NCBI RefSeq assembly: GCF_019443285.1
Contig: NZ_CP080327.1
Span: 1,484,001-1,548,000, forward strand
Direction of reading: 5' to 3'
Length of the DNA stretch: 64,000 nt
Source: Aquisediminimonas profunda
GTDB taxonomy: Bacteria > Pseudomonadota > Alphaproteobacteria > Sphingomonadales > Sphingomonadaceae
Shown: one piece after another, positions 1-64,000 of the stretch
How the letters are laid out: each line of letters opens with the position of its first letter
Numbering within the stretch: position 1 is the stretch's first letter
Program-made: the position numbers and the translations under genes
Notes under the pieces: generated by a model
Database searches by the model: none
What the model saw: only the letters and a program-made list of their open reading frames with translations
Told to the model about the DNA's origin: nothing

Positions 1-183
1 CCGAAATTCATCCCGGCCTGCACCTTGCCGCTGACCGGCAAGAATGTAGTGGACATGATTATCTCGGATCTTGCCGTGTTCCAGCGTCCGGACCACAATT
101 CGCCATTCAAGCTGATTGAAATGGCACCGGGCGTGACGCAGGACGAAATCGCTGCAAAGACAACAGCGCATTATATTGTTTGA
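1..183 (+). CDS. scoB: 3-oxoacid CoA-transferase subunit B, C-terminal fragment
   Basis: Open from the window edge to a TGA at 181-183, about 60 codons. The visible C-terminus contains CTLPLTGKNVVDMIISDLAVF followed by the LIEMAPGVTQDEIAAKT segment, which is the characteristic end of the beta subunit of succinyl-CoA:3-ketoacid CoA-transferases. The enzyme moves CoA between succinyl-CoA and acetoacetate or related 3-oxoacids in ketone-body or PHB-derived acetoacetate use. The catalytic glutamate and the partner alpha subunit lie outside the window. The family call rests on the tail only; a PcaJ-type (3-oxoadipate) paralogue cannot be fully excluded. Confidence 0.82.
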   Translation, partial: PKFIPACTLPLTGKNVVDMIISDLAVFQRPDHNSPFKLIEMAPGVTQDEIAAKTTAHYIV

Positions 184-227
184 CGTGCTTGCAGCGTCGG
201 GACGCTGCAAGTATCGCCAGCGCTGTC

Positions 228-1202
228 ATGCGCATCCTTCTGACAGGTTCGTCGGGTTGGCTCGGCCGCTTTCTAGCGCCCACACTCAGACGCGCGGGGC
301 ACGATGTTGTGGGACTCGACCTCGCACCTGGCAGCGATACTCAAGTCATAGGAACCGTTGCTGACAGGGCACTGGTGAATCGCACCTTTGTCGACTACGG
401 CATTGAGGCGGTTATCCACTGTGGCGGCCTCCACAAGCCAGATATCGCGCGATATGGGGCGCAAGCCTTCGTCGATGTGAACGTGACAGGCACACTCAAT
501 CTTCTCGAAGCAGCAGCAGCGGCAGGCAATGACCGCTTCGTTTTTACCTCGACAACGTCGCTGATGATTTCGGACGAAATTCGCAAGGGCAAGGCTGGCG
601 GATTGCGAGAGGCTGCGTGGCTCGACGAGGAAAGTGGGCCGCTGGCGCCGCGCAACATCTATGGCGCGACCAAGCTGGCTGCAGAAGATCTGTGTCGGCT
701 CTACGCGTCCGATCATCGAATTGATGTGATGGTGCTGCGCACTGGCCGCTTCTTTCCGGAAAATGACGACACCCTTGATGAGCCGAGCGGTCCCAATCTG
801 AAGGCCAATGAATTTCTCAACCGCCGGCTGACGGTCGAAGATGCAGCCGATGCGCATCTTGCAGCACTTGAACGCGCGCCGGGCTTGGGTTTTCAGCGTT
901 TCATTGTGTCCGCGCCTCCTCCATTTGCGCGTACCGATGCCCAAGCGCTCATGGCCGATGCGCGCTCTGTGATCCAAAGATACTATCCTCAAGCGGCGTC
1001 GCTCTATGCGAAAAGGGGATGGGCGCTCCCCACGCACATCGACAGGGTTTACGATCCGGGCAAGGCGGAGCGGCTGCTTGGATTCCGTTGTCGCACGGAT
1101 TTCGGATCAGTGCTTGCAGCTCTGGAGAATGGTGCGCAACTGCCCTTTGTCCATGATGCCGGCTATGTTTCGCCCAAGGAGACGTCCCGATGTACACGCT
1201 GA
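228..1202 (+). CDS. NAD(P)-dependent epimerase/dehydratase (extended SDR)
   Basis: 324-residue extended short-chain dehydrogenase/reductase. The protein opens with MRILLTGSSGWLGRFLAP, the TGxxGxxG dinucleotide loop at the extreme N-terminus, which is why the ATG at 228 is preferred over the in-frame one at 180. A YGATK motif (YxxxK catalytic pair) lies near residue 145. Such enzymes epimerise, dehydrate or reduce nucleotide-sugar or related substrates in the cytoplasm, but the substrate cannot be inferred here. It follows scoB by 44 bp, and its 3' end overlaps the next ORF by 13 bp (GST start at 1190), so the two are probably translationally coupled. Confidence 0.85.
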   Translation: MRILLTGSSGWLGRFLAPTLRRAGHDVVGLDLAPGSDTQVIGTVADRALVNRTFVDYGIEAVIHCGGLHKPDIARYGAQAFVDVNVTGTLNLLEAAAAAGNDRFVFTSTTSLMISDEIRKGKAGGLREAAWLDEESGPLAPRNIYGATKLAAEDLCRLYASDHRIDVMVLRTGRFFPENDDTLDEPSGPNLKANEFLNRRLTVEDAADAHLAALERAPGLGFQRFIVSAPPPFARTDAQALMADARSVIQRYYPQAASLYAKRGWALPTHIDRVYDPGKAERLLGFRCRTDFGSVLAALENGAQLPFVHDAGYVSPKETSRCTR

Positions 1203-1870
1203 TAACCGCCAACCGGAACTATTCGAGCTGGTCGCTGCGGCCTTGGGTGCTGATGAAGGCGTTGGGCATTGCGTTCGAAGATCGGGTCGAGCCCTTCACG
1301 AAGCCGGTCAATTATGACGAATTCCGGGCTTTCTCTCCGACTGGTCAGGTTCCGGTCCTGCTTGATGGAGACCGGGTTGTCCACGATTCGCTTGGCATCT
1401 GTCTCTACCTGGCCGATCGGCATGCGGGCGTCTGGCCCGATGACAAGGCGGCGAGGGCCTGGGCCCAATGTGCCGTGGCGGAAATGCATGGCGGCTTTGC
1501 GGCGCTGCGCAACGCGTGCCCAATGAATGTCGGTGTTCGCGTGCGACCGAAGCCGCTGAGCGATGCCGTTGCGCAAAATGTGCAGAGGCTTCAGGAACTC
1601 TGGCCCGAAGGCCTGTCTCGCTTCGGCGGACCCTGGCTGGGCGGCAGCGCCTTCAGCGCGGTCGATGCCTTTTTTGCTCCGGTTGCCTATCGGGTTCGGA
1701 CCTATGGCCTTGACGTTGGCGCCGGTCAGGCATGGGTCGATCGTGTCATTGCGCATCCGGCCATGCAGCAATGGGAAGCAGAAGCTCTGGCCGAAAGTTG
1801 GCGCGAGGCAAGCCACGAGGAGGAATTGCGGGACGCGGGTGATATACTCGCCGACTACAGGATGGGTTGA
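1190..1870 (+). CDS. Glutathione S-transferase family protein
   Basis: 226 residues. The N-terminal thioredoxin-like half carries the NRNYSSWSLRPWVLMKALG stretch typical of a bacterial GST subgroup, with the SSW serine region as the likely glutathione-activating site, and the GQVPVLLDG / VVHDSLGICLYLAD segments that form the cis-Pro and glutathione gamma-Glu contacts. The C-terminal half is all-helical, as in other GSTs. Predicted cytosolic; the electrophilic substrate is unknown. It overlaps the epimerase gene by 13 bp and faces the convergent GDT1-family gene 8 bp further on, so its transcript must end in or near that gene. Confidence 0.88.
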   Translation: MYTLITANRNYSSWSLRPWVLMKALGIAFEDRVEPFTKPVNYDEFRAFSPTGQVPVLLDGDRVVHDSLGICLYLADRHAGVWPDDKAARAWAQCAVAEMHGGFAALRNACPMNVGVRVRPKPLSDAVAQNVQRLQELWPEGLSRFGGPWLGGSAFSAVDAFFAPVAYRVRTYGLDVGAGQAWVDRVIAHPAMQQWEAEALAESWREASHEEELRDAGDILADYRMG

Positions 1871-1878
1871 CCGCGTCT

Positions 1879-2448
1879 CTAGAAAAGGCCTGCAGTCTCC
1901 GCTGCGAGCCAGAGTCCGAGCCCCAGGAACAGCAAGGCCGCCACAATCTGGACCGTGCGCAGCGGCACACGTTTGACGAGTTCGTGGCCCATATAGACTG
2001 CGGGCACATTGGCGATCATCATGCCGAGCGTCGTGCCCATGGTGACCCACAGGACGCTCTGGAACCGCGCGCCCAATGCGATCGTCGCGATCTGTGTCTT
2101 GTCTCCGATTTCCACGATGAAAAAGGCAATGCAGGTCGTGATGAAAGGTCCGAACCGGCTCGCCTTGCCGGCTTCATCATCTGCCTTGTCGGGAATCAGG
2201 GTCCATCCAGCCATGGCAATGAATGATGCCGCCACAGCGTAACGGAACCAGGGTCCGTCCAGCAGGGATGCTGCGGTAACGCCCGCAAAGGCAGCCAATG
2301 CGTGGTTGGCAAGCGTGGCAGCCAATATGCCAGCGATAATCGGCAAGGGCTTGCGAAAGCGCGTGGCGAGGATGATCGCCAGAAGCTGGGTTTTGTCGCC
2401 CATTTCAGCCAGAGCTACGATCAGGGTGGAGGTGAGCAAAGCGTCCAT
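1879..2448 (-). CDS. TMEM165/GDT1 family (UPF0016) cation transporter
   Basis: 189-residue integral membrane protein with two copies of the family signature ExGD(K/R)T: EMGDKT near residue 15 and EIGDKT in the second half. The two half-repeats contain about six to seven hydrophobic helices. Characterised members move Mn2+ and/or Ca2+, and bacterial homologues act as Mn exporters; that role here is inferred. The start at 2448 ([20 protein letters not shown]) puts the first signature at its usual place; an upstream in-frame ATG at 2484 adds 12 non-hydrophobic residues and is less likely. Convergent with the GST gene and divergent from leuC. Confidence 0.85.
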
Positions 2449-2532
2449 CGACCGGTCGTTAGGGGCTGGTTTTTGATGGCGCAACGATTGCTTCTTTGCG
2501 AATCCGAAGAATCCATGCTTAAGGCCCTCGGC

Positions 2533-3972
2533 ATGGCTTCACGACCTCGCACACTGTATGAAAAAATCTGGGACGCCCATGTTGTCGATCAACGTGCGGA
2601 CGGCACCTGCCTTGTCTTCATCGACCGTCACCTCGTCCATGAAGTCACCAGCCCGCAGGCGTTCGAAGGGTTGCGGGTGGCGGGCCGCAAAGTTCGGCGC
2701 CCGGATCTGACGCTGGCCGTGCCGGATCACAATCTCCCGACAACCCCGCGCAAGGATGCAGCAGGAAATCGCTTGCCGATCGCGGATCCGGAAAGCGCGC
2801 AGCAGCTTGCCGCGCTTGAACAGAATGCACCTGCCTTCGGAATCCGGTATATCGGTGCGACAGACCGGGAGCAGGGCATCGTTCACGTCGTTGGCCCGGA
2901 ACAAGGCTTCTCCCTGCCCGGAACCACTATTGTGTGCGGAGACAGCCATACGGCCTGTCACGGCGGACTAGGCGCGCTTGCGTTCGGCATCGGCACATCC
3001 GAGGTCGAACATGTTCTCGCGACACAGACGCTGCTGTTGACGCCTTCGAAGACGATGGAAGTTCGGGTTGAGGGTGCTCTTGGTCCTGGCGTAACCGCCA
3101 AGGATCTGGCGCTTGAAATCATCCGTCGGATTGGCGCTGCGGGTGGCACAGGGCATGTCATCGAATATACCGGATCGACGATCCGTACCCTGTCCGTCGA
3201 AGGGCGGCTGACAGTCTCCAACATGTCTATCGAGGGCGGGGCCCGTGCCGGGTTGATTGCGCCGGATGATGTGACCTTTGCTTATCTCAAGGGGCGACCC
3301 ATGGCACCGAACGGAGCGGATTGGGACGCCGCTGTGGCCTATTGGCGCACGCTCGTGACCGATCCGGGCGCCACCTATGACCGGACGGTGCTGATCGACG
3401 CGGCCGAAATCGCGCCCAATGTCACCTGGGGGACAAGTCCCGAAGATGTGGTCCCGGTGACCGGTGTCGTGCCTGATCCCATGGACTTCGCTGACCCGTC
3501 CAAACAGGAGGCAGCGCGGAAATCGCTGGCCTATATGGGGCTGGAACCGGGTATGCGGATGCAGGATGTGGCGGTCGAGAATATCTTTATTGGCAGCTGC
3601 ACCAACAGCCGCATCGAAGACTTGCGCGCAGCGGCGGCTGTCCTGAAGGGCCGCAAGAAGGCGCCCGGTGTCAAATGGGCCATTGTTGTGCCGGGATCAG
3701 GCCTGGTGAAGGAACAGGCCGAAGCAGAAGGGCTGGATCGCATCTTCAAGGACGCGGGCCTTGAATGGCGGGAACCGGGATGTTCGGCATGCCTCGGCAT
3801 GAATCCAGACAAGGTTCCGCCGGGCGAACGTTCCGCATCGACTTCGAACCGGAATTTCGTCGGCAGGCAGGGACCGGGAGCGCGCACGCATCTGGTTTCG
3901 CCGGCAATGGCAGCCGCTGCGGCTGTGACAGGGCGGCTCTGCGATGTTCGTGAACTTGGGGGAGCTGCCTGA
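2533..3972 (+). CDS. leuC: 3-isopropylmalate dehydratase large subunit
   Basis: 479 residues from the ATG at 2533 ([18 protein letters not shown]), the usual N-terminus of LeuC; an in-frame ATG at 2515 is possible. It isomerises 2-isopropylmalate to 3-isopropylmalate in leucine synthesis together with LeuD. The aconitase-type [4Fe-4S] ligands are visible as Cys in [11 protein letters not shown] and the CSACLG pair near the C-terminus; [10 protein letters not shown] lies in the catalytic core. The TGA at 3970-3972 overlaps the leuD ATG by one base, so the two subunits are coupled. leuA and leuB are not in the window. Confidence 0.96.
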
Positions 3973-4568
3973 TGGATCCCGTCAATCATGTGCAGGGCAA
4001 GGCCTATCCCTTTGGACGCAAGAACGTCGACACGGATGTCATCATTCCGGCTCACTGGCTCAAGACAATCAGTCGTATCGGCCTTGGGCGGGGCGCTTTC
4101 GAAGCGTTGAGGGCAGAGCCCGGCAACCTGTTCGACGATCCGGCCTATGCCGGATCGCCCATCCTCATTGCGGGCGATAATTTCGGTTGCGGATCAAGCC
4201 GCGAGCATGCGGCATGGGCGCTCGGCGACATGGGCATCAAGGCTGTCATCGCGCCGAGTTTTTCGGATATCTTTTCAGGGAATGCTTTCAAGAACGGCAT
4301 TCTGACTGTGGTTCTGCCGCAAGAAGCGGTCGATCGGCTGATGGAGGTCGCAAAGACGGACGAAATCCACATCGACCTCGAAAACCAGACGGTGACCACG
4401 CCGTTTCAGGATCGTTTTTCTTTCGAGATTGACCCATTCCGCAAGCAGTGCCTGATGGGTGGGCTTGATGAAATTGGCATGACCATGGCGATGGATGCCC
4501 AGATCAGTAATTATGAGCAACGTGCCGCTGCCGCCTGGCCGTGGCAAGCAGGAGGTGCGAACGCATGA
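3972..4568 (+). CDS. leuD: 3-isopropylmalate dehydratase small subunit
   Basis: 198 residues, the swivelling domain partner of LeuC. Conserved segments seen: [18 protein letters not shown] at residues 13-30, the substrate-binding loop [16 protein letters not shown], and [10 protein letters not shown]. Length and motifs match full-length bacterial LeuD. The start overlaps the leuC stop; the stop overlaps the ATG of the following reductase (ATGA at 4565-4568), so three genes are translationally linked. Confidence 0.96.
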
Positions 4569-5566
4569 AGGCGCTTTTGTCAAAGGCGGTGGGTGGACCC
4601 GAAACGCTGGTTCTGGAAGAGGTTCCGGATCCGGTCGCAGGCCCCGGTCAAATCCTGGTTGCGGTGAAGGCCTGTTCAATCAACTATCCAGACGTTCTCA
4701 TCATTGAGGACAAGTACCAGTTCAAGCCGCCGCGGCCATTTGCGCCCGGTGGTGAGATTGCCGGGGTCGTCGAAGCGGTTGGTGAAGGCGTGACCAAGTG
4801 GAAGCCGGGAGACCGTGTGCTTTCGACAGTCGGCAATGGCGGGTTGGTCGAAAAGATTGTCCTTGGCGAAGGACAGGCTTTTGCGTTGCCGCCGGAGCGC
4901 AGTTTCGAAGAGGGTGCGTCGCTCCTGCTGACTTACGGCACGACCATCCATGCCCTGCTTGATCGCGGGCACCTGAAGGAAGGCGAAACGCTCCTCGTGC
5001 TTGGCGCTGCCGGCGGTGTCGGCATGGCTGCCGTTGAATTGGGCAAGGCCTTTGGCGCGCGCGTCGTTGCCGCTGTTTCCACCGAAGAAAAGGCGGCGGC
5101 CGCCAAGGCCGCGGGCGCAGACGAGACGATCCTTTACGGCACAGCTCCATTTGACAAGGAGCAGTCGAAGGCCCTTGCCGACGCTTTCAAGGCGGTGCTG
5201 GGTCCCAATGGTGCCGATGTGATTTATGATGCCGTTGGCGGCGATTATTGCGAGCCTGCGCTCCGCTCGATTGCCTGGGAGGGGCGCTATCTTGTCGTCG
5301 GCTTCCCGGCTGGCATTCCAAAGCTGCCCTTGAACCTGACGCTCCTGAAGAGCTGCGACGTGTGCGGCGTGTTCTGGGGTGCATTTACGGCACGTGATCC
5401 AGAGGCCAATCGTGCCAATGTAGCGCGGCTGTTCCGGCTTTGGCAGGAGGGCAAGATTGCACCACGGGTGACGGAAGTGTTCCCGTTTGAACGTGGCGGC
5501 GATGCAATCGCGAAAATGGGTGCCCGCGGGGCTATTGGCAAGCTGGTGGTGCGGATCGGCGATTGA
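4565..5566 (+). CDS. NADPH:quinone oxidoreductase-like MDR protein
   Basis: 333 residues of the zinc-free medium-chain dehydrogenase/reductase type (quinone oxidoreductase or enoyl reductase subgroup). It begins [19 protein letters not shown]; the ATG at 4565 overlaps the leuD stop. The GroES-like N-terminal domain has the [13 protein letters not shown] and [16 protein letters not shown] segments, and the Rossmann domain has the [20 protein letters not shown] loop (AAGGVG, residues about 145-150). No zinc-ligand cysteines are apparent in the catalytic lobe. It probably reduces quinones or alpha,beta-unsaturated acyl/carbonyl compounds with NADPH. Its place after leuCD is operonic but not obviously metabolic. 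Confidence 0.87.
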
Positions 5567-5621
5567 AGCCGACGCTGGTCACGCCTATCTGGGTAAATGG
5601 GTTTCGATTGAAGGGATGATG

Positions 5622-5945
5622 ATGACGACGTTCGATGATCGCGAAAAGGCGCAAGAGGCCAAATTTGTTCGCGAAGAGGAAATGGCCTTTCGTGTGACTG
5701 CCCGGCGTAACAAACTTTTGGGCCAATGGGCTGCATCGCGCATGGGCCTTACACCGGAAGAAACCGATTCCTACGCCAAGAGTGTGGTTCAGGCCGATTT
5801 CGAGGAAGTCGGCGATGAGGATGTGATCCGCAAGTTGCTTGGCGACCTGACGGGCGCTCAGGTCGAGACAAGTGACGAAGAAATCAGGCAGGCGCTTGCC
5901 GATATGACGGTCGAGGCACGCCGGCAACTGATGGAGTCGATGTAA
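5622..5945 (+). CDS. DUF1476 protein, ATP synthase inhibitor zeta-subunit family
   Basis: 107-residue helical protein starting MTTFDDREKAQEAKFVREEE, the hallmark of the alphaproteobacterial F1FO-ATPase zeta inhibitor (DUF1476). The N-terminal segment is the part that inserts into F1 in Paracoccus, whereas in many heterotrophic alphaproteobacteria the protein is only weakly inhibitory, so regulatory strength here is unknown. Three ATG codons stand in a row (5616, 5619, 5622); the third is chosen because AAGG at 5611-5614 gives it a 7-nt spacing and because the family begins MTTFDD. It lies between the MDR gene and bolA, only 4 bp before the latter. Confidence 0.85.
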   Translation: MTTFDDREKAQEAKFVREEEMAFRVTARRNKLLGQWAASRMGLTPEETDSYAKSVVQADFEEVGDEDVIRKLLGDLTGAQVETSDEEIRQALADMTVEARRQLMESM

Positions 5946-5949
5946 CACC

Positions 5950-6183
5950 ATGCCAATGGCCGCGGCAGATATTGAGGCGATGATCCGTGCCGCCATTCCC
6001 GATGCGACGGTAGAAATCACGGACCTCGCCGGTGATGGGGACCATTATGCTGCCAAGGTGACGAGCGCTGTCTTTGCCGGCATTCCGCGCGTCAAGCAGC
6101 ACCAGATGGTTTATGCGGCGCTAGGCGGCCGGATGGGTGGCGTGCTTCACGCCCTGCAATTGACTACAGGCGTTCCCGGCTAG
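5950..6183 (+). CDS. BolA family protein
   Basis: 77 residues, the size of a minimal BolA (IbaG/BolA2-like) protein. The fold signature is present: IEAMIRAAIPDATVEITDLAGDGDHY with the conserved DGDHY turn, then the helix-loop KVTSAVFAGIPRVKQHQMVYAALGGRM. The RVKQHQMVYAAL segment carries the invariant histidine used with monothiol glutaredoxins for [2Fe-2S] binding. A role in iron-sulfur trafficking is therefore likely. A second in-frame ATG at 5956 is an alternative start. The last 4 bp overlap the convergent ABC permease gene. Confidence 0.88.
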   Translation: MPMAAADIEAMIRAAIPDATVEITDLAGDGDHYAAKVTSAVFAGIPRVKQHQMVYAALGGRMGGVLHALQLTTGVPG

Positions 6184-8675
6184 AGCGCGCGCAAGGCCGC
6201 AGACGGGCGGGCCGACAGCACGGGCAGAGCGCCTATCAGCGCCAACACCAGCGTGCCAACGCCTCCTGCAGCTACGGTACCGATTACGATGGCCAAATCA
6301 GGGGCCCATTCGAGTTCGAAGATTCTGGTCACGACATACCAACCCGCAGCACTTCCGATCGCGAGGGCGACAAGCGACAGGATTGTCGCGAGGATCGCAT
6401 ATTCGATCGCTTGCGTCGTCAGCACCTGAAACCGGGTGGCCCCAAGCAGTTTCAGCAGCACGGCATCATAGCTGCGCGACCGTCTGGCGGCAGCAACGGC
6501 ACCCATGAGCACTGCAATGCCCGCGAGAACTGCCACCGACGCTGCCACAGCAATGGCCGAGCCTAATTGCCGCATGAGGTCGCCAACCTGTGTCACGACA
6601 TCCTTCACGCGGATCATCGAGACGGAGGGGAATCCGTTGGAGACAGCTCGGCTAATTGCCGCCTCTGATTTGGTGGCCGTGCCGATTGTTGCAGCAAGGG
6701 TATAGGGGGCTGCCTCGAGAGTGCCGGGGGAAAAGACCAGCACGAAGTTGAAACCCAATGTGTCCCAGTTGATCTCCCGGAATGACGCGATTTTGGCTTC
6801 GATTTCGACCCCCAGCACCGAAATGGTCAGCCGGTCGCCCAGTTTCAGGCCGGTCGCCTTGGCGGCGCGCTCGTCGATCGAGACAAGCGGCGGCCCCGCA
6901 TAATTGGCAGGCCACCATTGGCCTTCAGTGATCCGGCTGCCTTCGGGAATGGTGCGTGCAAAGGTCAATCCGCGATCGCCTCTCAGGAACCAGGCCTCTT
7001 CGGGAACATCCTTCATATCGGCGACGCGCCGGTCGTTGAGCGCGACCACGGGTCCGCGCAGGGTCGGGACAGTCACAACCTCAGCGCTTGGCGCAATGGT
7101 GCTTACAGAGGATCGAAAACGCGCTTCCTCATCCTTTGGAATATCGAGTGCAAAGAAACTTGGTGCGCGCTTGGGAATCGTATTCTCAATTGCGGAATTG
7201 AGGCTCGTCTGGATCGTTGCGAGTGTTGCAAACAGCGTCAATCCGAGCCCCAAGGCCACGACCAGCCGACCGGTCTGTGCGCCGGGTCGGTGAAGACCGG
7301 CAAGGGCCAAGCGCGCCAACGGGGCCCTTGGACGGGGCAGAGCAGCAGCGATGCGCCGGATCAGCCAACCCAGTCCGGCAAGGAGAGCAAGGAGACCAAG
7401 GACGGAACCAATGAAGCTCGCCGCAAACATTGGATCTCGGGCCGTGATGATGGCCAATGCAGCGATCAACCCGGCAATCGTGACCATGCCGGCGACAATT
7501 GGCCATGAGGGACGCGGGACTGTTTCAACCTGATCGCGGAACAGGCTGGCTGCTGTCACGGCGCGTGCGCGGGCAAGCGGGGCCAATGAGAAGAGCAGAG
7601 CAATCAAGAGCCCGTAAAGCGCACCAAGTGCCAATGGGGCGGGGTACACGTCCAGGTGTGGTGTGATGGGCAGGAGGTTGCCCGCAAGCCATGTCACCAC
7701 CCACGGTACCAGGCCGCCGATCACAAGGCCGGCCATGATGGCAGCCGTCGAAATGAGGATAATCTGGGCCAGGTAGGCTATGAAGATCGTCTGTGACGAT
7801 GCGCCCAGGACCTTGAGCGTAGCGATGCTCTCGCGCTTGCCATCAAGCCAGGAGGCGACCCCATTGCCAACGCCTATTCCCGCCACGGCAAGGGAGGCGA
7901 GGCCAATGAGCGCGAGAAATTGGCCAAGCCGCTCAATGAAGCGTCGCGTACCAGGTGCTCCGTTGCTGCGGTCGCGATAGTCCCAGCCCGCGCCAGCGAA
8001 TTGCTTGGACAAGGACGCCGTCGCCTTCGCCGGATCGGCCCCGTCGCGCATCTTCACGCGATATTTGCTGGTATACAGGCTGCCCGGCTGGATCAGCCCG
8101 GTCGCGTCGACTCCCGCCTTGTCCGCCATGACGACCGGTCCAAGCGTGAAGCCTTCTCCGACCCGGTCCGGTTCTTCGGCAATGATGCCCATAATCCGAA
8201 ACTGCGCGTCGCCCACGCGGATCTGGCTTCCGACCTTGAGGTCCAGCTTTTCGGCCAGCGCCGGTGCAATTGCGACATCGGTGCCGGATGGCCGGGCAGC
8301 AAGAGCTCCCTTTGCCAGGCGCAATCGGCCATAGAGTGGATAATTGGCATCAATGCCCTTGAGCTCGATCAGCAGTGACTGGCTGCCATCAGCCGTTGCT
8401 GCCATGGCCCGCATTTGCGTCGTTTCGGAAAGCGTGCCGAAGCGCGCGAACGCGGCACGTTCCTCATCCGTAGCACTCCGCTGCGCGGCTTCCGCCTGCA
8501 GGTCTCCACCAAGGATCACCTGGCCTTGTTCCGAAAGGCCAGTCAGGATCGCAGTCGAGAGGCTTCCGATTCCGGCGAGTGCAGCGACGCCAAGAAAAAG
8601 GCAGACGGCAAGCAGCCGCAGCCCTGCTTTCGAGCCACGCAAATCCCGCAAGGCAAGCCGAAGCGCTTCCTTCAC
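6180..8675 (-). CDS. ABC transporter permease, FtsX/YbbP-like
   Basis: 831-residue inner-membrane protein. An N-terminal helix (residues about 18-42) is followed by a large periplasmic MacB-PCD-like domain, three helices near residues 255-360, a second cluster of helices, another extracytoplasmic domain, and three C-terminal helices: the duplicated FtsX arrangement of YbbP. These permeases generally do mechanotransmission or lipoprotein/lipid extraction rather than ordinary import. It overlaps the ATPase gene by 4 bp (8672-8675), so the two proteins should form one transporter. The neighbouring divergent esterase matches the E. coli ybbP-ybbA/tesA arrangement. Confidence 0.88.
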   Translation of the reverse strand: MKEALRLALRDLRGSKAGLRLLAVCLFLGVAALAGIGSLSTAILTGLSEQGQVILGGDLQAEAAQRSATDEERAAFARFGTLSETTQMRAMAATADGSQSLLIELKGIDANYPLYGRLRLAKGALAARPSGTDVAIAPALAEKLDLKVGSQIRVGDAQFRIMGIIAEEPDRVGEGFTLGPVVMADKAGVDATGLIQPGSLYTSKYRVKMRDGADPAKATASLSKQFAGAGWDYRDRSNGAPGTRRFIERLGQFLALIGLASLAVAGIGVGNGVASWLDGKRESIATLKVLGASSQTIFIAYLAQIILISTAAIMAGLVIGGLVPWVVTWLAGNLLPITPHLDVYPAPLALGALYGLLIALLFSLAPLARARAVTAASLFRDQVETVPRPSWPIVAGMVTIAGLIAALAIITARDPMFAASFIGSVLGLLALLAGLGWLIRRIAAALPRPRAPLARLALAGLHRPGAQTGRLVVALGLGLTLFATLATIQTSLNSAIENTIPKRAPSFFALDIPKDEEARFRSSVSTIAPSAEVVTVPTLRGPVVALNDRRVADMKDVPEEAWFLRGDRGLTFARTIPEGSRITEGQWWPANYAGPPLVSIDERAAKATGLKLGDRLTISVLGVEIEAKIASFREINWDTLGFNFVLVFSPGTLEAAPYTLAATIGTATKSEAAISRAVSNGFPSVSMIRVKDVVTQVGDLMRQLGSAIAVAASVAVLAGIAVLMGAVAAARRSRSYDAVLLKLLGATRFQVLTTQAIEYAILATILSLVALAIGSAAGWYVVTRIFELEWAPDLAIVIGTVAAGGVGTLVLALIGALPVLSARPSAALRAL

Positions 8676-9364
8676 GCGGAGGCCCTGTCAGAAATGATCC
8701 GCCCATCTTGCATCTCGACGATTCGCTTGCAGCGGGCAGCCAGCGACGGATCGTGCGTTATGATGAACAGGGTCGCGCCTGAATCGGCCTGTCGGGAAAA
8801 GAGCAGGTCCATGATCGCTGCCCCCGTCCTCGCATCGAGATTTCCGGTCGGTTCGTCCGCGAAGAGGATTTGGGGTCTTGGCGCCAATGCCCGGGCGATT
8901 GCCACCCGTTGCTGTTCACCGCCCGAAAGCTGGGCAGGGTAATGCCCGGTCCGCTCTGCAAGTCCAACGAGTGAAAGCTCCTCGCGCGCCCGATCGAACG
9001 GCGCGTCCATCCCCGCAAGTTCCAGAGGGACTGCAACATTCTCAAGCGCTGTCATTGTCGGGAGCAGGTGAAACGCCTGCAGGATGATTCCGATCCGACC
9101 GCGTCGGGCAAGAGCCAGACCATCTTCATCGAGTTTGCCAAAGTCGGCTCCGGCTATCTCGATGTCGCCGCCTGATGCTCGCTCCAGCCCAGCAAGGACG
9201 GCCATGAGTGATGACTTTCCCGAACCTGACGGGCCGAGCAAGGCCACAGTCTCTCCGCTGCCCACAGACAGGTCGATTCCGCGCAGTATTTCGACGCGCG
9301 CGTCCTTTTCTCCGAGTGTCAGCGTGACATTGCGGGCATTCATCACAATATGGGGGGAAGGCAT
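8672..9364 (-). CDS. ABC transporter ATP-binding protein, YbbA-like
   Basis: 230 residues from MPSPHIVMNARNVTLTL. Walker A is GPSGSGKSS (residues about 43-51), the signature motif is LSGGEQQRVAIARAL, and Walker B is ILFADEPTGNLD, with the switch histidine in IITHD. The LolD/MacB/YbbA subgroup is suggested by the DEPTGNLD wording and the FtsX-type permease partner. The start at 9364 is chosen because residues upstream in the longer ORF are not ABC-like. Only 13 bp separate this start from the divergent esterase start at 9378. Confidence 0.92.
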   Translation of the reverse strand: MPSPHIVMNARNVTLTLGEKDARVEILRGIDLSVGSGETVALLGPSGSGKSSLMAVLAGLERASGGDIEIAGADFGKLDEDGLALARRGRIGIILQAFHLLPTMTALENVAVPLELAGMDAPFDRAREELSLVGLAERTGHYPAQLSGGEQQRVAIARALAPRPQILFADEPTGNLDARTGAAIMDLLFSRQADSGATLFIITHDPSLAARCKRIVEMQDGRIISDRASA

Positions 9365-9377
9365 TGAGGACTTTCTG

Positions 9378-10016
9378 ATGAAGCGTTTGGTTGCATATGG
9401 GTGGGCTTTGGCAATTCTCCAAGCGGTCGCGCTGCTTTTTGCGCAACCCGCCTTTGCCAAGGACAAACTCGTTCTTGCATTCGGTGACAGCCTTACCGCC
9501 GGTTACGGCCTGAAGCCCAATGAGAGTTTTCCCGCCCAGCTGCAGGCTGCGCTGATCAAGGGCGGCATTCCGGCGCGGGTGCATAACGCCGGTGTCTCGG
9601 GCGATACCAGTGCAGCGGGGCGCGGGCGGCTGGCCTTCGTGCTGGCGGGATTGAAGGCAAAGCCCGATCTCGTGATCCTCGAACTCGGCGCGAATGATAT
9701 GTTGCGCGGTCTCAAGCCGGATCAGACCCGGGCCAATCTCGACGCCATTCTTGGCGAACTCAGGAAACGCCGCATTCCCGTTATTCTGGCGGGGATGCGA
9801 GCTTCGCCCAATCTTGGAAAGCCCTATCAGGCCCAATTCGACCCGATCTTTGCATCACTTGCGAAGAAGCACAGTGCAAAGCTCTATCCCTTTTTCATGA
9901 ACGGCGTCACGCCAAACCGGTCTCTGCTGATTGCTGACCAGATGCATCCCAATGCGAAGGGCGTGGCCATCATTGTGAAAGGGATCTATCCGCTGGTGGC
10001 CGCCGCACTGCGCTAG
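9378..10016 (+). CDS. tesA: Arylesterase / TesA-like SGNH hydrolase, secreted
   Basis: 212 residues. An N-terminal signal peptide (MKRLVAYGWALAILQAVALL, cleavage likely after AFA near residue 28) targets the periplasm. The SGNH blocks are clear: FGDSLTAGYG (nucleophilic Ser), the glycine block NAGVSGDTSAAGRGR, GANDMLRG (oxyanion Asn), and DQMHPNAKG with the catalytic Asp and His. TesA-type enzymes are broad acyl-ester and lysophospholipid hydrolases with thioesterase activity. Divergent from the YbbA-like gene, as in E. coli. Confidence 0.9.
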   Translation: MKRLVAYGWALAILQAVALLFAQPAFAKDKLVLAFGDSLTAGYGLKPNESFPAQLQAALIKGGIPARVHNAGVSGDTSAAGRGRLAFVLAGLKAKPDLVILELGANDMLRGLKPDQTRANLDAILGELRKRRIPVILAGMRASPNLGKPYQAQFDPIFASLAKKHSAKLYPFFMNGVTPNRSLLIADQMHPNAKGVAIIVKGIYPLVAAALR

Positions 10017-10029
10017 AGCCGGGCAGGGA

Positions 10030-10632
10030 TCAGCCCAGAGCTGCTGCAACCTGTGCAAGCCGTTCCTTGCCGAACCACATTTCGTCGCCGACAAAGAAGG
10101 TCGGTATTCCGAACGCGCCTCGTTCCACGGCACTTGCAGTGTTCTGTGCAAGCTCGGCCTTGATCGCATCTTCGCTGGCACGTTCCAGCAGCCGCTTCCC
10201 GTCCACGCCGCCACGATCGAAGGCATTGGCGATCTCTTCAGGATCGGACAGGTTGATGCTGTCTTCCCACATCGCAACCATCATGGCTTCGACGGCCTGT
10301 TCGAACACAGCTTCATGTCTGGCAGCAACAATGGCGCGCATAAGCGGAAGTGTGTTGATCGGAAAATGGGGATTCATGCGAAACCTGGTCAAATTGTTTG
10401 CGGAGATGAATCGCTGAAACTCAAGCCTGTCATAGGCAAGCTTGGCCGGAACGTCCGCATACACGGCCCAGGGCGGCCGGTTTCCCGTCGCTTTCATCAA
10501 CCCGCCCAGCAGAACAGGCACATAGCGAGCGACCGCCCCCGTGCGCGCGCAGAACTCGGGCAAAACGCGGTGCGTCAGATAGCCGTTCGGGCCGCCGATA
10601 TCGAAGAGAAAGTCGAAACTCTTGCTCACCAC
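10030..10632 (-). CDS. 2-hydroxychromene-2-carboxylate isomerase-like DsbA-fold protein
   Basis: 200 residues of the kappa-class GST / HCCA isomerase branch of the DsbA fold. It begins [20 protein letters not shown] and contains PVLLGGLMKATGN and the C-terminal GIPTFFVGDEMWFGKERL block that houses the cis-proline loop. At the usual active-site position the protein has GGPN rather than the SPY-type serine of naphthalene-pathway isomerases, so the reaction may differ from classical HCCA isomerisation. Its start overlaps the SDR gene by 7 bp. No aromatic ring-cleavage genes lie nearby. Confidence 0.8.
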   Translation of the reverse strand: MVSKSFDFLFDIGGPNGYLTHRVLPEFCARTGAVARYVPVLLGGLMKATGNRPPWAVYADVPAKLAYDRLEFQRFISANNLTRFRMNPHFPINTLPLMRAIVAARHEAVFEQAVEAMMVAMWEDSINLSDPEEIANAFDRGGVDGKRLLERASEDAIKAELAQNTASAVERGAFGIPTFFVGDEMWFGKERLAQVAAALG

Positions 10633-11360
10633 TTTTCTCCCCAGGGTCGCAGGTCCAGCTCATGGCTCCAGGCGCTTTTTGGCTGCTTGTGGAGCATCAC
10701 ATAATTGGCCGCGATAGCATCGGGCGACAGGATCAGGTCGGCAGCCTTTGCTTCGTCAAAAGCAGGATGCCGACCCTTGATGAATTCCGTGTCAATGCCA
10801 CCATCAATCACGGTGTGGGCAACATGGATGCCTTTGGGGCCCAGCTCACGTGCCATGGACTGTGCGAGCATCCGCAAAGCGGCCTTGGCCCCCGAAAATG
10901 CAGCATAGCCGGAGCCACCCCGAATGCTGGCTGTGGCGCCCGTAAAAAGGATTGTGCCGCGTCCGCGCGGGATCATATGCCTTGCAGCTTCCCGGCCCAT
11001 CAGGAAGCCCGCCAGGCATCCCATTTCCCACACCTTGGTGTAAACGCGCGTTGTCGTTTCGACGATCGGGAACTGCACATTGGCGCCGATGTTGAAAACC
11101 GCCACTTCGATCGGCCCAACCTCAGCTTCAATCCTTTCAAACAGGGCGACCATTTCGGCTTCGTCACGGGCATCGCAAGGAAAGGCGCGCGCCTTATGGC
11201 CATTGTCCCGAATGGATTGTGCCAGCCGTTCAAGCTGTTCGGCATTGCGCATACGCCGGTTGACGCATGCCGTCAGTCCTTCGTTGGCAAATGCTCGAGC
11301 GATGGCGCCGCCTGTTGCATCCCCTGCTCCGATGATGACAGCCGCTGGCGAAGCGCTCAC
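10626..11360 (-). CDS. SDR family oxidoreductase with Tyr-to-Phe active-site change
   Basis: 244 residues, classical SDR length. The cofactor loop is [14 protein letters not shown] at residues 11-24, and NIGAN corresponds to the NNAG motif. In the catalytic helix the sequence reads [13 protein letters not shown], so the residue four before the lysine is Phe instead of the usual Tyr (FxxxK), although a Tyr lies three residues earlier. This may reflect a binding or altered-chemistry subfamily. The stop overlaps the isomerase start and the start overlaps the clpS stop (ATGA at 11357-11360), forming a three-gene unit. Confidence 0.85.
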
Positions 11361-11710
11361 GCCTTTTCAAGTGTGCACTGCAACGGGTGCTGGTTCTGGC
11401 GCGCGAAATCGATCACTTGCGTGACTTTGGTTTCGGCGACTTCATAAGAGAAAATCCCGCATACGCCCACGCCCTTCTGATGGACATGCAGCATAACGCG
11501 GGTTGCATCTTCCATGTTCATCCGAAAGAATCGCTGGAGGCAAAGCACGACGAATTCCATCGGCGTGTAGTCATCGTTCAGCATGAGCACCTTGTAGGGT
11601 GTCGGCTTCTTCGTTTTGGTCCGCGTACGAGTCGCGATGCCAAGACCAGTGCCCTCGTCACCGTCGCGGCGTTCGGCCATTGCGTGAATCGGGATGTGGG
11701 TTTCGCTCAT
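11357..11710 (-). CDS. clpS: ATP-dependent Clp protease adaptor ClpS
   Basis: 117 residues. The disordered N-terminal tail (residues 1-37, rich in R, T and K) precedes the ClpS core: [18 protein letters not shown] with the N-degron pocket NDD, the [20 protein letters not shown] segment, and [20 protein letters not shown]. It delivers N-end-rule substrates to ClpAP. Internal ATG at 11680 ([10 protein letters not shown]) is an alternative start. clpA is not adjacent; instead the gene is followed in overlap by the SDR and isomerase genes. Confidence 0.94.
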
Positions 11711-11778
11711 TGTGCACAGAATATGGTATCCTGCCCCATGAGGGCAAGATCGGATTGCAGCAAATCAGCGTAAACAGT

Positions 11779-11816
11779 GAACAAACGAACGGCCGCCGCA
11801 GTTTCCCGCGACGGCC
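11779..11816 (-). terminator. Candidate rho-independent terminator after the phasin gene
   Basis: On the minus strand, GGCCGTCGC and GCGGCGGCC arms (plus-strand 11791-11816) form a GC-rich hairpin with one mismatch. The following GTTCGTTTGTTC run (11779-11790) is T-rich but interrupted. It sits 24 bp past the phasin stop, the right place for a terminator. Confidence 0.5.
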
Positions 11817-11839
11817 ATCCATTGTCTGTTTCGAAGCGC

Positions 11840-12640
11840 TTAGGCAGCGAGACGGGACTTGATCTCTTCAGCAGCAACCGAATAACGGCTCTGGATCGGC
11901 TGGAAGATCTCGCCGACAAGCTTCAGATAACGCTCGCTCGACTTCGACATTTCGGCAACTGCGCCGTCGAACTGGCTGCGAGCGAAATCACCCTGGAGCT
12001 TGAACAGTTCGGTAGGCGACTTGACGGCAGCAGCCGACTTGACGAGCGTCGAGGTCGCTTCGAAATTCTTGCGGCCATATTCGGCAGCAGCCTGAGCAGC
12101 GGTCTGTGCGCCCTTTGCAGCGATCTTGGCCGACTCGACGAAGGCTTCGATGTTCGCCTTGTTGAACTCGGTCGCGTCCTTGGCGAGGGTGCCAACCTTT
12201 TCAAAGGCAGCCTTTGCACGGCTGTTGACGTCCTTGAGCGCTTCGGTGGCCTTCTCGCTGAATTCTGCAGTGGCCTTCTTCATGGTTTCTTCAACCTGCT
12301 TTACGGTATCGGTCATGGTCTTCAGTCCTTTTGGCGCGGCAAGGTTCGCCGCTTTGGGTGATGGGATACGCTTTGCCTTGACTGCCTTTGGGGCAGAGGT
12401 CTTCTTGGCCTTGGGAGCCGTCTTTGCGGCAACCTTGGCGGCAATCTTCGGAGACGCGGTGACAGGCTTTGCAGCCGGTTTAGCTTCAACCTTGGGTGTG
12501 GCGGCAACGGGCGTCGCGACAGGCTTGGCCTCGACCACAGGGGCTACGACCGCAACTTCTGGTTTGGCTTCCGCCACCGGCGTCGCGACCACCGGTTCGA
12601 CTTCGATCTTGGTTGCCTTGTCGGCGGGAACGCTGGCCAT
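11840..12640 (-). CDS. Phasin with Lys/Ala/Pro-rich N-terminal extension
   Basis: 266 residues. The C-terminal half (about residues 130-266) is the helical phasin domain, with KAAFEKVGTLAKDATEFNKA, an ANIEAFVESAKIAAKGAQ stretch, and FKLQGDFARSQFDGAVAEMS; it coats polyhydroxyalkanoate granules. The N-terminal half is low-complexity, with many AKP, VEAKP and PKA repeats and runs of lysine, reminiscent of histone H1-like tails. The start at 12640 (MASVPADKATKIE) has GGAG upstream at a good distance. The upstream region carries a promoter framed by two near-identical 13-bp sites. No PHA synthase gene is in the window. Confidence 0.86.
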   Translation of the reverse strand: MASVPADKATKIEVEPVVATPVAEAKPEVAVVAPVVEAKPVATPVAATPKVEAKPAAKPVTASPKIAAKVAAKTAPKAKKTSAPKAVKAKRIPSPKAANLAAPKGLKTMTDTVKQVEETMKKATAEFSEKATEALKDVNSRAKAAFEKVGTLAKDATEFNKANIEAFVESAKIAAKGAQTAAQAAAEYGRKNFEATSTLVKSAAAVKSPTELFKLQGDFARSQFDGAVAEMSKSSERYLKLVGEIFQPIQSRYSVAAEEIKSRLAA

Positions 12641-12661
12641 ATTGAACTCCACAAATCTATG

Positions 12662-12720
12662 TTGCAGTGCACAATAGTGTTTCGATTCGGGAATTGCAAG
12701 CACTTTTTGTGCAGTGCAAC
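12662..12720 (-). promoter_or_regulatory. Phasin promoter flanked by two TTGCASTGCACAA operators
   Basis: On the minus strand a -35 TTGCAA (12694-12699) and a -10 TATTGT (12671-12676) are separated by 17 bp and precede the phasin start. TTGCAGTGCACAA (12662-12674) overlaps the -10 and presumed start site. A second copy, differing at one central base and in opposite orientation, covers 12707-12719 just upstream of the -35. Such TGC-rich dyads resemble sites reported for the PHA-responsive repressor PhaR; the assignment to PhaR is inference. Confidence 0.65.
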
Positions 12721-12768
12721 ATTTTTCGTAAGGCCTATGCTAATCCGTGATCATGACAGGTCGATGAC

Positions 12769-13317
12769 CTAAGTGTGCGATGCCCATTCTTCGGCAAGAA
12801 TTGAGAAAACTGCTGTGTCGCGGACATGGCCCGTCCAGGTAATCCGTTCGGCGCGCAAAATGCCCTCTTTCACAGCGCCTAGCTTCAGAACAGCGGCTTG
12901 CGAACGGCCGTTGCGTTCATCGATCCGAAATTCGACCCGACGTATCCCGCAGTCAAAGGCGCGGTTGAGCAAGAGTCGCTTGATTCGGCCGTTAATGCCG
13001 GTGCCGCGTGTTGCAGGCGCGATATATGTTCCGCCAATCTCTACCGCTTGCCGGTCCAACGCGAAATTGAGATATCCTGACATGCCGATGACGACACTGT
13101 CGACAATGAGGGCAAATGGGCTTCGGTTGGGGTTCGCGAGGATCGCGTCGAAGGCTGGATCAAATCCTGCGCCTGTCATGTTTGCTGGATAGATTTGCCA
13201 GATTTCCTGGTCAGCGGCGCAGGCTGCGCGCAGCCCTTCGCGATGCTGATCGGCCAACTGCTCGAGGTGAATTTCGCCGTCATCCATCGGGGCGAGCAAA
13301 GCCTTCATGTCGATCAT
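12769..13317 (-). CDS. GNAT family N-acetyltransferase (RimJ/RimL-like)
   Basis: 182 residues if translated from 13317 (MIDMKALLAPMDDGEIHLEQ); a longer in-frame start at 13371 would overlap rbfA. The acetyl-CoA binding segment is visible as the GTYIAPATRGTGINGRIKRLLL stretch (the R/QxxGxG/A equivalent is RGTGIN), followed by the RVEFRIDERNGRSQAAVLKLGAVKEG block typical of the RimJ/RimL/YdaF type. Substrate unknown, possibly an N-terminal amine of a protein. It trails the rimP-rbfA operon on the same strand. A short AGGTC/GACCT dyad overlaps its stop codon but has no T-tract. Confidence 0.85.
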   Translation of the reverse strand: MIDMKALLAPMDDGEIHLEQLADQHREGLRAACAADQEIWQIYPANMTGAGFDPAFDAILANPNRSPFALIVDSVVIGMSGYLNFALDRQAVEIGGTYIAPATRGTGINGRIKRLLLNRAFDCGIRRVEFRIDERNGRSQAAVLKLGAVKEGILRAERITWTGHVRDTAVFSILAEEWASHT

Positions 13318-13342
13318 TGCGGGCTTTCCATCATATGTTGAC

Positions 13343-13735
13343 TCAGTCGTCGCTGCCGAGATCCTGTGCAACCTGCGGCGCGCGCAACAACTGTTCGATG
13401 TGGGTGCCCTCGTCGAAACTTTCGTCAGCCAGGAACTTCAGGCGGGCCGCATATTTCTGGCGCACCCGTGCCGCCACTTCACGTTGCAGATAAGCCGTGT
13501 TGGTCCTGAGCGCCTTGATCACGGCGTCCTCGTCCTTGCCAAGCAGTGGCTTCACGAAGACCGTCGCATGCCGCAAATCGGGCGACATGCGAACTTCCGT
13601 GATTGATACCGGATGGCTGGTGAGCACATCGTCATGTACTTCGCCGCGCATCAAGATTTCGGACAATACGTGGCGCACCTGCTCGCCCACGCGCAGCACG
13701 CGGACGGAGCGGGATTCGTTGGCTTGCAGGCTCAC
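13343..13735 (-). CDS. rbfA: Ribosome-binding factor A
   Basis: 130 residues with the KH-type fold of RbfA: the [23 protein letters not shown] helix, [19 protein letters not shown] strand region, and [28 protein letters not shown]-terminus. It assists late 30S maturation near helix 44 of 16S rRNA. The ATG overlaps the infB stop by 4 bp, giving the standard infB-rbfA coupling. truB, often next, is not here; a GNAT gene follows. Confidence 0.95.
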
Positions 13736-16242
13736 AGCGTCCGTTCGCGCTCCTCGACTTCGAAGGTTTCGAGGAAATCACCCGGCTTGATGTCGGTCGT
13801 CGCCTCGAGCGTGATGCCGCATTCAAGGCCGGCGCGGACCTCTGGAACATCGTCTTTGAAGCGCCGGAGCGAAGCGATCGAGCCATTGTAGATGATAACA
13901 TCGTCGCGCGTAACGCGGGCACGCAACGCTTTGCGAATATAACCTTCGGTGACAAGAAGACCTGCTGCCTTGCCATGCTTGCCCGCCGGGAAGACTTCCC
14001 GGATTTCTGCGCGGCCCACAACCGTTTCGAAATATTCGGGGCCAAGCTGGCCAGCCATTCCGGCGCGAATATCGTCGAGAAGGTCATAGATGACATCGTA
14101 ATATTTGAGGGCGACGCCACTCTTTTCGGCAATTTCCCGCGCCTTGGCATTTGCGCGAACGTTGAAGCCGATAATCGGAGCACCTGATGCCTTGGCCAGT
14201 GTCACATCGCTTTCGGTAATGCCGCCAACGCCCGAGTGGAGAACGCGTGCCCGAATGTCCTGGTTCGGAATCTTGGCTAGACTGCCGACAATGGCTTCGA
14301 CCGTCCCTTGAACATCGCCCTTGATGACAAGCGGATATTCCTGCGCCTGTTTTTCCTTCAACGCCGAGAACATTGATTCCAGGCTGGCTGGTCCGGAGCC
14401 TGTGCGCTTCTTCGTTGCTTCGCCAGCGCGATAGGACGCAACTTCGCGGGCGCGCGCTTCGCTTTCGACCACGGACAGCGTATCCCCAGCCGAGGGAACG
14501 CCGCTCAGTCCAAGCACTTCAACAGGAAGTGAGGGCCCCGCTTCGGTAATCTGCTGACCCTTGTCATTGACCATCGCGCGAACGCGCCCGCTTTCGGCGC
14601 CGACCACAAAAATATCCCCGGTCCGCAATGTCCCGCGTTGGACGAGGATCGTGGCAACCGGGCCGCGGCCCTTGTCGAGCTTGGCTTCAATGACCTTGCC
14701 TTCGGCTGGTCGGTCGGGATTGGCTCTCAGTTCGGACAGTTCCGCCTGCAGCTGGATCTTCTCGATCAGCGTATCGAGGCCCTGCTTCGTCTTTGCAGAA
14801 ACTTCGACTTCCTGAACGTCGCCAGAAAGCGATTCCACGATAACCTCATATTGCAGAAGCTGTTCGCGAACCTTTTGTGGATCGGCCTCATGCTTGTCGA
14901 TCTTCGTGATCGCGACAATCATCGGTACGCCCGCGGCTTTCACATGGTTGATTGCTTCAACCGTTTGCGGCTTCGGACCGTCATCGGCTGCAACAACAAT
15001 GACGACAATGTCCGTCACATTCGCACCGCGGGCCCGCATTTCCGTAAAGGCTTCGTGACCCGGCGTATCAAGGAAGGTGATCTTCGACTTGTCCTTCATC
15101 GTCAGCTGATAGGCGCCGATGTGCTGGGTGATGCCGCCTGCTTCACCAGCAACAACATCCGTGCCGCGCAATGCATCGAGCAGCGAGGTCTTGCCGTGAT
15201 CGACATGCCCCATGATCGCTACGACCGGCGGGCGTGCCTTCAGTGTTTCGGGCGCATCGACATCTTCATCATGCACAATGTCGATATCGGCATCAGACAC
15301 GCGGGTGATGTTGTGGCCGAATTCGGTGACGAGCAGTTCGGCCGTATCCTGATCGATCGTCTGCGTCAGGGTGACGGGCATTCCCATCTTGAACAGCGCT
15401 TTCACAAGGTCTGCACCGCGTTCTGCCATGCGGTTGGCCAATTCCTGCACTGTGATGGCTTCCGGAACGCTGACATCGCGGACCTGCTTGACGGCTGGGC
15501 CGCCTTGCATGTGGCTGCGCTTTTCCTTTTCGCGCGCGCGCTTCAGGGCAGCGAGTGAACGGGCACGGGCCCCTTCGCCGTCGTCAAGTGCACGGCTGAC
15601 AGTCAGCTTGCCTGACTGACGACGATCATCAACGCCACGACCTCGGGTTGGGCGTTCGGGTTCACGACGTGGCGGCGCTCCAGCGCCGTGGCGGCGCGGC
15701 CGATCGTCATCGTCCGCGATAGGGGCGGCCACTACCGTAGGTGCCGGTGCATTGGCCTCCCGTTCAGCGGCCAGCGCTGCTTGCCTTGCTTCTTCTTCCA
15801 GCGCGAGCCGCGCGGCTTCAACCGCCGCTTCTTCAGCCTTGCGGTTTTCTTCTGCCCGGCGTTTCTCGTCTCCGGAGACTTGCTGCTTTGCCTGTTCCTC
15901 GCGGCGACGAGCACCTTCGAGCGCAGCCATGCGCGCTTCCTCAGCTTCGCGAAGCAGCTTTTCCTGGATCTCCTTGCGGGAGAGCTGGGGCTCGGCCGGC
16001 GCCTTTGGGGCAGGCGGCGGAGGGGGTGGAGGGGGCGGAGGCGCAGCCTCGACCTTGGTCTCGACAATCGGTGCGGCCTCGGCCTCGCCGGGCTTGCCCA
16101 GGATGCGGCGGCGTTTGACTTCCACAACAACAGTGTTCTGCCGCCCATGGCTGAAGCTTTGCTTCACCTGGCCAGTCTCAACCGTCCGCTTGATGCCAAG
16201 CGGTGCGCGCATTCCCAGTTTCGGCTTTTCCGTATCGCTCAT
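13732..16242 (-). CDS. infB: Translation initiation factor IF-2
   Basis: 836 residues. A long low-complexity N-terminus (to about residue 330) includes a run of ten prolines near residue 73 and Glu/Ala/Arg-rich coiled segments. The GTPase domain has G1 [13 protein letters not shown]3 DTPGHEAF and G4 TKIDKHE. Domains II to IV follow, ending in [19 protein letters not shown] and the C-terminal fMet-tRNA binding domain. It delivers initiator tRNA to the 30S subunit. Located between ylxR and rbfA, as usual for the nusA operon. Confidence 0.97.
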
Positions 16243-16261
16243 CGATTAACCCAACTACCCT

Positions 16262-16960
16262 TCAATCCAAGTCCGCGCCGCGCGCCTGTGAACCTTGCGA
16301 ACGCGTTTCGCAAGGTAAAGCGCTCAATTCGCGCCCGATAAATCCATGCCAGCGATCCAGTGCAGCAGAGATGCGAGCAGCAGCAGCCCGATCTGTCACT
16401 GCGAGATGGACCACATTTTCCCGCCCCAGTGCTTTTGACAATATAGTGCGGTTTGCTTCCAGAACCAACCCTACCTTGCCAGATCCTTCCAGGTCCGACC
16501 CGACGCGCCATGCCTGGTCCAGCTTTCGATTTCCGTCCTCACCTGCATCGCTCGCGTGCAAGAGAAGCAGAACCTGACCCTTCCGTGCCGCGTCCGCGAT
16601 CCTGTCGGAACCCGTCACGAGTGAGCCGGAGCGCGCTTCCAGACCAAGCCGGTCCAGTGCTGCGCGTTCCAGTGCAGCCTCGGTGCGCGCAGGAAGATCC
16701 GCCGGCACGTTCACAGCGCTGGTCTTGAACGCACGAATCAAGGCGCCCCTGAGCTTGCCCTTCGAAAGCGCTGTCTCAAGCTCCGCCCTGTCGACGCCAA
16801 TCCATGCGCCGCGCCCCGGCGCCCGCGCACGGACATCGGGAGCCACTTCGCCATCCGGACCGAGGGCAAGGCGTATGAGACCTCCCTTCGGCGTGCGATC
16901 ACCACTGATTATGCAGCGGCGCTCGGGTTCATTTGCCGGCTCATGCTGGGGCGACCGCAT
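16262..16960 (-). CDS. ylxR: YlxR/DUF448 RNA-binding protein with C-terminal L7Ae-like half
   Basis: About 232 residues from MRSPQHEPANEPERRCIISG; the ATG at 16960 overlaps the 3' end of nusA by 20 bp, and an in-frame start at 16993 is an alternative. Residues 10-90 form the DUF448 fold with RRCIISGDRTPKGGLIRLAL and RAPGRGAWIGVDR, the basic GRGAW patch. The rest, with VTGSDRIADAARKGQVLLLLHASDAG, resembles a ribosomal L7Ae/L30e-type domain. This longer form is common in alphaproteobacteria. A role in RNA binding or RNase P modulation is known only for short homologues. Confidence 0.88.
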   Translation of the reverse strand: MRSPQHEPANEPERRCIISGDRTPKGGLIRLALGPDGEVAPDVRARAPGRGAWIGVDRAELETALSKGKLRGALIRAFKTSAVNVPADLPARTEAALERAALDRLGLEARSGSLVTGSDRIADAARKGQVLLLLHASDAGEDGNRKLDQAWRVGSDLEGSGKVGLVLEANRTILSKALGRENVVHLAVTDRAAAARISAALDRWHGFIGRELSALPCETRSQGSQARGADLD

Positions 16961-18530
16961 CCGCGTCTCCCTCTTCCTCGAACCAATGTGCACGGGCAGC
17001 CATGATGATCTCGTTGCCCTGCTCTTCGGTCAAATTATATTCGGCGAGCACACCGCCCTTTGGTTCAGCGGTGCCGGCCTTGCGCCGCGGATCGACACGC
17101 TTCTTCTGGATCAATTCGTCAGTTGCGAGATCGGCAAGGTCATCAAGCGTCTTGATTCCAGCCTTGCCCAGGGTGACGAGCATGGCTTCGGTCAGGTGCG
17201 GCATTTCTGCAATTGCATCCTCGACGCCCAAAGTGCGACGTTCGGCGCGATTGGCTTCCTCGCGGCGGTCGAGCGCTTCCTGCGCCCGGCTCTGCAATTC
17301 GGCCGCCAGCTCTTCGTCGAACCCTTCGATGCTGGCGAGTTCTTCGACGCCAACATAGGCCACTTCTTCCAGGGCACCGAAGCCTTCGGCGACCAGCAGC
17401 TGAGCCAAGGTTTCATCGACGTCGAGCTCATTCTGGAACATTTCCGAATTCTCGACGAACTCGCGCTGACGCTTCTCACTGGCGTCTGTTTCGGTCATGA
17501 TGTCGATTGCAGAATTCGTCAGCTGTGAAGCAAGACGAACATTCTGGCCGCGCCGCCCGATTGCCAGGCTCAGCTGGTCATCGGGCACAACCACTTCGAT
17601 CCGACCCTCTTCTTCGTCGATAACGACGCGGCTGACAGTTGCGGGCTGGAGTGCGTTGACGACAAACGTCGCTGTATCCTCGCTCCAGGGAATGATGTCG
17701 ATCTTTTCGCCTTGCATTTCCTGGACGACGGCCTGCACGCGGCTGCCCTTCATGCCAACGCAGGCACCGACCGGATCGATTGATCCGTCGCGGCTGATGA
17801 CACCGATCTTGGCGCGGCTGCCCGGATCGCGGGCAGCGGCCTTGATCTCGATCACGCCATCATAGATTTCGGGCACTTCCTGCGCGAACAGCTTCTTCAT
17901 GAAATCGGGATGCGCGCGGCTGAGGAAGATTTGCGGCCCCCGGTTTTCGCGCACAACGCGCAAGATCAACGAACGGACGCGGTCTCCAACGCGCGCCACT
18001 TCGCGAGGAATCTGGGCATCACGACGGATCACGCCTTCAGCGCGGCCAAGATCAACGACGACATGGCCAAACTCGACCCGTTTCACGACACCGGTAATGA
18101 TTTCTCCCGCGCGATCCTTGAATTCCTCATACTGGCGTTCGCGCTCCGCGTCGCGGACCTTCTGGAAAATGACTTGCTTCGCAGCTTGCGCTGCAATGCG
18201 CCCGAATTCGATCGGGGGCAGGGGATCGACGATGAAATCCCCAACGGCCGACCCCGGCTGGAGCTTTTCGGCATCCTTCAGGTTTACCTGCTTGAAATAG
18301 TCGTCAACCTGCTCAACGACTTCGACAACGCGCCACAGGCGCATATCGCCGGAGGCCGGGTCTATCTTTGCGCGGATGTCGTTTTCCGCGCCATAGCGAG
18401 CACGTGCGGCGCGCTGAATTGCGTCTTCCATCGCTTCGAGCACAATGGCCTTGTCGATCAGCTTCTCTCGCGCGACCGAGTCCGCGATTGCGAGCAATTC
18501 TGCCTTGTTGGCTGAAATCGGGCTGGACAT
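16941..18530 (-). CDS. nusA: Transcription termination/antitermination factor NusA
   Basis: 529 residues. The N-terminal RNAP-binding domain is followed by an S1 domain (GEIITGVVKRVEFGHVVVDLGRAEGVI), two KH domains containing DPVGACVGMKGSRVQAVVQE and LAIGRRGQNVRLASQL, and C-terminal helix-hairpin-helix acidic repeats (LLVAEGFGALEEVAYV and IEGFDEELAAELQSRA). It works with RNAP, Rho and rRNA antitermination complexes. It lies 5 bp after rimP and overlaps ylxR. Confidence 0.97.
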   Translation of the reverse strand: MSSPISANKAELLAIADSVAREKLIDKAIVLEAMEDAIQRAARARYGAENDIRAKIDPASGDMRLWRVVEVVEQVDDYFKQVNLKDAEKLQPGSAVGDFIVDPLPPIEFGRIAAQAAKQVIFQKVRDAERERQYEEFKDRAGEIITGVVKRVEFGHVVVDLGRAEGVIRRDAQIPREVARVGDRVRSLILRVVRENRGPQIFLSRAHPDFMKKLFAQEVPEIYDGVIEIKAAARDPGSRAKIGVISRDGSIDPVGACVGMKGSRVQAVVQEMQGEKIDIIPWSEDTATFVVNALQPATVSRVVIDEEEGRIEVVVPDDQLSLAIGRRGQNVRLASQLTNSAIDIMTETDASEKRQREFVENSEMFQNELDVDETLAQLLVAEGFGALEEVAYVGVEELASIEGFDEELAAELQSRAQEALDRREEANRAERRTLGVEDAIAEMPHLTEAMLVTLGKAGIKTLDDLADLATDELIQKKRVDPRRKAGTAEPKGGVLAEYNLTEEQGNEIIMAARAHWFEEEGDADAVAPA

Positions 18531-18535
18531 GAAAA

Positions 18536-19063
18536 CTACCTCTCTTGTGAAATCGTGTCGACGCCCTCGGTGGAGAGCGGCGCCGTGGCCTTGATCAATG
18601 CATCGGTCAGCAGGAGCTTGCCGCTGGCAATGCTGGTGAATGGAATGCGAAGCGTTTCGCGGGTCTTTGGCGTCGTGATGAGAACGGTATCGCCATCCAA
18701 GCCTCCGATACGTCCGTCGACTTGCTTCCGGCCCTCGATCGTCTCCGAAAGCCTTAGCCGGGCATCGAATCCCGCCCAGTCATCATAGTCCGAAATGCGC
18801 GTCAGCGGACGGTCTATGCCCGGCGAGCTGACTTCGAGTCGATAGGCCTCTTCGATCGGATCGACCTCATCAAGCGTGTCAGAGATGCGGCGGGAGAGCT
18901 CCGCACAATCCTCGATCACTAGCTGGCGTGTATCAGGGCGTTCCGCCATAATCTGGAGTGTCGGGTCGGACTTACCTCCGAACATCGCAACGCGCACAAG
19001 CCTGAGCCCCATTGCAGTTGCATGAGGTTCTATCAGCTTCGTCAATGCGGCGATGTCCGCCAT
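18536..19063 (-). CDS. rimP: Ribosome maturation factor RimP
   Basis: 175 residues from MADIAALTKLIEPHATAMGL. The protein has the typical ISDTLDEVDPIEEAYRLEVSSPGIDRPL core with the SSPGIDRPLT motif and a C-terminal Sm-like barrel. It is needed for 30S maturation around S12 and opens the nusA operon. The extended ORF reaching 19183 lacks RimP-like residues and would overlap the promoter, so 19063 is the start. Confidence 0.94.
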   Translation of the reverse strand: MADIAALTKLIEPHATAMGLRLVRVAMFGGKSDPTLQIMAERPDTRQLVIEDCAELSRRISDTLDEVDPIEEAYRLEVSSPGIDRPLTRISDYDDWAGFDARLRLSETIEGRKQVDGRIGGLDGDTVLITTPKTRETLRIPFTSIASGKLLLTDALIKATAPLSTEGVDTISQER

Positions 19064-19154
19064 CCGCGCTCCAGTGCAAAAACCATGAGTTCTCGGCGCC
19101 GGACCCTTCGGGCCCGACCTCGTCAATGTTGCCAATGTCGAGAAACTCGGTCGC

Positions 19155-19183
19155 TCCCTAGCGCTACTCGCGGCAGGGCGCAA
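19155..19183 (-). promoter_or_regulatory. Weak candidate promoter for the rimP-nusA operon
   Basis: Minus-strand TTGCGC (19178-19183) and TAGGGA (19155-19160) are 17 bp apart, about 90 bp before the rimP start, just past the trmB stop. A GGACCC/GGGCCC hairpin lies in the resulting leader near 19104-19118. The -10 is poor, so this is a tentative call. Confidence 0.3.
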
Positions 19184-19189
19184 GCGCTG

Positions 19190-19867
19190 TTAGTTGCGGA
19201 TATAGCGGAAGTACCAGACCTCATGCCCCAGACGCCGGGCCTTTCGCTCATAGCGGGTTTCGGGCCAGTCGGCAGGCCGGGTCAGAAAGTCCTGGGGACC
19301 GCTGACCTCCCAAGCGAAATCGCTTCGGCGGTTCATCTGCATGAGCGCCCAGCGCAAATAGACCGGGTGATCCGTGCCGAAGCGAAACTCTCCGCCCGGC
19401 TTCAACTTGGTCGCAATCCTGTCGAGCGGGCCGGGATTCATGAACCGCCGCTTCGCATGGCGCGCCTTGGGCCAAGGGTCTGGATGAAGCAGATAGACGC
19501 GATCAAGCGACGCATCCGGCAGTCTGGCCAGAACGTCAAGAGCATCGCCCATGTGCAGTCGGACGTTCTTGATGTCCTCCGCCTGTATATGCTGGAGCGC
19601 GCCGACCACGCCATTGATGAACGGTTCGCAACCGATCAGTCCATGGCCGGAATGGAGCTTTGCCTGTCCGGCAAGATGTTCCCCGGCACCAAAGCCGATC
19701 TCGAGTTGCAGCGGGCGATCATCCCCAAAGAGAGCGCGTGAATCGAGCGCGCCTTCCGGCACACTGATCTGAGGGAGGAGCACTTCCACCAGGCCTGCTT
19801 GCCCGGCACGCAACTTGTGTCCTTGCCGCCGACCATAAAGGCGGCCAATTGTCGTTGGATCACTCAT
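19190..19867 (-). CDS. trmB: tRNA (guanine-N7-)-methyltransferase
   Basis: 225 residues from MSDPTTIGRLYGRRQGHKLR, the family's usual N-terminus. The SAM-binding loop is LQLEIGFGAGEHLA, and the catalytic segment is LLHPDPWPKARHAKRRFMNP, the PDPWPKxRHxKRR signature. It makes m7G46 in the tRNA variable loop. A longer start at 19897 is possible but not TrmB-like. It sits 7 bp after the hypothetical secreted protein gene and 126 bp before rimP. Confidence 0.94.
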   Translation of the reverse strand: MSDPTTIGRLYGRRQGHKLRAGQAGLVEVLLPQISVPEGALDSRALFGDDRPLQLEIGFGAGEHLAGQAKLHSGHGLIGCEPFINGVVGALQHIQAEDIKNVRLHMGDALDVLARLPDASLDRVYLLHPDPWPKARHAKRRFMNPGPLDRIATKLKPGGEFRFGTDHPVYLRWALMQMNRRSDFAWEVSGPQDFLTRPADWPETRYERKARRLGHEVWYFRYIRN

Positions 19868-19874
19868 CACGCGG

Positions 19875-20315
19875 TTAACGGCAGGGCCGCCCCTCATACT
19901 CGCGGCGATTCATGACGTAGGCCCGTCCGTTCCAGCGCATGACAGGAAAACAGAAGCCCGGCCCCCCGACCGAAATGTCCGGCCAGCGCCCGACACCCCT
20001 TGTCTTCAGGAATTCGGGAATGCCTTCGCTCGCGAACATGGATTTCCACGAGCCGTTCGGCTGCTTGCTAAGCAAGACGAAGCCAGTGCCAGCAGCGCCG
20101 TGACAAAATGTCCCATCTTCGCTGACCACGGCTTCCGGCCGCCCGTCGCCATTCAGGTCTTCAATCAGGTCGATCCGCGCCGATGCGTTCAGATCTTCCT
20201 TGCAGATCATCCAGCGCGCGCCACGTTTTGTGGCGCCGGCAGCGGTAAAGATCGCTGCCCTTTCCGGCAGCGTCAATGTTGCCACATTGGCTGCAATAAC
20301 TAGCAAGCTGAGCAT
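19875..20315 (-). CDS. Hypothetical secreted protein with FG-GAP-like segment
   Basis: 146 residues, not recognised. A short N-terminal hydrophobic run (MLSLLVIAANVATLTL) looks like a signal peptide. The segment IDLIEDLNGDGRPEAVVSED resembles a VCBS/FG-GAP calcium-binding turn (DLNGDGRPE). Four cysteines are spread through the mature part (in MICKE, TFCHG, GFCFP and GRPCR), suggesting periplasmic disulfides. A second start at 20321 is two codons upstream. Co-oriented with trmB but without evident functional link. Confidence 0.7.
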   Translation of the reverse strand: MLSLLVIAANVATLTLPERAAIFTAAGATKRGARWMICKEDLNASARIDLIEDLNGDGRPEAVVSEDGTFCHGAAGTGFVLLSKQPNGSWKSMFASEGIPEFLKTRGVGRWPDISVGGPGFCFPVMRWNGRAYVMNRREYEGRPCR

Positions 20316-20364
20316 CGGCAAAGTCTAGGCGCGCAAGATCAAAAGGCAAGCCACTCCGGCCTGT

Positions 20365-21144
20365 TCAGCGGGCAAATGCCGAATTTGCGCGCTCTGCGAG
20401 CCGAGATACAGCTTCGGCATGGATTCCGGGGCTGGCGGCAAGCACGCCAAACGCATCGCCGCGCGTGGAATTATATCTCAGTGTGTTGCCGCGTGCATCG
20501 GTCACCGTAGCGCCTGCTTCCTGCGCAATCAGAGCGGCGGCGGCAATGTCCCATTCGAAGCCCCAACGCAGTGTTGCGACCAGATCGGCTTCTCCTGCCG
20601 CGACCATGGCCATGCGCAATGCAATCGAATTCGGCTTTTCAACAGGCACAAGATCGCTGTCCATGCGGGGGACGACATCCGCTGGAACTCTGGCCCCGGA
20701 CAGGGTCGTTATGCTGCTGGGACGAACAAGCTCGCCGTTACGAAGTGCGCCCGCTCCTGTGGCGGCGCTCCAATGCTCACCGCGGGCTGGTGCATCAAGC
20801 ACACCCAGCAAGGGTCGCCCGCCCTCGACGAGCGCAATGGAAATTGCCCAGCCGCGCCGCCCGCGGACAAAATCGCGGGTCCCATCTATGGGATCAACGA
20901 CCCAGACCCTTGGCAGCAAAAGGCGCTCGGCACTGTCCGCGGTTTCTTCAGACAGCCAGCCGGCTTCAGGATCAAGCTCAGCAAGTCGCTGCTTCAACAA
21001 CTGGTCAACAGCAAGATCAACTTCGCTGACCGGATTGCCGGGCGATTTCTCCCACTGTTCAAAATCCCCTCGCCAGTGGTTCATGGCAAGCGCACCCGCC
21101 TCGCGCGCGACGGCGCTGACGGCATCAAGAAATGTGTCAGTCAC
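20365..21144 (-). CDS. Inositol monophosphatase family protein (CysQ/HisN-like)
   Basis: 259 residues. Metal-site motifs: the NPVSEVDLAVDQLL helix, EE in WLSEETADS, and DPIDGTRDF (the DPIDGT signature), with the distal WDIAAAALIAQEAGA motif. The family dephosphorylates inositol phosphates, 3'-phosphoadenosine 5'-phosphate (PAP, CysQ) or histidinol phosphate. A PAP phosphatase would serve the sulfotransferase at 36 kb, but the substrate cannot be decided from motifs. It overlaps pmbA by 8 bp. Confidence 0.85.
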   Translation of the reverse strand: MTDTFLDAVSAVAREAGALAMNHWRGDFEQWEKSPGNPVSEVDLAVDQLLKQRLAELDPEAGWLSEETADSAERLLLPRVWVVDPIDGTRDFVRGRRGWAISIALVEGGRPLLGVLDAPARGEHWSAATGAGALRNGELVRPSSITTLSGARVPADVVPRMDSDLVPVEKPNSIALRMAMVAAGEADLVATLRWGFEWDIAAAALIAQEAGATVTDARGNTLRYNSTRGDAFGVLAASPGIHAEAVSRLAERANSAFAR

Positions 21145-22483
21145 CTGCCAATGTCATCCCGTCTACCCGCAAGGTGGGCACGTTCGTGGCATAACGAAAT
21201 TCCAGATCGTTGGCAGGTACAAGTGCGGCAAACATGTCCTTGAGGTTGCCCGCGATGGTCACTTCCGCCACCGGGCCTGCGATTTCCCCGTCGACGATAA
21301 GGAAGCCAGAGGCACCGCGACTATAATCGCCCGTCAGTCCATTGACGCCCATGCCAATCAGTTCGTTGACGTAAATGCCATATTTGATGTCAGCCATAAG
21401 GGCCGCCGGGCTCACGTCGCCGGGAGCCATATGGAGGTTCGACGTGCCGGTACCAGGCGCGCCACCGCCACCGCGGGTTGCATGGCCGGTCGGCGATAAG
21501 CCCAATTGGCGGCCCGATGCACTGTCAATCAACCAACCCGTCAGGATGCCGTTCAGGATGATTTGGGTGCGATGGGTCGCAAGGCCCTCCCCATCGAACG
21601 GCCGAGAGCGCAATCCACGAACGCGCAGAGGATCATCAATCACCTGAATGCCGGAAGAGAAGACGGCCTGCTCCAGCTTGTCGAGCAGGAAGCTTGTTTT
21701 GCGGGCAATGGAAGCGCCTGTAATAGCCCCGGCCAGATGCCCCAGCAAGGAGTTGCCCACACGGGGATCGAAAATGACAGGCATCTCCCCGCTCTTGAGT
21801 TTTATCGGACCAAGGCGTGCAACCGCTCGCTCGCCCGCCGCCCGGCCGATATCCTGCGGAGCTTCCAGATCCGCCAGATGCCGCGCGGAATGATAGGCAT
21901 AGTCACGCTGCATGCCGCCACCTTCGCCGGCAAGGACACTTGCCGAAATTCCGTGGCTTGAGCCACAATAGCTGGCAGCAAAACCATGGCTTGTCGCCAG
22001 CGCCATGACCGCCATTGAAGCGCTGGCACTGGCACCTTCACTGTTCGTAACGCCCATGACCGAGCGCGCGGCTTCCTCCGCAGCCAGTGCGCGTTCGCGC
22101 AATTGCTGAGGATGCACCTCCGTTTCGTCGAAAAGTTCAAGTGCAGGAAGATCGTCCCGCATGAGTCGGTCTTCCGGAGCCAGACCCGCAAATGGATCTT
22201 CTGGCGCCTCGCGAGCCATTGCAACCGCGCGTTCGGCCAGTGCCGTCATGGCTTCAACCGACAGGTCAGATGATGACGCGCTGGCGGAGCGAGACCCGAC
22301 GAAGACCCTGAGGCCAATATCCTCGCCTTCCGACCGGTCGACATCTTCCAGTACGCCAAGGCGCATCTGCACATGGGTCGCACCATTGCCTGAATAGACG
22401 ACATCGCAGGCATCAGCGCCTGCCTTCATTGCGCGCGTGACCAGATCAGCGGCGCGATCTTTCGCTTGTTCATTCGTGAGCAT
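21137..22483 (-). CDS. pmbA: TldD/PmbA family metalloprotease subunit
   Basis: 448 residues from MLTNEQAKDRAADLVTRAM; a Met one codon upstream is equivalent. Typical PmbA (TldE) segments are VIFDPRVGNSLLGHLAGAITG, a GLRSRPFDGEGLATHRTQI run, and NGLTGDYSRGASGFLIVDGEI. The HExxxH zinc site of TldD is absent, as expected of the TldE partner. TldD/TldE degrade unfolded peptides and mature microcin B17-type and other RiPPs. tldD is not in the window. Overlaps the phosphatase gene. Confidence 0.9.
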   Translation of the reverse strand: MLTNEQAKDRAADLVTRAMKAGADACDVVYSGNGATHVQMRLGVLEDVDRSEGEDIGLRVFVGSRSASASSSDLSVEAMTALAERAVAMAREAPEDPFAGLAPEDRLMRDDLPALELFDETEVHPQQLRERALAAEEAARSVMGVTNSEGASASASMAVMALATSHGFAASYCGSSHGISASVLAGEGGGMQRDYAYHSARHLADLEAPQDIGRAAGERAVARLGPIKLKSGEMPVIFDPRVGNSLLGHLAGAITGASIARKTSFLLDKLEQAVFSSGIQVIDDPLRVRGLRSRPFDGEGLATHRTQIILNGILTGWLIDSASGRQLGLSPTGHATRGGGGAPGTGTSNLHMAPGDVSPAALMADIKYGIYVNELIGMGVNGLTGDYSRGASGFLIVDGEIAGPVAEVTIAGNLKDMFAALVPANDLEFRYATNVPTLRVDGMTLAGD

Positions 22484-22547
22484 CATTGGCGCATAGAGCG
22501 GGAAGGCTTCGGGTTGAAGCCTTTTGTGTGCGCAGCTGACAAGCAAA

Positions 22548-23465
22548 TCAGGCTGTTGAGCCCACTACGGCGCAAGCCATTGCAACGAGCAGTCCGGCGA
22601 ATCGGTTGGACCGGAACTTGGCCAATGCATCATCACCATTGCTGACCCGCAGAGATGAAATCTGCCAGGCAAAATGGAGTGCTGCTGGCAGCAGCGCTGC
22701 CAGTCCAAGCAGTTGAGGCCGCAAGAGCCAGAATGCGCCGGCCCAACAGCCAAGCGCCAAGGCATAGAAGATAGTCACGCCAGCCTTCACATGGGCGCCG
22801 AGCCTGAGCGCGGAGGATCGCACACCGATCAGGGCGTCGTCGTCCCGGTCCTGAAGTGCATAGATCGTGTCATATCCGATAACCCAGGCAATGCTGCCTA
22901 AATAGAGCAGCACCATTGCGCTGGCCGCTGTTCCCGTAACAGCGAACCAGCCAACCAGAACGCCCCAGGAAAATACGATTCCAAGCCAGGCCTGGGGCCA
23001 CCAGGTGATGCGCTTCATGAAGGGATAGGCAGCGACAGGCGCAAGGCTCGCAATTGCGACAAGCTGTGCTTCTGGTCGTAACTGAACCAGAACAATGAGG
23101 CCGATCAGGCTGAGCAGAACGAGCCAGGCCCAGGCCGCTCGCGTCGAAACGGCCCCGCTCGCGATGGGTCGCAGGCGCGTGCGCTCGACTTGAACATCAA
23201 GATCGCGATCCACAATGTCATTGTAGACGCACCCTGCGCCCCGCATTGCCATTGCACCAAGCAGCATCCAGAAGATCAGCGGCCAATGGGTTTGCATGCC
23301 GCCCGCCAGCAAAACGCCCCAGGCGCAGGGCCAGAACAGCAGCCACCAGCCAATCGGCCGGTCGAATCGGGCAAGCAGGGCATAGGCGCGCAACGCGGGT
23401 GGGAGTTTCCCGACCAGCCCTTTAAGCTGGCTATCAGGAACGATTTCGGTCTGCAGCGTCTCCAT
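22548..23465 (-). CDS. ubiA: 4-hydroxybenzoate polyprenyltransferase
   Basis: 305-residue membrane enzyme with about eight to nine hydrophobic helices. Both aspartate motifs are present: NDIVDRDLDVQVERTRLRP (first NDxxDxxxD) and YDTIYALQDRDDDALIGVRS (second DxxxD). It prenylates 4-hydroxybenzoate in ubiquinone synthesis. The start codon at 23465 faces the rsmE start at 23480 with only 14 bp between, so each promoter must lie within the other gene. Confidence 0.95.
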   Translation of the reverse strand: METLQTEIVPDSQLKGLVGKLPPALRAYALLARFDRPIGWWLLFWPCAWGVLLAGGMQTHWPLIFWMLLGAMAMRGAGCVYNDIVDRDLDVQVERTRLRPIASGAVSTRAAWAWLVLLSLIGLIVLVQLRPEAQLVAIASLAPVAAYPFMKRITWWPQAWLGIVFSWGVLVGWFAVTGTAASAMVLLYLGSIAWVIGYDTIYALQDRDDDALIGVRSSALRLGAHVKAGVTIFYALALGCWAGAFWLLRPQLLGLAALLPAALHFAWQISSLRVSNGDDALAKFRSNRFAGLLVAMACAVVGSTA

Positions 23466-23479
23466 GCTAGGGCATCATT

Positions 23480-24235
23480 ATGCCCGCAACGCCCGCCTGG
23501 CCACCCCAATCGACACCGCGACTCTTCGTCGAGTCGCCGCTGGCAGACGGCATTGAACTGTCGATATCAGGCCCACAGGCCCATTATCTGCTTTCGGTCA
23601 TGCGCATGAAGATTGGGTCGCCGGTCAAATTGTTCGACAATATTTCGGGCGAATGGCTGGCCGAAGTGGCGATTATCGGCAAGCGGGACTTGATCCTGCG
23701 TGTCACGGGGCATCTGCGGGAGCGCGAAGCGGTTCCCGATATCTGGCTCCTCGCTGCGCCGATCAAGAAAGCGCGCATCGATCTGGTCGCGGAAAAAGCC
23801 AGCGAATTGGGCGTTGCGCGATACCAACCCGTCATCACGCGGCGCACTGTGATCGAGCGACTCAATCTGGATCGCCTGCGAAGCCATATGGTTGAGGCCG
23901 CCGAACAGTGCGGACGGACAGTGGTCCCTGATTTGGGAGGACCGGTGAAACTGCCTGCCCTGTTGCGGGATTGGCCAACCGGCCGAACTCTCTATTTCGC
24001 GGATGAAAATGGGGGAGAGGTGTTTGCCAGGGTTGCGGCGGCGCACCAAGGTCCGGCCGCTATCCTTATCGGGCCTGAGGGTGGTTTCGACGACGAGGAG
24101 CGCACCTTGATACGCGCGCTTCCGCAATCAGTTCCGATTTCGCTTGGTCCGCGAATTTTGAGGGCGGAAACCGCAGCCATCGCTGCGCTTGCCATATGGA
24201 TGGCAAGCGCAGGCGATTGGCGCGACGTTCAATAG
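23480..24235 (+). CDS. rsmE: 16S rRNA (uracil(1498)-N(3))-methyltransferase
   Basis: 251 residues. N-terminal PUA-like domain with the QAHYLLSVMRMKIGSPVKLF run (family HxxxVLRxxxGD equivalent), then the SPOUT domain: EKASELGVARYQPVITRRTV, ILIGPEGGFDDEE and SLGPRILRAETAAIAAL, where the trefoil knot binds SAM. It methylates U1498 in mature 30S subunits. Divergent from ubiA; the last 7 bp overlap convergent sciP. Confidence 0.95.
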   Translation: MPATPAWPPQSTPRLFVESPLADGIELSISGPQAHYLLSVMRMKIGSPVKLFDNISGEWLAEVAIIGKRDLILRVTGHLREREAVPDIWLLAAPIKKARIDLVAEKASELGVARYQPVITRRTVIERLNLDRLRSHMVEAAEQCGRTVVPDLGGPVKLPALLRDWPTGRTLYFADENGGEVFARVAAAHQGPAAILIGPEGGFDDEERTLIRALPQSVPISLGPRILRAETAAIAALAIWMASAGDWRDVQ

Positions 24236-24528
24236 CGCTGCTGGCGCTCGTATAGGGTCTTATAATGCTGGATACGCGTCACGCGAAGGCCCGGCATGCC
24301 GGAACGATCGACGGCGCGCTGCCAACTGGCGAATTCTTCGAGTGTGAGGCCATAACGGTCACACACTTCGTCGACGGTCAACAAGCCGCCATTCACAGCC
24401 GCAACGACTTCTGCCTTCCGCCGCACGACCCAACGGGTGGTGGATGGCGGTGGGAGAGAATCGACCGTCAGCGATTCGCCGAGAGGGCCAATCACTTGCG
24501 CGGGACGGATTTTCTGGTTCTCGATCAT
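24229..24528 (-). CDS. sciP: CtrA inhibitor SciP (DUF1153)
   Basis: 99-residue helix-turn-helix protein. Conserved features: the VIGPLGESLTVDSLPPPSTTRW lead, the RRKAEVVAAVNGGLLTVDEV helix, and CDRYGLTLEEFASWQRAV, ending GLRVTRIQHYK. In Caulobacter, SciP binds CtrA and blocks activation of CtrA-dependent promoters in G1, and also binds DNA. In sphingomonads it is expected to act on CtrA-controlled motility and division genes. Three direct repeats lie just upstream of the start. Confidence 0.9.
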   Translation of the reverse strand: MIENQKIRPAQVIGPLGESLTVDSLPPPSTTRWVVRRKAEVVAAVNGGLLTVDEVCDRYGLTLEEFASWQRAVDRSGMPGLRVTRIQHYKTLYERQQRY

Positions 24529-24581
24529 TGTTACCTCAAACGCATACGACCGGAGCCGTCTCTGCCTGTGAATTCGCTTCT

Positions 24582-24630
24582 AATGCCAAGGGGTTGAAAC
24601 AAAGCTAAAATGCCAAGGTAAATGCCATGG
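24582..24630. repeat. Three AATGCCAWGG direct repeats upstream of sciP
   Basis: AATGCCAAGG occurs at 24582-24591 and 24609-24618, and AATGCCATGG at 24621-24630, all in one orientation. They lie 54-102 bp upstream of the sciP start and immediately before the hypothetical gene's stop at 24631. Spacing (27 and 12 bp) and number suggest a protein-binding array; no regulator is known to me for this exact sequence. Confidence 0.55.
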
Positions 24631-24912
24631 TTACAAAGATTTACTTTGTGTGACGATTGTGTCGGCGATTTCGGCGTTGAAACTTCCGACCTTGGGAGCC
24701 GCCGCATCCCGCCCGCCCCCTAGAACGAACTGCGCAATTTCAGGATGCTCCTCCTTTGCAGGATCCTCTGCCAGTTTTGCGCGCAATTGCGCCAATGCTG
24801 TAGGTGAAACCGCCTGCCGAGCAGACATATCCGCCAAGAGGCGTGCCAGATTAGTGGACGCTTTCAGCCCGGTCTTTTGGTCGCGGCGTCGCCGTGCAAA
24901 GCTTAAATCCAT
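24631..24912 (-). CDS. Small hypothetical protein upstream of sciP
   Basis: 93 residues, family not recognised. A basic N-terminus (MDLSFARRRRDQKTG) is followed by two predicted helices with LARLLADMSARQAVSP and ALAQLRAKLAEDP, then a Gly/Ala-rich tail. No signal peptide or membrane helix. GAAGGGG stands one base before the ATG, a tight but plausible ribosome site. It lies on the same strand as sciP with 102 bp between, and divergent from mnmA with 94 bp between. Its codon pattern looks coding, but the gene call rests mainly on the open frame and position. Confidence 0.6.
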   Translation of the reverse strand: MDLSFARRRRDQKTGLKASTNLARLLADMSARQAVSPTALAQLRAKLAEDPAKEEHPEIAQFVLGGGRDAAAPKVGSFNAEIADTIVTQSKSL

Positions 24913-25006
24913 GCCCCTTCATCGCAGAAATTTCTAAATGCGATGTAAACCATGTTCAAAATTGCTGGCGGTGTTCAGCAGCCGATTGCTGTGATAGGCC
25001 CTCTCC

Positions 25007-26134
25007 ATGCTCGATCTTTTCCAACTCGACGGCCCTGCAAAGGCGCGCCGGATCGTTGTCGCCATGTCCGGTGGAGTCGATTCGTCGGTGGTTGCAGCCC
25101 TTGCCGCTCGCACGGGAGCAGAAACGATCGGGATCACACTCCAGCTTTATGATCATGGCCAGGCTATAAGTCGGGTGGGCAGCTGCTGCGCTGGCCAGGA
25201 CATTCGCGATGCGCGCGCCGTGGCTGATCGCATTGGCATTGCACATTATGTTTTCGATCACGAAAGCCGCTTTCGCGAAACAGTGATCGATCAGTTCGCG
25301 GATGAATATCTGCGCGGGCGAACTCCCATCCCCTGCGTTCGGTGCAACATGGGGGTAAAATTCACGGACCTGTTTCGTCTGGCCCGGGAACTGGGTGCTG
25401 ATTGCCTTGCGACCGGCCACTATGCCCGCCGGATTATTGGTGAAGCAGGTCCGGAGTTGCATCGTGCCCTTGATCCTGCGCGCGATCAGAGCTATTTTCT
25501 GTTCGCTACGACCAACGAACAGCTCGATTATCTGCGGTTCCCGCTTGGCGGCATGCCGAAATCGGATGTCCGCGACATAGCTCAGGACATGGGTCTTGCC
25601 GTCGCGTTGAAGCCGGACAGCCAGGACATATGCTTCGTCCCTAACGGCGATTATGCCAGCGTTGTCCGCAAGATCAGGCCCGAAGCGGAAGCGTGTGGTG
25701 ATATTGTCGATCAGCATGGCAACAGGCTTGGGCAGCACAAGGGACTCATCCACTACACTGTCGGCCAGAGGCGCGGCCTTGATATTGGAGGGTTGGCCGA
25801 GCCTTTCTACGTAATCCGCCTGGATCCGGAATTGCAGCAGGTCGTCGTCGGCCCGAAAGCTGCGCTTGCGGTTGCAGCGGCCCGGCTTGGCGAACCGACT
25901 TGGCTGGGAACAGCAGAACAGCGACGAGTCCATGCCAAAGTCCGGTCTCTGGCAAAGCCGGTTCCCGCCCGTCTGGACGGAGAATGGCTTTATTTTGAAA
26001 ATCCGGAATTTGGCGTGGCGCCCGGTCAGGCTGCCGTACTCTATGACGGTGATCGCGTTTTGGGCGGCGGCTGGATCGAAGAAACTGCCGGTTTAGGCTT
26101 GGACCAGCTTGTTGAATCGGGCGCGGCCGCATAG
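25007..26134 (+). CDS. mnmA: tRNA 2-thiouridine(34) synthase MnmA
   Basis: 375 residues. The PP-loop [14 protein letters not shown] lies at residues 19-32. Catalytic cysteines are in PCVRCN (about residue 110) and DSQDICFV (about residue 207), the pair that forms the persulfide/disulfide during thiolation. The C-terminal barrel includes the [12 protein letters not shown] segment. It thiolates U34 of Lys, Glu and Gln tRNAs. The gene begins 94 bp from the divergent hypothetical gene and is followed after 36 bp by an esterase. Confidence 0.96.
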
Positions 26135-26170
26135 TCTCAGGCAAAAGACGCCCAAGGGGATATTGCCTGT

Positions 26171-27052
26171 ATGCCGAGTTTTGCTGCGCGCTTTGCTGCT
26201 TTTGTGCTCCGCACGACCGGAGTTTACCGCAAGCTCTATTCAGGCGGTCCGGACTTTCACAAGCATCAGGCAAAGGCGCTTTCTGTACCCAGTGAACCGT
26301 CAGCAAAATTGCAGGCCCGCCTATCGATAACGCGCCGCGAGTTTCGGGGTCGGCCTGTTTGGGACATTGCGCCGAAAGATCGGGCGCCCAGCCTGACAAT
26401 GCTTTATTGGCACGGTGGCGGATATGTCTATCCGGCAACACCAGGGCATTGGGATTTCGCTGCACATATGGCGAGTGTGCATGGCATGCGAATGATCGTG
26501 CCGCTTTATCCATTGGCCCCGATGGCAGAAGTCGGTGAGATTACCGAATTCGCGCTAGACTTCTATAAGGACCTGATCGGCAGGGCTGACACAGGCAGGT
26601 TTGTGATGGGCGGGGACTCGGCGGGCGGAGGCCTGGCCGCTGCAACGGCCATCGCTGCGCGCGACGCCGGGTTGCCGATGCCGGAGCGCCTTGTCCTGAT
26701 TTGTCCATGGCTCGATGCCAGCCCCAGCCACCCTGATCAGCCGGCCATCGAACGGCGCGACGCAATCCTGACGATCCGCGGCATTCGCGAGGCAGGTGAA
26801 ATGTATGCCGGCGCAGCAGGGGTCAGAGATCCCCGCGTCAGCCCAATACATGCGGATTGGTCCGGCCTCCCGCCGATACTGGCTTTTGGAGGGAGCGATG
26901 ACATCCTCGTCGTCGATGCGCGCGCGCTTGAGGCGAAGGTGCCATCCCTGAACTATGTTGAGGGATCGGGCCTTATGCATGACTGGCCGATCTTCAGTTT
27001 TCCGGAATCGCGCAAGGCTCAGGCACAAATGGCTGCCTTTGCTTCTGGCTAG
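26171..27052 (+). CDS. Alpha/beta hydrolase, hormone-sensitive-lipase family
   Basis: 293 residues. The HSL oxyanion motif is YWHGGGYVYPATPGHWDF (HGGGY), and the nucleophile elbow is GDSAGGGLAAATAIA. The catalytic Asp is in FGGSDDILV and the His in SGLMHDWPIF. These enzymes cleave short to medium acyl esters. The protein has no clear signal peptide (the MPSFAARFAAFVLRTTG start is only mildly hydrophobic), so it is probably cytoplasmic. Ends 10 bp from a convergent CDF transporter. Confidence 0.9.
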   Translation: MPSFAARFAAFVLRTTGVYRKLYSGGPDFHKHQAKALSVPSEPSAKLQARLSITRREFRGRPVWDIAPKDRAPSLTMLYWHGGGYVYPATPGHWDFAAHMASVHGMRMIVPLYPLAPMAEVGEITEFALDFYKDLIGRADTGRFVMGGDSAGGGLAAATAIAARDAGLPMPERLVLICPWLDASPSHPDQPAIERRDAILTIRGIREAGEMYAGAAGVRDPRVSPIHADWSGLPPILAFGGSDDILVVDARALEAKVPSLNYVEGSGLMHDWPIFSFPESRKAQAQMAAFASG

Positions 27053-27062
27053 TTAGGTATCC

Positions 27063-27971
27063 CTAAGCGACCAATCCGCGCTCCGGGTCGGAATGCCCTT
27101 CGGGATCAGGGTGAATCAGGATCTCGGTTCCGGGAAATTCTTGCATCAGTCGGGCTTCAACCTCGTCCATGACGCGATGGGCTTCCAGAACGGTCATCAT
27201 GGGGTCGACCCACACATGAAACTGGACGAATTCGTGCGATCCGCTTGACCGGGTCCTGAAATCGTGGATCCCCTTGAGCTCCGGATGGCTTCGGGCAACG
27301 GCAAGAAAGCGCTCCCGCTTGTCCTCGGGCCATTCCTTGTCCATCAGTTGGCCAACAGCGTGGCTCGCAACATCCTTCGCATGCCAAAGCAGCCAAAAGC
27401 CAATTCCAATGCCGAAGACCGGGTCGGCGCCGTGCATGTGCAGCATGGAATCCAGAATGAGCGCGAAAATGACCGATGCGTTGAGCACCAGATCGCTGGC
27501 ATAGTGCACCTGATCCGCCTTGATGGCGACCGATCCGGTCTTGCGCACAACATAGCGCTGGTAACTGACCAGCCCGATTGTCGCTATGATCGCGACGACC
27601 GAAACGCCGATGCCCAGCTCCGGGCTCTCCGGTGCCCGACTTTCACCGATCTGGCTCAGGCCACGCCAGCCGATCGCCACAGCAGAGGCTGAAATGATTC
27701 CGGTCTGGAACAGTGCGGCAAGCGCTTCCGCCTTGCCATGGCCATATGCGTGGTCGTCATCTGCGGGTTGCGCGGCAAGCCTCACGGAGAAAAGCGTGAC
27801 GAGCGATGCGACGATATCGAGCGCCGTATCCGCAAGCGAACCGAGCATCGCGACTGAGCCGGTCTGCCAGGCTGCCCAGGCTTTGAGTCCGAGCAGGGAG
27901 ACGGCCATGGAAACACTGGCAATGGCAGCCCGCTGCGTCAAAGCGCCGCGGAGCTTCGCGTTTTCGTTCAC
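27063..27971 (-). CDS. Cation diffusion facilitator transporter (FieF-like)
   Basis: 302 residues, six TM helices and a cytosolic C-terminal domain. Metal-site residues follow the family pattern: SLADTALDIVAS in TM2 (DxxxD) and HYASDLVLNASVI in TM5 (HxxxD), plus the DDDHAYGHGKAEALAALF loop. The C-terminal domain ends with dimer-interface histidines in HPELKGIHDFRTRSSGSHEF and VDPMMTVLEAHRVMDEVE. It exports divalent metals such as Zn, Fe or Cd using the proton gradient. It overlaps pdxH by 4 bp. Confidence 0.92.
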   Translation of the reverse strand: MNENAKLRGALTQRAAIASVSMAVSLLGLKAWAAWQTGSVAMLGSLADTALDIVASLVTLFSVRLAAQPADDDHAYGHGKAEALAALFQTGIISASAVAIGWRGLSQIGESRAPESPELGIGVSVVAIIATIGLVSYQRYVVRKTGSVAIKADQVHYASDLVLNASVIFALILDSMLHMHGADPVFGIGIGFWLLWHAKDVASHAVGQLMDKEWPEDKRERFLAVARSHPELKGIHDFRTRSSGSHEFVQFHVWVDPMMTVLEAHRVMDEVEARLMQEFPGTEILIHPDPEGHSDPERGLVA

Positions 27972-28549
27972 GGGTAAAGCAGGCCTTCTTCCCAGCTATC
28001 TGGGCCAGTGCGGATGAAGAGATGTCTTTCATGCAATCGATGCGCACGATCCTGCCAGAATTCAATCCGCTGAGGATTGACTCTGTAGCCCGACCAATGG
28101 GGCGGGCGCGGCACAGGCTGGTCCTTAAACCTTTCGGCCATCTCGGCGAAGCGCGCTTCGAAAATTTCGCGTGACGCAAGCGGGCGCGATTGGTCCGATG
28201 CCCAGGCGCCGAGTTGAGAATCCCGACTGCGCGTCGCGAAATAGGTGTCGGCCGTTTGGTCGTCGACGCTCAGCACTTCTCCCTCGATGCGAATTTGCCT
28301 CCGCAAGGATTTCCAATGGAAAAGCAAAGCTGCAAAGCCGCGCTCAGCAATCTGGCGCGCCTTGTTGCTCTCCTTGTTTGTATAGAAAACAAAGCCATCG
28401 GGACCATGACCCTTCAACAGCACCATTCTTACAGAGGGCTGTCCATCGGCATTGGCAGTGGCCAGCGCCATTGCATTGGAGTCATTGAGTTCTGTTTTTC
28501 TCGCCTCTGCGAACCAGAGATCGAACAATGAGAAGGGCTCGGCTGGCAT
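27968..28549 (-). CDS. pdxH: Pyridoxamine 5'-phosphate oxidase
   Basis: 193 residues from MPAEPFSLFDLWFAEARKTE. FMN-binding elements: VRMVLLKGHGPDGFVFYTN and SNKARQIAERGFAALLFHWK; the substrate region is RSRDSQLGAWASDQS. The C-terminal RPPHWSGYRVNPQRIEFWQD and RLHERHLF blocks are diagnostic. It makes PLP from PNP or PMP. The long upstream ORF extension to 28843 is a shadow of the ATP-grasp gene. Divergent from that gene with 93 bp between starts. Confidence 0.96.
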   Translation of the reverse strand: MPAEPFSLFDLWFAEARKTELNDSNAMALATANADGQPSVRMVLLKGHGPDGFVFYTNKESNKARQIAERGFAALLFHWKSLRRQIRIEGEVLSVDDQTADTYFATRSRDSQLGAWASDQSRPLASREIFEARFAEMAERFKDQPVPRPPHWSGYRVNPQRIEFWQDRAHRLHERHLFIRTGPDSWEEGLLYP

Positions 28550-28642
28550 GCGGGATCTCCTAGCCAAGCCGTGGCTTGAAGTCGAGCGCCGCTTGCCCTG
28601 CGCAACTTGATGTGGTGAAGCGACTTTCCATGGAAGGTGCAG

Positions 28643-31099
28643 ATGACACATTTGGCTGAAGGCCCGGTCGCGCAGGGGGCTGCCGAGGCGATCTTGGCAG
28701 CTTATTGTGGCCAAGCCGGGCCCGGCGACGTCATGTGTGGTGCGTCCGCAGCTGATACAGCAGTGTGGCATGCGATCCTTGAGGAAATCCTGGCGGCCGG
28801 CAGTGGCAGCATTGTTCAGGTGCAGGAGCAGCTTCAGCGTCATGTCCAGGAAATAGGGACGAGCTTTCGCCTGCCGAATGAAGGTGAGGAGCGACCTTGG
28901 CCGGTTTCTCCCTTGCCGCTGCCAATTTCGGAGGATGAGTGGTCAGGCATTGCGTCGGCTATCGTCCAGCGGGCAGAACTGGCCGAATTGTTGCTTGCCG
29001 ATATCTACGGGCCGCACCGCCTTGTAGCGGCGAATGTGCTGCCGACAGCAGCCTTGACTGGAAGTCCACAATTTCTGAGGCCAATGGTCGGAATCCCGCC
29101 GCCGGGCGGACATTATCTCAACATTTTTGCAGCAGATCTGGGCAGAGGCCCGGATGGATCCTGGCGTGTGCTTGCGGATCATACCCGGTCGCCGGCCGGA
29201 GCCGGCTATGCACTCGAGAACCGGCTGGCAGCGACGCAGGTCGTCGGTGGCCTGTCCGAGCGGCTGAACATTGAACGTCTGGCGCCGTTCTTTGCTGATC
29301 TTCGCGCCGGCATCGCGGCGCGTTGCGAGCGGAGCGATCCGAGGCTTGCGCTCCTAACTCCCGGGCGGTTCAATCAGAGTTATGCCGAACAAGCCCATCT
29401 TGCGCGTTACCTCGGGTTGTTGCTGGTGGAAGGTGCCGACCTCGCGGTCCACGATGATCGGGTCTACCTCCGGACGATCGAGGGCCTGAAGCGGGTAGAC
29501 GCGCTTTGGCAGCGCATGGATGCGCGCCTCCTCGATCCGCTGGCGCTGGATTCACGGTCTGCAATCGGCGTGCCCGGCCTCGTTGACGCGTTGGCGGCAG
29601 GTGGCATCGTCATTGCCAATTTCCCAGGCTCTGCAGTGCTGGAAGCACCAGCCTTTGCTGCGTTCATGCCGCAACTGGCACAACGCCTTTTGGGTGAACC
29701 GTTGCTGCTGCCGAACATCGCCACATGGTGGTGCGGGCAGGCGCGCGAAGCCGAGCATGTTGTCGCCGAACTCGACAATCTTGTGATCGACGCTGCATTT
29801 GCAACACCTTTGCTCGGGCTCGGCCAAGGCGGCACGAGGCTAGGAAGCGAGATGCGCGGTCAAGAACGCACGCGGTTGCTCGATGATATCGCGCGGAGGC
29901 CACAAGACTATATAGGGCAGGAGATCGTGCATCTTTCCACCATGCCTGTCGCTGCGGAAGGCAGTCTTTTGGCCCGCCCGTTTACGTTACGTGTGTTTGC
30001 AGCACGTGATGCAAACGGCGCCTGGACAGTCATGCCCGGCGGCTTTGTGCGTATTGGCGCAGCTGCAGATGTGCGGGCAACGTCAATCGGCGCCGGCACG
30101 CGATCTGCCGACGTGATTGTTCATGGAGCCCAGCCGGTGGTTCCCATCACCCTTCGTTCTGCCAGCCAGGCGATCCGGCGTAATCCTGGAACCTTGCCTA
30201 GTCGGGTCGCGGACAATCTGTTCTGGCTTGGCCGTTATCTCGAGCGCGGTGAAGCAGTGCTCGGCCTCGTTCGCGCAGGTTCCGCCAGCGCAAGCGCCGG
30301 GAAGGGCAATCAGGAGACGACGCAGCGCCTTTGCAACCAGCTGATCGCCATGGATGCCGTGCGATGGGACGCGAACGCCAATCCCGGCCAGATTTTTGCG
30401 GCAGCCATTGCCAATCAGGACTGCACCTCCAGTGTCTCGGCGCTCCTCAAGGCGGCACGTGCAATCGGCGCAGGTTCGCGCGAACGGATATCGTCAGACT
30501 TCTGGCAGATGCTCGACGCTCCTTTCCCGGCAGACGGGCCATTCCAGCAACGGAGTCTGATACTGCGAGCGCGGTTTGCAGCTTTTGCCGGATTGGCTGC
30601 GGAACATATGGGCCGAACCGCCGGATGGAGATTCCATGATCTTGGGCGGAGGATCGAGCGGGCCCTCAATTTTGCGCGTCTGCTTCGGGCCTTTGCCGCG
30701 GACGATGCGTCGGCCAACGACCTGACGGCGCTCCTTGAACTCGCAGATGTGCAGATCAGCTACCGTCAGCGCTACGCAACCGGGTTGGCCCTGATGCCGG
30801 TCAGGGACCTTGTTGGTCTTGATCCCTTCAATCCGCGCTCTATCAGTTTTCAGGCCAATGCCATCCATGAACATCTGGATGCACTTCCGCGCCTGAAGGA
30901 TGACGGGATGGCAGAACCGCAGCAGGCAGCGGCAACGGGATTGGTCGCGCTGATATCGACCTTGTCGGCGACGATGTTGACGCCCGAGGTCTGCAATGAT
31001 CTGGAAAGCAGGATGTATGCGCTGTCCGACGCGATCAGCCAGCGGTTCTTCCTGCGCGGCAGCGAAGCATTGCGTGCGTCGGGAATGACTTTGGCATGA
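28643..31099 (+). CDS. Fused circularly permuted ATP-grasp and alpha-E protein
   Basis: 818 residues. Residues about 20-490 are a circularly permuted type-2 ATP-grasp (DUF404/DUF407 family), with a RPMVGIPPPGGHYLNIFAAD segment, GYALENRLAATQVVGGLSER and LLLPNIATWWCGQ. Residues about 517-818 start LPSRVADNLFWLGRYLERGE, the canonical opening of alpha-E domains. The start at 28643 has GGAAGG five bases upstream; a GTG at 28637 is in frame but lies on that site. The two domains are usually separate neighbouring genes, and with the adjacent transglutaminase form a predicted peptide-ligation/cross-linking module of unknown product. Confidence 0.9.
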   Translation: MTHLAEGPVAQGAAEAILAAYCGQAGPGDVMCGASAADTAVWHAILEEILAAGSGSIVQVQEQLQRHVQEIGTSFRLPNEGEERPWPVSPLPLPISEDEWSGIASAIVQRAELAELLLADIYGPHRLVAANVLPTAALTGSPQFLRPMVGIPPPGGHYLNIFAADLGRGPDGSWRVLADHTRSPAGAGYALENRLAATQVVGGLSERLNIERLAPFFADLRAGIAARCERSDPRLALLTPGRFNQSYAEQAHLARYLGLLLVEGADLAVHDDRVYLRTIEGLKRVDALWQRMDARLLDPLALDSRSAIGVPGLVDALAAGGIVIANFPGSAVLEAPAFAAFMPQLAQRLLGEPLLLPNIATWWCGQAREAEHVVAELDNLVIDAAFATPLLGLGQGGTRLGSEMRGQERTRLLDDIARRPQDYIGQEIVHLSTMPVAAEGSLLARPFTLRVFAARDANGAWTVMPGGFVRIGAAADVRATSIGAGTRSADVIVHGAQPVVPITLRSASQAIRRNPGTLPSRVADNLFWLGRYLERGEAVLGLVRAGSASASAGKGNQETTQRLCNQLIAMDAVRWDANANPGQIFAAAIANQDCTSSVSALLKAARAIGAGSRERISSDFWQMLDAPFPADGPFQQRSLILRARFAAFAGLAAEHMGRTAGWRFHDLGRRIERALNFARLLRAFAADDASANDLTALLELADVQISYRQRYATGLALMPVRDLVGLDPFNPRSISFQANAIHEHLDALPRLKDDGMAEPQQAAATGLVALISTLSATMLTPEVCNDLESRMYALSDAISQRFFLRGSEALRASGMTLA

Positions 31100-31980
31100 C
31101 GTTATTCGCGATCCGGCATTTGACGTGCTTCAGCTATGAAAAGCCGGTCCACTTTTCTCGCTCCAATCTGCGGTTGGAGCCGATCACCTGGCCCGGCCAG
31201 ACTTTGGTCAGTCACAAGATTACCATCAATCCCGGGGGGCAGCTCGCTCCCGCTCCGCTGCGTTCTGCGCTGGTTAACCTGACTCGGCTCATTATCCCCG
31301 GCGCGACGACGAGCCTTGAAATCATCAGCGAATCTCGGGTTCAGGTGGATCGGACACCCCAGCTGTCATGGCTTGGGGAACCGAGCATAGCAGAGGTCGG
31401 GCGACTGGCGCGCGAGAGCGCGGATATTTCTGATCTTTCGCCCGCAAATTTCCTTTACCCTTCGAGCTTCACGCCGGTGGATGCCGGCATTGCGGACTGG
31501 AGCGCCGATGTTCTGCAAGGAGAGCGACCAGTCTTTGCCGCAGCCTATGAGCTGGCAGTGCGCATCCAGCGAGAGTTTCGTTACGACCCAAATGCCACAA
31601 TGGCGGAAACGCCGCCTGCAGTGGCCTTTGCTGCTCGTGCCGGCGTTTGCCAGGATTTCTCCCAAATCATGATATGTGCATTGCGGGCAGCGGGAATTCC
31701 TGCGGCCTATGCATCGGGTTATATTCGCACTGAGCCCGCGCCCGGACAGGATCGCCTTCAGGGGGCTGATGCGACCCACGGTTGGGTGCTGGCCTGGTGC
31801 GGACCCGAAAAGGGCTGGCTCGGCCTCGATCCGACAAACGGAATTGCCATGGGCGGCGATCACATCGTCATGGCAGTCGGGCGGGACTATCTCGACATTG
31901 CGCCCATCGATGGCGTGTTCAACGGCTATGGCGCGCAGGAAATCTTTGTCGAAGTCGATGTCGAAGCCGTCGGCGACTAG
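31096..31980 (+). CDS. Transglutaminase-like cysteine protease family protein
   Basis: 294 residues. A bacterial transglutaminase N-terminal beta domain (residues 1-85, with the HFSRSNLRLEPITWPGQ run) precedes the core. The triad is readable: Cys185 in AGVCQDFSQIM, His228 in DATHGWVLAW, and Asp245 in LGLDPTNG. No signal peptide, so cytosolic action together with the ATP-grasp/alpha-E protein is expected. Its ATG overlaps the previous stop (ATGA at 31096-31099). The activity could be peptidase, amidase or cross-linking. Confidence 0.91.
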   Translation: MTLFAIRHLTCFSYEKPVHFSRSNLRLEPITWPGQTLVSHKITINPGGQLAPAPLRSALVNLTRLIIPGATTSLEIISESRVQVDRTPQLSWLGEPSIAEVGRLARESADISDLSPANFLYPSSFTPVDAGIADWSADVLQGERPVFAAAYELAVRIQREFRYDPNATMAETPPAVAFAARAGVCQDFSQIMICALRAAGIPAAYASGYIRTEPAPGQDRLQGADATHGWVLAWCGPEKGWLGLDPTNGIAMGGDHIVMAVGRDYLDIAPIDGVFNGYGAQEIFVEVDVEAVGD

Positions 31981-31983
31981 CGT

Positions 31984-32517
31984 TTAGTAGATGCGCTTCA
32001 CCTTGATGCCCGGCTGCTTACGTACGGACATCTTGTAGGTGCCAAGTGCAGCGCGCTTGATGACAACCGGCATGCCCGGCTTGGGAGAAAGCGCAAGTGG
32101 CGAAAAGTCCATCTGCTGCCAGGTTGAGCCTTCAGCAATGGTGATAATCCAGCCTTCGCCATTGTAGCTGGCAGACTTTACGGTCGATTCCAGTTCGGCA
32201 ATCTGGTTTTCCTTATTGTCGTCGTCATCACCGCCACCGAACAGGCCCAGATTGGGCAGTGGCAATCCAAACAGGGTCCGCCTGGTTTTCTGGACTTGTT
32301 GCTTGTCCACCATATAGACTTCATTCTTTGCAGCCGCCTCATCAAGGCGGGCAACCTCGGCATCGTAACAGGCCAAGCGTTGCGTGGCGTCCGTTATGGC
32401 ACGGCAATCAACCACCTTCTGGAGGAATTCGGAACGCGGCATCGGCTTCTTTGCATCCTTGGCGAATGCTGGCGTAGCCAGCATAGCCAAACCAGCGCAC
32501 AGATATGCGGCCTTCAT
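31984..32517 (-). CDS. Hypothetical secreted protein with RLACYD motif
   Basis: 177 residues, function unknown. Signal peptide MKAAYLCAGLAMLATPAFA, cleavage near residue 19. The mature N-terminus has VVDCRAITDATQRLACYDAE, a two-cysteine pattern also seen at the N-terminus of TagO/VasI-type periplasmic proteins. A DDDD acidic patch is followed by a helix (KENQIAELESTVKSAS) and a C-terminal beta region with TIAEGSTWQQMDF and KPGIKVKRIY. It probably faces the periplasm. Convergent with the transglutaminase gene (3 bp between) and divergent from the TonB receptor. Confidence 0.72.
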   Translation of the reverse strand: MKAAYLCAGLAMLATPAFAKDAKKPMPRSEFLQKVVDCRAITDATQRLACYDAEVARLDEAAAKNEVYMVDKQQVQKTRRTLFGLPLPNLGLFGGGDDDDNKENQIAELESTVKSASYNGEGWIITIAEGSTWQQMDFSPLALSPKPGMPVVIKRAALGTYKMSVRKQPGIKVKRIY

Positions 32518-32694
32518 CATGCTCCCCTTCTACTGTTACGGTGCATTCCCTGATTGCCACCAAAATCAAAGTTAGCCAAGCGCTGCCCGAGTGTTGCAAA
32601 TTGGTGACAGTGCAGGCGTAACATTCTGTCGCGACCGTGAAACACGTTTACATCGGCCGTCCCCTTAGGCAAACCCCGGCGCAAGTCGGCATAT

Positions 32695-32720
32695 GGGAGT
32701 GTGCCTGCGTTTGCACTCCC
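32695..32720 (+). promoter_or_regulatory. 7-bp inverted repeat in the TonB-receptor upstream region
   Basis: GGGAGTG (32695-32701) and CACTCCC (32714-32720) form a perfect 7-bp stem with a 12-base loop, about 70-95 bp before the receptor start. It is followed by TTGTCG, too short a T-run for a convincing terminator. It could be an operator or an RNA leader structure. Confidence 0.45.
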
Positions 32721-32742
32721 TTGTCGCTGGCGAAAAAATCAG

Positions 32743-32758
32743 AGCCAATTTATTGGCT
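32743..32758 (+). promoter_or_regulatory. AGCCAAT-TT-ATTGGCT palindrome before the TonB receptor
   Basis: A perfect 7-bp dyad with a 2-base centre, 31 bp upstream of the receptor ATG. Its compact symmetry fits a dimeric repressor site better than an RNA hairpin, given the 2-base loop. The regulator is unknown. Confidence 0.55.
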
Positions 32759-32789
32759 TTACACTCCAGAAGTAAGGGACTGGAACAAC

Positions 32790-35700
32790 ATGAAAACTCA
32801 GAAATTCTATAGTCGTGCGCGCCTTAGCGCTGGCGTTGCATCGGCTGTTATCGGCTTTGCTATGCTCGCGACTCCCGCCTTCGCGCAGGAAGCTGCCAAC
32901 GAAGAAGATAGCGGTGACATCATCGTAACGGGTTCGCGCATTCCGCAGCCGAACCTTGAAGGCATCAGCCCGGTGACTTCTGTCAACGCACAGGACATCA
33001 AGCTCTCGGGTACGGTGAAGGCAGAAGACCTTCTGAACTCGCTGCCTCAGGTTTTCGCGGCGCAGTCCTCGACGCTGTCGAACGGCGCAACGGGTACCGC
33101 CACGGTCGACCTTCGCGGTCTTGGCTCGTCACGTACGCTGGTCCTGATCAACGGTCGTCGCTTGATGACGGGTGATCCAAACAGCACAAGCTCGGCAGCC
33201 GACCTTAACTTCATCCCTACACAGCTAGTCAAGCGCGTTGATGTTCTGACCGGTGGCGCTTCGGCAACCTACGGCGCTGACGCCGTCGCCGGCGTTGTCA
33301 ACTTCATCATGGATACCGATTTCGAAGGTTTCCGAGTCGATGCGAACTACGGCTTCTATCAGCACAACAACCGCAACAAGATCACTCCGCCGCTCCTCAA
33401 TGCGCGCGCTGCAGCGGGCTTCAGCGGCTATGGCTACCCGACCGGCAGCGTTGCCGACGGCGGCACATTCGATGGCAGCGTCTCGTTCGGCGGCAAGTTC
33501 GGTGATGACCGCGGTCACTTCACGGCCTATGTTGGTTACCGCAAGGCAAAGCCCGTGCTTCAGTCGAATCGTGACTACAGCGCCTGCACGGTGCAGGTAA
33601 ATGACCGCCTCGCGGGCGGTTTTACTCCCAACTCGCCGCTTCAGTGTGGTGGTTCGGCTACTTCGGCAACGGGTACCGCCTTCTATTTCGTGACCAGCAC
33701 GACATCATCCACGGTTGGTGCACTCGGGCCGGGAACGCTAACACAAGGCACGCTCAACCGTTACAACTTCGCTCCGACCAACTATTTCCAGCGTCCGGAC
33801 GAACGTTATACCGCGGGTGCCTTTGTTGATTATGAAATCAGCGATGCTGTGAAGCCTTACATGGAATTCATGTTCATGGACGATCGCACGCTTGCGCAGA
33901 TCGCGCCGTCGGGTGATTTCGGTAACACGTTGACGGTCAACTGCGACAACCCGCTCATGTCGGCCTCGCAGCTCAGCCAGATTTGTAATCCTGGTAACTT
34001 GATCAACACTTTCATCGGGAATTTTCCGGTGGCAACAAATGCAGGGTACAACCCGCTTGGCAATATACTTGACCCGAATGATCCCGCATTTGTCCCACCA
34101 ATCGCTTTCCCCAACTCGGTACCCGGGGCTGCGAATGGGACATACAACAAGGCGTTCTTTCAGTTGCTTCGCCGCAACGTCGAAGGTGGCCCGCGGATCA
34201 ACGACCTTCAGCACACCGCGTTCCGCACCGTAATCGGAACCAAGGGTGACCTCGGTAAGGGCTGGGCTTATGACGCCTATTACCAATATGGCCGAACCAA
34301 CTATTCGCAGGTCTACAGAAACGAGTTCTCGGTGGCGCGTTTGACCCGGGCACTTGATGTTGTTGACGATCCGCGCGTTGCTGGCATTCAGGCGGTTTGT
34401 CGTTCGGCACTCGACGGCACTGATCCAAATTGCGTTCCTTACGACATCTTCGGTGGAACGCCTTCGGCCGCTTCGCTCGCCTATCTCAATGCGACTGGCT
34501 TCCTGAAGGGGCAGACTTCGCAGCAGGTCCTGAGTGGCAGCTTGACCGGCGATCTGGGCGAGTATGGCTTCAAGACGCCTTGGTCGGACGATGGTGTCGC
34601 TCTTGCACTGGGTGTCGAGTATCGCAAGGACTCTCTTGAACTGAACGCTGACAACGCCTTCCAGACCGGCGATCTAACCGGTCAGGGTGCGCCGACGCTT
34701 GATGTTGCCGGCAACTACAAGGTCAAGGAAGTCCTTGGTGAAATCGAAGTGCCAATCGTGCGCGACAGTTTCATCAAGAACCTGACCTTCAATGGCGGCA
34801 TCCGTCACTCAAGCTACAAACTCTCGAGCGGCCGGTCGATCAGCACCGACACATACAAGTTGGCGCTTGATTTCTCACCGGTGTCGGACATCCGCTTCCG
34901 TGGAACCTACAACCGCGCTGTTCGCGTTCCGAACATCCAGGAACTCTTTGCACCGCAGTTTGTCGGCCTCGACGGTTCGACCGATCCTTGCGCTGGCACG
35001 CCAATTACGGCAGCCCAAGTTGGTTGTCTGGCACAGGGCCTTTCACTGGGCCAAGGTGTGACCGCCAACCCGGCAGCCCAGTATAATGGCCTGCTTGGCG
35101 GCAACCCGAACCTGCTGCCCGAAATTGCCACGACGAAGACTCTCGGTGCTGTGTTCACGCCCCGGTTCATTCCTGGCTTCTCGATGACGCTCGACTGGTT
35201 CGACATCAAGATCAAGAAGGCGATCCAGGGATATGGTGCTGATGCCATCCTGACAGCTTGCGGTTCGGGCAATCTCACGGCTTGCGGCCTGATCAATCGC
35301 GATCCTGCCGGTTCGCTGTGGCTGACGTCGAACGGCTATGTGCAAGATCTGCAGACCAACGTCGGCAGCTTCAGCACGCGCGGGCTTGAAATTAACGGAA
35401 ATTATTCCCGCGAAATCGGCAGCGCTGGAACCGTCTCGCTCAGCCTCATTGGTACTCTGCTCGACACCTACAAGGTCGACAACGGACTGACGGAGATTTA
35501 CGACTGCGCTGGCTACTTCGGCCCGACTTGCGGCACTCCGGCTCCGAAGTGGAGGCACAAGGCTCGTGTTTCGTTCAATGCTGCAAACGGTCTGGGCATG
35601 TCGCTCCAGTGGCGTTACTTCGGTTCGGTTGATGCCGAATACAAGAACCCGAGCCAGACGCTGAACGGAAACGTTTACGACTACAACTCGTCTATTGCGG

Positions 35701-35927
35701 CCCAGAGCTATTTCGATCTGGCCCTGACCGCAAAGTTGGGTGACCGGTTCCGCTTCCAGCTTGGTGTGAACAATTTGCTCGATCGCCAGCCGCCAGTTGT
35801 CCACTCGGGCAGCGGCAACTTCGGCCAGAGCAACTGCGCCAGCACGGTCTGCAACGGGAACTCCTATCCCGGCACTTATGACTCGCTGGGTCGTTACATC
35901 TACTCGGGTATCACGCTGGACTTCTAA
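32790..35927 (+). CDS. TonB-dependent outer-membrane receptor
   Basis: 1045 residues. Signal peptide MKTQKFYSRARLSAGVASAV followed by cleavage after AFA near residue 32; a TonB-box-like DIIVTG at about residue 46. The plug domain shows EDLLNSLPQVF, GLGSSRTLVLINGRR, VDVLTGGASATYGADAVAGV and VVNFI. The barrel ends with GVNNLLDRQPP and the C-terminal SGITLDF, with the terminal Phe required for BAM assembly. The start at 32790 is chosen because it begins the signal peptide. It imports an unknown ligand. Codon choice looks biased as in highly expressed genes. It is followed by a strong terminator and then three TPR enzymes. Confidence 0.94.
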   Translation: MKTQKFYSRARLSAGVASAVIGFAMLATPAFAQEAANEEDSGDIIVTGSRIPQPNLEGISPVTSVNAQDIKLSGTVKAEDLLNSLPQVFAAQSSTLSNGATGTATVDLRGLGSSRTLVLINGRRLMTGDPNSTSSAADLNFIPTQLVKRVDVLTGGASATYGADAVAGVVNFIMDTDFEGFRVDANYGFYQHNNRNKITPPLLNARAAAGFSGYGYPTGSVADGGTFDGSVSFGGKFGDDRGHFTAYVGYRKAKPVLQSNRDYSACTVQVNDRLAGGFTPNSPLQCGGSATSATGTAFYFVTSTTSSTVGALGPGTLTQGTLNRYNFAPTNYFQRPDERYTAGAFVDYEISDAVKPYMEFMFMDDRTLAQIAPSGDFGNTLTVNCDNPLMSASQLSQICNPGNLINTFIGNFPVATNAGYNPLGNILDPNDPAFVPPIAFPNSVPGAANGTYNKAFFQLLRRNVEGGPRINDLQHTAFRTVIGTKGDLGKGWAYDAYYQYGRTNYSQVYRNEFSVARLTRALDVVDDPRVAGIQAVCRSALDGTDPNCVPYDIFGGTPSAASLAYLNATGFLKGQTSQQVLSGSLTGDLGEYGFKTPWSDDGVALALGVEYRKDSLELNADNAFQTGDLTGQGAPTLDVAGNYKVKEVLGEIEVPIVRDSFIKNLTFNGGIRHSSYKLSSGRSISTDTYKLALDFSPVSDIRFRGTYNRAVRVPNIQELFAPQFVGLDGSTDPCAGTPITAAQVGCLAQGLSLGQGVTANPAAQYNGLLGGNPNLLPEIATTKTLGAVFTPRFIPGFSMTLDWFDIKIKKAIQGYGADAILTACGSGNLTACGLINRDPAGSLWLTSNGYVQDLQTNVGSFSTRGLEINGNYSREIGSAGTVSLSLIGTLLDTYKVDNGLTEIYDCAGYFGPTCGTPAPKWRHKARVSFNAANGLGMSLQWRYFGSVDAEYKNPSQTLNGNVYDYNSSIAAQSYFDLALTAKLGDRFRFQLGVNNLLDRQPPVVHSGSGNFGQSNCASTVCNGNSYPGTYDSLGRYIYSGITLDF

Positions 35928-35952
35928 TCCGGCCTGACACCGTCTAAATGCT

Positions 35953-35990
35953 GGCGGCGGTCCCCATCCCGGGGCCGCCGCCAAATTTTT
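35953..35990 (+). terminator. Strong rho-independent terminator after the TonB receptor
   Basis: GGCGGCGGTCCCC (35953-35965) pairs with GGGGCCGCCGCC (35971-35982) with one bulged T, followed by AAATTTTT (35983-35990). It begins 26 bp after the receptor stop and ends 46 bp before the sulfotransferase GTG, so transcription of the downstream enzymes depends on read-through or a separate promoter. Confidence 0.88.
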
Positions 35991-36036
35991 GTTCAAAGCG
36001 CGCCGATTGGCGGTGCGCAACCGAGGGAATGCAGGG

Positions 36037-38028
36037 GTGTCGAATTCGGAAGATGCAGTCCGCCAAATTGCCGCACTCGCCCGCGCGGGCCAACTTAATG
36101 CGGCGGCGATACAGGTCATTGATGCCCTTGCCCGGAATCCGGGGGACCCGGTTCTCTCTGCGCTTGGCGGAGCGGTGGAATTTCACCGCGGTCAATTCAA
36201 GCGGGCTATTCCCTATCTTGAAGCGGCATTGCAGCATAAGCCGAATGACCTGACCATTCGCATCAACCTCGCCGAGTCCCATTTTCACGAAGGCGACAAT
36301 GCGGCTTCGCTCCGGTTGTGCGAGGAGGCAATTGCCCTCGCCGACCCAAGCCTTCGGCTCGCCAGACTCGGCGCGCATCTGGCGCAAGAGCTGGAGGACT
36401 TTCCGCTCGCGGTCCGCCTGTATCGGCATCTCGTCAAGCAGGACGCCAAGGATTGGTCGCTGTGGAACAACCTTGGCAATGCGCTGGGCTTTGCGGGTGA
36501 TCATGATGGAGCAGTTGAGGCACTGCAGAAGGCAATCGCGCTCGCTCCCGACTCCCAGCCGATCCGCATCAATCTTGGCAATGCCCTGATTGACGCCGGG
36601 CGGGGTGACGACGCTGAGGCGGTTCTCACCCAAGCCGGCAAGGATTTCTCTGATGACCCGGCACCGTTCCTCTCGCTTTTCAACCTTTACCGTCTGGTAG
36701 GTCGAGAGGATGATGCCTATGCCGCAATCGTTGAGGCTGCACGACGAGCGCCAGATGATGCCTCAATCCAGTCCGATCATGGGCAGGAGGCGGCACGTCG
36801 CAACCTCTATGACGAAGCTGAGGCTGCTTTCGAAGCTGCAGTGCGGCTCGACCCCAAATTGGGGCCGCCTTATGTCGGCTTGGCTTCGGTCTATGAACGG
36901 ATGAATCGCGAATTGGAGCTTGAGCCTCTTCGCGTCCGTGCCGAGGCGGCGGGAACCGACGCGCAATCGATGTCTTACATCGATGCATTGCGCTTCAAGC
37001 GGGCCGAGGCTTTTGACGATGCTTTTGCAGCCCTTGAGGCCGCTGGCGATGTCATTGTTCCGGGTCGAAAACATCATTTGCGGGGGATCATGCTTGACCG
37101 GTTGGGCAAGTACGATGATGCTTTTGAAGCCTTTACCTCGATGAATGAGCATTGGCAGGCTGATCCGTCGATGCCAGCAGAACGCGCCCGGCAATATCGT
37201 GAAATGATCGTCTCGTCGACTGATGTGCTGACGCCTGAGTGGCTTCAGAACTGGACTCCGGCGTTGCCACTCAAGGATCGCTCAACGCCGATATTCATTG
37301 TCGGATTTCCCCGATCTGGAACGACACTGCTGGATACCATGCTTATGGCGGACCCTCGAGTTCGGGTGCTTGAGGAAGAGCCGTTTCTCGTGCAGGCCGA
37401 GCAGGAACTGGGAGGCGTTGAAGCACTGGCGGTGGCAACCGAAGACCAGATCCGCGTTGCGCGGGAAGGTTATTTCGAGCGAGCAGCATCAGTTTCCAAG
37501 CTTGAGGCGGATTCGATCATTGTCGACAAGCATCCGATGCATCTCAACAAGGTGCCGGTCGCCCTCAGGCTCTTTCCCGATGCGCGCTTTGTCCTTGCAA
37601 TGCGGCATCCGTGCGACGTGCTGCTGAGTTGCTACATCACCAATTTCCGCATCAATTCGGCCATGGCCAATTTCCTTGATCTCAACGATGCTGCGGCACT
37701 TTATGACCTGACCTTCACCAATTGGGAAAAGGCCCGCGGCCTGTTTGATATGCCCGTGGCAACAATCGTTTATGAAAGGCTGGTCGAGGACACGCAGGGC
37801 CAACTGGAGCCGGTGTTCGACTGGCTTGGCCTCCAATGGCCCGGCAAGGCGTTCGACCATACCAAGGCTGCGCGTGCACGCGGAACGGTTGCGACCGCAA
37901 GCTATGCGCAGGTGACCGAGCCGATCTACAGCCGCGCCAAGGGGCGGTGGACCAAGTATCGCCGCCATCTTGAACGGATCCACCCCGTTCTCGCGCCGTG
38001 GATCGAACGTTATGGCTATGACTTCTGA
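36037..38028 (+). CDS. TPR-repeat sulfotransferase
   Basis: 663 residues if started at GTG 36037 (MSNSEDAVRQIAALARAGQL), with GAGGG upstream. A TTG at 35989 is in frame but lies in the terminator T-tract. Residues 1-360 are TPR repeats (for example LWNNLGNALGFAGDHDGAVE and IRINLGNALIDAGRGDDAEA). The sulfotransferase domain has the PAPS 5'-phosphosulfate loop FIVGFPRSGTTLLDTM near residue 420 and the 3'-phosphate motif RHPCDVLLSCYI near 520. No signal peptide: cytosolic. The family includes tyrosylprotein-type and other sulfotransferases. It overlaps the next gene by 11 bp. Confidence 0.9.
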   Translation: MSNSEDAVRQIAALARAGQLNAAAIQVIDALARNPGDPVLSALGGAVEFHRGQFKRAIPYLEAALQHKPNDLTIRINLAESHFHEGDNAASLRLCEEAIALADPSLRLARLGAHLAQELEDFPLAVRLYRHLVKQDAKDWSLWNNLGNALGFAGDHDGAVEALQKAIALAPDSQPIRINLGNALIDAGRGDDAEAVLTQAGKDFSDDPAPFLSLFNLYRLVGREDDAYAAIVEAARRAPDDASIQSDHGQEAARRNLYDEAEAAFEAAVRLDPKLGPPYVGLASVYERMNRELELEPLRVRAEAAGTDAQSMSYIDALRFKRAEAFDDAFAALEAAGDVIVPGRKHHLRGIMLDRLGKYDDAFEAFTSMNEHWQADPSMPAERARQYREMIVSSTDVLTPEWLQNWTPALPLKDRSTPIFIVGFPRSGTTLLDTMLMADPRVRVLEEEPFLVQAEQELGGVEALAVATEDQIRVAREGYFERAASVSKLEADSIIVDKHPMHLNKVPVALRLFPDARFVLAMRHPCDVLLSCYITNFRINSAMANFLDLNDAAALYDLTFTNWEKARGLFDMPVATIVYERLVEDTQGQLEPVFDWLGLQWPGKAFDHTKAARARGTVATASYAQVTEPIYSRAKGRWTKYRRHLERIHPVLAPWIERYGYDF

Positions 38029-39172
38029 CGCGCAGGAACGCGAGCGGCATGCCGATGCCCTTGCAGCTGCCGGCGATCTGGCCGGCGCGCGTCAAGTTCT
38101 GGAGGGGATCGTCGCGACGGAACCCAGTGCCGGGCGCTGGTTGAAACTTGGTGCCTTGTGCAGGGCTGCTGGCGATCTCAAGACGGCGCTGAAGGCGGTT
38201 GAACGCTCGCTCTCATTGGCGCCCCTTGATTTCATGGCTCTGATGAGCCGGGCCGCGATCCTTGAGCGCTTGGGTCGAGCGGAGGCCGCTGAGGCCTATA
38301 GCAATGCACTGGCCCAGCGCCCCCCGGAAGTCGAAGGCCAGCTCTCACGCATGGTTGCTCACGCCGAGCAGGTGAGTGCAGCCTATGTTGCGCAGCGCGA
38401 ATCCACGATGAAGGCTGCCCAGGCCACGGCGCTTGCCGCAGCGGATGAGGAAGAGGCGATCCGGATCAATCGCTTCCGGGACAATGCCCTGCGCCGCACG
38501 CGGGTATGGCATTCCGAACCGACGCATTTCCATTTTCCCGGCCTGATCGAGCGAGAGTTTCATGATCGATCGGCCCATGGCTGGCTCGAAGCGCTCGAAG
38601 GGGCTTTTCCGGATATCCTGTCCGAGTTTCAGACGGTCGTTTCCGCCGAGCGGGCCGAACTCGTTCCCTATGTGCAATATGCCGAGCATGAGCCGCTCGA
38701 CCAATGGCGCGACCTCAATCATTCCCGCGACTGGACGGCTATCCATCTGTGGCAGAACGGGCGGCGCATCGAAGCCAATGCGCGACATTGTCCAAGGACA
38801 ATGGCCTTGCTCGAAACCTTTCCTCAGCCGCGGATTGCAGGTTGCTCGCCTAATGCGATGTTCTCGCTTCTGGCACCGGGCGCGATCATTCCGCCGCATG
38901 TCGGAGTGAACAACACGAGGCTTGTCTGCCACCTTCCTTTGGTGGTTCCGCAAGGGTGCTGGTTCCGCGTTGGGGCGGAGACGCGATTTTGGGAAGCGGG
39001 CAAGGCGTTTGTCTTTGACGATACGATCGAGCACGAGGCTGCCAATCCGAGCAGCGAACTGCGCGTCGTTTTCATCATCGACATTTGGCACCCCGGCCTG
39101 AGCCCGGTTGAACGGGAAGCTGTGCGGCTCTTGCTCGAGGCTGACGCTGGCGACAGCACGCAGGGCCTGTGA
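38018..39172 (+). CDS. TPR protein with aspartyl/asparaginyl beta-hydroxylase domain
   Basis: 384 residues (ATG 38018; ATG 38012 also possible), overlapping the sulfotransferase stop. Residues 1-110 contain about three TPR-like helical pairs. The C-terminal half is an AspH-type Fe(II)/2-oxoglutarate oxygenase: His294 in PPHVGVNNTRLVCHL, with Gly in place of the usual Asp ligand as in animal AspH, and His339 in DTIEHEA; Arg in the VVFIIDIWHP-adjacent strand should bind 2-oxoglutarate. Such enzymes hydroxylate Asp/Asn side chains in proteins or peptides. It ends with a 4-bp overlap with the next gene. Confidence 0.9.
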   Translation: MTSDAQERERHADALAAAGDLAGARQVLEGIVATEPSAGRWLKLGALCRAAGDLKTALKAVERSLSLAPLDFMALMSRAAILERLGRAEAAEAYSNALAQRPPEVEGQLSRMVAHAEQVSAAYVAQRESTMKAAQATALAAADEEEAIRINRFRDNALRRTRVWHSEPTHFHFPGLIEREFHDRSAHGWLEALEGAFPDILSEFQTVVSAERAELVPYVQYAEHEPLDQWRDLNHSRDWTAIHLWQNGRRIEANARHCPRTMALLETFPQPRIAGCSPNAMFSLLAPGAIIPPHVGVNNTRLVCHLPLVVPQGCWFRVGAETRFWEAGKAFVFDDTIEHEAANPSSELRVVFIIDIWHPGLSPVEREAVRLLLEADAGDSTQGL

Positions 39173-40692
39173 CGATCGAGAGCCTGTTGAGCGCGGCGCG
39201 TGCCGATACTGGGAATGCTGCCGCCCTTGAAGCTCTTGCAAGCCATGCCCTTGCCCATCAGCAGGAACATCAGGCGCTTGGAGTTGTCGAGGAGGGGGCG
39301 AAGCGCCACAAGAGCAACGCCCGACTGTGGCAGTGGCTGGCTCTGCTTCAGCGTGCGGCAGATGACCGGGTTTCTGCCCTCGATTCTTTTGCGCGGGCAG
39401 CGGCCCTCGCGCCGCTAGATGCAAGCATAGCGAAAGGGCTGGCGCAGACTCGACTTGAGGCAGGTCTGCCTGCAGTCGATGCCTTTGCCAAAGCCAGACA
39501 ACTAGCACCAAATGACGGGGATATTGTCCTTGGCGTCACTGCGGCCCTTTTTTCCGAAGGTCAGGCAGAAACCGCGATATCCATCCTCGCCGGTAATGTT
39601 GGGGCCAACCCGTTATGGCTTTTCGGACATCGCGATCTGGTCCAGCTCCGCTGGATGATGGGTGAGGGACAAGCGGCCTTTGCTTCGCTGCGAAGTGCGA
39701 TCTCCACCAATCCCGAAAGTGAAGCACTTTGGGCGCAACTCGTTCACGCGTTGATGCAGGCCGGTCTCAATGATGACGCGCTTTCAGTCATCACGGAAGG
39801 TCGCAAGACTATGGGAGATACTCCCCGTTTTGCCGTAAACGAAGCCGTCATTCGTTCGGATGCTGGTGATCGGGTCGGTGCAGCACATCTTTTCGAGGGC
39901 TTTTCGGATGGAGATGATGCGACTGTCGCAGTCCGGATTATCCGTCACCATCTGCGTTATGAAGAAGTCGATGCGGCCGCAAAGCTGGTTCACCGCTGGA
40001 TCGGTCGGCCAGGCGAAGCGCTGGTTTGGCCCTATGCTTCGCTCTGCTGGCGATTGCTCGGCGATGCGCGTGCGGACTGGCTTGAAGGGGAGGCAGCCTT
40101 GGTCCGCGTCTTTGACATTGCGGACAAATTGCCCCCACTTGAGCATCTTGCTGATCTGCTCCGAAGGCTGCATGTCGCGCGCAGCCAACATCTCGATCAG
40201 TCGGTGCGGGGAGGCACTCAGACTGATGGAGCCCTCTTTGCCCGGATAGAACCGGAAATCAGGCATCTGCGCGCTGCCATTGCCGTGGCTGTTGCCGAAT
40301 ATCTGGCTGCACTTCCCGAACGCGACGCCGGCCACCCGACTATTGGTCCGCGCCGTGATCAGCCTGTCCGATTTGCCGGGTCATGGTCTGTCCGGCTGGC
40401 TGGCAAGGGCTTTCACGCGAATCATGTTCATCCGGCTGGCTGGATCAGTTCTGCGCTGTATGTTGCGCTGCCGGAACATCGACCAGAAGATGGTCCAAAT
40501 GCTGGCTGGCTGACGCTCGGTTCTCCTGAGGCTGGTTTGGGCCTTCATATGCCTCCAACACGCCTGATAGAACCAAAGCCGGGCAGGCTGGTGATGTTTC
40601 CCTCAACAATGTGGCACGGCACCTTGCCCTTTGAAGCAGGTGAGCGTCTGACGATTGCCTTCGATGTTGCTCCTCCGATGGCAGAGGTTTGA
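39169..40692 (+). CDS. TPR protein with C-terminal 2OG-Fe(II) oxygenase domain
   Basis: 507 residues from GTG 39169, whose GTGA overlaps the previous TGA. Residues 1-300 are TPR or TPR-like repeats (ARLWQWLALLQRAADDRVSA, ALWAQLVHALMQAGLNDDAL). The C-terminal domain matches the putative 2OG-Fe(II) oxygenase family (PF13759/TIGR02466 type): KGFHANHVHPAGWISSALYV with His419 and His421, then MFPSTMWHGTLPF with His483 and Arg493 in GERLTIAFDV. No signal peptide. Its substrate is unknown; the shared TPR layout suggests the same client as the two upstream enzymes. Confidence 0.87.
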   Translation: MTIESLLSAARADTGNAAALEALASHALAHQQEHQALGVVEEGAKRHKSNARLWQWLALLQRAADDRVSALDSFARAAALAPLDASIAKGLAQTRLEAGLPAVDAFAKARQLAPNDGDIVLGVTAALFSEGQAETAISILAGNVGANPLWLFGHRDLVQLRWMMGEGQAAFASLRSAISTNPESEALWAQLVHALMQAGLNDDALSVITEGRKTMGDTPRFAVNEAVIRSDAGDRVGAAHLFEGFSDGDDATVAVRIIRHHLRYEEVDAAAKLVHRWIGRPGEALVWPYASLCWRLLGDARADWLEGEAALVRVFDIADKLPPLEHLADLLRRLHVARSQHLDQSVRGGTQTDGALFARIEPEIRHLRAAIAVAVAEYLAALPERDAGHPTIGPRRDQPVRFAGSWSVRLAGKGFHANHVHPAGWISSALYVALPEHRPEDGPNAGWLTLGSPEAGLGLHMPPTRLIEPKPGRLVMFPSTMWHGTLPFEAGERLTIAFDVAPPMAEV

Positions 40693-40713
40693 GGATCAAC
40701 TGTCAGTCTTTGG

Positions 40714-40747
40714 GTCCAAGCTCAGATCCGTGAGTTTTTGGACTTTT
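40714..40747 (+). terminator. Rho-independent terminator closing the TPR-enzyme unit
   Basis: GTCCAA (40714-40719) pairs with TTGGAC (40738-40743) and CTCA (40721-40724) with TGAG (40731-40734), with a small internal loop. TTTT follows at 40744-40747. It begins 21 bp after the oxygenase stop. Confidence 0.65.
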
Positions 40748-40773
40748 GCATCCGGCATCAGCCAGTCTAAGGT
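40746..40773 (+). promoter_or_regulatory. Candidate promoter for the acyl-CoA synthetase gene
   Basis: TTGCAT (40746-40751), a 16-bp spacer, then TAAGGT (40768-40773), 34 bp before the ATG at 40808. The -10 is a weak match; position just after a terminator supports it. Confidence 0.3.
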
Positions 40774-40807
40774 ATGGTCAGACGATTGAGACGAGATGGG
40801 AGTTTTG

Positions 40808-42391
40808 ATGCTGGGAGGAATGCAGGACTGGTCGCTGCGTGTCACGCACCTGATTGATCATGCTGCGCGGGAGTGTGGTGACCGCGAGATTTTGACGCGG
40901 TGGGCTGACGGTGTGATCGAGCGGACACATTGGGCCGGCGTCGCCCAAGACGCCCGGCGGCTGGCACAGGGTTTTGCCGCACTGGGCTTGAAGCCAGGCG
41001 ACAGGGTGGCGACTTTGGCCATGAACCACCACCGCCACCTTGCGACCTGGTATGGCGCGATCGGCTTTGGCGGTGTCATCCACACGATCAACACCCGGTT
41101 GTTCGATGAGGATCTTATCTACATCATGAACCATGCCGAGGATCAGGTGCTGCTTTACGATGCGCAGTTCCAGGGTCTGGTGGATCGCCTGAAGCCGCAG
41201 TTGAAGACAATCAGACATTTCATCGTGTTCGATGACCCTGACGGCTATCCGGCGTTTGTCGCAAAGCAGGATGGCAACTACGAATGGCATCAGGGCGATG
41301 AGCGAGATCCCTGCATGTTGTGCTATACCAGCGGCACAACCGGCAACCCCAAGGGCGTCCTGTATGAGCATCGGTCGACCATGCTTCATGCGATGGCAGA
41401 AGTTGCGCCGGGTGTCTTTGACCTGTCTGCCACGTCGGTGCTCTTGCCTGTTGTCCCGATGTTCCACGCGGCGAGCTGGGGATTGCCTTTCGCGGGCGCT
41501 GCTGCCGGTGTGAAATTCGTTTTCAGTGTTACCAATGACGCGCCGACACTGCACAAGCTGATGCTGGAAGAAGGCGTGACGCATTCCGCTGGCGTACCGA
41601 CAGTTTGGCTAGCCATGTTCCAGCATCTTGATGCGACCGGTGCCGGGCTTGGCAGGTTGAGGCTGGTGACGATTGGCGGGTCTGCTGCTCCACGTGCCAT
41701 GATCGAGCGGCTGATGGGGATGGGCGTGCGGGTTTCCCATGCATGGGGTATGACTGAAACCTCCCCGATCGGAACAATGGGTGCGCCGACAGCCAATTGG
41801 GATGACCTGTCGTTTGACGAACGCGTTGATGTCGTCTGCAAGCAAGGGCGCGTTCCTTTTGGCGTCGAACTGCGGGTTGTCGATGACAATGGCCATGTGG
41901 CGCCGCGCGACGGCAAGACATCGGGGCGGCTCCAGATTCGAGGGCCTTGGGTCATCAAACGCTACTTCAAGGCCGCTGCAGATGCGACTGAAGAGGGCCA
42001 GTGGTTCGACACTGGTGACGTGTCTGTTCTTCATCCGGATGGCACGATGCAGATCACCGACCGAGCAAAGGACGTCATCAAGTCGGGCGGGGAATGGATC
42101 AGTTCGGTCGAGCTGGAGAATATTGCAGTCGGTTGCCCGGGCGTTGCCGAAGCGGGGGCAATCGGCATTCCGCATCCCAAGTGGGATGAACGTCCCGTTC
42201 TTGTGGTGGTACGCAAGCCGGGCGCCAACCTGTGCGAAGCCGACGTAAAGGATTATCTGAAGGATCGGATCGCCAAATGGTGGATGCCGGATGCCGTCCT
42301 GTTTGTGGATGAACTGCCGCACACCGGCACAGGCAAGATCCAGAAGGTTGCACTGCGTGCTCAGTTCAAGGATTTCAAGCTGGAGGCCTGA
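40808..42391 (+). CDS. Acyl-CoA synthetase (AMP-forming), long/medium-chain type
   Basis: 527 residues from [20 protein letters not shown], with GGGAG about 6 bp upstream. ANL-superfamily motifs: the P-loop [19 protein letters not shown] (A3), [11 protein letters not shown] (A5), [14 protein letters not shown] (A7), [20 protein letters not shown] (A8) and the catalytic lysine in [12 protein letters not shown] (A10). It activates a fatty acid to acyl-AMP and then acyl-CoA. It is followed by a DUF1330 protein gene one base later, an arrangement that suggests a fatty-acid or cyclic-acid catabolic function. Confidence 0.92.
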
Positions 42392-42392
42392 C

Positions 42393-42833
42393 ATGAGTGA
42401 AGACCTGTTTGTCGATCCGTCGCGCGAGAATTTCGACGCCTTCAAGGCGCTGCCCCGCGACACGCCGATCCATATGCTGAACCTGCTCAGATTCCGCGAC
42501 AAGGCCGCCTATCCTGATGGCCATGCCCTTGCTGGCAAGGGGCTTACCGGCAGGCAGGCCTATGCCGAGTACGGGCGGACAAGTGGGCCTGTTTTCGCAA
42601 GGGTAGGAGGGTCAATTGTCTGGCGCGGCAGGATGGAAACGATGGTCATCGGCCCGACCGACAAGCATTGGGATATGGCGTTTATTGCCTACTATCCCAA
42701 CTCGGCTGCCTTTCTGGAAATGGTGACAGACCCGGACTACCGGAACGCCGTCGTCAACCGGCAGGCTGCTGTCCTGACGAGCCGCCTGATCAGGTTTGCT
42801 CCGCAAGAGGGTGACAGCGAAAGCTTCGGTTGA
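42393..42833 (+). CDS. DUF1330 domain-containing protein
   Basis: 146 residues from MSEDLFVDPSRENFDAFKAL. The ferredoxin-like fold segment is PIHMLNLLRFRDKAAYPDG, then GRTSGPVFARVGGSIVWRGR and FIAYYPNSAAFLEMVTDPDY, the DUF1330 pattern. Function unknown; related proteins are small dimeric barrels. Two bases after the acyl-CoA synthetase stop begins its ATG, so likely the same mRNA. It ends exactly where the convergent radical SAM gene ends. Confidence 0.8.
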   Translation: MSEDLFVDPSRENFDAFKALPRDTPIHMLNLLRFRDKAAYPDGHALAGKGLTGRQAYAEYGRTSGPVFARVGGSIVWRGRMETMVIGPTDKHWDMAFIAYYPNSAAFLEMVTDPDYRNAVVNRQAAVLTSRLIRFAPQEGDSESFG

Positions 42834-43919
42834 TTAGAACAGGCGAAGCTGCGCGCCCTCCGGGGGACAAAACAGGCTCTCATTCAGTTCAATTCGCTCT
42901 TGGTTGAGCCCCAGTCTCTTGCAAGCAATGCGGAATCGGGCGCGGATCATGTCTGCCCATGGCCCCGACCCGCGCATGCGGCTGAAGAAGTCCGGGTCAT
43001 TGTCACGTTCCTGTCGGATTGACCGGATGAGTGACATGACTTTGCCGGCTCGCTCCGGATAATGGGTGTCGAGCCAGTCGCGAAACAGTGGCGCGACTTC
43101 ATGCGGAAGGCGGACAGGGATGAAGCTTGCTGTCCTCGCTCCGGCCGCCGCTCCGCGCTCAAGGATCGCTTCAATTTCGTGGTCGGTTATACCGGGGATG
43201 AGCGGTGCGACGTTGATGTGCGTTGGGATGCCTGCATCAATCAAAGCGCGAATGGCCTTCAGACGCTTTTCCGGGTGCGGCGCGCGCGGTTCAAGTGTGC
43301 GATGGATTCTTGGGTTGAGCGAAGTGACCGACAACGCGACAGCGACAAGCCGTCTGGCCGCCATAGGCGCCAGGATATCAATATCTCGGGTAATCCTGTC
43401 CGACTTGGTTGTGATCGTGCAGGCATGGCCGGTTTCCGCCAGAACTTCCAGAATTCCCCTCGTAATCTCAAGTCGCGCTTCGACGGGTTGGTAGGGGTCA
43501 GTGTTGGTTCCAAGCGCAATGGCGCTTGCGCGGTAGCCCTTTCTTGCAAGTTCGTTTCTGAGAAGAGCCGGGGCGTCAGGTTTTGCGAAGAGTTTGGTTT
43601 CGAAGTCCAATCCGGGCGAAAGATCATGGAAGGCGTGCGTAGGCCTGGCATAGCAATAGATGCAGCCATGCTCGCACCCGCGATAAGGGTTGATCGAATG
43701 CTCAAAAGGAATGTCAGGAGACGCATTCGTGCTGATGATCGAACGAGGCTTTTCGATCGTTACGCTCGTCTTCGGCGGCGGAGCCAATCCGTCGATATCA
43801 TTTCTTTCGTCAAGCCATTGACCGTCTTCTTCCCGTGTCTTCAGGTTGAAGCGGGTCGGAGTCCGGTTCGCAGGCGCTCCCCGGCCAGGGGTGGCAACAG
43901 ACAAGTCGATTCGGGGCAT
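42834..43919 (-). CDS. PA0069-family radical SAM protein
   Basis: 361 residues from MPRIDLSVATPGRGAPANRT; another in-frame start lies at 43949. The Fe-S motif is Cys82, Cys86, Cys89 in YRGCEHGCIYCYARPTH, the CxxxCxYC form of the spore-photoproduct-lyase-like branch. Later blocks ALGTNTDPYQPVEARLEITR and TITTKSDRITRDIDIL are typical of this family. It is conserved in many proteobacteria but its reaction is not established. Lies 42 bp downstream of the PQQ dehydrogenase gene on the same strand. Confidence 0.88.
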   Translation of the reverse strand: MPRIDLSVATPGRGAPANRTPTRFNLKTREEDGQWLDERNDIDGLAPPPKTSVTIEKPRSIISTNASPDIPFEHSINPYRGCEHGCIYCYARPTHAFHDLSPGLDFETKLFAKPDAPALLRNELARKGYRASAIALGTNTDPYQPVEARLEITRGILEVLAETGHACTITTKSDRITRDIDILAPMAARRLVAVALSVTSLNPRIHRTLEPRAPHPEKRLKAIRALIDAGIPTHINVAPLIPGITDHEIEAILERGAAAGARTASFIPVRLPHEVAPLFRDWLDTHYPERAGKVMSLIRSIRQERDNDPDFFSRMRGSGPWADMIRARFRIACKRLGLNQERIELNESLFCPPEGAQLRLF

Positions 43920-43961
43920 GATTGGATCATGCCCCGAATCATGAAACATAACAAGAACAAA

Positions 43962-46082
43962 CTATTCGCCGCCGCTTCCGATCAGCTTGTCTTCGTTGGC
44001 GCGCTTGATGACGTATTGGCGAATATTCTCGATCTGCTCCGGAGAATACTGGCCAGCCCATGAGACCATGCCATTGTCCTTCAACAGGCCATCATGAACG
44101 ATCAGCTGCCAGAGTTTGGCATTCCCAAGTGCCGCTGAGTGACGGACATCAGGATTGAGGCTGCCGGCCACTGCGGCGTTCCCGTGACACACACTGCAGC
44201 TGTTGCCATAATGGCTTGAACCGTCGGTGACTTGCTCTGGCGTTCCGGTAAACGGCGGCGGATCGAGGACACGCTTGCTGTATGGTGGTGGCGGGGGCAG
44301 GGTTTTGGCGCCGCCGATCTTGAAGACCAGAAGTCGACTGATATTCGGTGCCATGCGCGATTTGCTTACGAGCATCCCCCCTGAGACATCCCAGACGCCT
44401 CCCCAGCCGACCAGGATCGCGACATATTGCACACCCTTGACCGAATAGGTCATGGGAGCCGCTATGACGCCGGATTGGGTGGGGAAGGTCCAAAGTTGCT
44501 TGCCAGTGTCAGCGGCATAGGCGCGAAATTCGCCTCCAGCCGTTCCCTGAAAGACGAGGTTTCCAGCAGTTGCCAGCGTGCCGCCGTTTGTCGGACCGGG
44601 ATAGTTGACCGTCCAGCGGGCTTTGCCAGCGACAGGATCCCAAGCGACAAGTGACCCATTCGATGCGGCTGCGGTCGCGGCCCGAATTGCCTTGTCTGCA
44701 GGGACTTCAAGGCCACCAACGTCCATGCCAAGCTGGAAGCCGACGGGGCCAGGCTTCCAATCCTTTGCGGCTGCCTTGTAGACCTGCACTGTCTCATTGG
44801 CCGGAATATAGACCAGACCTGTTTTCGGGCTGTATGACATTGGCGTCCAGCTATGCGCGCCTACTGCACCAGGCATACCGACCCACGGCTTGCCCGTGAT
44901 TTCATATCGCGCCTCCGGATTGACGATCGGCTTGCCTGACACGGGGTCGAGACCGGATGCCCAGTTGATCTTGGCAAAGGGCTTGCCCGAGATGAATTTT
45001 CCTGTCGCAGCATCAAGCGTATAGAAAAATCCGTTCTTTGGTGCGTGCAGGATCACGTGTTGAGGTTTTCCGTTCACCGGTATGTCGGCCACCATGATCT
45101 GCTGGTTGGAATCGAAATCCCAGCGATCTTCCGGCGTTTCCTGGAAATGCCAGACGTATTCGCCGGTGTCGGGCTTCACCGCGACAATTGATGCCGTGTA
45201 AAGACTGTCACCTGCAGCAGACCCGCGCGCGGCGGGATTCCATGGCTCTGCATTTGCGGTGCCGAAATAGACGAGATCGGTTTTGGGATCATAGGTGATG
45301 GAGTCCCAGACCGTCCCGCCACCGCCATTCTTCCAGGCATCAGGAGCCCATGTCTTGGATGCCGCTTCCAGATGCTTGCCTTCAAACGGCTTGGATGGGT
45401 CGCCGGGGACCGTGTAGAAGCGCCATGCTTCCTTGCCTGTCTCAGCATCGTAGGCGGCCAGATATCCGCGTGTGATATATTCTGCGCCAGCGCTGCCAAT
45501 CAGGACCTTGCCTTTGACAATGCGCGGGGCGCCAGTGATCGCCATATGCGACCCCTCTGGGATGGTCAGCTTGCTCCAGATGACCTTGCCATCGTCTGCG
45601 TTGAGCGCGATCAGTCGACCGTCGAGCGTGGCGACATAAACTTTGCCCTGATAAACAGCGACACCCCGATTGACCGCGTCGCAGCAGACATCGACCAATT
45701 TTGATCGCGGCACCTGCGGGTCATAAGACCAAAGTGGCTTTCCGGTGGCCGCGTCATAGGCTTTCACCATGCTCCATGCGGTAGTTATGTACATGACACC
45801 ATCGACGACGATCGGTGTTGCCTCCTGTCCGCGCGCCGTATCGAGGTCGGACGACCATTCGAGGCCTAGCTGACCAACATTCGAGTCATTCACAGCGGTG
45901 AGCGGAGAAAAGCGCTGCTCGTCATAGGTCCTGCCATAAGTCATCCAGTTCGCGCCGTCATCTGCGGCAGCGAGCAACCGTGCATCATCGACCTTGGCAC
46001 CCTTGCCTCCATTGTGGCCGCAGCTTGAAAGGCTTGCTGCACCAAGGATCAGGGCTCCAGCCAAGACATAGCGCTTGTACAT
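43962..46082 (-). CDS. PQQ-dependent quinohaemoprotein alcohol dehydrogenase (type II-like)
   Basis: 706 residues. An N-terminal lipobox (ALILGAASLSSCG, Cys21) predicts a lipoprotein rather than a soluble periplasmic enzyme. The eight-bladed PQQ propeller includes the vicinal Cys-Cys in LVDVCCDAVNRG (about residue 130) and Trp-docking repeats such as DAATGKPLWSYD. A C-terminal cytochrome c domain carries CSVCHG (about residue 626). Thus electrons pass from alcohol via PQQ to haem. No pqq biosynthesis genes or partner cytochrome are in view. A substrate (alcohol or aldehyde) cannot be named. Confidence 0.9.
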   Translation of the reverse strand: MYKRYVLAGALILGAASLSSCGHNGGKGAKVDDARLLAAADDGANWMTYGRTYDEQRFSPLTAVNDSNVGQLGLEWSSDLDTARGQEATPIVVDGVMYITTAWSMVKAYDAATGKPLWSYDPQVPRSKLVDVCCDAVNRGVAVYQGKVYVATLDGRLIALNADDGKVIWSKLTIPEGSHMAITGAPRIVKGKVLIGSAGAEYITRGYLAAYDAETGKEAWRFYTVPGDPSKPFEGKHLEAASKTWAPDAWKNGGGGTVWDSITYDPKTDLVYFGTANAEPWNPAARGSAAGDSLYTASIVAVKPDTGEYVWHFQETPEDRWDFDSNQQIMVADIPVNGKPQHVILHAPKNGFFYTLDAATGKFISGKPFAKINWASGLDPVSGKPIVNPEARYEITGKPWVGMPGAVGAHSWTPMSYSPKTGLVYIPANETVQVYKAAAKDWKPGPVGFQLGMDVGGLEVPADKAIRAATAAASNGSLVAWDPVAGKARWTVNYPGPTNGGTLATAGNLVFQGTAGGEFRAYAADTGKQLWTFPTQSGVIAAPMTYSVKGVQYVAILVGWGGVWDVSGGMLVSKSRMAPNISRLLVFKIGGAKTLPPPPPYSKRVLDPPPFTGTPEQVTDGSSHYGNSCSVCHGNAAVAGSLNPDVRHSAALGNAKLWQLIVHDGLLKDNGMVSWAGQYSPEQIENIRQYVIKRANEDKLIGSGGE

Positions 46083-46200
46083 ACATCACTCTCCCGCACC
46101 GGCAGCCTGATTGACCATCCGGATTCGCGGCGAAACTGCCTTCGAAGAGCCGGTTTGTCCACAATTCCTTGGTTCCCAAAAAGGGGTTCTGCGGATGACG

Positions 46201-47700
46201 CTACGGATTGACCCAGTCGAACGATCGCGAAACAGCCTTGTTCCACGAAGCATAGAGGCTTGCCCGGTTGATTTCGTCCATCACGGGGTGCCAACGCTTG
46301 TCTACACCCCAATTGTCGACAATATCCTGCGTCGAATTCCAGTAGCCCACTGCAAGTCCCGCGGCATAGGCAGCGCCCAATGCAGTTGTTTCGATCACTT
46401 TGGGCCTCACCACGGGCACACCCAGAATATCGGACTGGAACTGCATCAACAACTCATTCACGACCATACCCCCGTCGGTTCGCAATTCGCTGATTGCGAC
46501 GCCGGAATCCTTTGTCATGGCATCAAGGACTTCGCGGGTCTGGAATGCTGTCGCTTCAAGGGCTGCGCGCGCAATATGTCCTTTGTTTGCGAAACGGGTC
46601 AGGCCGGCAATGACGCCACGGGCATTGTCCTTCCAGTGAGGCGCGTAGAGGCCCGAAAAGGCCGGCACGAAATAGACATCGCCATTGTCGGAAACGGTTC
46701 GTGCCAGTGCCTCGATTTCACTGGCATGCGCAATGAGCCCCAGATTGTCCCGAAGCCACTGAACCAGCGCACCGGCAATCGAGATCGAACCCTCCAGCGC
46801 GTAGATCGCCGGAGCATCGCCAAGCTTGTAGCCAAGGGTCGTGAGCAGACCGCAGGTCGATGGAAACGGGCGTTCCCCAGTGTTCATCAGCATGAAACAG
46901 CCCGTGCCATAGGTGTTCTTTGCTTCTCCCGGATTCAGGCAGGCCTGACCGAACAGCGCGGCCTGCTGGTCGCCGAGAATGCCGGAAACCGGCACCCCCT
47001 GAAGCGCGCCGGTCGCAATGCCATAGACTTCGCTCGACGATCGGATCGTTGGCAGGCACGCACGCGGCACATTGAACAGCGCAAGAATGTCTTCATCCCA
47101 GTCAAGGGTTTCCAGATTCATCATTTGAGTGCGCGACGCGTTGGTCACGTCCGTCACGTGAATTCCCCCATCGCTACCGCCTGTCAGTTTCCAGGTGAGC
47201 CAGCAGTCCATGGTTCCAAACAGCAGGTCGCCTTGCTCCGCAGCAGCTTGCGCGCCGGGCACGTTATCGAGCAGCCAACGCAGTTTGAGTCCTGAAAAAT
47301 AGGTCGCCAGCGGGAGGCCGGTTTGCGCCCGAAGCCGGTCCTGGCCCCCGTCACGAGCAAACCCGGTTACAAGTTGGTCTGTTCGCGTATCCATCCAGAC
47401 GATCGCGTTGTGTATGGGTTCCCCGGTGTGGCGGTTCCAGACCAGGCTCGTTTCGCGCTGGTTGGTGATGCCAACCGCTGCAAGGTCACTGGGCAATAAT
47501 CCTGCCTTGGCAAGTGCGCCCGTGATGACATTTCCCGTATTGCGCCAAATTTCGTTTGCGTCATGTTCGACCCATCCGGCGCGCGGCATGATCTGCTCGT
47601 GCTCTTTCTGGTCAACAGCAATGATCGTCCCGCTCCGATCGAAAACTATGAAACGGCTGCTTGTCGTTCCCTGATCGATCGCGCCAACATATCTAGTCAT
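46201..47700 (-). CDS. glpK: Glycerol kinase
   Basis: 499 residues from [24 protein letters not shown] lies six bases before this ATG, so it is preferred to the ATG two codons upstream. FGGY-family features: DQGTTSSR phosphate loop, the substrate segment [16 protein letters not shown], and [13 protein letters not shown]. It phosphorylates glycerol to glycerol 3-phosphate. No glpF, glpD or glpR is adjacent; it stands alone between the PQQ dehydrogenase and a divergent SLOG-like membrane gene. Confidence 0.96.
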
Positions 47701-47846
47701 TTTCATTTCCTGTCGAATGGAAAGCGATGGTTATGAAAATGCGACTGTGCCGACAAGCGCGAAACGGGGAGCCTTGGTCAATCCGAAAGCGTGGCGGGAG
47801 CGCTGGAGGGGGTTGCCGCAAGAGACTTGGCCGCTACGATGGCGGG

Positions 47847-49823
47847 ATGAATTCGCCTCACGCCGGGCTCTCCAGCTCGATTGCATTACCAAAATCACGC
47901 CTGTGCGTCGGAATAACCGGCCACCGCTACAGCAATCCGGTTTTTGGCCGGAATCACGCCGCTATCGAAGACGCATTGGGTTCGGTATTTGACACGATCG
48001 ATGCCGTTGTCGCACGCCAAGGTGATGCGATTGCGCCAACGCGTCTGCACTCGCTTCTTGCCCATGGCACCGACCTCATGGCTGTAGAGCGCGCTTTGCA
48101 GCGCAGCTGGGAAAATGCTGCGCCTTTACCGTTCGGTCTTGCCTTGAATATCGCGATCAATGCGCATCCTGAAACCGCTGAAGATGCGCTCGCCATCATT
48201 GCAGGTGAAAATCCAGATTGCGCCGAAGCGAGTGCGCGGGCGATCCATATCCGTTCGCTGGCTGCGCAGGCTTTGTGCTTCGAACTGGCCGAGCAGGACG
48301 AGGCGATCACTGGGCTGTTTCTTGCAGCATTGCGGACGCCACAGGATTCGTCGGCCGCTGCCTCATTTGCGACGCTGAGTTCGGAGCGCGTTGCGGCGGC
48401 GGGCCGCATCATGATCGAGCAGTCGGACATTCTGGTCGCTGTCTGGGATGGCGTAACGCCTGGAGCCGTCGGCGGAACGCGGCACACCATTGCGGCAGCC
48501 CTTGCGCACGGTGCGCCGGTTGTCTGGATTGATGCCCGCAATCCGCTGGATTGGAGGATTCTCAGGACTCCCGAGTCATTGCATGCAGAAGTCGGTACCG
48601 TGTCGGCCGAACACATTGCAGTCCTGATTGAGGATATCGTCAGGCCGGCGACGCCTGATCAGGCCGAGCGCGTTATCCGCTTTCATACAGAACACTGGCA
48701 TACGCGCAGCCATCGCCAATTTCATGCCTATCGCCGAATTGAAGCGATTTTCGGAGGGGGTGGCATCCGTCGCGCAGTGTCGAGCCTCGTCCAGAAATAT
48801 GAGCGCCCAGATGATATTGCCCAGGGTTCGGGTGCACCGCTGCTTAGAACGGCGCGCGGACTCGCCGGCAGCGACCAAGCCTTTGTCGGCAGGATCGAAA
48901 CGCAGGTGCTTCAGCGATTTGCCTGGGCAGATGGCCTTTCGACCTATCTGTCCGATGCCTATCGCGGTGGAATGGTCACCAATTTCCTGCTCTCTGCCTT
49001 CGCGATCATCGGCGGGGTGTCGTACCTGCCGTTCGCAAGTCCCGATTCCAAATGGCCTTTTGCCCTGTTCGAATTCCTGCTGCTTGTGGCCATTCTCGGG
49101 ATAACGGCGATTGGGCGGAAGCGACGCTGGCATGGACGCTGGTTTGAAACGCGGCGTGTTGCCGAATATTTCCGCCATGCACCAATCCTGCTGCTGCTGG
49201 GGGTTGCGCGCTCGCCGGGGCGTTGGCCAAGGGGGTCTGACACGCAATGGCCGGAACATTACGCCCGTCTTGCCTTGCGTGAACTGGGTCTTCCAAAGAT
49301 TGTTGTCACCCAAGCCTACCTGCGGACTGCATTCGAAGACCTTCTGGGACACCATGCAAAGCTCCAGCGGGCTTACCATCGTGACAAGGCCAAGCGGCTG
49401 ACGACAGTCCACCATAACCTCGACCGCATGTCCGAAATCCTTTTCAGCCTCGCTGTTGCAGCCGTGGCGACTTATCTCGGCCTGGTTGCGGGCAGCGCAC
49501 TTGGGCTGATTCCGGAGGCGACCGCACACAGCGTGTCAAAGTTCTTCACCTTTCTCGGCGTGGCTTTGCCGGCACTTGGCGGCGCTTTTGCCGGTATTCG
49601 CTATTTCGGTGACTTCGAACGCTTTGCGGCCATTTCCGAAGTGACGGCGGAAAAACTCGAAGCAGTCGAGCAACGAATCGCAAATCTGCGAAAAGTTGCG
49701 GACGGGCATATCCGCTATGCCCAGGTCGCAAACCTTGCGCATGCCATTGACGATATTGTGGTCGCTGAAATCGAGAATTGGCAATCGGTCTTTGCCGGAA
49801 AGCAGATCGCCGTTCCGGTCTAG
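47847..49823 (+). CDS. SLOG-like N-terminal domain fused to four-TM membrane protein
   Basis: 658 residues from MNSPHAGLSSSIALPKSRL; in-frame codons upstream to 47727 are unlikely coding. Residues 15-245 look like a SLOG/LOG-type Rossmannoid: GITGHRYSNP (22-31), LLAHGTDLMAVERAL (70-84) and AVWDGVTPGAVGGTRHTIAA then HGAPVVWIDA (198-230), the usual nucleotide-loop order. Four hydrophobic helices follow in two hairpins, near residues 374-396, 403-422, 529-550 and 566-588, and the C-terminus is a coiled coil (EVTAEKLEAVEQRIANL). Function unknown; related SLOG plus two-TM (SLATT) proteins are predicted nucleotide-gated immunity effectors. It ends in a 4-bp overlap with the convergent ACAD gene. 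Confidence 0.7.
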   Translation: MNSPHAGLSSSIALPKSRLCVGITGHRYSNPVFGRNHAAIEDALGSVFDTIDAVVARQGDAIAPTRLHSLLAHGTDLMAVERALQRSWENAAPLPFGLALNIAINAHPETAEDALAIIAGENPDCAEASARAIHIRSLAAQALCFELAEQDEAITGLFLAALRTPQDSSAAASFATLSSERVAAAGRIMIEQSDILVAVWDGVTPGAVGGTRHTIAAALAHGAPVVWIDARNPLDWRILRTPESLHAEVGTVSAEHIAVLIEDIVRPATPDQAERVIRFHTEHWHTRSHRQFHAYRRIEAIFGGGGIRRAVSSLVQKYERPDDIAQGSGAPLLRTARGLAGSDQAFVGRIETQVLQRFAWADGLSTYLSDAYRGGMVTNFLLSAFAIIGGVSYLPFASPDSKWPFALFEFLLLVAILGITAIGRKRRWHGRWFETRRVAEYFRHAPILLLLGVARSPGRWPRGSDTQWPEHYARLALRELGLPKIVVTQAYLRTAFEDLLGHHAKLQRAYHRDKAKRLTTVHHNLDRMSEILFSLAVAAVATYLGLVAGSALGLIPEATAHSVSKFFTFLGVALPALGGAFAGIRYFGDFERFAAISEVTAEKLEAVEQRIANLRKVADGHIRYAQVANLAHAIDDIVVAEIENWQSVFAGKQIAVPV

Positions 49824-51436
49824 GCGCGGCCCAACGCGCGCTGAAGTAGTTCGCGCGCGACAACTTTCAAGGCAAGCGTCTCCTCCGCCCCTTCGAAAAT
49901 CGACAGGACGCGCGCGTCAACGAAATACCGGCTGACCGCGGTTTCCTCGGCATAGCCCATGCCGCCGTGAATCTGCAGGGCTTCTCTTGTGACAAGCTCT
50001 GCGGAGCGGCAGGCATAAAGCTTTGCGAGGCTTGCTTCCATCTGACCTTCGCCGGCGTCGAGCATCGTTCCGACGCGATAGGCCAACTGGCGGCAGGCAG
50101 CATATCGGGCGGCCATTGTCGCAATTTTCGCTTGCGTCAGCTGAAATGTGCCAAGCTGCCTGCCAAAGACTTGCCGGTCCCCGGCATAGCGAATGGCTGC
50201 CTTGATCGCGGCTGCCATCAATCCGCAAGCTCGCCCCGCAGTCTGGATGCGGCCGCCGGTCATGCCAGCCATCGTGTAGTAGAATCCGTTGCCCAAGCCG
50301 CCCGCTTCGCCAAGAAGATTGGCATCCGGCACAAAAAAATCTTCAAACGCCAAGTCGAAGCTGTGCATGCCGCGATAGCCGATCGTGGGAATGGCCTTGC
50401 CGCTCAAACGCCCGCCGGTTGATTGGCGATAGTCGAAGGCGTGGCCATCGAACGAGGGCTTCTCGACAAGCAGGATGCTCAGTCCCTTGTAACCGTCGGT
50501 ATCGCCTGTTCGGGCGACAACCATCAGCACACCGGCTTTGCCGGCGAATGTGCACCAGGTCTTTGCGCCATTGAGCATCCATCCACCTTCTGTCTGCTGG
50601 CCCCGAAGGTTGAGGCTGGCAGCATCGGATCCGAAATCCGGCTCAGTAATTGCAATGGCAGCAAGCGGATCTCCGGCCGCGATCCTCGGCAACCAATAGT
50701 CCTTCTGGGCGTCAGTCCCTCCCGCTAGGATGGCGCGCGTCAGTATCTCGGGCCGTGTGATGAGACTTCCGGCGGCGCCCAGCGAAGCCTCTGACAAGGC
50801 CTCGGTGACCGCAATCATGGCAAGCGTATCTTCGCCTTCATCTGGTGCGCTTCCCCCAAAGCGCATAGGCACCGAAAGACCGAACACCCCCATGTCCCGC
50901 AATTGCGCCAGCAGGGATTCGGGGATGTCTTGATCATACCGGTGAATATCTCCTGCGATTGGCGCAACATGCTCCTGACCGAAGCGCTGGAACGTCTCGC
51001 GCATCAAGTCGACATGCGCATTGGTCTCAAGTCGTGTGAAATCGATGTCCGTGGCTATGATCGACTTGCCGATTTCCGCTAGCGCCGCCCCGATACCGTT
51101 CCGTTGCACCTGCAAATAATCTGCTGCACCGCGAAGGCTCGCGAGGTCCAAGTCGCAATCAAGTTCGGCTGCGATCGCGTCGAGACGTTGCAATGCGCTC
51201 GGCAGTGCAAGTGCTGCAAAGGTCAAGGCAAGATGAGCAGCGGCACCGTCGCGCGCCTGCAGCATTTCCCGAGCAGCGAAAAGTTCAGAGGCGGCAAAGG
51301 CGAGTTCGTAGCAGCAGATCTGGTGCTGATCGAGCAGGTTCCCGTCAAGCTTGCCGTTTACCGAGCAGCGCTGAGCCAGAACTGCAGCCGCGTTGGCGAA
51401 CTGCGCTTCGAATCGCGCCACCAATTGCATCGTCAC
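49820..51436 (-). CDS. Acyl-CoA dehydrogenase with N-terminal helical extension
   Basis: 538 residues. The ACAD core begins near residue 140 (DLMRETFQRFGQEHVAPIAG) and has AITEPDFGSDAAS with the flavin loop, KTWCTFAGKAGV, RQVFGRQLGTFQLTQAKIAT, the QIHGGMGYAEE motif, and the base Glu in VLSIFEGAEE. Residues 1-135 are extra and helical (LLDQHQICCYELAFAASELF and similar), longer than ordinary 380-residue ACADs. It oxidises an acyl-CoA using FAD and ETF. A second start six bases downstream is possible. No nearby ETF or enoyl hydratase. Confidence 0.88.
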   Translation of the reverse strand: MTMQLVARFEAQFANAAAVLAQRCSVNGKLDGNLLDQHQICCYELAFAASELFAAREMLQARDGAAAHLALTFAALALPSALQRLDAIAAELDCDLDLASLRGAADYLQVQRNGIGAALAEIGKSIIATDIDFTRLETNAHVDLMRETFQRFGQEHVAPIAGDIHRYDQDIPESLLAQLRDMGVFGLSVPMRFGGSAPDEGEDTLAMIAVTEALSEASLGAAGSLITRPEILTRAILAGGTDAQKDYWLPRIAAGDPLAAIAITEPDFGSDAASLNLRGQQTEGGWMLNGAKTWCTFAGKAGVLMVVARTGDTDGYKGLSILLVEKPSFDGHAFDYRQSTGGRLSGKAIPTIGYRGMHSFDLAFEDFFVPDANLLGEAGGLGNGFYYTMAGMTGGRIQTAGRACGLMAAAIKAAIRYAGDRQVFGRQLGTFQLTQAKIATMAARYAACRQLAYRVGTMLDAGEGQMEASLAKLYACRSAELVTREALQIHGGMGYAEETAVSRYFVDARVLSIFEGAEETLALKVVARELLQRALGRA

Positions 51437-51535
51437 GGCACTCCCTGTTCGACGAGCCTTCTTGAAGGCCCGAACTCAAGTGCGGCTATGCGGATTTGTC
51501 GGCAAAGGCAATGGCTTCAACTGCCCCCAAATGTG

Positions 51536-52984
<1,449 letters not shown>

Positions 52985-53019
52985 AACGGGGCATAGTAAA
53001 CATGCGCTTAATGCTGCAC

Positions 53020-53035
53020 TGTGACGTGCATCACG
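53020..53035. promoter_or_regulatory. Crp/Fnr-type dyad between NtrC-like gene and coxIV-pnt
   Basis: TGTGA-CGTGCA-TCACG: nine of ten half-site positions match the Crp consensus TGTGA-N6-TCACA. It is 36 bp from the regulator start and 94 bp from the coxIV start, so could serve either gene. The factor is inferred. Confidence 0.45.
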
Positions 53036-53128
53036 GTGCCAGAATTGTGACGGCCCAATTCGATAGTTGAGAATGCGGACAGCGCTGGCTAAAGCTCGAA
53101 TGAAAATCTTTGAATCAAGGGGAAAGAC

Positions 53129-53254
53129 ATGGCTGGCAATAGCGACATGAAGGCACATCGCGAAACCTATGAGAGCGTGATGAGCTTGCTCAAATGGAGT
53201 GCTGTCGCTTCCTTCATCGTTGGGGCGATCGTTGTCGTTCTGATCGGCAGCTAA
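53129..53254 (+). CDS. aa3-type cytochrome c oxidase subunit IV, 41 residues
   Basis: Sequence opens MAGNSDMKAHRETYESVMSL and ends in one TM helix (ASFIVGAIVVVLIGS): the CoxIV (PF07835) single-helix subunit typical of alphaproteobacterial aa3 oxidases. AAGGGGAAAG upstream gives a ribosome site. Its stop is one base before the pntAA GTG. The protein is too short for many automatic gene callers. The pairing of CoxIV with pntA is widespread in sphingomonads. Confidence 0.88.
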   Translation: MAGNSDMKAHRETYESVMSLLKWSAVASFIVGAIVVVLIGS

Positions 53255-53255
53255 C

Positions 53256-54386
53256 GTGGTCAAAATCGCTGTCCTCAAAGAGACCGCAGCAGGCGAATTC
53301 CGAGCTGCGGCAACGCCCGAGACTGTGAAGAAGTTCATTGGCCTCGGCGCGACTCTTTTCGTTGAGAAGGGCACTGGTGCCGGGGCTTCCATCTCCGATG
53401 CGGACTATGAGGCCGCGGGCGCAACGCTGGGCACTCTGGCGGCGACGGCAAAGGACGCGGATATCATCCTCGGCGTACAGGGGCCGGATCCCAAATCCCT
53501 GAAGGGCGTGAAGGACGGAGCCTGGATTGTGGCCGGGCTCGATCCGTTCGGTCAACGGGCACGGGTGGACGAGTATGCGAAAGCTGGTGTCGAGGCACTG
53601 GCCATGGAATTCATGCCGCGCATCACGCGAGCACAGTCGATGGACATTTTGTCGTCGCAATCGAACCTCGCAGGCTACAAGGCCGTGATCGATGCGGCGG
53701 GTGCCTTCGGGCGCGCCTTCCCGATGATGATGACAGCCGCAGGCACAGTCAGCGCGGCGCGGGTTTTCATTATGGGCGTCGGCGTCGCGGGGCTTCAGGC
53801 AATCGCGACCGCTCGCCGCCTCGGTGCGCAGGTTTCGGCAACCGACGTGCGCTCGGCCACGAAGGAACAGATCGAATCGCTGGGCGCCAAGGCCATTTTT
53901 GTTGAAAATGTTGCTGGCATCGAAGGCGAGGGCGCGGGTGGCTATGCGACCGAAATGTCGGATGAGTACAAGGCGGCACAGGCCGAACTGGTTTCTTCCC
54001 ACATCGCCAAACAGGACATTGTGATCACGACAGCCCTGATCCCCGGACGCGCCGCGCCACGGCTGATCACCGATGCGCAGATCAAATCAATGAAGCCCGG
54101 CAGTGTGATCTTCGACCTGGCGGTGGCGCAAGGCGGAAACGTTGAAGGCAGCAAGGCTGATGAAGTCGTCGTGAAGCACGGCGTGAAAATCCTCGGCTAT
54201 GCCAACACGCCGGCGCATCTTGCAGCCGACACGTCTGCCCTGTTCTCGCGCAACCTGTTCAATTTCCTGAGTGCGTTCTGGGACAAGGAGGCCGGCCGGC
54301 CGGTCCTCCCTGATGATGACGAAATCACGGCAGCCATCCGCCTGACCAAGGGCGGCAAGGTTGTGAATGAACGCCTGTTGGGCTGA
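53256..54386 (+). CDS. pntAA: NAD(P) transhydrogenase subunit alpha part 1
   Basis: 376 residues from GTG 53256 (MVKIAVLKETAAGEFRAAAT), one base after coxIV. NAD(H)-binding domain I with GVGVAGLQAIATARRLGAQV (Rossmann loop) and TALIPGRAAPRLIT; the mobile-loop region ends with EVVVKHGVKILGYANTPAHL. It is the separate domain-I polypeptide of the proton-translocating transhydrogenase that makes NADPH at the expense of the proton gradient. Confidence 0.95.
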   Translation: MVKIAVLKETAAGEFRAAATPETVKKFIGLGATLFVEKGTGAGASISDADYEAAGATLGTLAATAKDADIILGVQGPDPKSLKGVKDGAWIVAGLDPFGQRARVDEYAKAGVEALAMEFMPRITRAQSMDILSSQSNLAGYKAVIDAAGAFGRAFPMMMTAAGTVSAARVFIMGVGVAGLQAIATARRLGAQVSATDVRSATKEQIESLGAKAIFVENVAGIEGEGAGGYATEMSDEYKAAQAELVSSHIAKQDIVITTALIPGRAAPRLITDAQIKSMKPGSVIFDLAVAQGGNVEGSKADEVVVKHGVKILGYANTPAHLAADTSALFSRNLFNFLSAFWDKEAGRPVLPDDDEITAAIRLTKGGKVVNERLLG

Positions 54387-54397
54387 CGGGAGCAGTT

Positions 54398-54679
54398 ATG
54401 GACTTCATCTCAATTCTTTCCATCTTCGTGCTGGCCTGCTTTGTCGGCTATTACGTTGTCTGGTCAGTTACCCCTGCATTGCATACGCCGCTGATGGCAG
54501 TGACGAACGCGATTTCCTCGGTGATCATTGTCGGCGCGCTGATTGCGTCGGCTGCGGCAGGCTCGCCGACGTCCAAATGGCTGGGGCTGATCGCCGTTGC
54601 GCTCGCAAGCGTCAATATCTTCGGAGGCTTCGCCGTGACGGCGCGCATGCTGGCGATGTACAAGAAGAAGGAGCGCTAG
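54398..54679 (+). CDS. pntAB: NAD(P) transhydrogenase subunit alpha part 2
   Basis: 93 residues, three TM helices. LACFVGYYVVWSVTPALHTP and LMAVTNAISSVIIVGALI are the hallmark strings of the small membrane part of domain II. It lies 11 bp after pntAA and 4 bp before pntB, as in other split-pnt operons. Confidence 0.95.
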   Translation: MDFISILSIFVLACFVGYYVVWSVTPALHTPLMAVTNAISSVIIVGALIASAAAGSPTSKWLGLIAVALASVNIFGGFAVTARMLAMYKKKER

Positions 54680-54683
54680 GCGC

Positions 54684-56096
54684 ATGGAACATGTTGCTCC
54701 GCCCGCCTGGGTGATGCTTGCCTATCTGGTATCGGGCGTCTTCTTCATTCTGGCATTGCGCGGACTCTCTTCACCGGCAACGTCGCAACGGGGCAACCGG
54801 TTCGGCATGGCGGGCATGCTGATCGCGGTTGGCACGACCCTGTTTACGCACGAAATTGCAAGCCTGCCTGAAATTGCCGGCGCAATTGCGATTGGTGGCG
54901 GGATAGGCTGGATCACTGCGCGGCGCATTGCGATGACCGACATGCCGCAGCTTGTCGCGGCCTTCCATTCGCTTGTCGGCATGGCGGCAGTGCTGGTGGC
55001 AGCAGCTGCATTTCTCAATCCGCAGGCATTTGGCATTGCCGATGCTGATGGCCTGATCCACCAGGTCAGTCGGATAGAAATGGGTCTGGGCGTTGCGATT
55101 GGCGCCATTACCTTTTCCGGCTCTGTGATCGCGTTTCTCAAACTCAATGGAAACATGTCCGGCGCGCCGATCATGTTGCCGGCCCGCCACGTGATCAATC
55201 TGGGCACTCTTGCCGCGATCCTTGGCCTGATCGGCTATTTCCTGACTGATCAGAGTCCCTGGATATTCTGGACGATTACCGGCCTGTCCTTCCTGATCGG
55301 GTTCCTCCTGATCATCCCCATCGGCGGGGCAGACATGCCGGTCGTCGTGTCGATGCTCAACAGCTATTCGGGCTGGGCGGCGGCCGCGATGGGCTTCACA
55401 CTCCACAACACGGCGATGATTATCACGGGTGCGCTGGTCGGCTCATCGGGCGCGATCCTGTCTTACATCATGTGCAAGGCGATGAACCGAAGCTTCATTT
55501 CGGTGATTGCGGGCGGCTTTGGCGCGACCGCCAGCTCCGGCGGCGATGCGGCCAAGACCGATCGGCCATGGAAGCGCGGTGCTGCCGAAGACGCGGCCTA
55601 TATGATGAAACAGGCTGATCAGGTGATCATCGTGCCCGGCTACGGCATGGCTGTGGCCCAGGCGCAGCATGTCCTCAGGGAAATGGCTGACCTGCTCAAG
55701 AAGGAAGGCGTCAAGGTCAAATACGCGATTCATCCGGTTGCCGGGCGCATGCCGGGGCATATGAACGTTCTGCTTGCCGAGGCCAATGTGCCGTATGACG
55801 AAGTGTTTGAGCTGGAAGATATCAATGGCGAATTTGCGCAGACCGATGTCGCATTCATCATCGGCGCGAACGATGTCGTGAATCCGGCTGCCAAGACGGA
55901 CAAATCATCACCCATTTACGGCATGCCGGTATTTGATGTGGACAAGGCCAAGACCGTGTTCTTCATCAAGCGTTCAATGGGGGGCGTTGGCTATGCCGGC
56001 GTCGACAATGACGTCTTCTACATGGATCAGACAATGATGTTGCTCGCGGATGCCAAGAAAATGGTCGAGGACATCGTCAAGGCCCTGCAGCATTGA
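54684..56096 (+). CDS. pntB: NAD(P) transhydrogenase subunit beta
   Basis: 470 residues. About nine TM helices (domain II) containing the SLVGMAAVLVAAAAFLNP and MLNSYSGWAAAAMGF segments, then the NADP-binding domain III with VIIVPGYGMAVAQAQHVLRE, AGRMPGHMNVLLAEANVPYD and GANDVVNPAAKTD. These bind NADP in the inverted orientation and couple hydride transfer to protons. It ends the operon; a perfect 12-bp inverted repeat follows 20 bp later. Confidence 0.96.
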   Translation: MEHVAPPAWVMLAYLVSGVFFILALRGLSSPATSQRGNRFGMAGMLIAVGTTLFTHEIASLPEIAGAIAIGGGIGWITARRIAMTDMPQLVAAFHSLVGMAAVLVAAAAFLNPQAFGIADADGLIHQVSRIEMGLGVAIGAITFSGSVIAFLKLNGNMSGAPIMLPARHVINLGTLAAILGLIGYFLTDQSPWIFWTITGLSFLIGFLLIIPIGGADMPVVVSMLNSYSGWAAAAMGFTLHNTAMIITGALVGSSGAILSYIMCKAMNRSFISVIAGGFGATASSGGDAAKTDRPWKRGAAEDAAYMMKQADQVIIVPGYGMAVAQAQHVLREMADLLKKEGVKVKYAIHPVAGRMPGHMNVLLAEANVPYDEVFELEDINGEFAQTDVAFIIGANDVVNPAAKTDKSSPIYGMPVFDVDKAKTVFFIKRSMGGVGYAGVDNDVFYMDQTMMLLADAKKMVEDIVKALQH

Positions 56097-56472
56097 TCAG
56101 CAGACCGGGGGCTTTGAACCTCCGGCGCTGACATTTGGGGAAGGGACGCCGGAGGTTCAGCAGCCTTGATCGGGACCACACCGTCTGGGCTGGATCATGA
56201 CATTGCCGATGGAATCCGTTCGAATATCTTAACGCGGCCCTGACAATCGCATCCAATTCGGAGGCATTGCGCTGCGTATTTCCTCATGAATCGCAGTTGC
56301 TACGATCCAAAAGGGTCGGGCCCGCTGAATTGAAGGATTGGCCTGCCCGGCATTTCACACCATTATGGCGTTAACCCGCAAGGACGGGCCGGACAAAGCA
56401 TGGCAGTTTCAGCGGTGAGGGGATCGGCTGGCAGCATGACCGTCGGTGTATTGTGCGTAACTGAGGTATCAA
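56097..56472. other. 376-bp intergenic region after pntB
   Basis: Apart from the 12-bp inverted repeat listed separately, I find no start codon with a convincing ORF, no tRNA fold and no clear -35/-10. Two TTAAC motifs (near 56230 and 56372) are isolated and not CtrA-box spaced. The next gene starts at 56473. Confidence 0.6.
56116..56158 (+). repeat. Perfect 12-bp inverted repeat after pntB
   Basis: GAACCTCCGGCG (56116-56127) and CGCCGGAGGTTC (56147-56158) are exact reverse complements with a 19-base loop. No T-run follows on either strand, so it is not a canonical intrinsic terminator. It could stabilise the pnt mRNA 3' end or bind a protein. Confidence 0.7.
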
Positions 56473-57435
56473 ATGACGGGGTTTCTTGGCGGGGCTGGCA
56501 GTTTTGATTCGGGTCCGAGTGCACTGATATTCGCAGATAGTGAAGCAGGGGGATTGGCCGCTGAGGCCTCGGTTCGCATTGTTGGCGGGCGTATTGCGGG
56601 CCGGTTGCACCTTGCGGACGCCGTTGACCGTCTCAATCGACAGGCTTCGATCGACGCGGTCATCGTCGATCTGACCGATGACCATGGCTCAGTCGCGGAT
56701 CGTTTGCTCGATATGCTGAGCTATATTGCAGAGCGCGACAACCGGCCCGTCATCGTCGCTGCGCGTTTTGCCTTGCTTGATTGTGTCGCAGCACGTCTGC
56801 ATTCAGGCCCTATCACGCTCTTGTGCGACCCCGATCTGATTGATCGTGTGTCAGCACTGGCGCTGGCTTGGCAAAACGAGGTGCGGCTTGGCGTTGCGGA
56901 CATTACGTCGGAGGATGACAATGACCGCCTTCGCCGCCTAGCTGAAGAAGTGAGCCGCATTGCCCAGACTCTGGCCAAGCTGTCCAGCACCGCAAGTCCA
57001 GAATCGGGCGATGGCTTGAAACCGGCAAGGCGCGTCGAGGATATGCGGCCGACTTTTGCGGCAGAGCCAGTGCAGCTCGCGCCCGCCTTGGCCAGGGCAG
57101 AGGACTTGCGCGCAATCCTGCGCCAGCGTCGATTGCGTAATCGCTTCTTCGACCCGGCACTTTTTGCTGATCCCGCCTGGGACATGCTGCTGGATCTCAT
57201 GGCTGCAAGGCTTGAAGGCGAGAGTGTGTCCGTGACCAGTTTGTGCATTGCCTCTGCTGTCCCTTCGACCACGGCATTACGCTGGATTCGCACTCTGATT
57301 GATACGGGATTGGTGCAAAGGCGAGCCGACCCCGCAGATGGTCGCCGCATCCATATCAGCCTGACCGACCCGGCTGCATTGGCGATGAGCGCTTATCTGG
57401 CCGCAGCTCTGGGGCAAGAAGGTCTGATCGTTTGA
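56473..57435 (+). CDS. Winged-helix regulator with receiver-like N-terminal domain
   Basis: 320 residues. The first 130 residues look like a degenerate receiver fold (DAVIVDLTDDHGSVADRLLD, then NRPVIVAARFALLDCVAARL), without a clear Asp-Asp/Lys set. A helical, basic linker leads to a MarR-like wHTH at about 215-320: WDMLLDLMAARLEGESVSVT, SAVPSTTALRWIRTLIDTGL (recognition helix) and RRADPADGRRIHISLT (wing). It probably binds DNA as a dimer. It is followed 52 bp later by tRNA-Val. Ligand and targets unknown. Confidence 0.72.
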   Translation: MTGFLGGAGSFDSGPSALIFADSEAGGLAAEASVRIVGGRIAGRLHLADAVDRLNRQASIDAVIVDLTDDHGSVADRLLDMLSYIAERDNRPVIVAARFALLDCVAARLHSGPITLLCDPDLIDRVSALALAWQNEVRLGVADITSEDDNDRLRRLAEEVSRIAQTLAKLSSTASPESGDGLKPARRVEDMRPTFAAEPVQLAPALARAEDLRAILRQRRLRNRFFDPALFADPAWDMLLDLMAARLEGESVSVTSLCIASAVPSTTALRWIRTLIDTGLVQRRADPADGRRIHISLTDPAALAMSAYLAAALGQEGLIV

Positions 57436-57487
57436 AGGGCTTGCCCCGCCTGCCCTGATCGGGCAAAGGCGCAATTCCTGCGCAAGC

Positions 57488-57563
57488 GGGCGCTTAGCTC
57501 AGTTGGTAGAGCATCTCGTTTACACCGAGAGGGTCGGCGGTTCGAGCCCGTCAGCGCCCACCA
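57488..57563 (+). tRNA. tRNA-Val (anticodon TAC)
   Basis: Cloverleaf of 76 nt with CCA encoded. Acceptor GGGCGCT pairs with AGCGCCC; D arm GCTC/GAGC; anticodon stem TCTCG/CGAGA with loop TTTACAC (anticodon TAC, reading GUA and related valine codons); T arm with TTCGAGC loop; discriminator A then CCA at 57561-57563. Confidence 0.97.
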
Positions 57564-57871
57564 CAGTAACCCTGGAACGGCGCGGGTGTTTGGCCAGAAG
57601 CCGTTGTCGAGGAAAGTATCTGCCGGTTTCCAACGAACCGATACCTCGCAGACCGCCTTAACTGGTCTCGATATGCCTCTGAAATTCTCTGCAACCACAA
57701 TTTTGGCAGTATCGGCGCGGCCCATTTCCGCTTCAATGCGATCAACTCACTTTGGTGGAGCTACAACGGACAAGTATGAGTAAAGGACGGGTTGCAGGTC
57801 GGTCTGAGCGCCTCCTTGACGCATCGATGGACGTCCACTTACGCCAATCCGAAAATTCAGAAAGCTGACGC
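57564..57871. other. 308-bp intergenic region after tRNA-Val
   Basis: Short ORFs here have no RBS or recognisable protein. No integrase, IS end or copied tRNA 3' segment is seen. I see no clear terminator after the tRNA. Confidence 0.6.
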
Positions 57872-59905
57872 ATGACCCCTCACCCCAAATACCCGCACGT
57901 CTTTTCGCCACTGAAGGTTGGCAACACGTCGATCAAGAATCGGATCCTGATGGGGTCGATGCACACCGGGCTCGAGGATCTGCCCGATGCCGGTGACCGG
58001 CTCGCGGCCTATTTCGTCGAGCGCGCGAAAGGTGGCGTGGGGATGATCATCACGGGCGGCATCGGCCCGCATCGTACAGCCGGGCTTGGCGCAAAGCTGG
58101 TGGGCGAGGCGGACGTCGCCATGCACCGGCAGGTGACACAGGCAGTCCACGCCGCTGATCCCACAGTGAAAATCGTCATGCAGATCCTTCATACCGGTCC
58201 GCTGGCGGGCACGCCCGATTGCGTTGCGCCCTCGGCGATCAAGTCGCGGATCGGGCGGCATGTCCCCCATGAACTGAGCGAAGACGGGATCGCCGAACAG
58301 ATTGCCGCATTTGCCAATTGTGCCCGGCTGGCCAAGGACGCAGGCTATGACGGGGTCGAGATCATCGGTTCGGCAGGCTATCTCATTTCGACCTTCCTCG
58401 TCGAAAAGACCAACCGGCGGACCGACCAATGGGGCGGCTCATGGGAAAACCGGATGCGCTTCCCGGTCGAAGTCGTCCGCGCCGTTCGCAAGGCCGTCGG
58501 CCCCGACTTCATCTTCGTGTTCCGGATCTCGGCAATGGACATGCTCCAGGGCGGCATGGCGTGGGACGAGGTGGTGAGCCTTGCCAAGGCCCTTGAGGCG
58601 GAGGGCGTCGACGTGATCTCCACCCATTTCTGCTGGCACGAGAGCTTTGTCCCGACCATTGCCACCATGGTCCCGCGTGCAGCCTTTGCGGGCGTTACGG
58701 GGCGGCTGCGCAAGGAACTGTCGATCCCCGTCATCACCAGCAATCGCATCAACATGCCGCAGGTCGCAGAAGAGGTGCTGGCGAGGGGCGACGCAGACAT
58801 CATCTCGATGGCAAGGCCGATGCTCGCTGACGCGGATCTGGTCAACAAGGCACGCGAAGGCCGCGAGGACGAGATCAATACCTGCATCGCCTGCAACCAG
58901 GCCTGCCTTGATCATACGTTCACAGGCAGGCTGACGAGCTGCCTCGTCAACGCCCGTGCCTGTCGCGAGACGGAAATCGCGATCACTCCTGCGGACTCTG
59001 CAAAGGATATTGCCGTCGTGGGTGCAGGGCCTGCGGGTCTGGCCTTTGCAACCATTGCGGCAGAACGCGGGCACCGTGTGACCCTGTTCGAAGCGGCCGA
59101 AGAGATCGGCGGCCAGTTCAATCTCGCCAAGCGCATTCCCGGCAAGGAAGAGTTCCACGAAACCCTTCGCTACTTCGCACGGATGATCGAACTACGCAGG
59201 GTAACGTTGCGGCTTGGCACACGGGTCGACGCAACGACGCTTGCGGCTGAGGGTTTTGACGAAGTGATTGTCGCCACCGGCATCACGCCGCGCACGCCCG
59301 CGATTCCCGGCATCGATCATCCCAAGGTCGCTCGCTATGTCGACGTGATCACCGGTCGAACCCCTGTTGGCCGGAAGGTTGCAATCATGGGCGCAGGCGG
59401 TATCGGTTTCGACGTTGCCGAGTTGATCACGCATGAAGGCGCCAGTGCCGCGCTCGACATCGATACATTCGCACGCGAATGGGGCGTCGATTTCAAGAAC
59501 CATCCGCGTGGCGGGGTAACGGGCATCGAACCACAGGTTGCGCACAACAGCCGCGAGGTGACGCTGCTTCAGCGCAAGGCAACGCCGGTCGGCCAGGGGC
59601 TGGGCCGGACCACGGGCTGGACCCACCGCCTGGCCCTGCAGCGGCGCGGCGTAAAGATGGTCTCAGGCGTAGACTATGTGAAAATCGACGACGCGGGCCT
59701 GCATTGCACGATCGGCGGGGAACCGGCCTTGCTGGATGTCGATACGGTCATCATCTGCGCGGGGCAGGAACCGGCCCGCGGCCTTCATGACGAACTCGCC
59801 GCCCTTGGCGTGAAATCGCAGCTTGTCGGCGGGGCTTTCGAAGCCAGCGAACTCGATGCGAAACAGGCCATTAAACAGGCAACCGAACTGGCAGTAGCGA
59901 TGTAA
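57872..59905 (+). CDS. NADH:flavin oxidoreductase, 2,4-dienoyl-CoA reductase-like
   Basis: 677 residues. An N-terminal old-yellow-enzyme barrel (residues 1-350; KNRILMGSMHTGLEDL, VMQILHTGPLAG, GYDGVEIIGSAGYLISTFL) carries FMN. A [4Fe-4S] site follows in NTCIACNQACLDHTF and TSCLVNARAC. The C-terminal FAD/NAD(P) domain has DIAVVGAGPAGLAFATIAAE and KVAIMGAGGIGFDVAEL. This is the FadH/TMADH arrangement: it reduces unsaturated acyl-CoA or enone substrates with NADPH. It lies convergent to the ligase at 59935 with 29 bp between. Confidence 0.92.
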   Translation: MTPHPKYPHVFSPLKVGNTSIKNRILMGSMHTGLEDLPDAGDRLAAYFVERAKGGVGMIITGGIGPHRTAGLGAKLVGEADVAMHRQVTQAVHAADPTVKIVMQILHTGPLAGTPDCVAPSAIKSRIGRHVPHELSEDGIAEQIAAFANCARLAKDAGYDGVEIIGSAGYLISTFLVEKTNRRTDQWGGSWENRMRFPVEVVRAVRKAVGPDFIFVFRISAMDMLQGGMAWDEVVSLAKALEAEGVDVISTHFCWHESFVPTIATMVPRAAFAGVTGRLRKELSIPVITSNRINMPQVAEEVLARGDADIISMARPMLADADLVNKAREGREDEINTCIACNQACLDHTFTGRLTSCLVNARACRETEIAITPADSAKDIAVVGAGPAGLAFATIAAERGHRVTLFEAAEEIGGQFNLAKRIPGKEEFHETLRYFARMIELRRVTLRLGTRVDATTLAAEGFDEVIVATGITPRTPAIPGIDHPKVARYVDVITGRTPVGRKVAIMGAGGIGFDVAELITHEGASAALDIDTFAREWGVDFKNHPRGGVTGIEPQVAHNSREVTLLQRKATPVGQGLGRTTGWTHRLALQRRGVKMVSGVDYVKIDDAGLHCTIGGEPALLDVDTVIICAGQEPARGLHDELAALGVKSQLVGGAFEASELDAKQAIKQATELAVAM

Positions 59906-59934
59906 GCCACGCCTGGGGCCCGTAGCGTCAGCCC

Positions 59935-61491
59935 TCAGGTTCCGGAAAGTTCGGCCCGCAAGTCTGACTTCAGTATCTTGTTGGCTCCGCTGAGCGGCAT
60001 GGGTTGGTCGCGAATATCAACGCTGCGCGGGCATTTGTAGTGCGCGATCAGGCCACGGCAGTGCGCGATCAGGTCCGCTTCGGTGGCATCCATCCCGTCG
60101 CGCAAATTCACGACCGCGTGGACGGTTTCACCCCAGAGCGGATCCGGCTTGCCGATGACCGCACATTGCGAAACAGCCGGATGAGACGCGAGTGCATTTT
60201 CGACCTCCTGAGACCAGACATTCTCGCCCCCTGTAATGATCATGTCTTTCAGGCGATCAACGACGAACAGGTAGCCATCCTCATCCAGATACCCGACGTC
60301 GCCCGTATGCATCCAGCCGCCGCGCAGGGCTTCCGCAGTCTGTTCCGGACGATTCCAGTATCCCTGCATAACCATGGGGCCGCGGGCGACGATTTCACCG
60401 TGCTGGCCTGCAGGCAGCTGCCGGTCATCCGGCCCAACGATTGCAATCTCCGCCAACATCGCGGGCCGGCCGGCAGAACGCAGGCGATTTGTTCCGGTCG
60501 CTTCAGGGCCATGGTCGCGCCAGCCCAGGATGGTGACGACCGGCGAAAGTTCGGTCATCCCGTAGGATTGGAGCAACCGCGCCGCAGGAAGCGCTTCCAT
60601 GAACTCCCTGAGCAGGGGTTCCGGCATGGCGGCCGACCCATAGGAGACATAGCGCAGGCTCGAAAGGTCGGTCTCGGCGAGACTTGGCTCGTCGAGCAGC
60701 ATGCGAAACATGGTCGGCACGAACGTCGCATGCGTCACACCGGTTCGGGCGATCTCGGCAATGACCTCTGCTGCAACAAACCGCGGTAGAAAGACATGCG
60801 TGCCAGCGACATGCGTTGTCGAAAAGAGACGCGCAGCAGCGGCCACATGGAACAGTGGGCCGTGATGCAGATGGACCGTGCGTTCATCCATCCCCAATTC
60901 GGACACGACATTTGCCGTGTTGGCGCAGAAGTTGGCATGACTAAGCATGACGCCCTTGGCGGCATTGGTTGTCCCGCTGGTATAGAGGATGCATGCAAGG
61001 TCATCGCCATGACGCCCCGCATCGTCAGCAGGCCGCTGGCCGCGCACAAGTTGTTCGTAATCATGAAAACCTGCCGGAGGTGCACCCGCGCCGCAATAGA
61101 TCATGTGCCGCGCTTTCCCGTCGGGCCCCGACGCAAGCGCGCTCTGCATGGTCGCGAATTCCGGGCCGAGGATAATGATCTGGGGAGTGCAATCATTGGT
61201 CTGCGCGACAATCTCGTTCAATCCGAGCCGGTGGTTGAGCGGCACAATCACTCCACCCGCATGCATGGCGGCAAAGAAACATTCCAGCGAACGGTGGCTG
61301 TTCAGCGCAATCAGGACAATCCGCCCGCCCGGCTGGAACCCGAGCGACATGAACGCAGCGGAAAGGCGCGCAACACGATCCGAAAATTGCGCCCAGGTAT
61401 AGCGGGCCGGACCGTCGATAACGGCGGTTTCATCGCGCTTGATCGCAACCGCTCGCCTTACGGCTTGGGTAAGACTGAACCCCGTTCCCAT
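59935..61491 (-). CDS. AMP-dependent acyl-CoA synthetase/ligase
   Basis: 518 residues. ANL motifs: ILYTSGTTNAAKGVMLSHAN (A3), LQSYGMTELSPVVTI (A5), GWMHTGDVGYLDEDGYLFVV (A7), DRLKDMIITGGENVWSQEVE (A8) and a C-terminal Lys in PLSGANKILKSDL (A10). It activates an unidentified carboxylic acid to its CoA ester. It faces the FadH-like reductase and stands divergent from the amidohydrolase, with a 256-bp space. A long in-frame plus-strand ORF over its start is a shadow. Confidence 0.91.
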   Translation of the reverse strand: MGTGFSLTQAVRRAVAIKRDETAVIDGPARYTWAQFSDRVARLSAAFMSLGFQPGGRIVLIALNSHRSLECFFAAMHAGGVIVPLNHRLGLNEIVAQTNDCTPQIIILGPEFATMQSALASGPDGKARHMIYCGAGAPPAGFHDYEQLVRGQRPADDAGRHGDDLACILYTSGTTNAAKGVMLSHANFCANTANVVSELGMDERTVHLHHGPLFHVAAAARLFSTTHVAGTHVFLPRFVAAEVIAEIARTGVTHATFVPTMFRMLLDEPSLAETDLSSLRYVSYGSAAMPEPLLREFMEALPAARLLQSYGMTELSPVVTILGWRDHGPEATGTNRLRSAGRPAMLAEIAIVGPDDRQLPAGQHGEIVARGPMVMQGYWNRPEQTAEALRGGWMHTGDVGYLDEDGYLFVVDRLKDMIITGGENVWSQEVENALASHPAVSQCAVIGKPDPLWGETVHAVVNLRDGMDATEADLIAHCRGLIAHYKCPRSVDIRDQPMPLSGANKILKSDLRAELSGT

Positions 61492-61747
61492 TATACCTTC
61501 TTCTCCAGTTTTTCAGACTGACCGATGCATTGACCCGCCAATTGCACAGCTGGGCACGATCGACAAATGGCGCATCGACTTCGTCATAGCCGTTGTCAGC
61601 TCAAGGCAAAGGCGCGACATTACGGCTACTTGGGCGCGATGCAGGACGTCTCATTTCAGCGACGCGGCGCATCGGGGAGACTACTGGACGAGCATCGGGT
61701 TTCGGGGCAGTAGGTTTGCAAAGAACAGACGGGAGCGGGTGGACAGA

Positions 61748-63421
61748 ATGAAGCGATTGGCACTCCTTTTCGGTTTGGCCGCAACGATGGCCAACGCCGC
61801 TCCTTCCGCACCGATGGCAACTGTCTGGCAGGGCGGTCCCATCATTACCATGGCTGGCGAGCAGCCCGAATTGGTCGAAGCAATTGCCGTCCGCGACGGA
61901 CGTATCATTGCGGTAGGCTCGCTCAAGACGGTCCAGGCTGCCGCTGGCAGGCGCGCGGCAAAGGTTGATTTGAAGGGCAGAACGCTTCTGCCCGGCTTCA
62001 TTGATGCGCATGGCCATGTCAGCTCGGTCGGTCAGGCGGCAGGTCTGGCACGCCTCGCCCCGCCACCGGTCGGCAAGGTTGATTCGATCGCTGCCCTTCA
62101 GGATGTGCTGCGTGCCGATAGCCCCCCGCCTGGCATGCCCATCATTGTGGGCAATGGTTATGACGACTCGCAGCTGGCCGAACGTCGCCATCCGACCCGG
62201 CACGATCTGGATGCCGTGTTTGCGGACAAGCCGGTGCTCATTGTCCATGCGAGCGGCCATTTTGCCGTGTTTAACAGCGCAATGCTCAAACTCGCTGGAA
62301 TCGGACCGGATACACCAGATCCTCAGGGAGGGGTCATCCGTCGTGAGGCGGATGGCAAGACACCAGATGGTGTCCTTGAAGAGACCGCGTTTTTCAATGT
62401 GGCTGCCAAGATCATCCCCCCCTCCCTCGACAATGGTGTCATGTCACTGGTTGCTGGCGAAAAGATTTATGCAGCCAATGGCATCACGACGGCTCAGGAT
62501 GGTCGGGTCATGCCGGAGGCTTGGCCAGCGCTTGCAGAAGCAGCACGACGCGGGGTGCTGCCGATCGATACCGTCGCTCTGATTTCCTTTGAGCGGGAAT
62601 GGCCTGCGGATGTGCGCGCTCTCATTGGCAAGTCCTACGATCATCGGGTCAGGATTGGTGGCATCAAGCTGACCATTGATGGCAGCCCGCAAGGGCGGAC
62701 GGCATGGTTGCATGATCCCGTGCCAGTGCCACCCCCCGGCAAGGATGCGGGCTATCGGGGCTATGCTGCAATCGACCTGGGGCTATTCAACGCAAAATTG
62801 GCCGAGGCCGCTGTGAATGGATGGCAAGTCTTTGTTCATGTGAATGGCGACGAAGCCATGCAGGCACTCATTGACGGCGTTGCGAAGAATGGTCTGACTG
62901 GCAAACGGACGATCGCCATTCATAGCCAGGTTGTCCGGCGCGAGCAGCTTGACGACATGAAGAAGCTCGACATTCAGCCAAGCTTCTTTGCCAGCCACAC
63001 TTGGTATTGGGGCGATTGGCACCGCGACGTGGCGCTGGGCCCGATGCGGGCGGATTTCATTTCACCGCAGGCGTCCGCATGGGCTGTCGGCCTTCGTCCT
63101 ACAGCCCATAATGACTCGCCTGTCGTCCCGCCTGACATGATGCGGCTTATCTGGTCGTCTGTGAACAGGAGAACCCAATCGGGAGACATATTGGGTCCGA
63201 TGGAGCGAATTTCTCCCTATCGCGCGCTGCAGCAAGTCACCATCAATGCGGCATGGCAAATCCATGAAGATGGCGACAAGGGAAGCCTCGCCGCGGGCAA
63301 ACGCGCGGACCTGGTTGTGCTCGACGCCAATCCGCTGGCCAGTGATCCAACCCGACTTTTCGAGATCAAGGTTGTGGCCACGATCAAGGATGGCCGCACG
63401 ATTTTCGGAGCGATCGACTAG
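61748..63421 (+). CDS. Secreted amidohydrolase family 3 (YtcJ-like)
   Basis: 557 residues from MKRLALLFGLAATMANAAPS, a signal peptide with cleavage after ANA; longer in-frame starts upstream would not give a signal peptide. Metal ligands: FIDAHGHVSS (HxH), His in VFVHVNGDEAM and IAIHSQVVRR, and Asp in LRPTAHNDSPV. The conserved SPQGRTAWL segment is present. Such exported metallo-hydrolases act on N-acyl or amide compounds. Substrate unknown. It is divergent from the AMP ligase. Confidence 0.88.
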   Translation: MKRLALLFGLAATMANAAPSAPMATVWQGGPIITMAGEQPELVEAIAVRDGRIIAVGSLKTVQAAAGRRAAKVDLKGRTLLPGFIDAHGHVSSVGQAAGLARLAPPPVGKVDSIAALQDVLRADSPPPGMPIIVGNGYDDSQLAERRHPTRHDLDAVFADKPVLIVHASGHFAVFNSAMLKLAGIGPDTPDPQGGVIRREADGKTPDGVLEETAFFNVAAKIIPPSLDNGVMSLVAGEKIYAANGITTAQDGRVMPEAWPALAEAARRGVLPIDTVALISFEREWPADVRALIGKSYDHRVRIGGIKLTIDGSPQGRTAWLHDPVPVPPPGKDAGYRGYAAIDLGLFNAKLAEAAVNGWQVFVHVNGDEAMQALIDGVAKNGLTGKRTIAIHSQVVRREQLDDMKKLDIQPSFFASHTWYWGDWHRDVALGPMRADFISPQASAWAVGLRPTAHNDSPVVPPDMMRLIWSSVNRRTQSGDILGPMERISPYRALQQVTINAAWQIHEDGDKGSLAAGKRADLVVLDANPLASDPTRLFEIKVVATIKDGRTIFGAID

Positions 63422-63682
63422 GCTGAGAGGCTGGCCTTTCAAGAACGCCTTGCCGGGTTTCAAGGGTGCCGGCTTGGCGAGTTTTCAGCGAGATCTTGCC
63501 AGCATCGTCGAGATCGTCGGTCGCCGTGACATGACAGTCCGATAGCCGCGATTGTCACTTGTCCGGATCGAATCCCGGTTTGGCGTTATTTCCCTGACAA
63601 ACCGCTGGCGCATCCTTACAGTCTCCGTTCGCTTCGTTGCAGATGGTCGTTGCGGTGCGCATCCGGAAAAGGTTTCCTCAAA

Positions 63683-64000
63683 ATGCCCCGCAAACGTATC
63701 AAGCTCGAAACGAACGCTGCCGAGCTTGTAGAAGAAGCGCCAGACGGTGCTCATGAGCAAAAGTCCTTTGCTCAAGCCGTTGACGAAGTGGGCACCGGTT
63801 CGATGCTGGGGTATCGCCTTGAGCAGCAGGCAGCGCTCTCAAATTTTGGCATGGAAGCCTTGAAGTCTTCCTCTCTCGCTGATCTGCTGGACCATGCCGC
63901 CAGAACTGCAGCGCTCGGCATGCGCGCCAGCCTCTCAAAGATTCTCGAGTATCGCAAAGCGGAAAATGATCTCTTCATCCGGGCTGGCGTCGGCTGGCGT
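63683..64000 (+). CDS. GAF-domain sensor histidine kinase, N-terminal fragment
   Basis: 106 codons open to the window edge. After a basic start (MPRKRIKLETNAAELVEE) the sequence reads LGYRLEQQAALSNFGMEALK, SLADLLDHAARTAALGMRAS and SKILEYRKAENDLFIRAGVG, the beginning of a GAF domain that in many alphaproteobacteria belongs to HWE-type sensor kinases. The kinase domain is outside the window, so the enzyme class is inferred. The internal ATG before LGYRLEQQ is an alternative start. Confidence 0.68.
   Translation, partial: MPRKRIKLETNAAELVEEAPDGAHEQKSFAQAVDEVGTGSMLGYRLEQQAALSNFGMEALKSSSLADLLDHAARTAALGMRASLSKILEYRKAENDLFIRAGVGWR

Follow-up and report, generated by a model that had tools for sequence, protein, structure and literature searches.

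Conserved linkage of a TonB-dependent receptor subfamily with genes for TPR-fused sulfotransferases and 2OG oxygenases, candidate cytosolic protein modifiers

Nutrients and siderophores, as well as antibiotics, phages and bacteriocins, enter cells by way of TonB-dependent receptors (TBDRs). Human AspH and the TPSTs act in the lumen of the secretory pathway, and TPSTs carry no TPR array. In the Fiu-YbiX, PiuA-PiuC and CciT-CciO systems, a TBDR gene lies in an operon with, or beside, a gene for an Fe/2OG oxygenase, as set out in the excerpted text of PMC12004943; a TBDR and a sulfotransferase (MbnT with MbnS) occur together in some methanobactin operons, according to the corresponding excerpt of PMC3621798. 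These precedents resemble in part a locus in the 64,000-nucleotide stretch of DNA analysed here (the window), where the first-pass annotation described, at 32790-40692, a TBDR gene followed by genes for three TPR-fused enzymes, the last three genes overlapping. Pfam matches and coordinates confirm this layout:

32790..35927, + strand: TonB-dependent receptor (TBDR), 1045 aa; Pfam Plug 1.3e-22 and beta-barrel 1.2e-25; signal peptide
36037..38028, + strand: TPR-array sulfotransferase (ST); PF13469 2.5e-32 plus TPRs; PAPS motifs intact
38012..39172 (ATG start), + strand: TPR-AspH, aspartyl/asparaginyl beta-hydroxylase-like 2OG oxygenase (AspH); PF05118 1.7e-43 plus TPR_14
39169..40692 (GTG start), + strand: TPR-2OG oxygenase (OG); PF13759 1.1e-19 plus TPRs

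Both TBDR domains score above the Pfam cut-offs. The ST frame is open from 35989, and by inspection its probable start is the GTG at 36037 behind GAGGGA, which would leave a gap of ~109 bases, without overlap, after the TBDR gene. ST and AspH overlap by 17 bases, and AspH and OG by 4 bases. By hydropathy, ST, AspH and OG have no evident signal peptide, in agreement with the earlier description. The gene overlap had also been read as a sign of a common client; it supports an operon and nothing further, and the signal beyond chance is instead the conserved linkage of these genes.

The cassette is real and conserved, and is not local to the window. A member of the TBDR subfamily lies within 8 kb of a close AspH orthologue in 66 of 80 named loci, and 10 of the remaining 14 are cut by contig ends. 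When loci were instead fetched by receptor sequence, 20 were selected for the absence of a linked AspH orthologue; in all 16 of these with receptors above 1050 bits, a TPR enzyme gene directly follows the receptor (ST is present in 16, OG in 13). Across all loci, a cassette enzyme lies within 6 kb of a receptor above 1050 bits in 71/71 cases (67 clusters at 90% identity), a sample enriched through the AspH searches. At the same strict thresholds, 12 of 15 distant TBDRs (350-650 bits) have no cassette enzyme. Enzyme number, content and order are shuffled between loci; the receptor subfamily is the partner that stays. Where an AspH orthologue stands alone (G121 and G236), a TBDR-OG-ST set is found elsewhere in the genome (2/2), and in the window's genome, which has only 41 Plug matches, three of four TPR-sulfotransferases are encoded directly behind a TBDR.

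Co-occurrence also extends past a single genus, the scale on which the first-pass annotation had proposed that its idea could fail: a survey of the order found 16 AspH orthologues from six genera, and the named loci represent many genera. Outside the order, a TBDR was detected near a related ST gene in only 4 of 14 places and near a related AspH gene in 10 of 33. One chromosomal site recurs among many of the loci; these are therefore not independent, and the linkage counts partly reflect common descent. One locus (L231) just under a 150-bit cut was counted all the same. Nine loci were dropped from the receptor count (71/71) and from the small-protein count given below (76/80), namely eight duplicate survey loci (L112, L127, L176, L160, L140, L138, L141 and L148) and L187, a near copy that lies on a short contig of its own; further near pairs stayed in the counts. 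Broken members were left unmended, for example in L180 (receptor, AspH and OG in pieces), L114 (receptor) and L139 (OG), and a TGA lies inside the G279 frame. The hosts of the cassette are soil and water bacteria.

By sequence comparison with the PDB, the ST catalytic domain is closest among solved structures to TPST2 and TPST1; TPSTs come first among the matches listed, with polyketide-type sulfotransferases well behind, and the TPST2 alignment spans the whole domain. Among 29 aligned ST proteins (that of the window and 28 of 78 candidates), the PAPS motif residues of the 5'-PSB (PRSGTT) and 3'-PB (R...S) are invariant (29/29). E463 and K514 are likewise invariant in all 29, and both align with TPST2; we take them to be the catalytic Glu after the 5'-PSB and the Lys of the (N/D)K-x-P motif, respectively. 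Going by its homology to the TPSTs, ST would most likely sulfate protein Tyr. Structure models cover two enzymes, ST and AspH. The AlphaFold2 model of ST (pLDDT 91.8) is closest in fold to OGT by Foldseek, and TPR proteins fill the list for the whole model; since no TPST is among the 50 Foldseek matches listed, the TPST likeness of ST rests on sequence. The ST array has invariant Asn residues at positions 93, 161, 195 and 306. TPR arrays are indeed present in all three enzymes, but the earlier phrase "shared TPR modules" is too strong, because such conserved Asn columns occur in the ST array and are absent from the AspH and OG TPR regions.

The best catalytic-domain matches of the two oxygenases are PF05118 for AspH and PF13759 for OG. 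Human AspH is the nearest solved relative of AspH by sequence (3.5e-35) and has the same domain order, TPR then oxygenase (Pfam TPR_14; Foldseek over 377 columns). The AspH model (pLDDT 87.8) has a TM-score of 0.48 to human AspH, so the domain orientation may differ between the two or the hinge may be uncertain. S285, H296, H307, H341 and R351 (alignment A2 numbering) are invariant in 17 of 17 orthologues and align with S668, H679, H690, H725 and R735 of human AspH. In the human enzyme, H679 and H725 are Fe ligands, S668, H690 and R735 are 2OG residues, and R688 contacts the substrate, as stated in the excerpted text of PMC12816917. R688 is not kept in the orthologues, which have Val (13/17) or Leu (4/17). 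AspH scores below the NCBIfam equivalog cut-offs for OlsC (78.4 of 450 bits, the best match) and LpxO (50.1 of 500). For OG, the candidate catalytic residues number six (H483, R493, D499 and three His at 416-421) and are invariant in 33 aligned proteins, comprising the window's OG and 32 of 82 candidates. Its catalytic domain has two solved relatives among the matches listed, both uncharacterised. OG falls below the PF13640 cut-off (21.6 of 27 bits); PiuC and YbiX presumably belong to that family. The expected catalytic residues are thus present and invariant across the aligned sets (17 AspH, 29 ST, 33 OG), as the claim of intact motifs had it, and loss of these residues in most homologues, the other outcome by which the first-pass annotation had proposed that its idea could fail, did not occur.

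What do these enzymes modify? Among solved proteins, ST and AspH are closest to TPSTs and human AspH, and the TBDR is the partner that does not vary; both points favour a protein client, and the receptor before its export would be the likeliest one. Our preferred reading, held tentatively and with somewhat less than even confidence, is that the three TPR enzymes are cytosolic protein modifiers dedicated to one TBDR subfamily, their client being the newly made receptor or a partner protein. The suggestion of a common client survives to that extent; the receptor Tyr or Asp/Asn residues do not track an enzyme beyond other residues. We compared receptor columns with and without each enzyme (AspH 55/16, ST 75/18, OG 76/17, uncorrected for phylogeny), and Tyr or Asp/Asn columns differed no more than those of other residues. 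In the AspH comparison, the best D/N column is N715 (0.91 vs 0.44), and the reverse control has one with a difference of 0.46. Tyr is commoner with ST in 5 of 34 columns (0 in the reverse direction), and other residues are commoner with ST at similar rates (Leu 8/39, Gln 6/18, Asn 4/28, and more alike). The ST contrast largely separates two receptor clades; within the second, 1 of 27 Tyr columns differs. The best Tyr column for ST, Y452 (0.89 vs 0.28), is Tyr in 68 of 71 members of the first clade, including three without ST in view, and we read it therefore as a clade difference; in the second clade it is Tyr in 2/7 with ST vs 2/15 without. With other residues passing alike and Y452 splitting by clade, we rejected a receptor residue code. 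Further points against the preferred reading are the loss of the R688 counterpart in AspH, the differing or uncertain domain setting in the AspH model, the confinement of conserved Asn columns to ST, the lipid hydroxylases among AspH-family proteins and the low share of related ST and AspH genes near a detected TBDR outside the order.

Enzymes that work on the receptor's ligand would predict the linkage to the receptor just as well: some peptide or other compound, either produced by the cell or acquired by it, would undergo sulfation and hydroxylation in the cytosol, with the TBDR as its importer. Methanobactin operons offer a parallel in that they contain a precursor peptide gene, usually a TBDR gene and in some cases a sulfotransferase gene (PMC3621798, excerpt), and for the CciT-CciO, Fiu-YbiX and PiuA-PiuC pairs ligand metabolism has been proposed in the portion of PMC12004943 consulted. 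In the excerpted text of PMC10040529, neighbouring cluster numbers of the Pontixanthobacter pan-genome comprise lasso B2, sulfotransferases and an aspartyl beta-hydroxylase. Against such a role, the six commonest neighbour families at 89 cassette loci include no exporter, synthetase or peptide-tailoring gene: they are a 189-aa protein without Pfam match, the exonuclease VII large subunit, ClpB, PurD, another TBDR and an M23 peptidase. No MbnA, MbnB or MbnC was seen among these six families or the widest small-ORF clusters. No linked lasso B2 was found: the leader peptidase (PF13471) has no match in the window's genome, and among 297 genomes of the order no place is listed near any of the 16 AspH orthologues (G174 and G121 each have one further place beyond those listed). 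A lasso-peptide reading is accordingly not supported for this cassette. Long TPR arrays, moreover, fit a large or extended protein client, and we consider modification of the ligand rather unlikely. It is very improbable that the enzymes act on lipids or small molecules of the envelope, by OlsC/LpxO-like hydroxylation and sulfolipid formation, with only regulation in common with the receptor. The best NCBIfam match of AspH is OlsC, even if at 78 of the 450 bits needed, the arginine with which human AspH contacts its substrate has no counterpart, and relatives in the AspH family include lipid hydroxylases (OlsC); yet all three enzymes have TPR arrays, the catalytic domains of ST and AspH are nearest to TPSTs and human AspH, and a lipid role gives no reason to expect steady pairing with a single receptor subfamily.

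A hunt for precursor peptides, in which small ORFs near 69 loci were clustered, gave as its widest family a small secreted protein with two cysteines, whose gene closes many cassettes. Another small-ORF family, presumably of DUF2093 type, lies upstream in 18 loci. The secreted protein could itself be the client, which the TBDR would export, bind or sense, and we regard this as improbable. Its N terminus is signal-like, and C, G, C and W are invariant across 21 aligned members. The family is present in 62 of 99 cassette loci (duplicates included), has 76 of 80 copies no more than 600 bp from a TPR enzyme gene (duplicate loci dropped; ~11% of the non-enzyme bases of the loci are within 700 bp) and also adjoins AspH paralogues lacking a close cassette receptor. 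However, the window has no copy, and the sole copy in its genome is 1.37 Mb away in a glyA-nrdR-SpoU methylase context. Four of 23 cassette-carrying genomes compared (G121, G236, G048 and G116) have no match, whereas three of five genomes without cassette genes do. Only 35 of 89 sequences contain any Tyr, making the protein a poor fit for ST.

Under the preferred reading of dedicated protein modifiers, the TPR arrays would hold an extended polypeptide, by analogy with the TPR superhelix of O-GlcNAc transferase. This client would be the freshly made receptor, unfolded en route to Sec export, or a protein acting with it. ST would add sulfate, most likely to Tyr given its TPST homology, AspH a beta-hydroxyl to Asp or Asn, and OG a hydroxyl to a further residue. 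The modified receptor might then fold in the outer membrane, with disulfides closing its loops. The TBDR has 14 cysteines, arranged as 7 neighbouring pairs. AspH enzymes of the PF05118 kind act on EGF-like domains, and the linked receptor has no EGF-like Pfam match. We speculate that modification would tune ligand recognition or conceal the receptor from phages and bacteriocins. We know of no sulfated or hydroxylated TBDR, and none was found in the literature searched. The fullest version of this proposal, which we consider unlikely as a whole, is that interchangeable TPR-guided enzymes carry out Tyr sulfation and Asp/Asn hydroxylation of receptors in the cytosol before export, each receptor family having its own set of modifications, as a bacterial counterpart of secretory-pathway modification. 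Should the receptor prove to be the client, a large bacterial group would harbour overlooked chemistry of its surface receptors, and TPST and AspH reactions of the eukaryotic type would gain a cytosolic bacterial setting.

The cassette is distinct from each of the systems that it resembles. Fiu-YbiX, PiuA-PiuC and CciT-CciO have one oxygenase, to our knowledge without a TPR array, whereas here two different oxygenases and ST, all TPR-fused, accompany a receptor of another subfamily. The methanobactin enzyme MbnS is assigned to PF00685, while ST is a PF13469, TPST-like protein with a TPR array. Human ASPH and TPST1/2 are the nearest solved relatives of the AspH and ST catalytic domains, but the enzymes described here have no evident signal peptide and R688 is not kept. 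ST shares with O-GlcNAc transferase and SPINDLY a long N-terminal TPR superhelix and a C-terminal transferase, and the OGT array, like that of ST, has conserved Asn residues; the catalytic domain of ST, however, is a PAPS sulfotransferase and not a glycosyltransferase.

The first-pass annotation, made from sequence alone, described a TonB-dependent receptor (TBDR) with three TPR-fused modifying enzymes at window positions 32790-40692, and its placement of the four genes was borne out:

32790-35927: TBDR, with Plug and barrel domains above Pfam cut-offs
Gene after TBDR: ST, a TPR-sulfotransferase (PF13469); Sulfotransfer_3 at 2.5e-32, above the Pfam cut-off, with TPRs N-terminal to the catalytic domain
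Gene after ST: AspH, a TPR-AspH hydroxylase (PF05118); Asp_Arg_Hydrox at 1.7e-43, above the Pfam cut-off, with TPRs preceding the catalytic domain
Gene after AspH: OG, a TPR-2OG oxygenase (PF13759); 2OG-FeII_Oxy_5 at 1.1e-19, above the Pfam cut-off, with TPRs preceding the catalytic domain

The gene overlap claimed there is present between ST and AspH (17 bases) and between AspH and OG (4 bases), and there is none between the receptor and ST. By hydropathy only, the receptor alone among the four proteins has a strongly hydrophobic N-terminal stretch. It contains 14 cysteines, forming seven neighbouring pairs; an extra pair near the C-terminus (1016/1021) occurs in 97% of the close receptor subfamily versus 5% of the next clade.

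We searched 297 genomes of the order Sphingomonadales for AspH, and found some match at 1e-30 in 111. Besides the window's own, there are 16 close orthologues (48-66% identity, at least 362 bits; the next match scores 273 bits), which span six genera, the window's own counted. Neighbourhoods were fetched for all 16 and for 24 weaker matches. Members of the receptor subfamily, i.e. close relatives of the window TBDR, lie within 8 kb of 12 of the 16; in two, a contig end cuts the locus, yet ST and OG are visible, and in two (genomes G121 and G236) AspH stands alone, with a TBDR-OG-ST set elsewhere in both genomes. When named bacterial and archaeal genomes were scanned, the best 80 of 128 AspH relatives were all labelled Sphingomonadales or MAGs of higher rank, the named genera including Sphingomonas, Sphingopyxis, Novosphingobium, Rhizorhabdus, Sphingobium, Sphingosinicella, Erythrobacter, Porphyrobacter and others. 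The receptor subfamily lies within 8 kb in 66 of these best 80 loci, together with ST and OG (51 loci), ST (8), OG (4) or neither (3), at looser enzyme thresholds than those of the 6-kb counts for receptor score bands. Ten of the other 14 are cut by a contig end (seven with ST or OG, three with neither), and four are uncut yet without any cassette partner. The cassette is thus linked beyond one genus; the finding holds, and its extent exceeds what the window sequence alone could show. The second AspH of the window genome (L003:9621-10763) has no TPR hit at 1e-5 and lies between an Oxidored_molyb gene and mutS, with no TBDR in view beside it. Two other loci, L112 and L120, each carry a second AspH as well, separated from the cassette by a few kb.

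The receptor is the constant partner. Searching 297 genomes, we found it at no fewer than 36 places in at least 35 genomes, a lower bound because scoring was limited to the top two first-look candidates of each genome. Twenty of the 36 places, chosen for absence of a linked AspH orthologue, were fetched. All 16 of these receptors scoring above 1050 bits are directly followed by a same-strand TPR enzyme, with ST in 16 and OG also in 13; the other four, at 694-785 bits, have OG on the opposite strand in two cases and nothing in two. Across all loci, at least one cassette enzyme lies within 6 kb of 71/71 receptors above 1050 bits, 20/22 at 650-1050 bits and 3/15 at 350-650 bits (the last from loci fetched by AspH or receptor). 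Close AspH orthologues and receptors above 1050 bits, present in 17 and 27 genomes respectively, occur together in 12, where 1.5 are expected by chance (hypergeometric 1e-10, phylogeny ignored). Enzyme orders include ST-AspH-OG, AspH-OG-ST, OG-ST-AspH, ST-OG, OG-ST and ST alone. The window genome, with 41 Plug matches, has eight PF13469 matches in seven frames, four of them long frames with TPRs. Three of these four TPR-sulfotransferases directly follow a TBDR; the pairing of a TBDR with a TPR-sulfotransferase is therefore recurrent, and the window cassette is its richest form. The other two such pairs in this genome (L013:1951-6787 and L014:2418-6979) have the TPR-sulfotransferase, which matches PF13469 at about 1e-53, immediately after the TBDR; their two TBDRs are alike, and both are unlike the window receptor.

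Among the neighbours of 89 cassette loci, a 189-aa protein that matches no Pfam family ranks first (43 loci); in most cases it is divergent from the receptor, at a distance of about 175 bp. Exonuclease VII large subunit (38), ClpB (33), PurD (32), a further TBDR (29) and M23 peptidase (24) come next. Exonuclease or PurD is present in 40 of the 89 and neither in 49; many cassettes therefore share one inherited chromosomal site, and the loci are partly non-independent. The receptors are diverse all the same, the 71 closest forming 67 clusters at 90% identity. In the window, a 178-aa protein with a signal-like start (31984-32520, minus strand) is divergent from the receptor and by inspection belongs to the 189-aa-type family; a PQQ-dependent alcohol dehydrogenase of the methanol/ethanol family, with a C-terminal cytochrome c domain, lies at 43962-46082 (minus strand).

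Outside the order, we located TPR-ST at 14 places by searching 199 genomes of the phylum; all were fetched, and four have a TBDR close by. ST, AspH, OG and TBDR occur together at one locus (L197), and AspH, TBDR and ST at another (L200). Searching sets of 289 and 348 genomes for AspH turned up 33 places beyond the order, comprising these two and 31 more that were fetched. A TBDR lies within 8 kb in eight of the 31 (L204, L207, L212, L216, L217, L221, L231 and L232), six of which also have ST or OG. This makes 10 of 33 by a TBDR model that derives from Sphingomonadales receptors and could overlook remote ones (L206 and L214 reach only 29-30 bits). Whether or not it carries TPRs, AspH is thus not inherently tied to a receptor. 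One locus of the phylum (L191:1-15000) has four sulfotransferase genes in a row, three with TPR matches, and no TBDR detected.

Clustering of small ORFs around 69 loci identified a family of small secreted two-cysteine proteins, with open frames mostly of 80-130 aa and a signal-like start, whose core is C...GS...C...W; C, G, C and W are invariant in 21 aligned members, and six members scanned gave no Pfam or NCBIfam match below 0.01. Examples are:

L049:10567-10821, small-family member
L120:9316-9561, small-family member
L161:12510-12755, small-family member

The family (89 hits in 78 loci) is found in 62/99 cassette loci versus 16/99 others, which include truncated cassettes and AspH-relative loci. 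With duplicate loci dropped, 76 of the 80 copies have a TPR enzyme gene no more than 600 bp away, compared with about 11% of non-enzyme bases in these loci that lie within 700 bp of one. The window cassette has no copy; the single copy in its genome (L242:9079-9366) represents a second context, adjoining glyA, nrdR and a SpoU methylase.

We checked aligned homologues for loss of catalytic residues and found the expected residues retained. All 29 aligned ST proteins share the checked PAPS-motif residues, the two Glu that follow the first of these motifs and the DK-x-P Lys, and the Fe and 2OG residues of AspH are invariant in the 17 aligned orthologues. The best solved relatives of the ST catalytic domain are TPST2 and TPST1 (6e-12 to 1e-8), in alignments that cover almost all of the domain, and the best fold matches of the ST model (pLDDT 91.8) are OGT and SPINDLY. 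Within the TPR array of ST, Asn is invariant at positions 93, 161, 195 and 306, in part 34 residues apart; OGT holds peptide backbones by a similar Asn ladder. Human AspH is the best solved relative of the AspH domain (3.5e-35). The AspH model (pLDDT 87.8) matches it over 377 columns, but at a TM of 0.48 and an rmsd near 15 A; either the two AspH domains are differently set or the hinge is unsure. Taken by itself, the modelled catalytic domain superposes on 5apa at 3.0 A. In human AspH, R688 contacts the substrate and the 2OG C1 carboxylate (PMC12816917), and its position is Val or Leu in 17/17 orthologues. Both listed solved relatives of the OG catalytic domain are uncharacterised.

The TPR arrays, the resemblance of the catalytic domains to TPST and AspH, and the constancy of the receptor as partner together make a protein the best reading of the client, and the best candidate would be the receptor before export. 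Two points count against this reading: AspH has lost the substrate arginine, and the Asn columns are confined to ST. A direct column search for receptor residues tracking each enzyme gave nothing specific. Five Tyr columns are associated with ST, but columns of Leu, Gln, Asn and other residues show the association about as often, and receptors with and without ST differ largely by clade. Next after a protein client comes action of the enzymes on the ligand of the TBDR. Two papers on TBDR-linked enzymes elsewhere propose ligand metabolism for 2OG oxygenases (PMC12004943) and peptide tailoring for sulfotransferases (PMC3621798); however, there is no linked lasso gene among the places listed, and the commonest cassette neighbours are not peptide or siderophore biosynthesis genes.

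Among the papers listed by searches of the open-access PMC literature, outside which subscription papers mostly fall, none describes cassettes of TPR-sulfotransferase, AspH and 2OG genes beside TBDRs; in a table of PMC10040529, names of this kind stand close to those of lasso genes. We rate the cassette as a variant of the TBDR-plus-modifying-enzyme theme.
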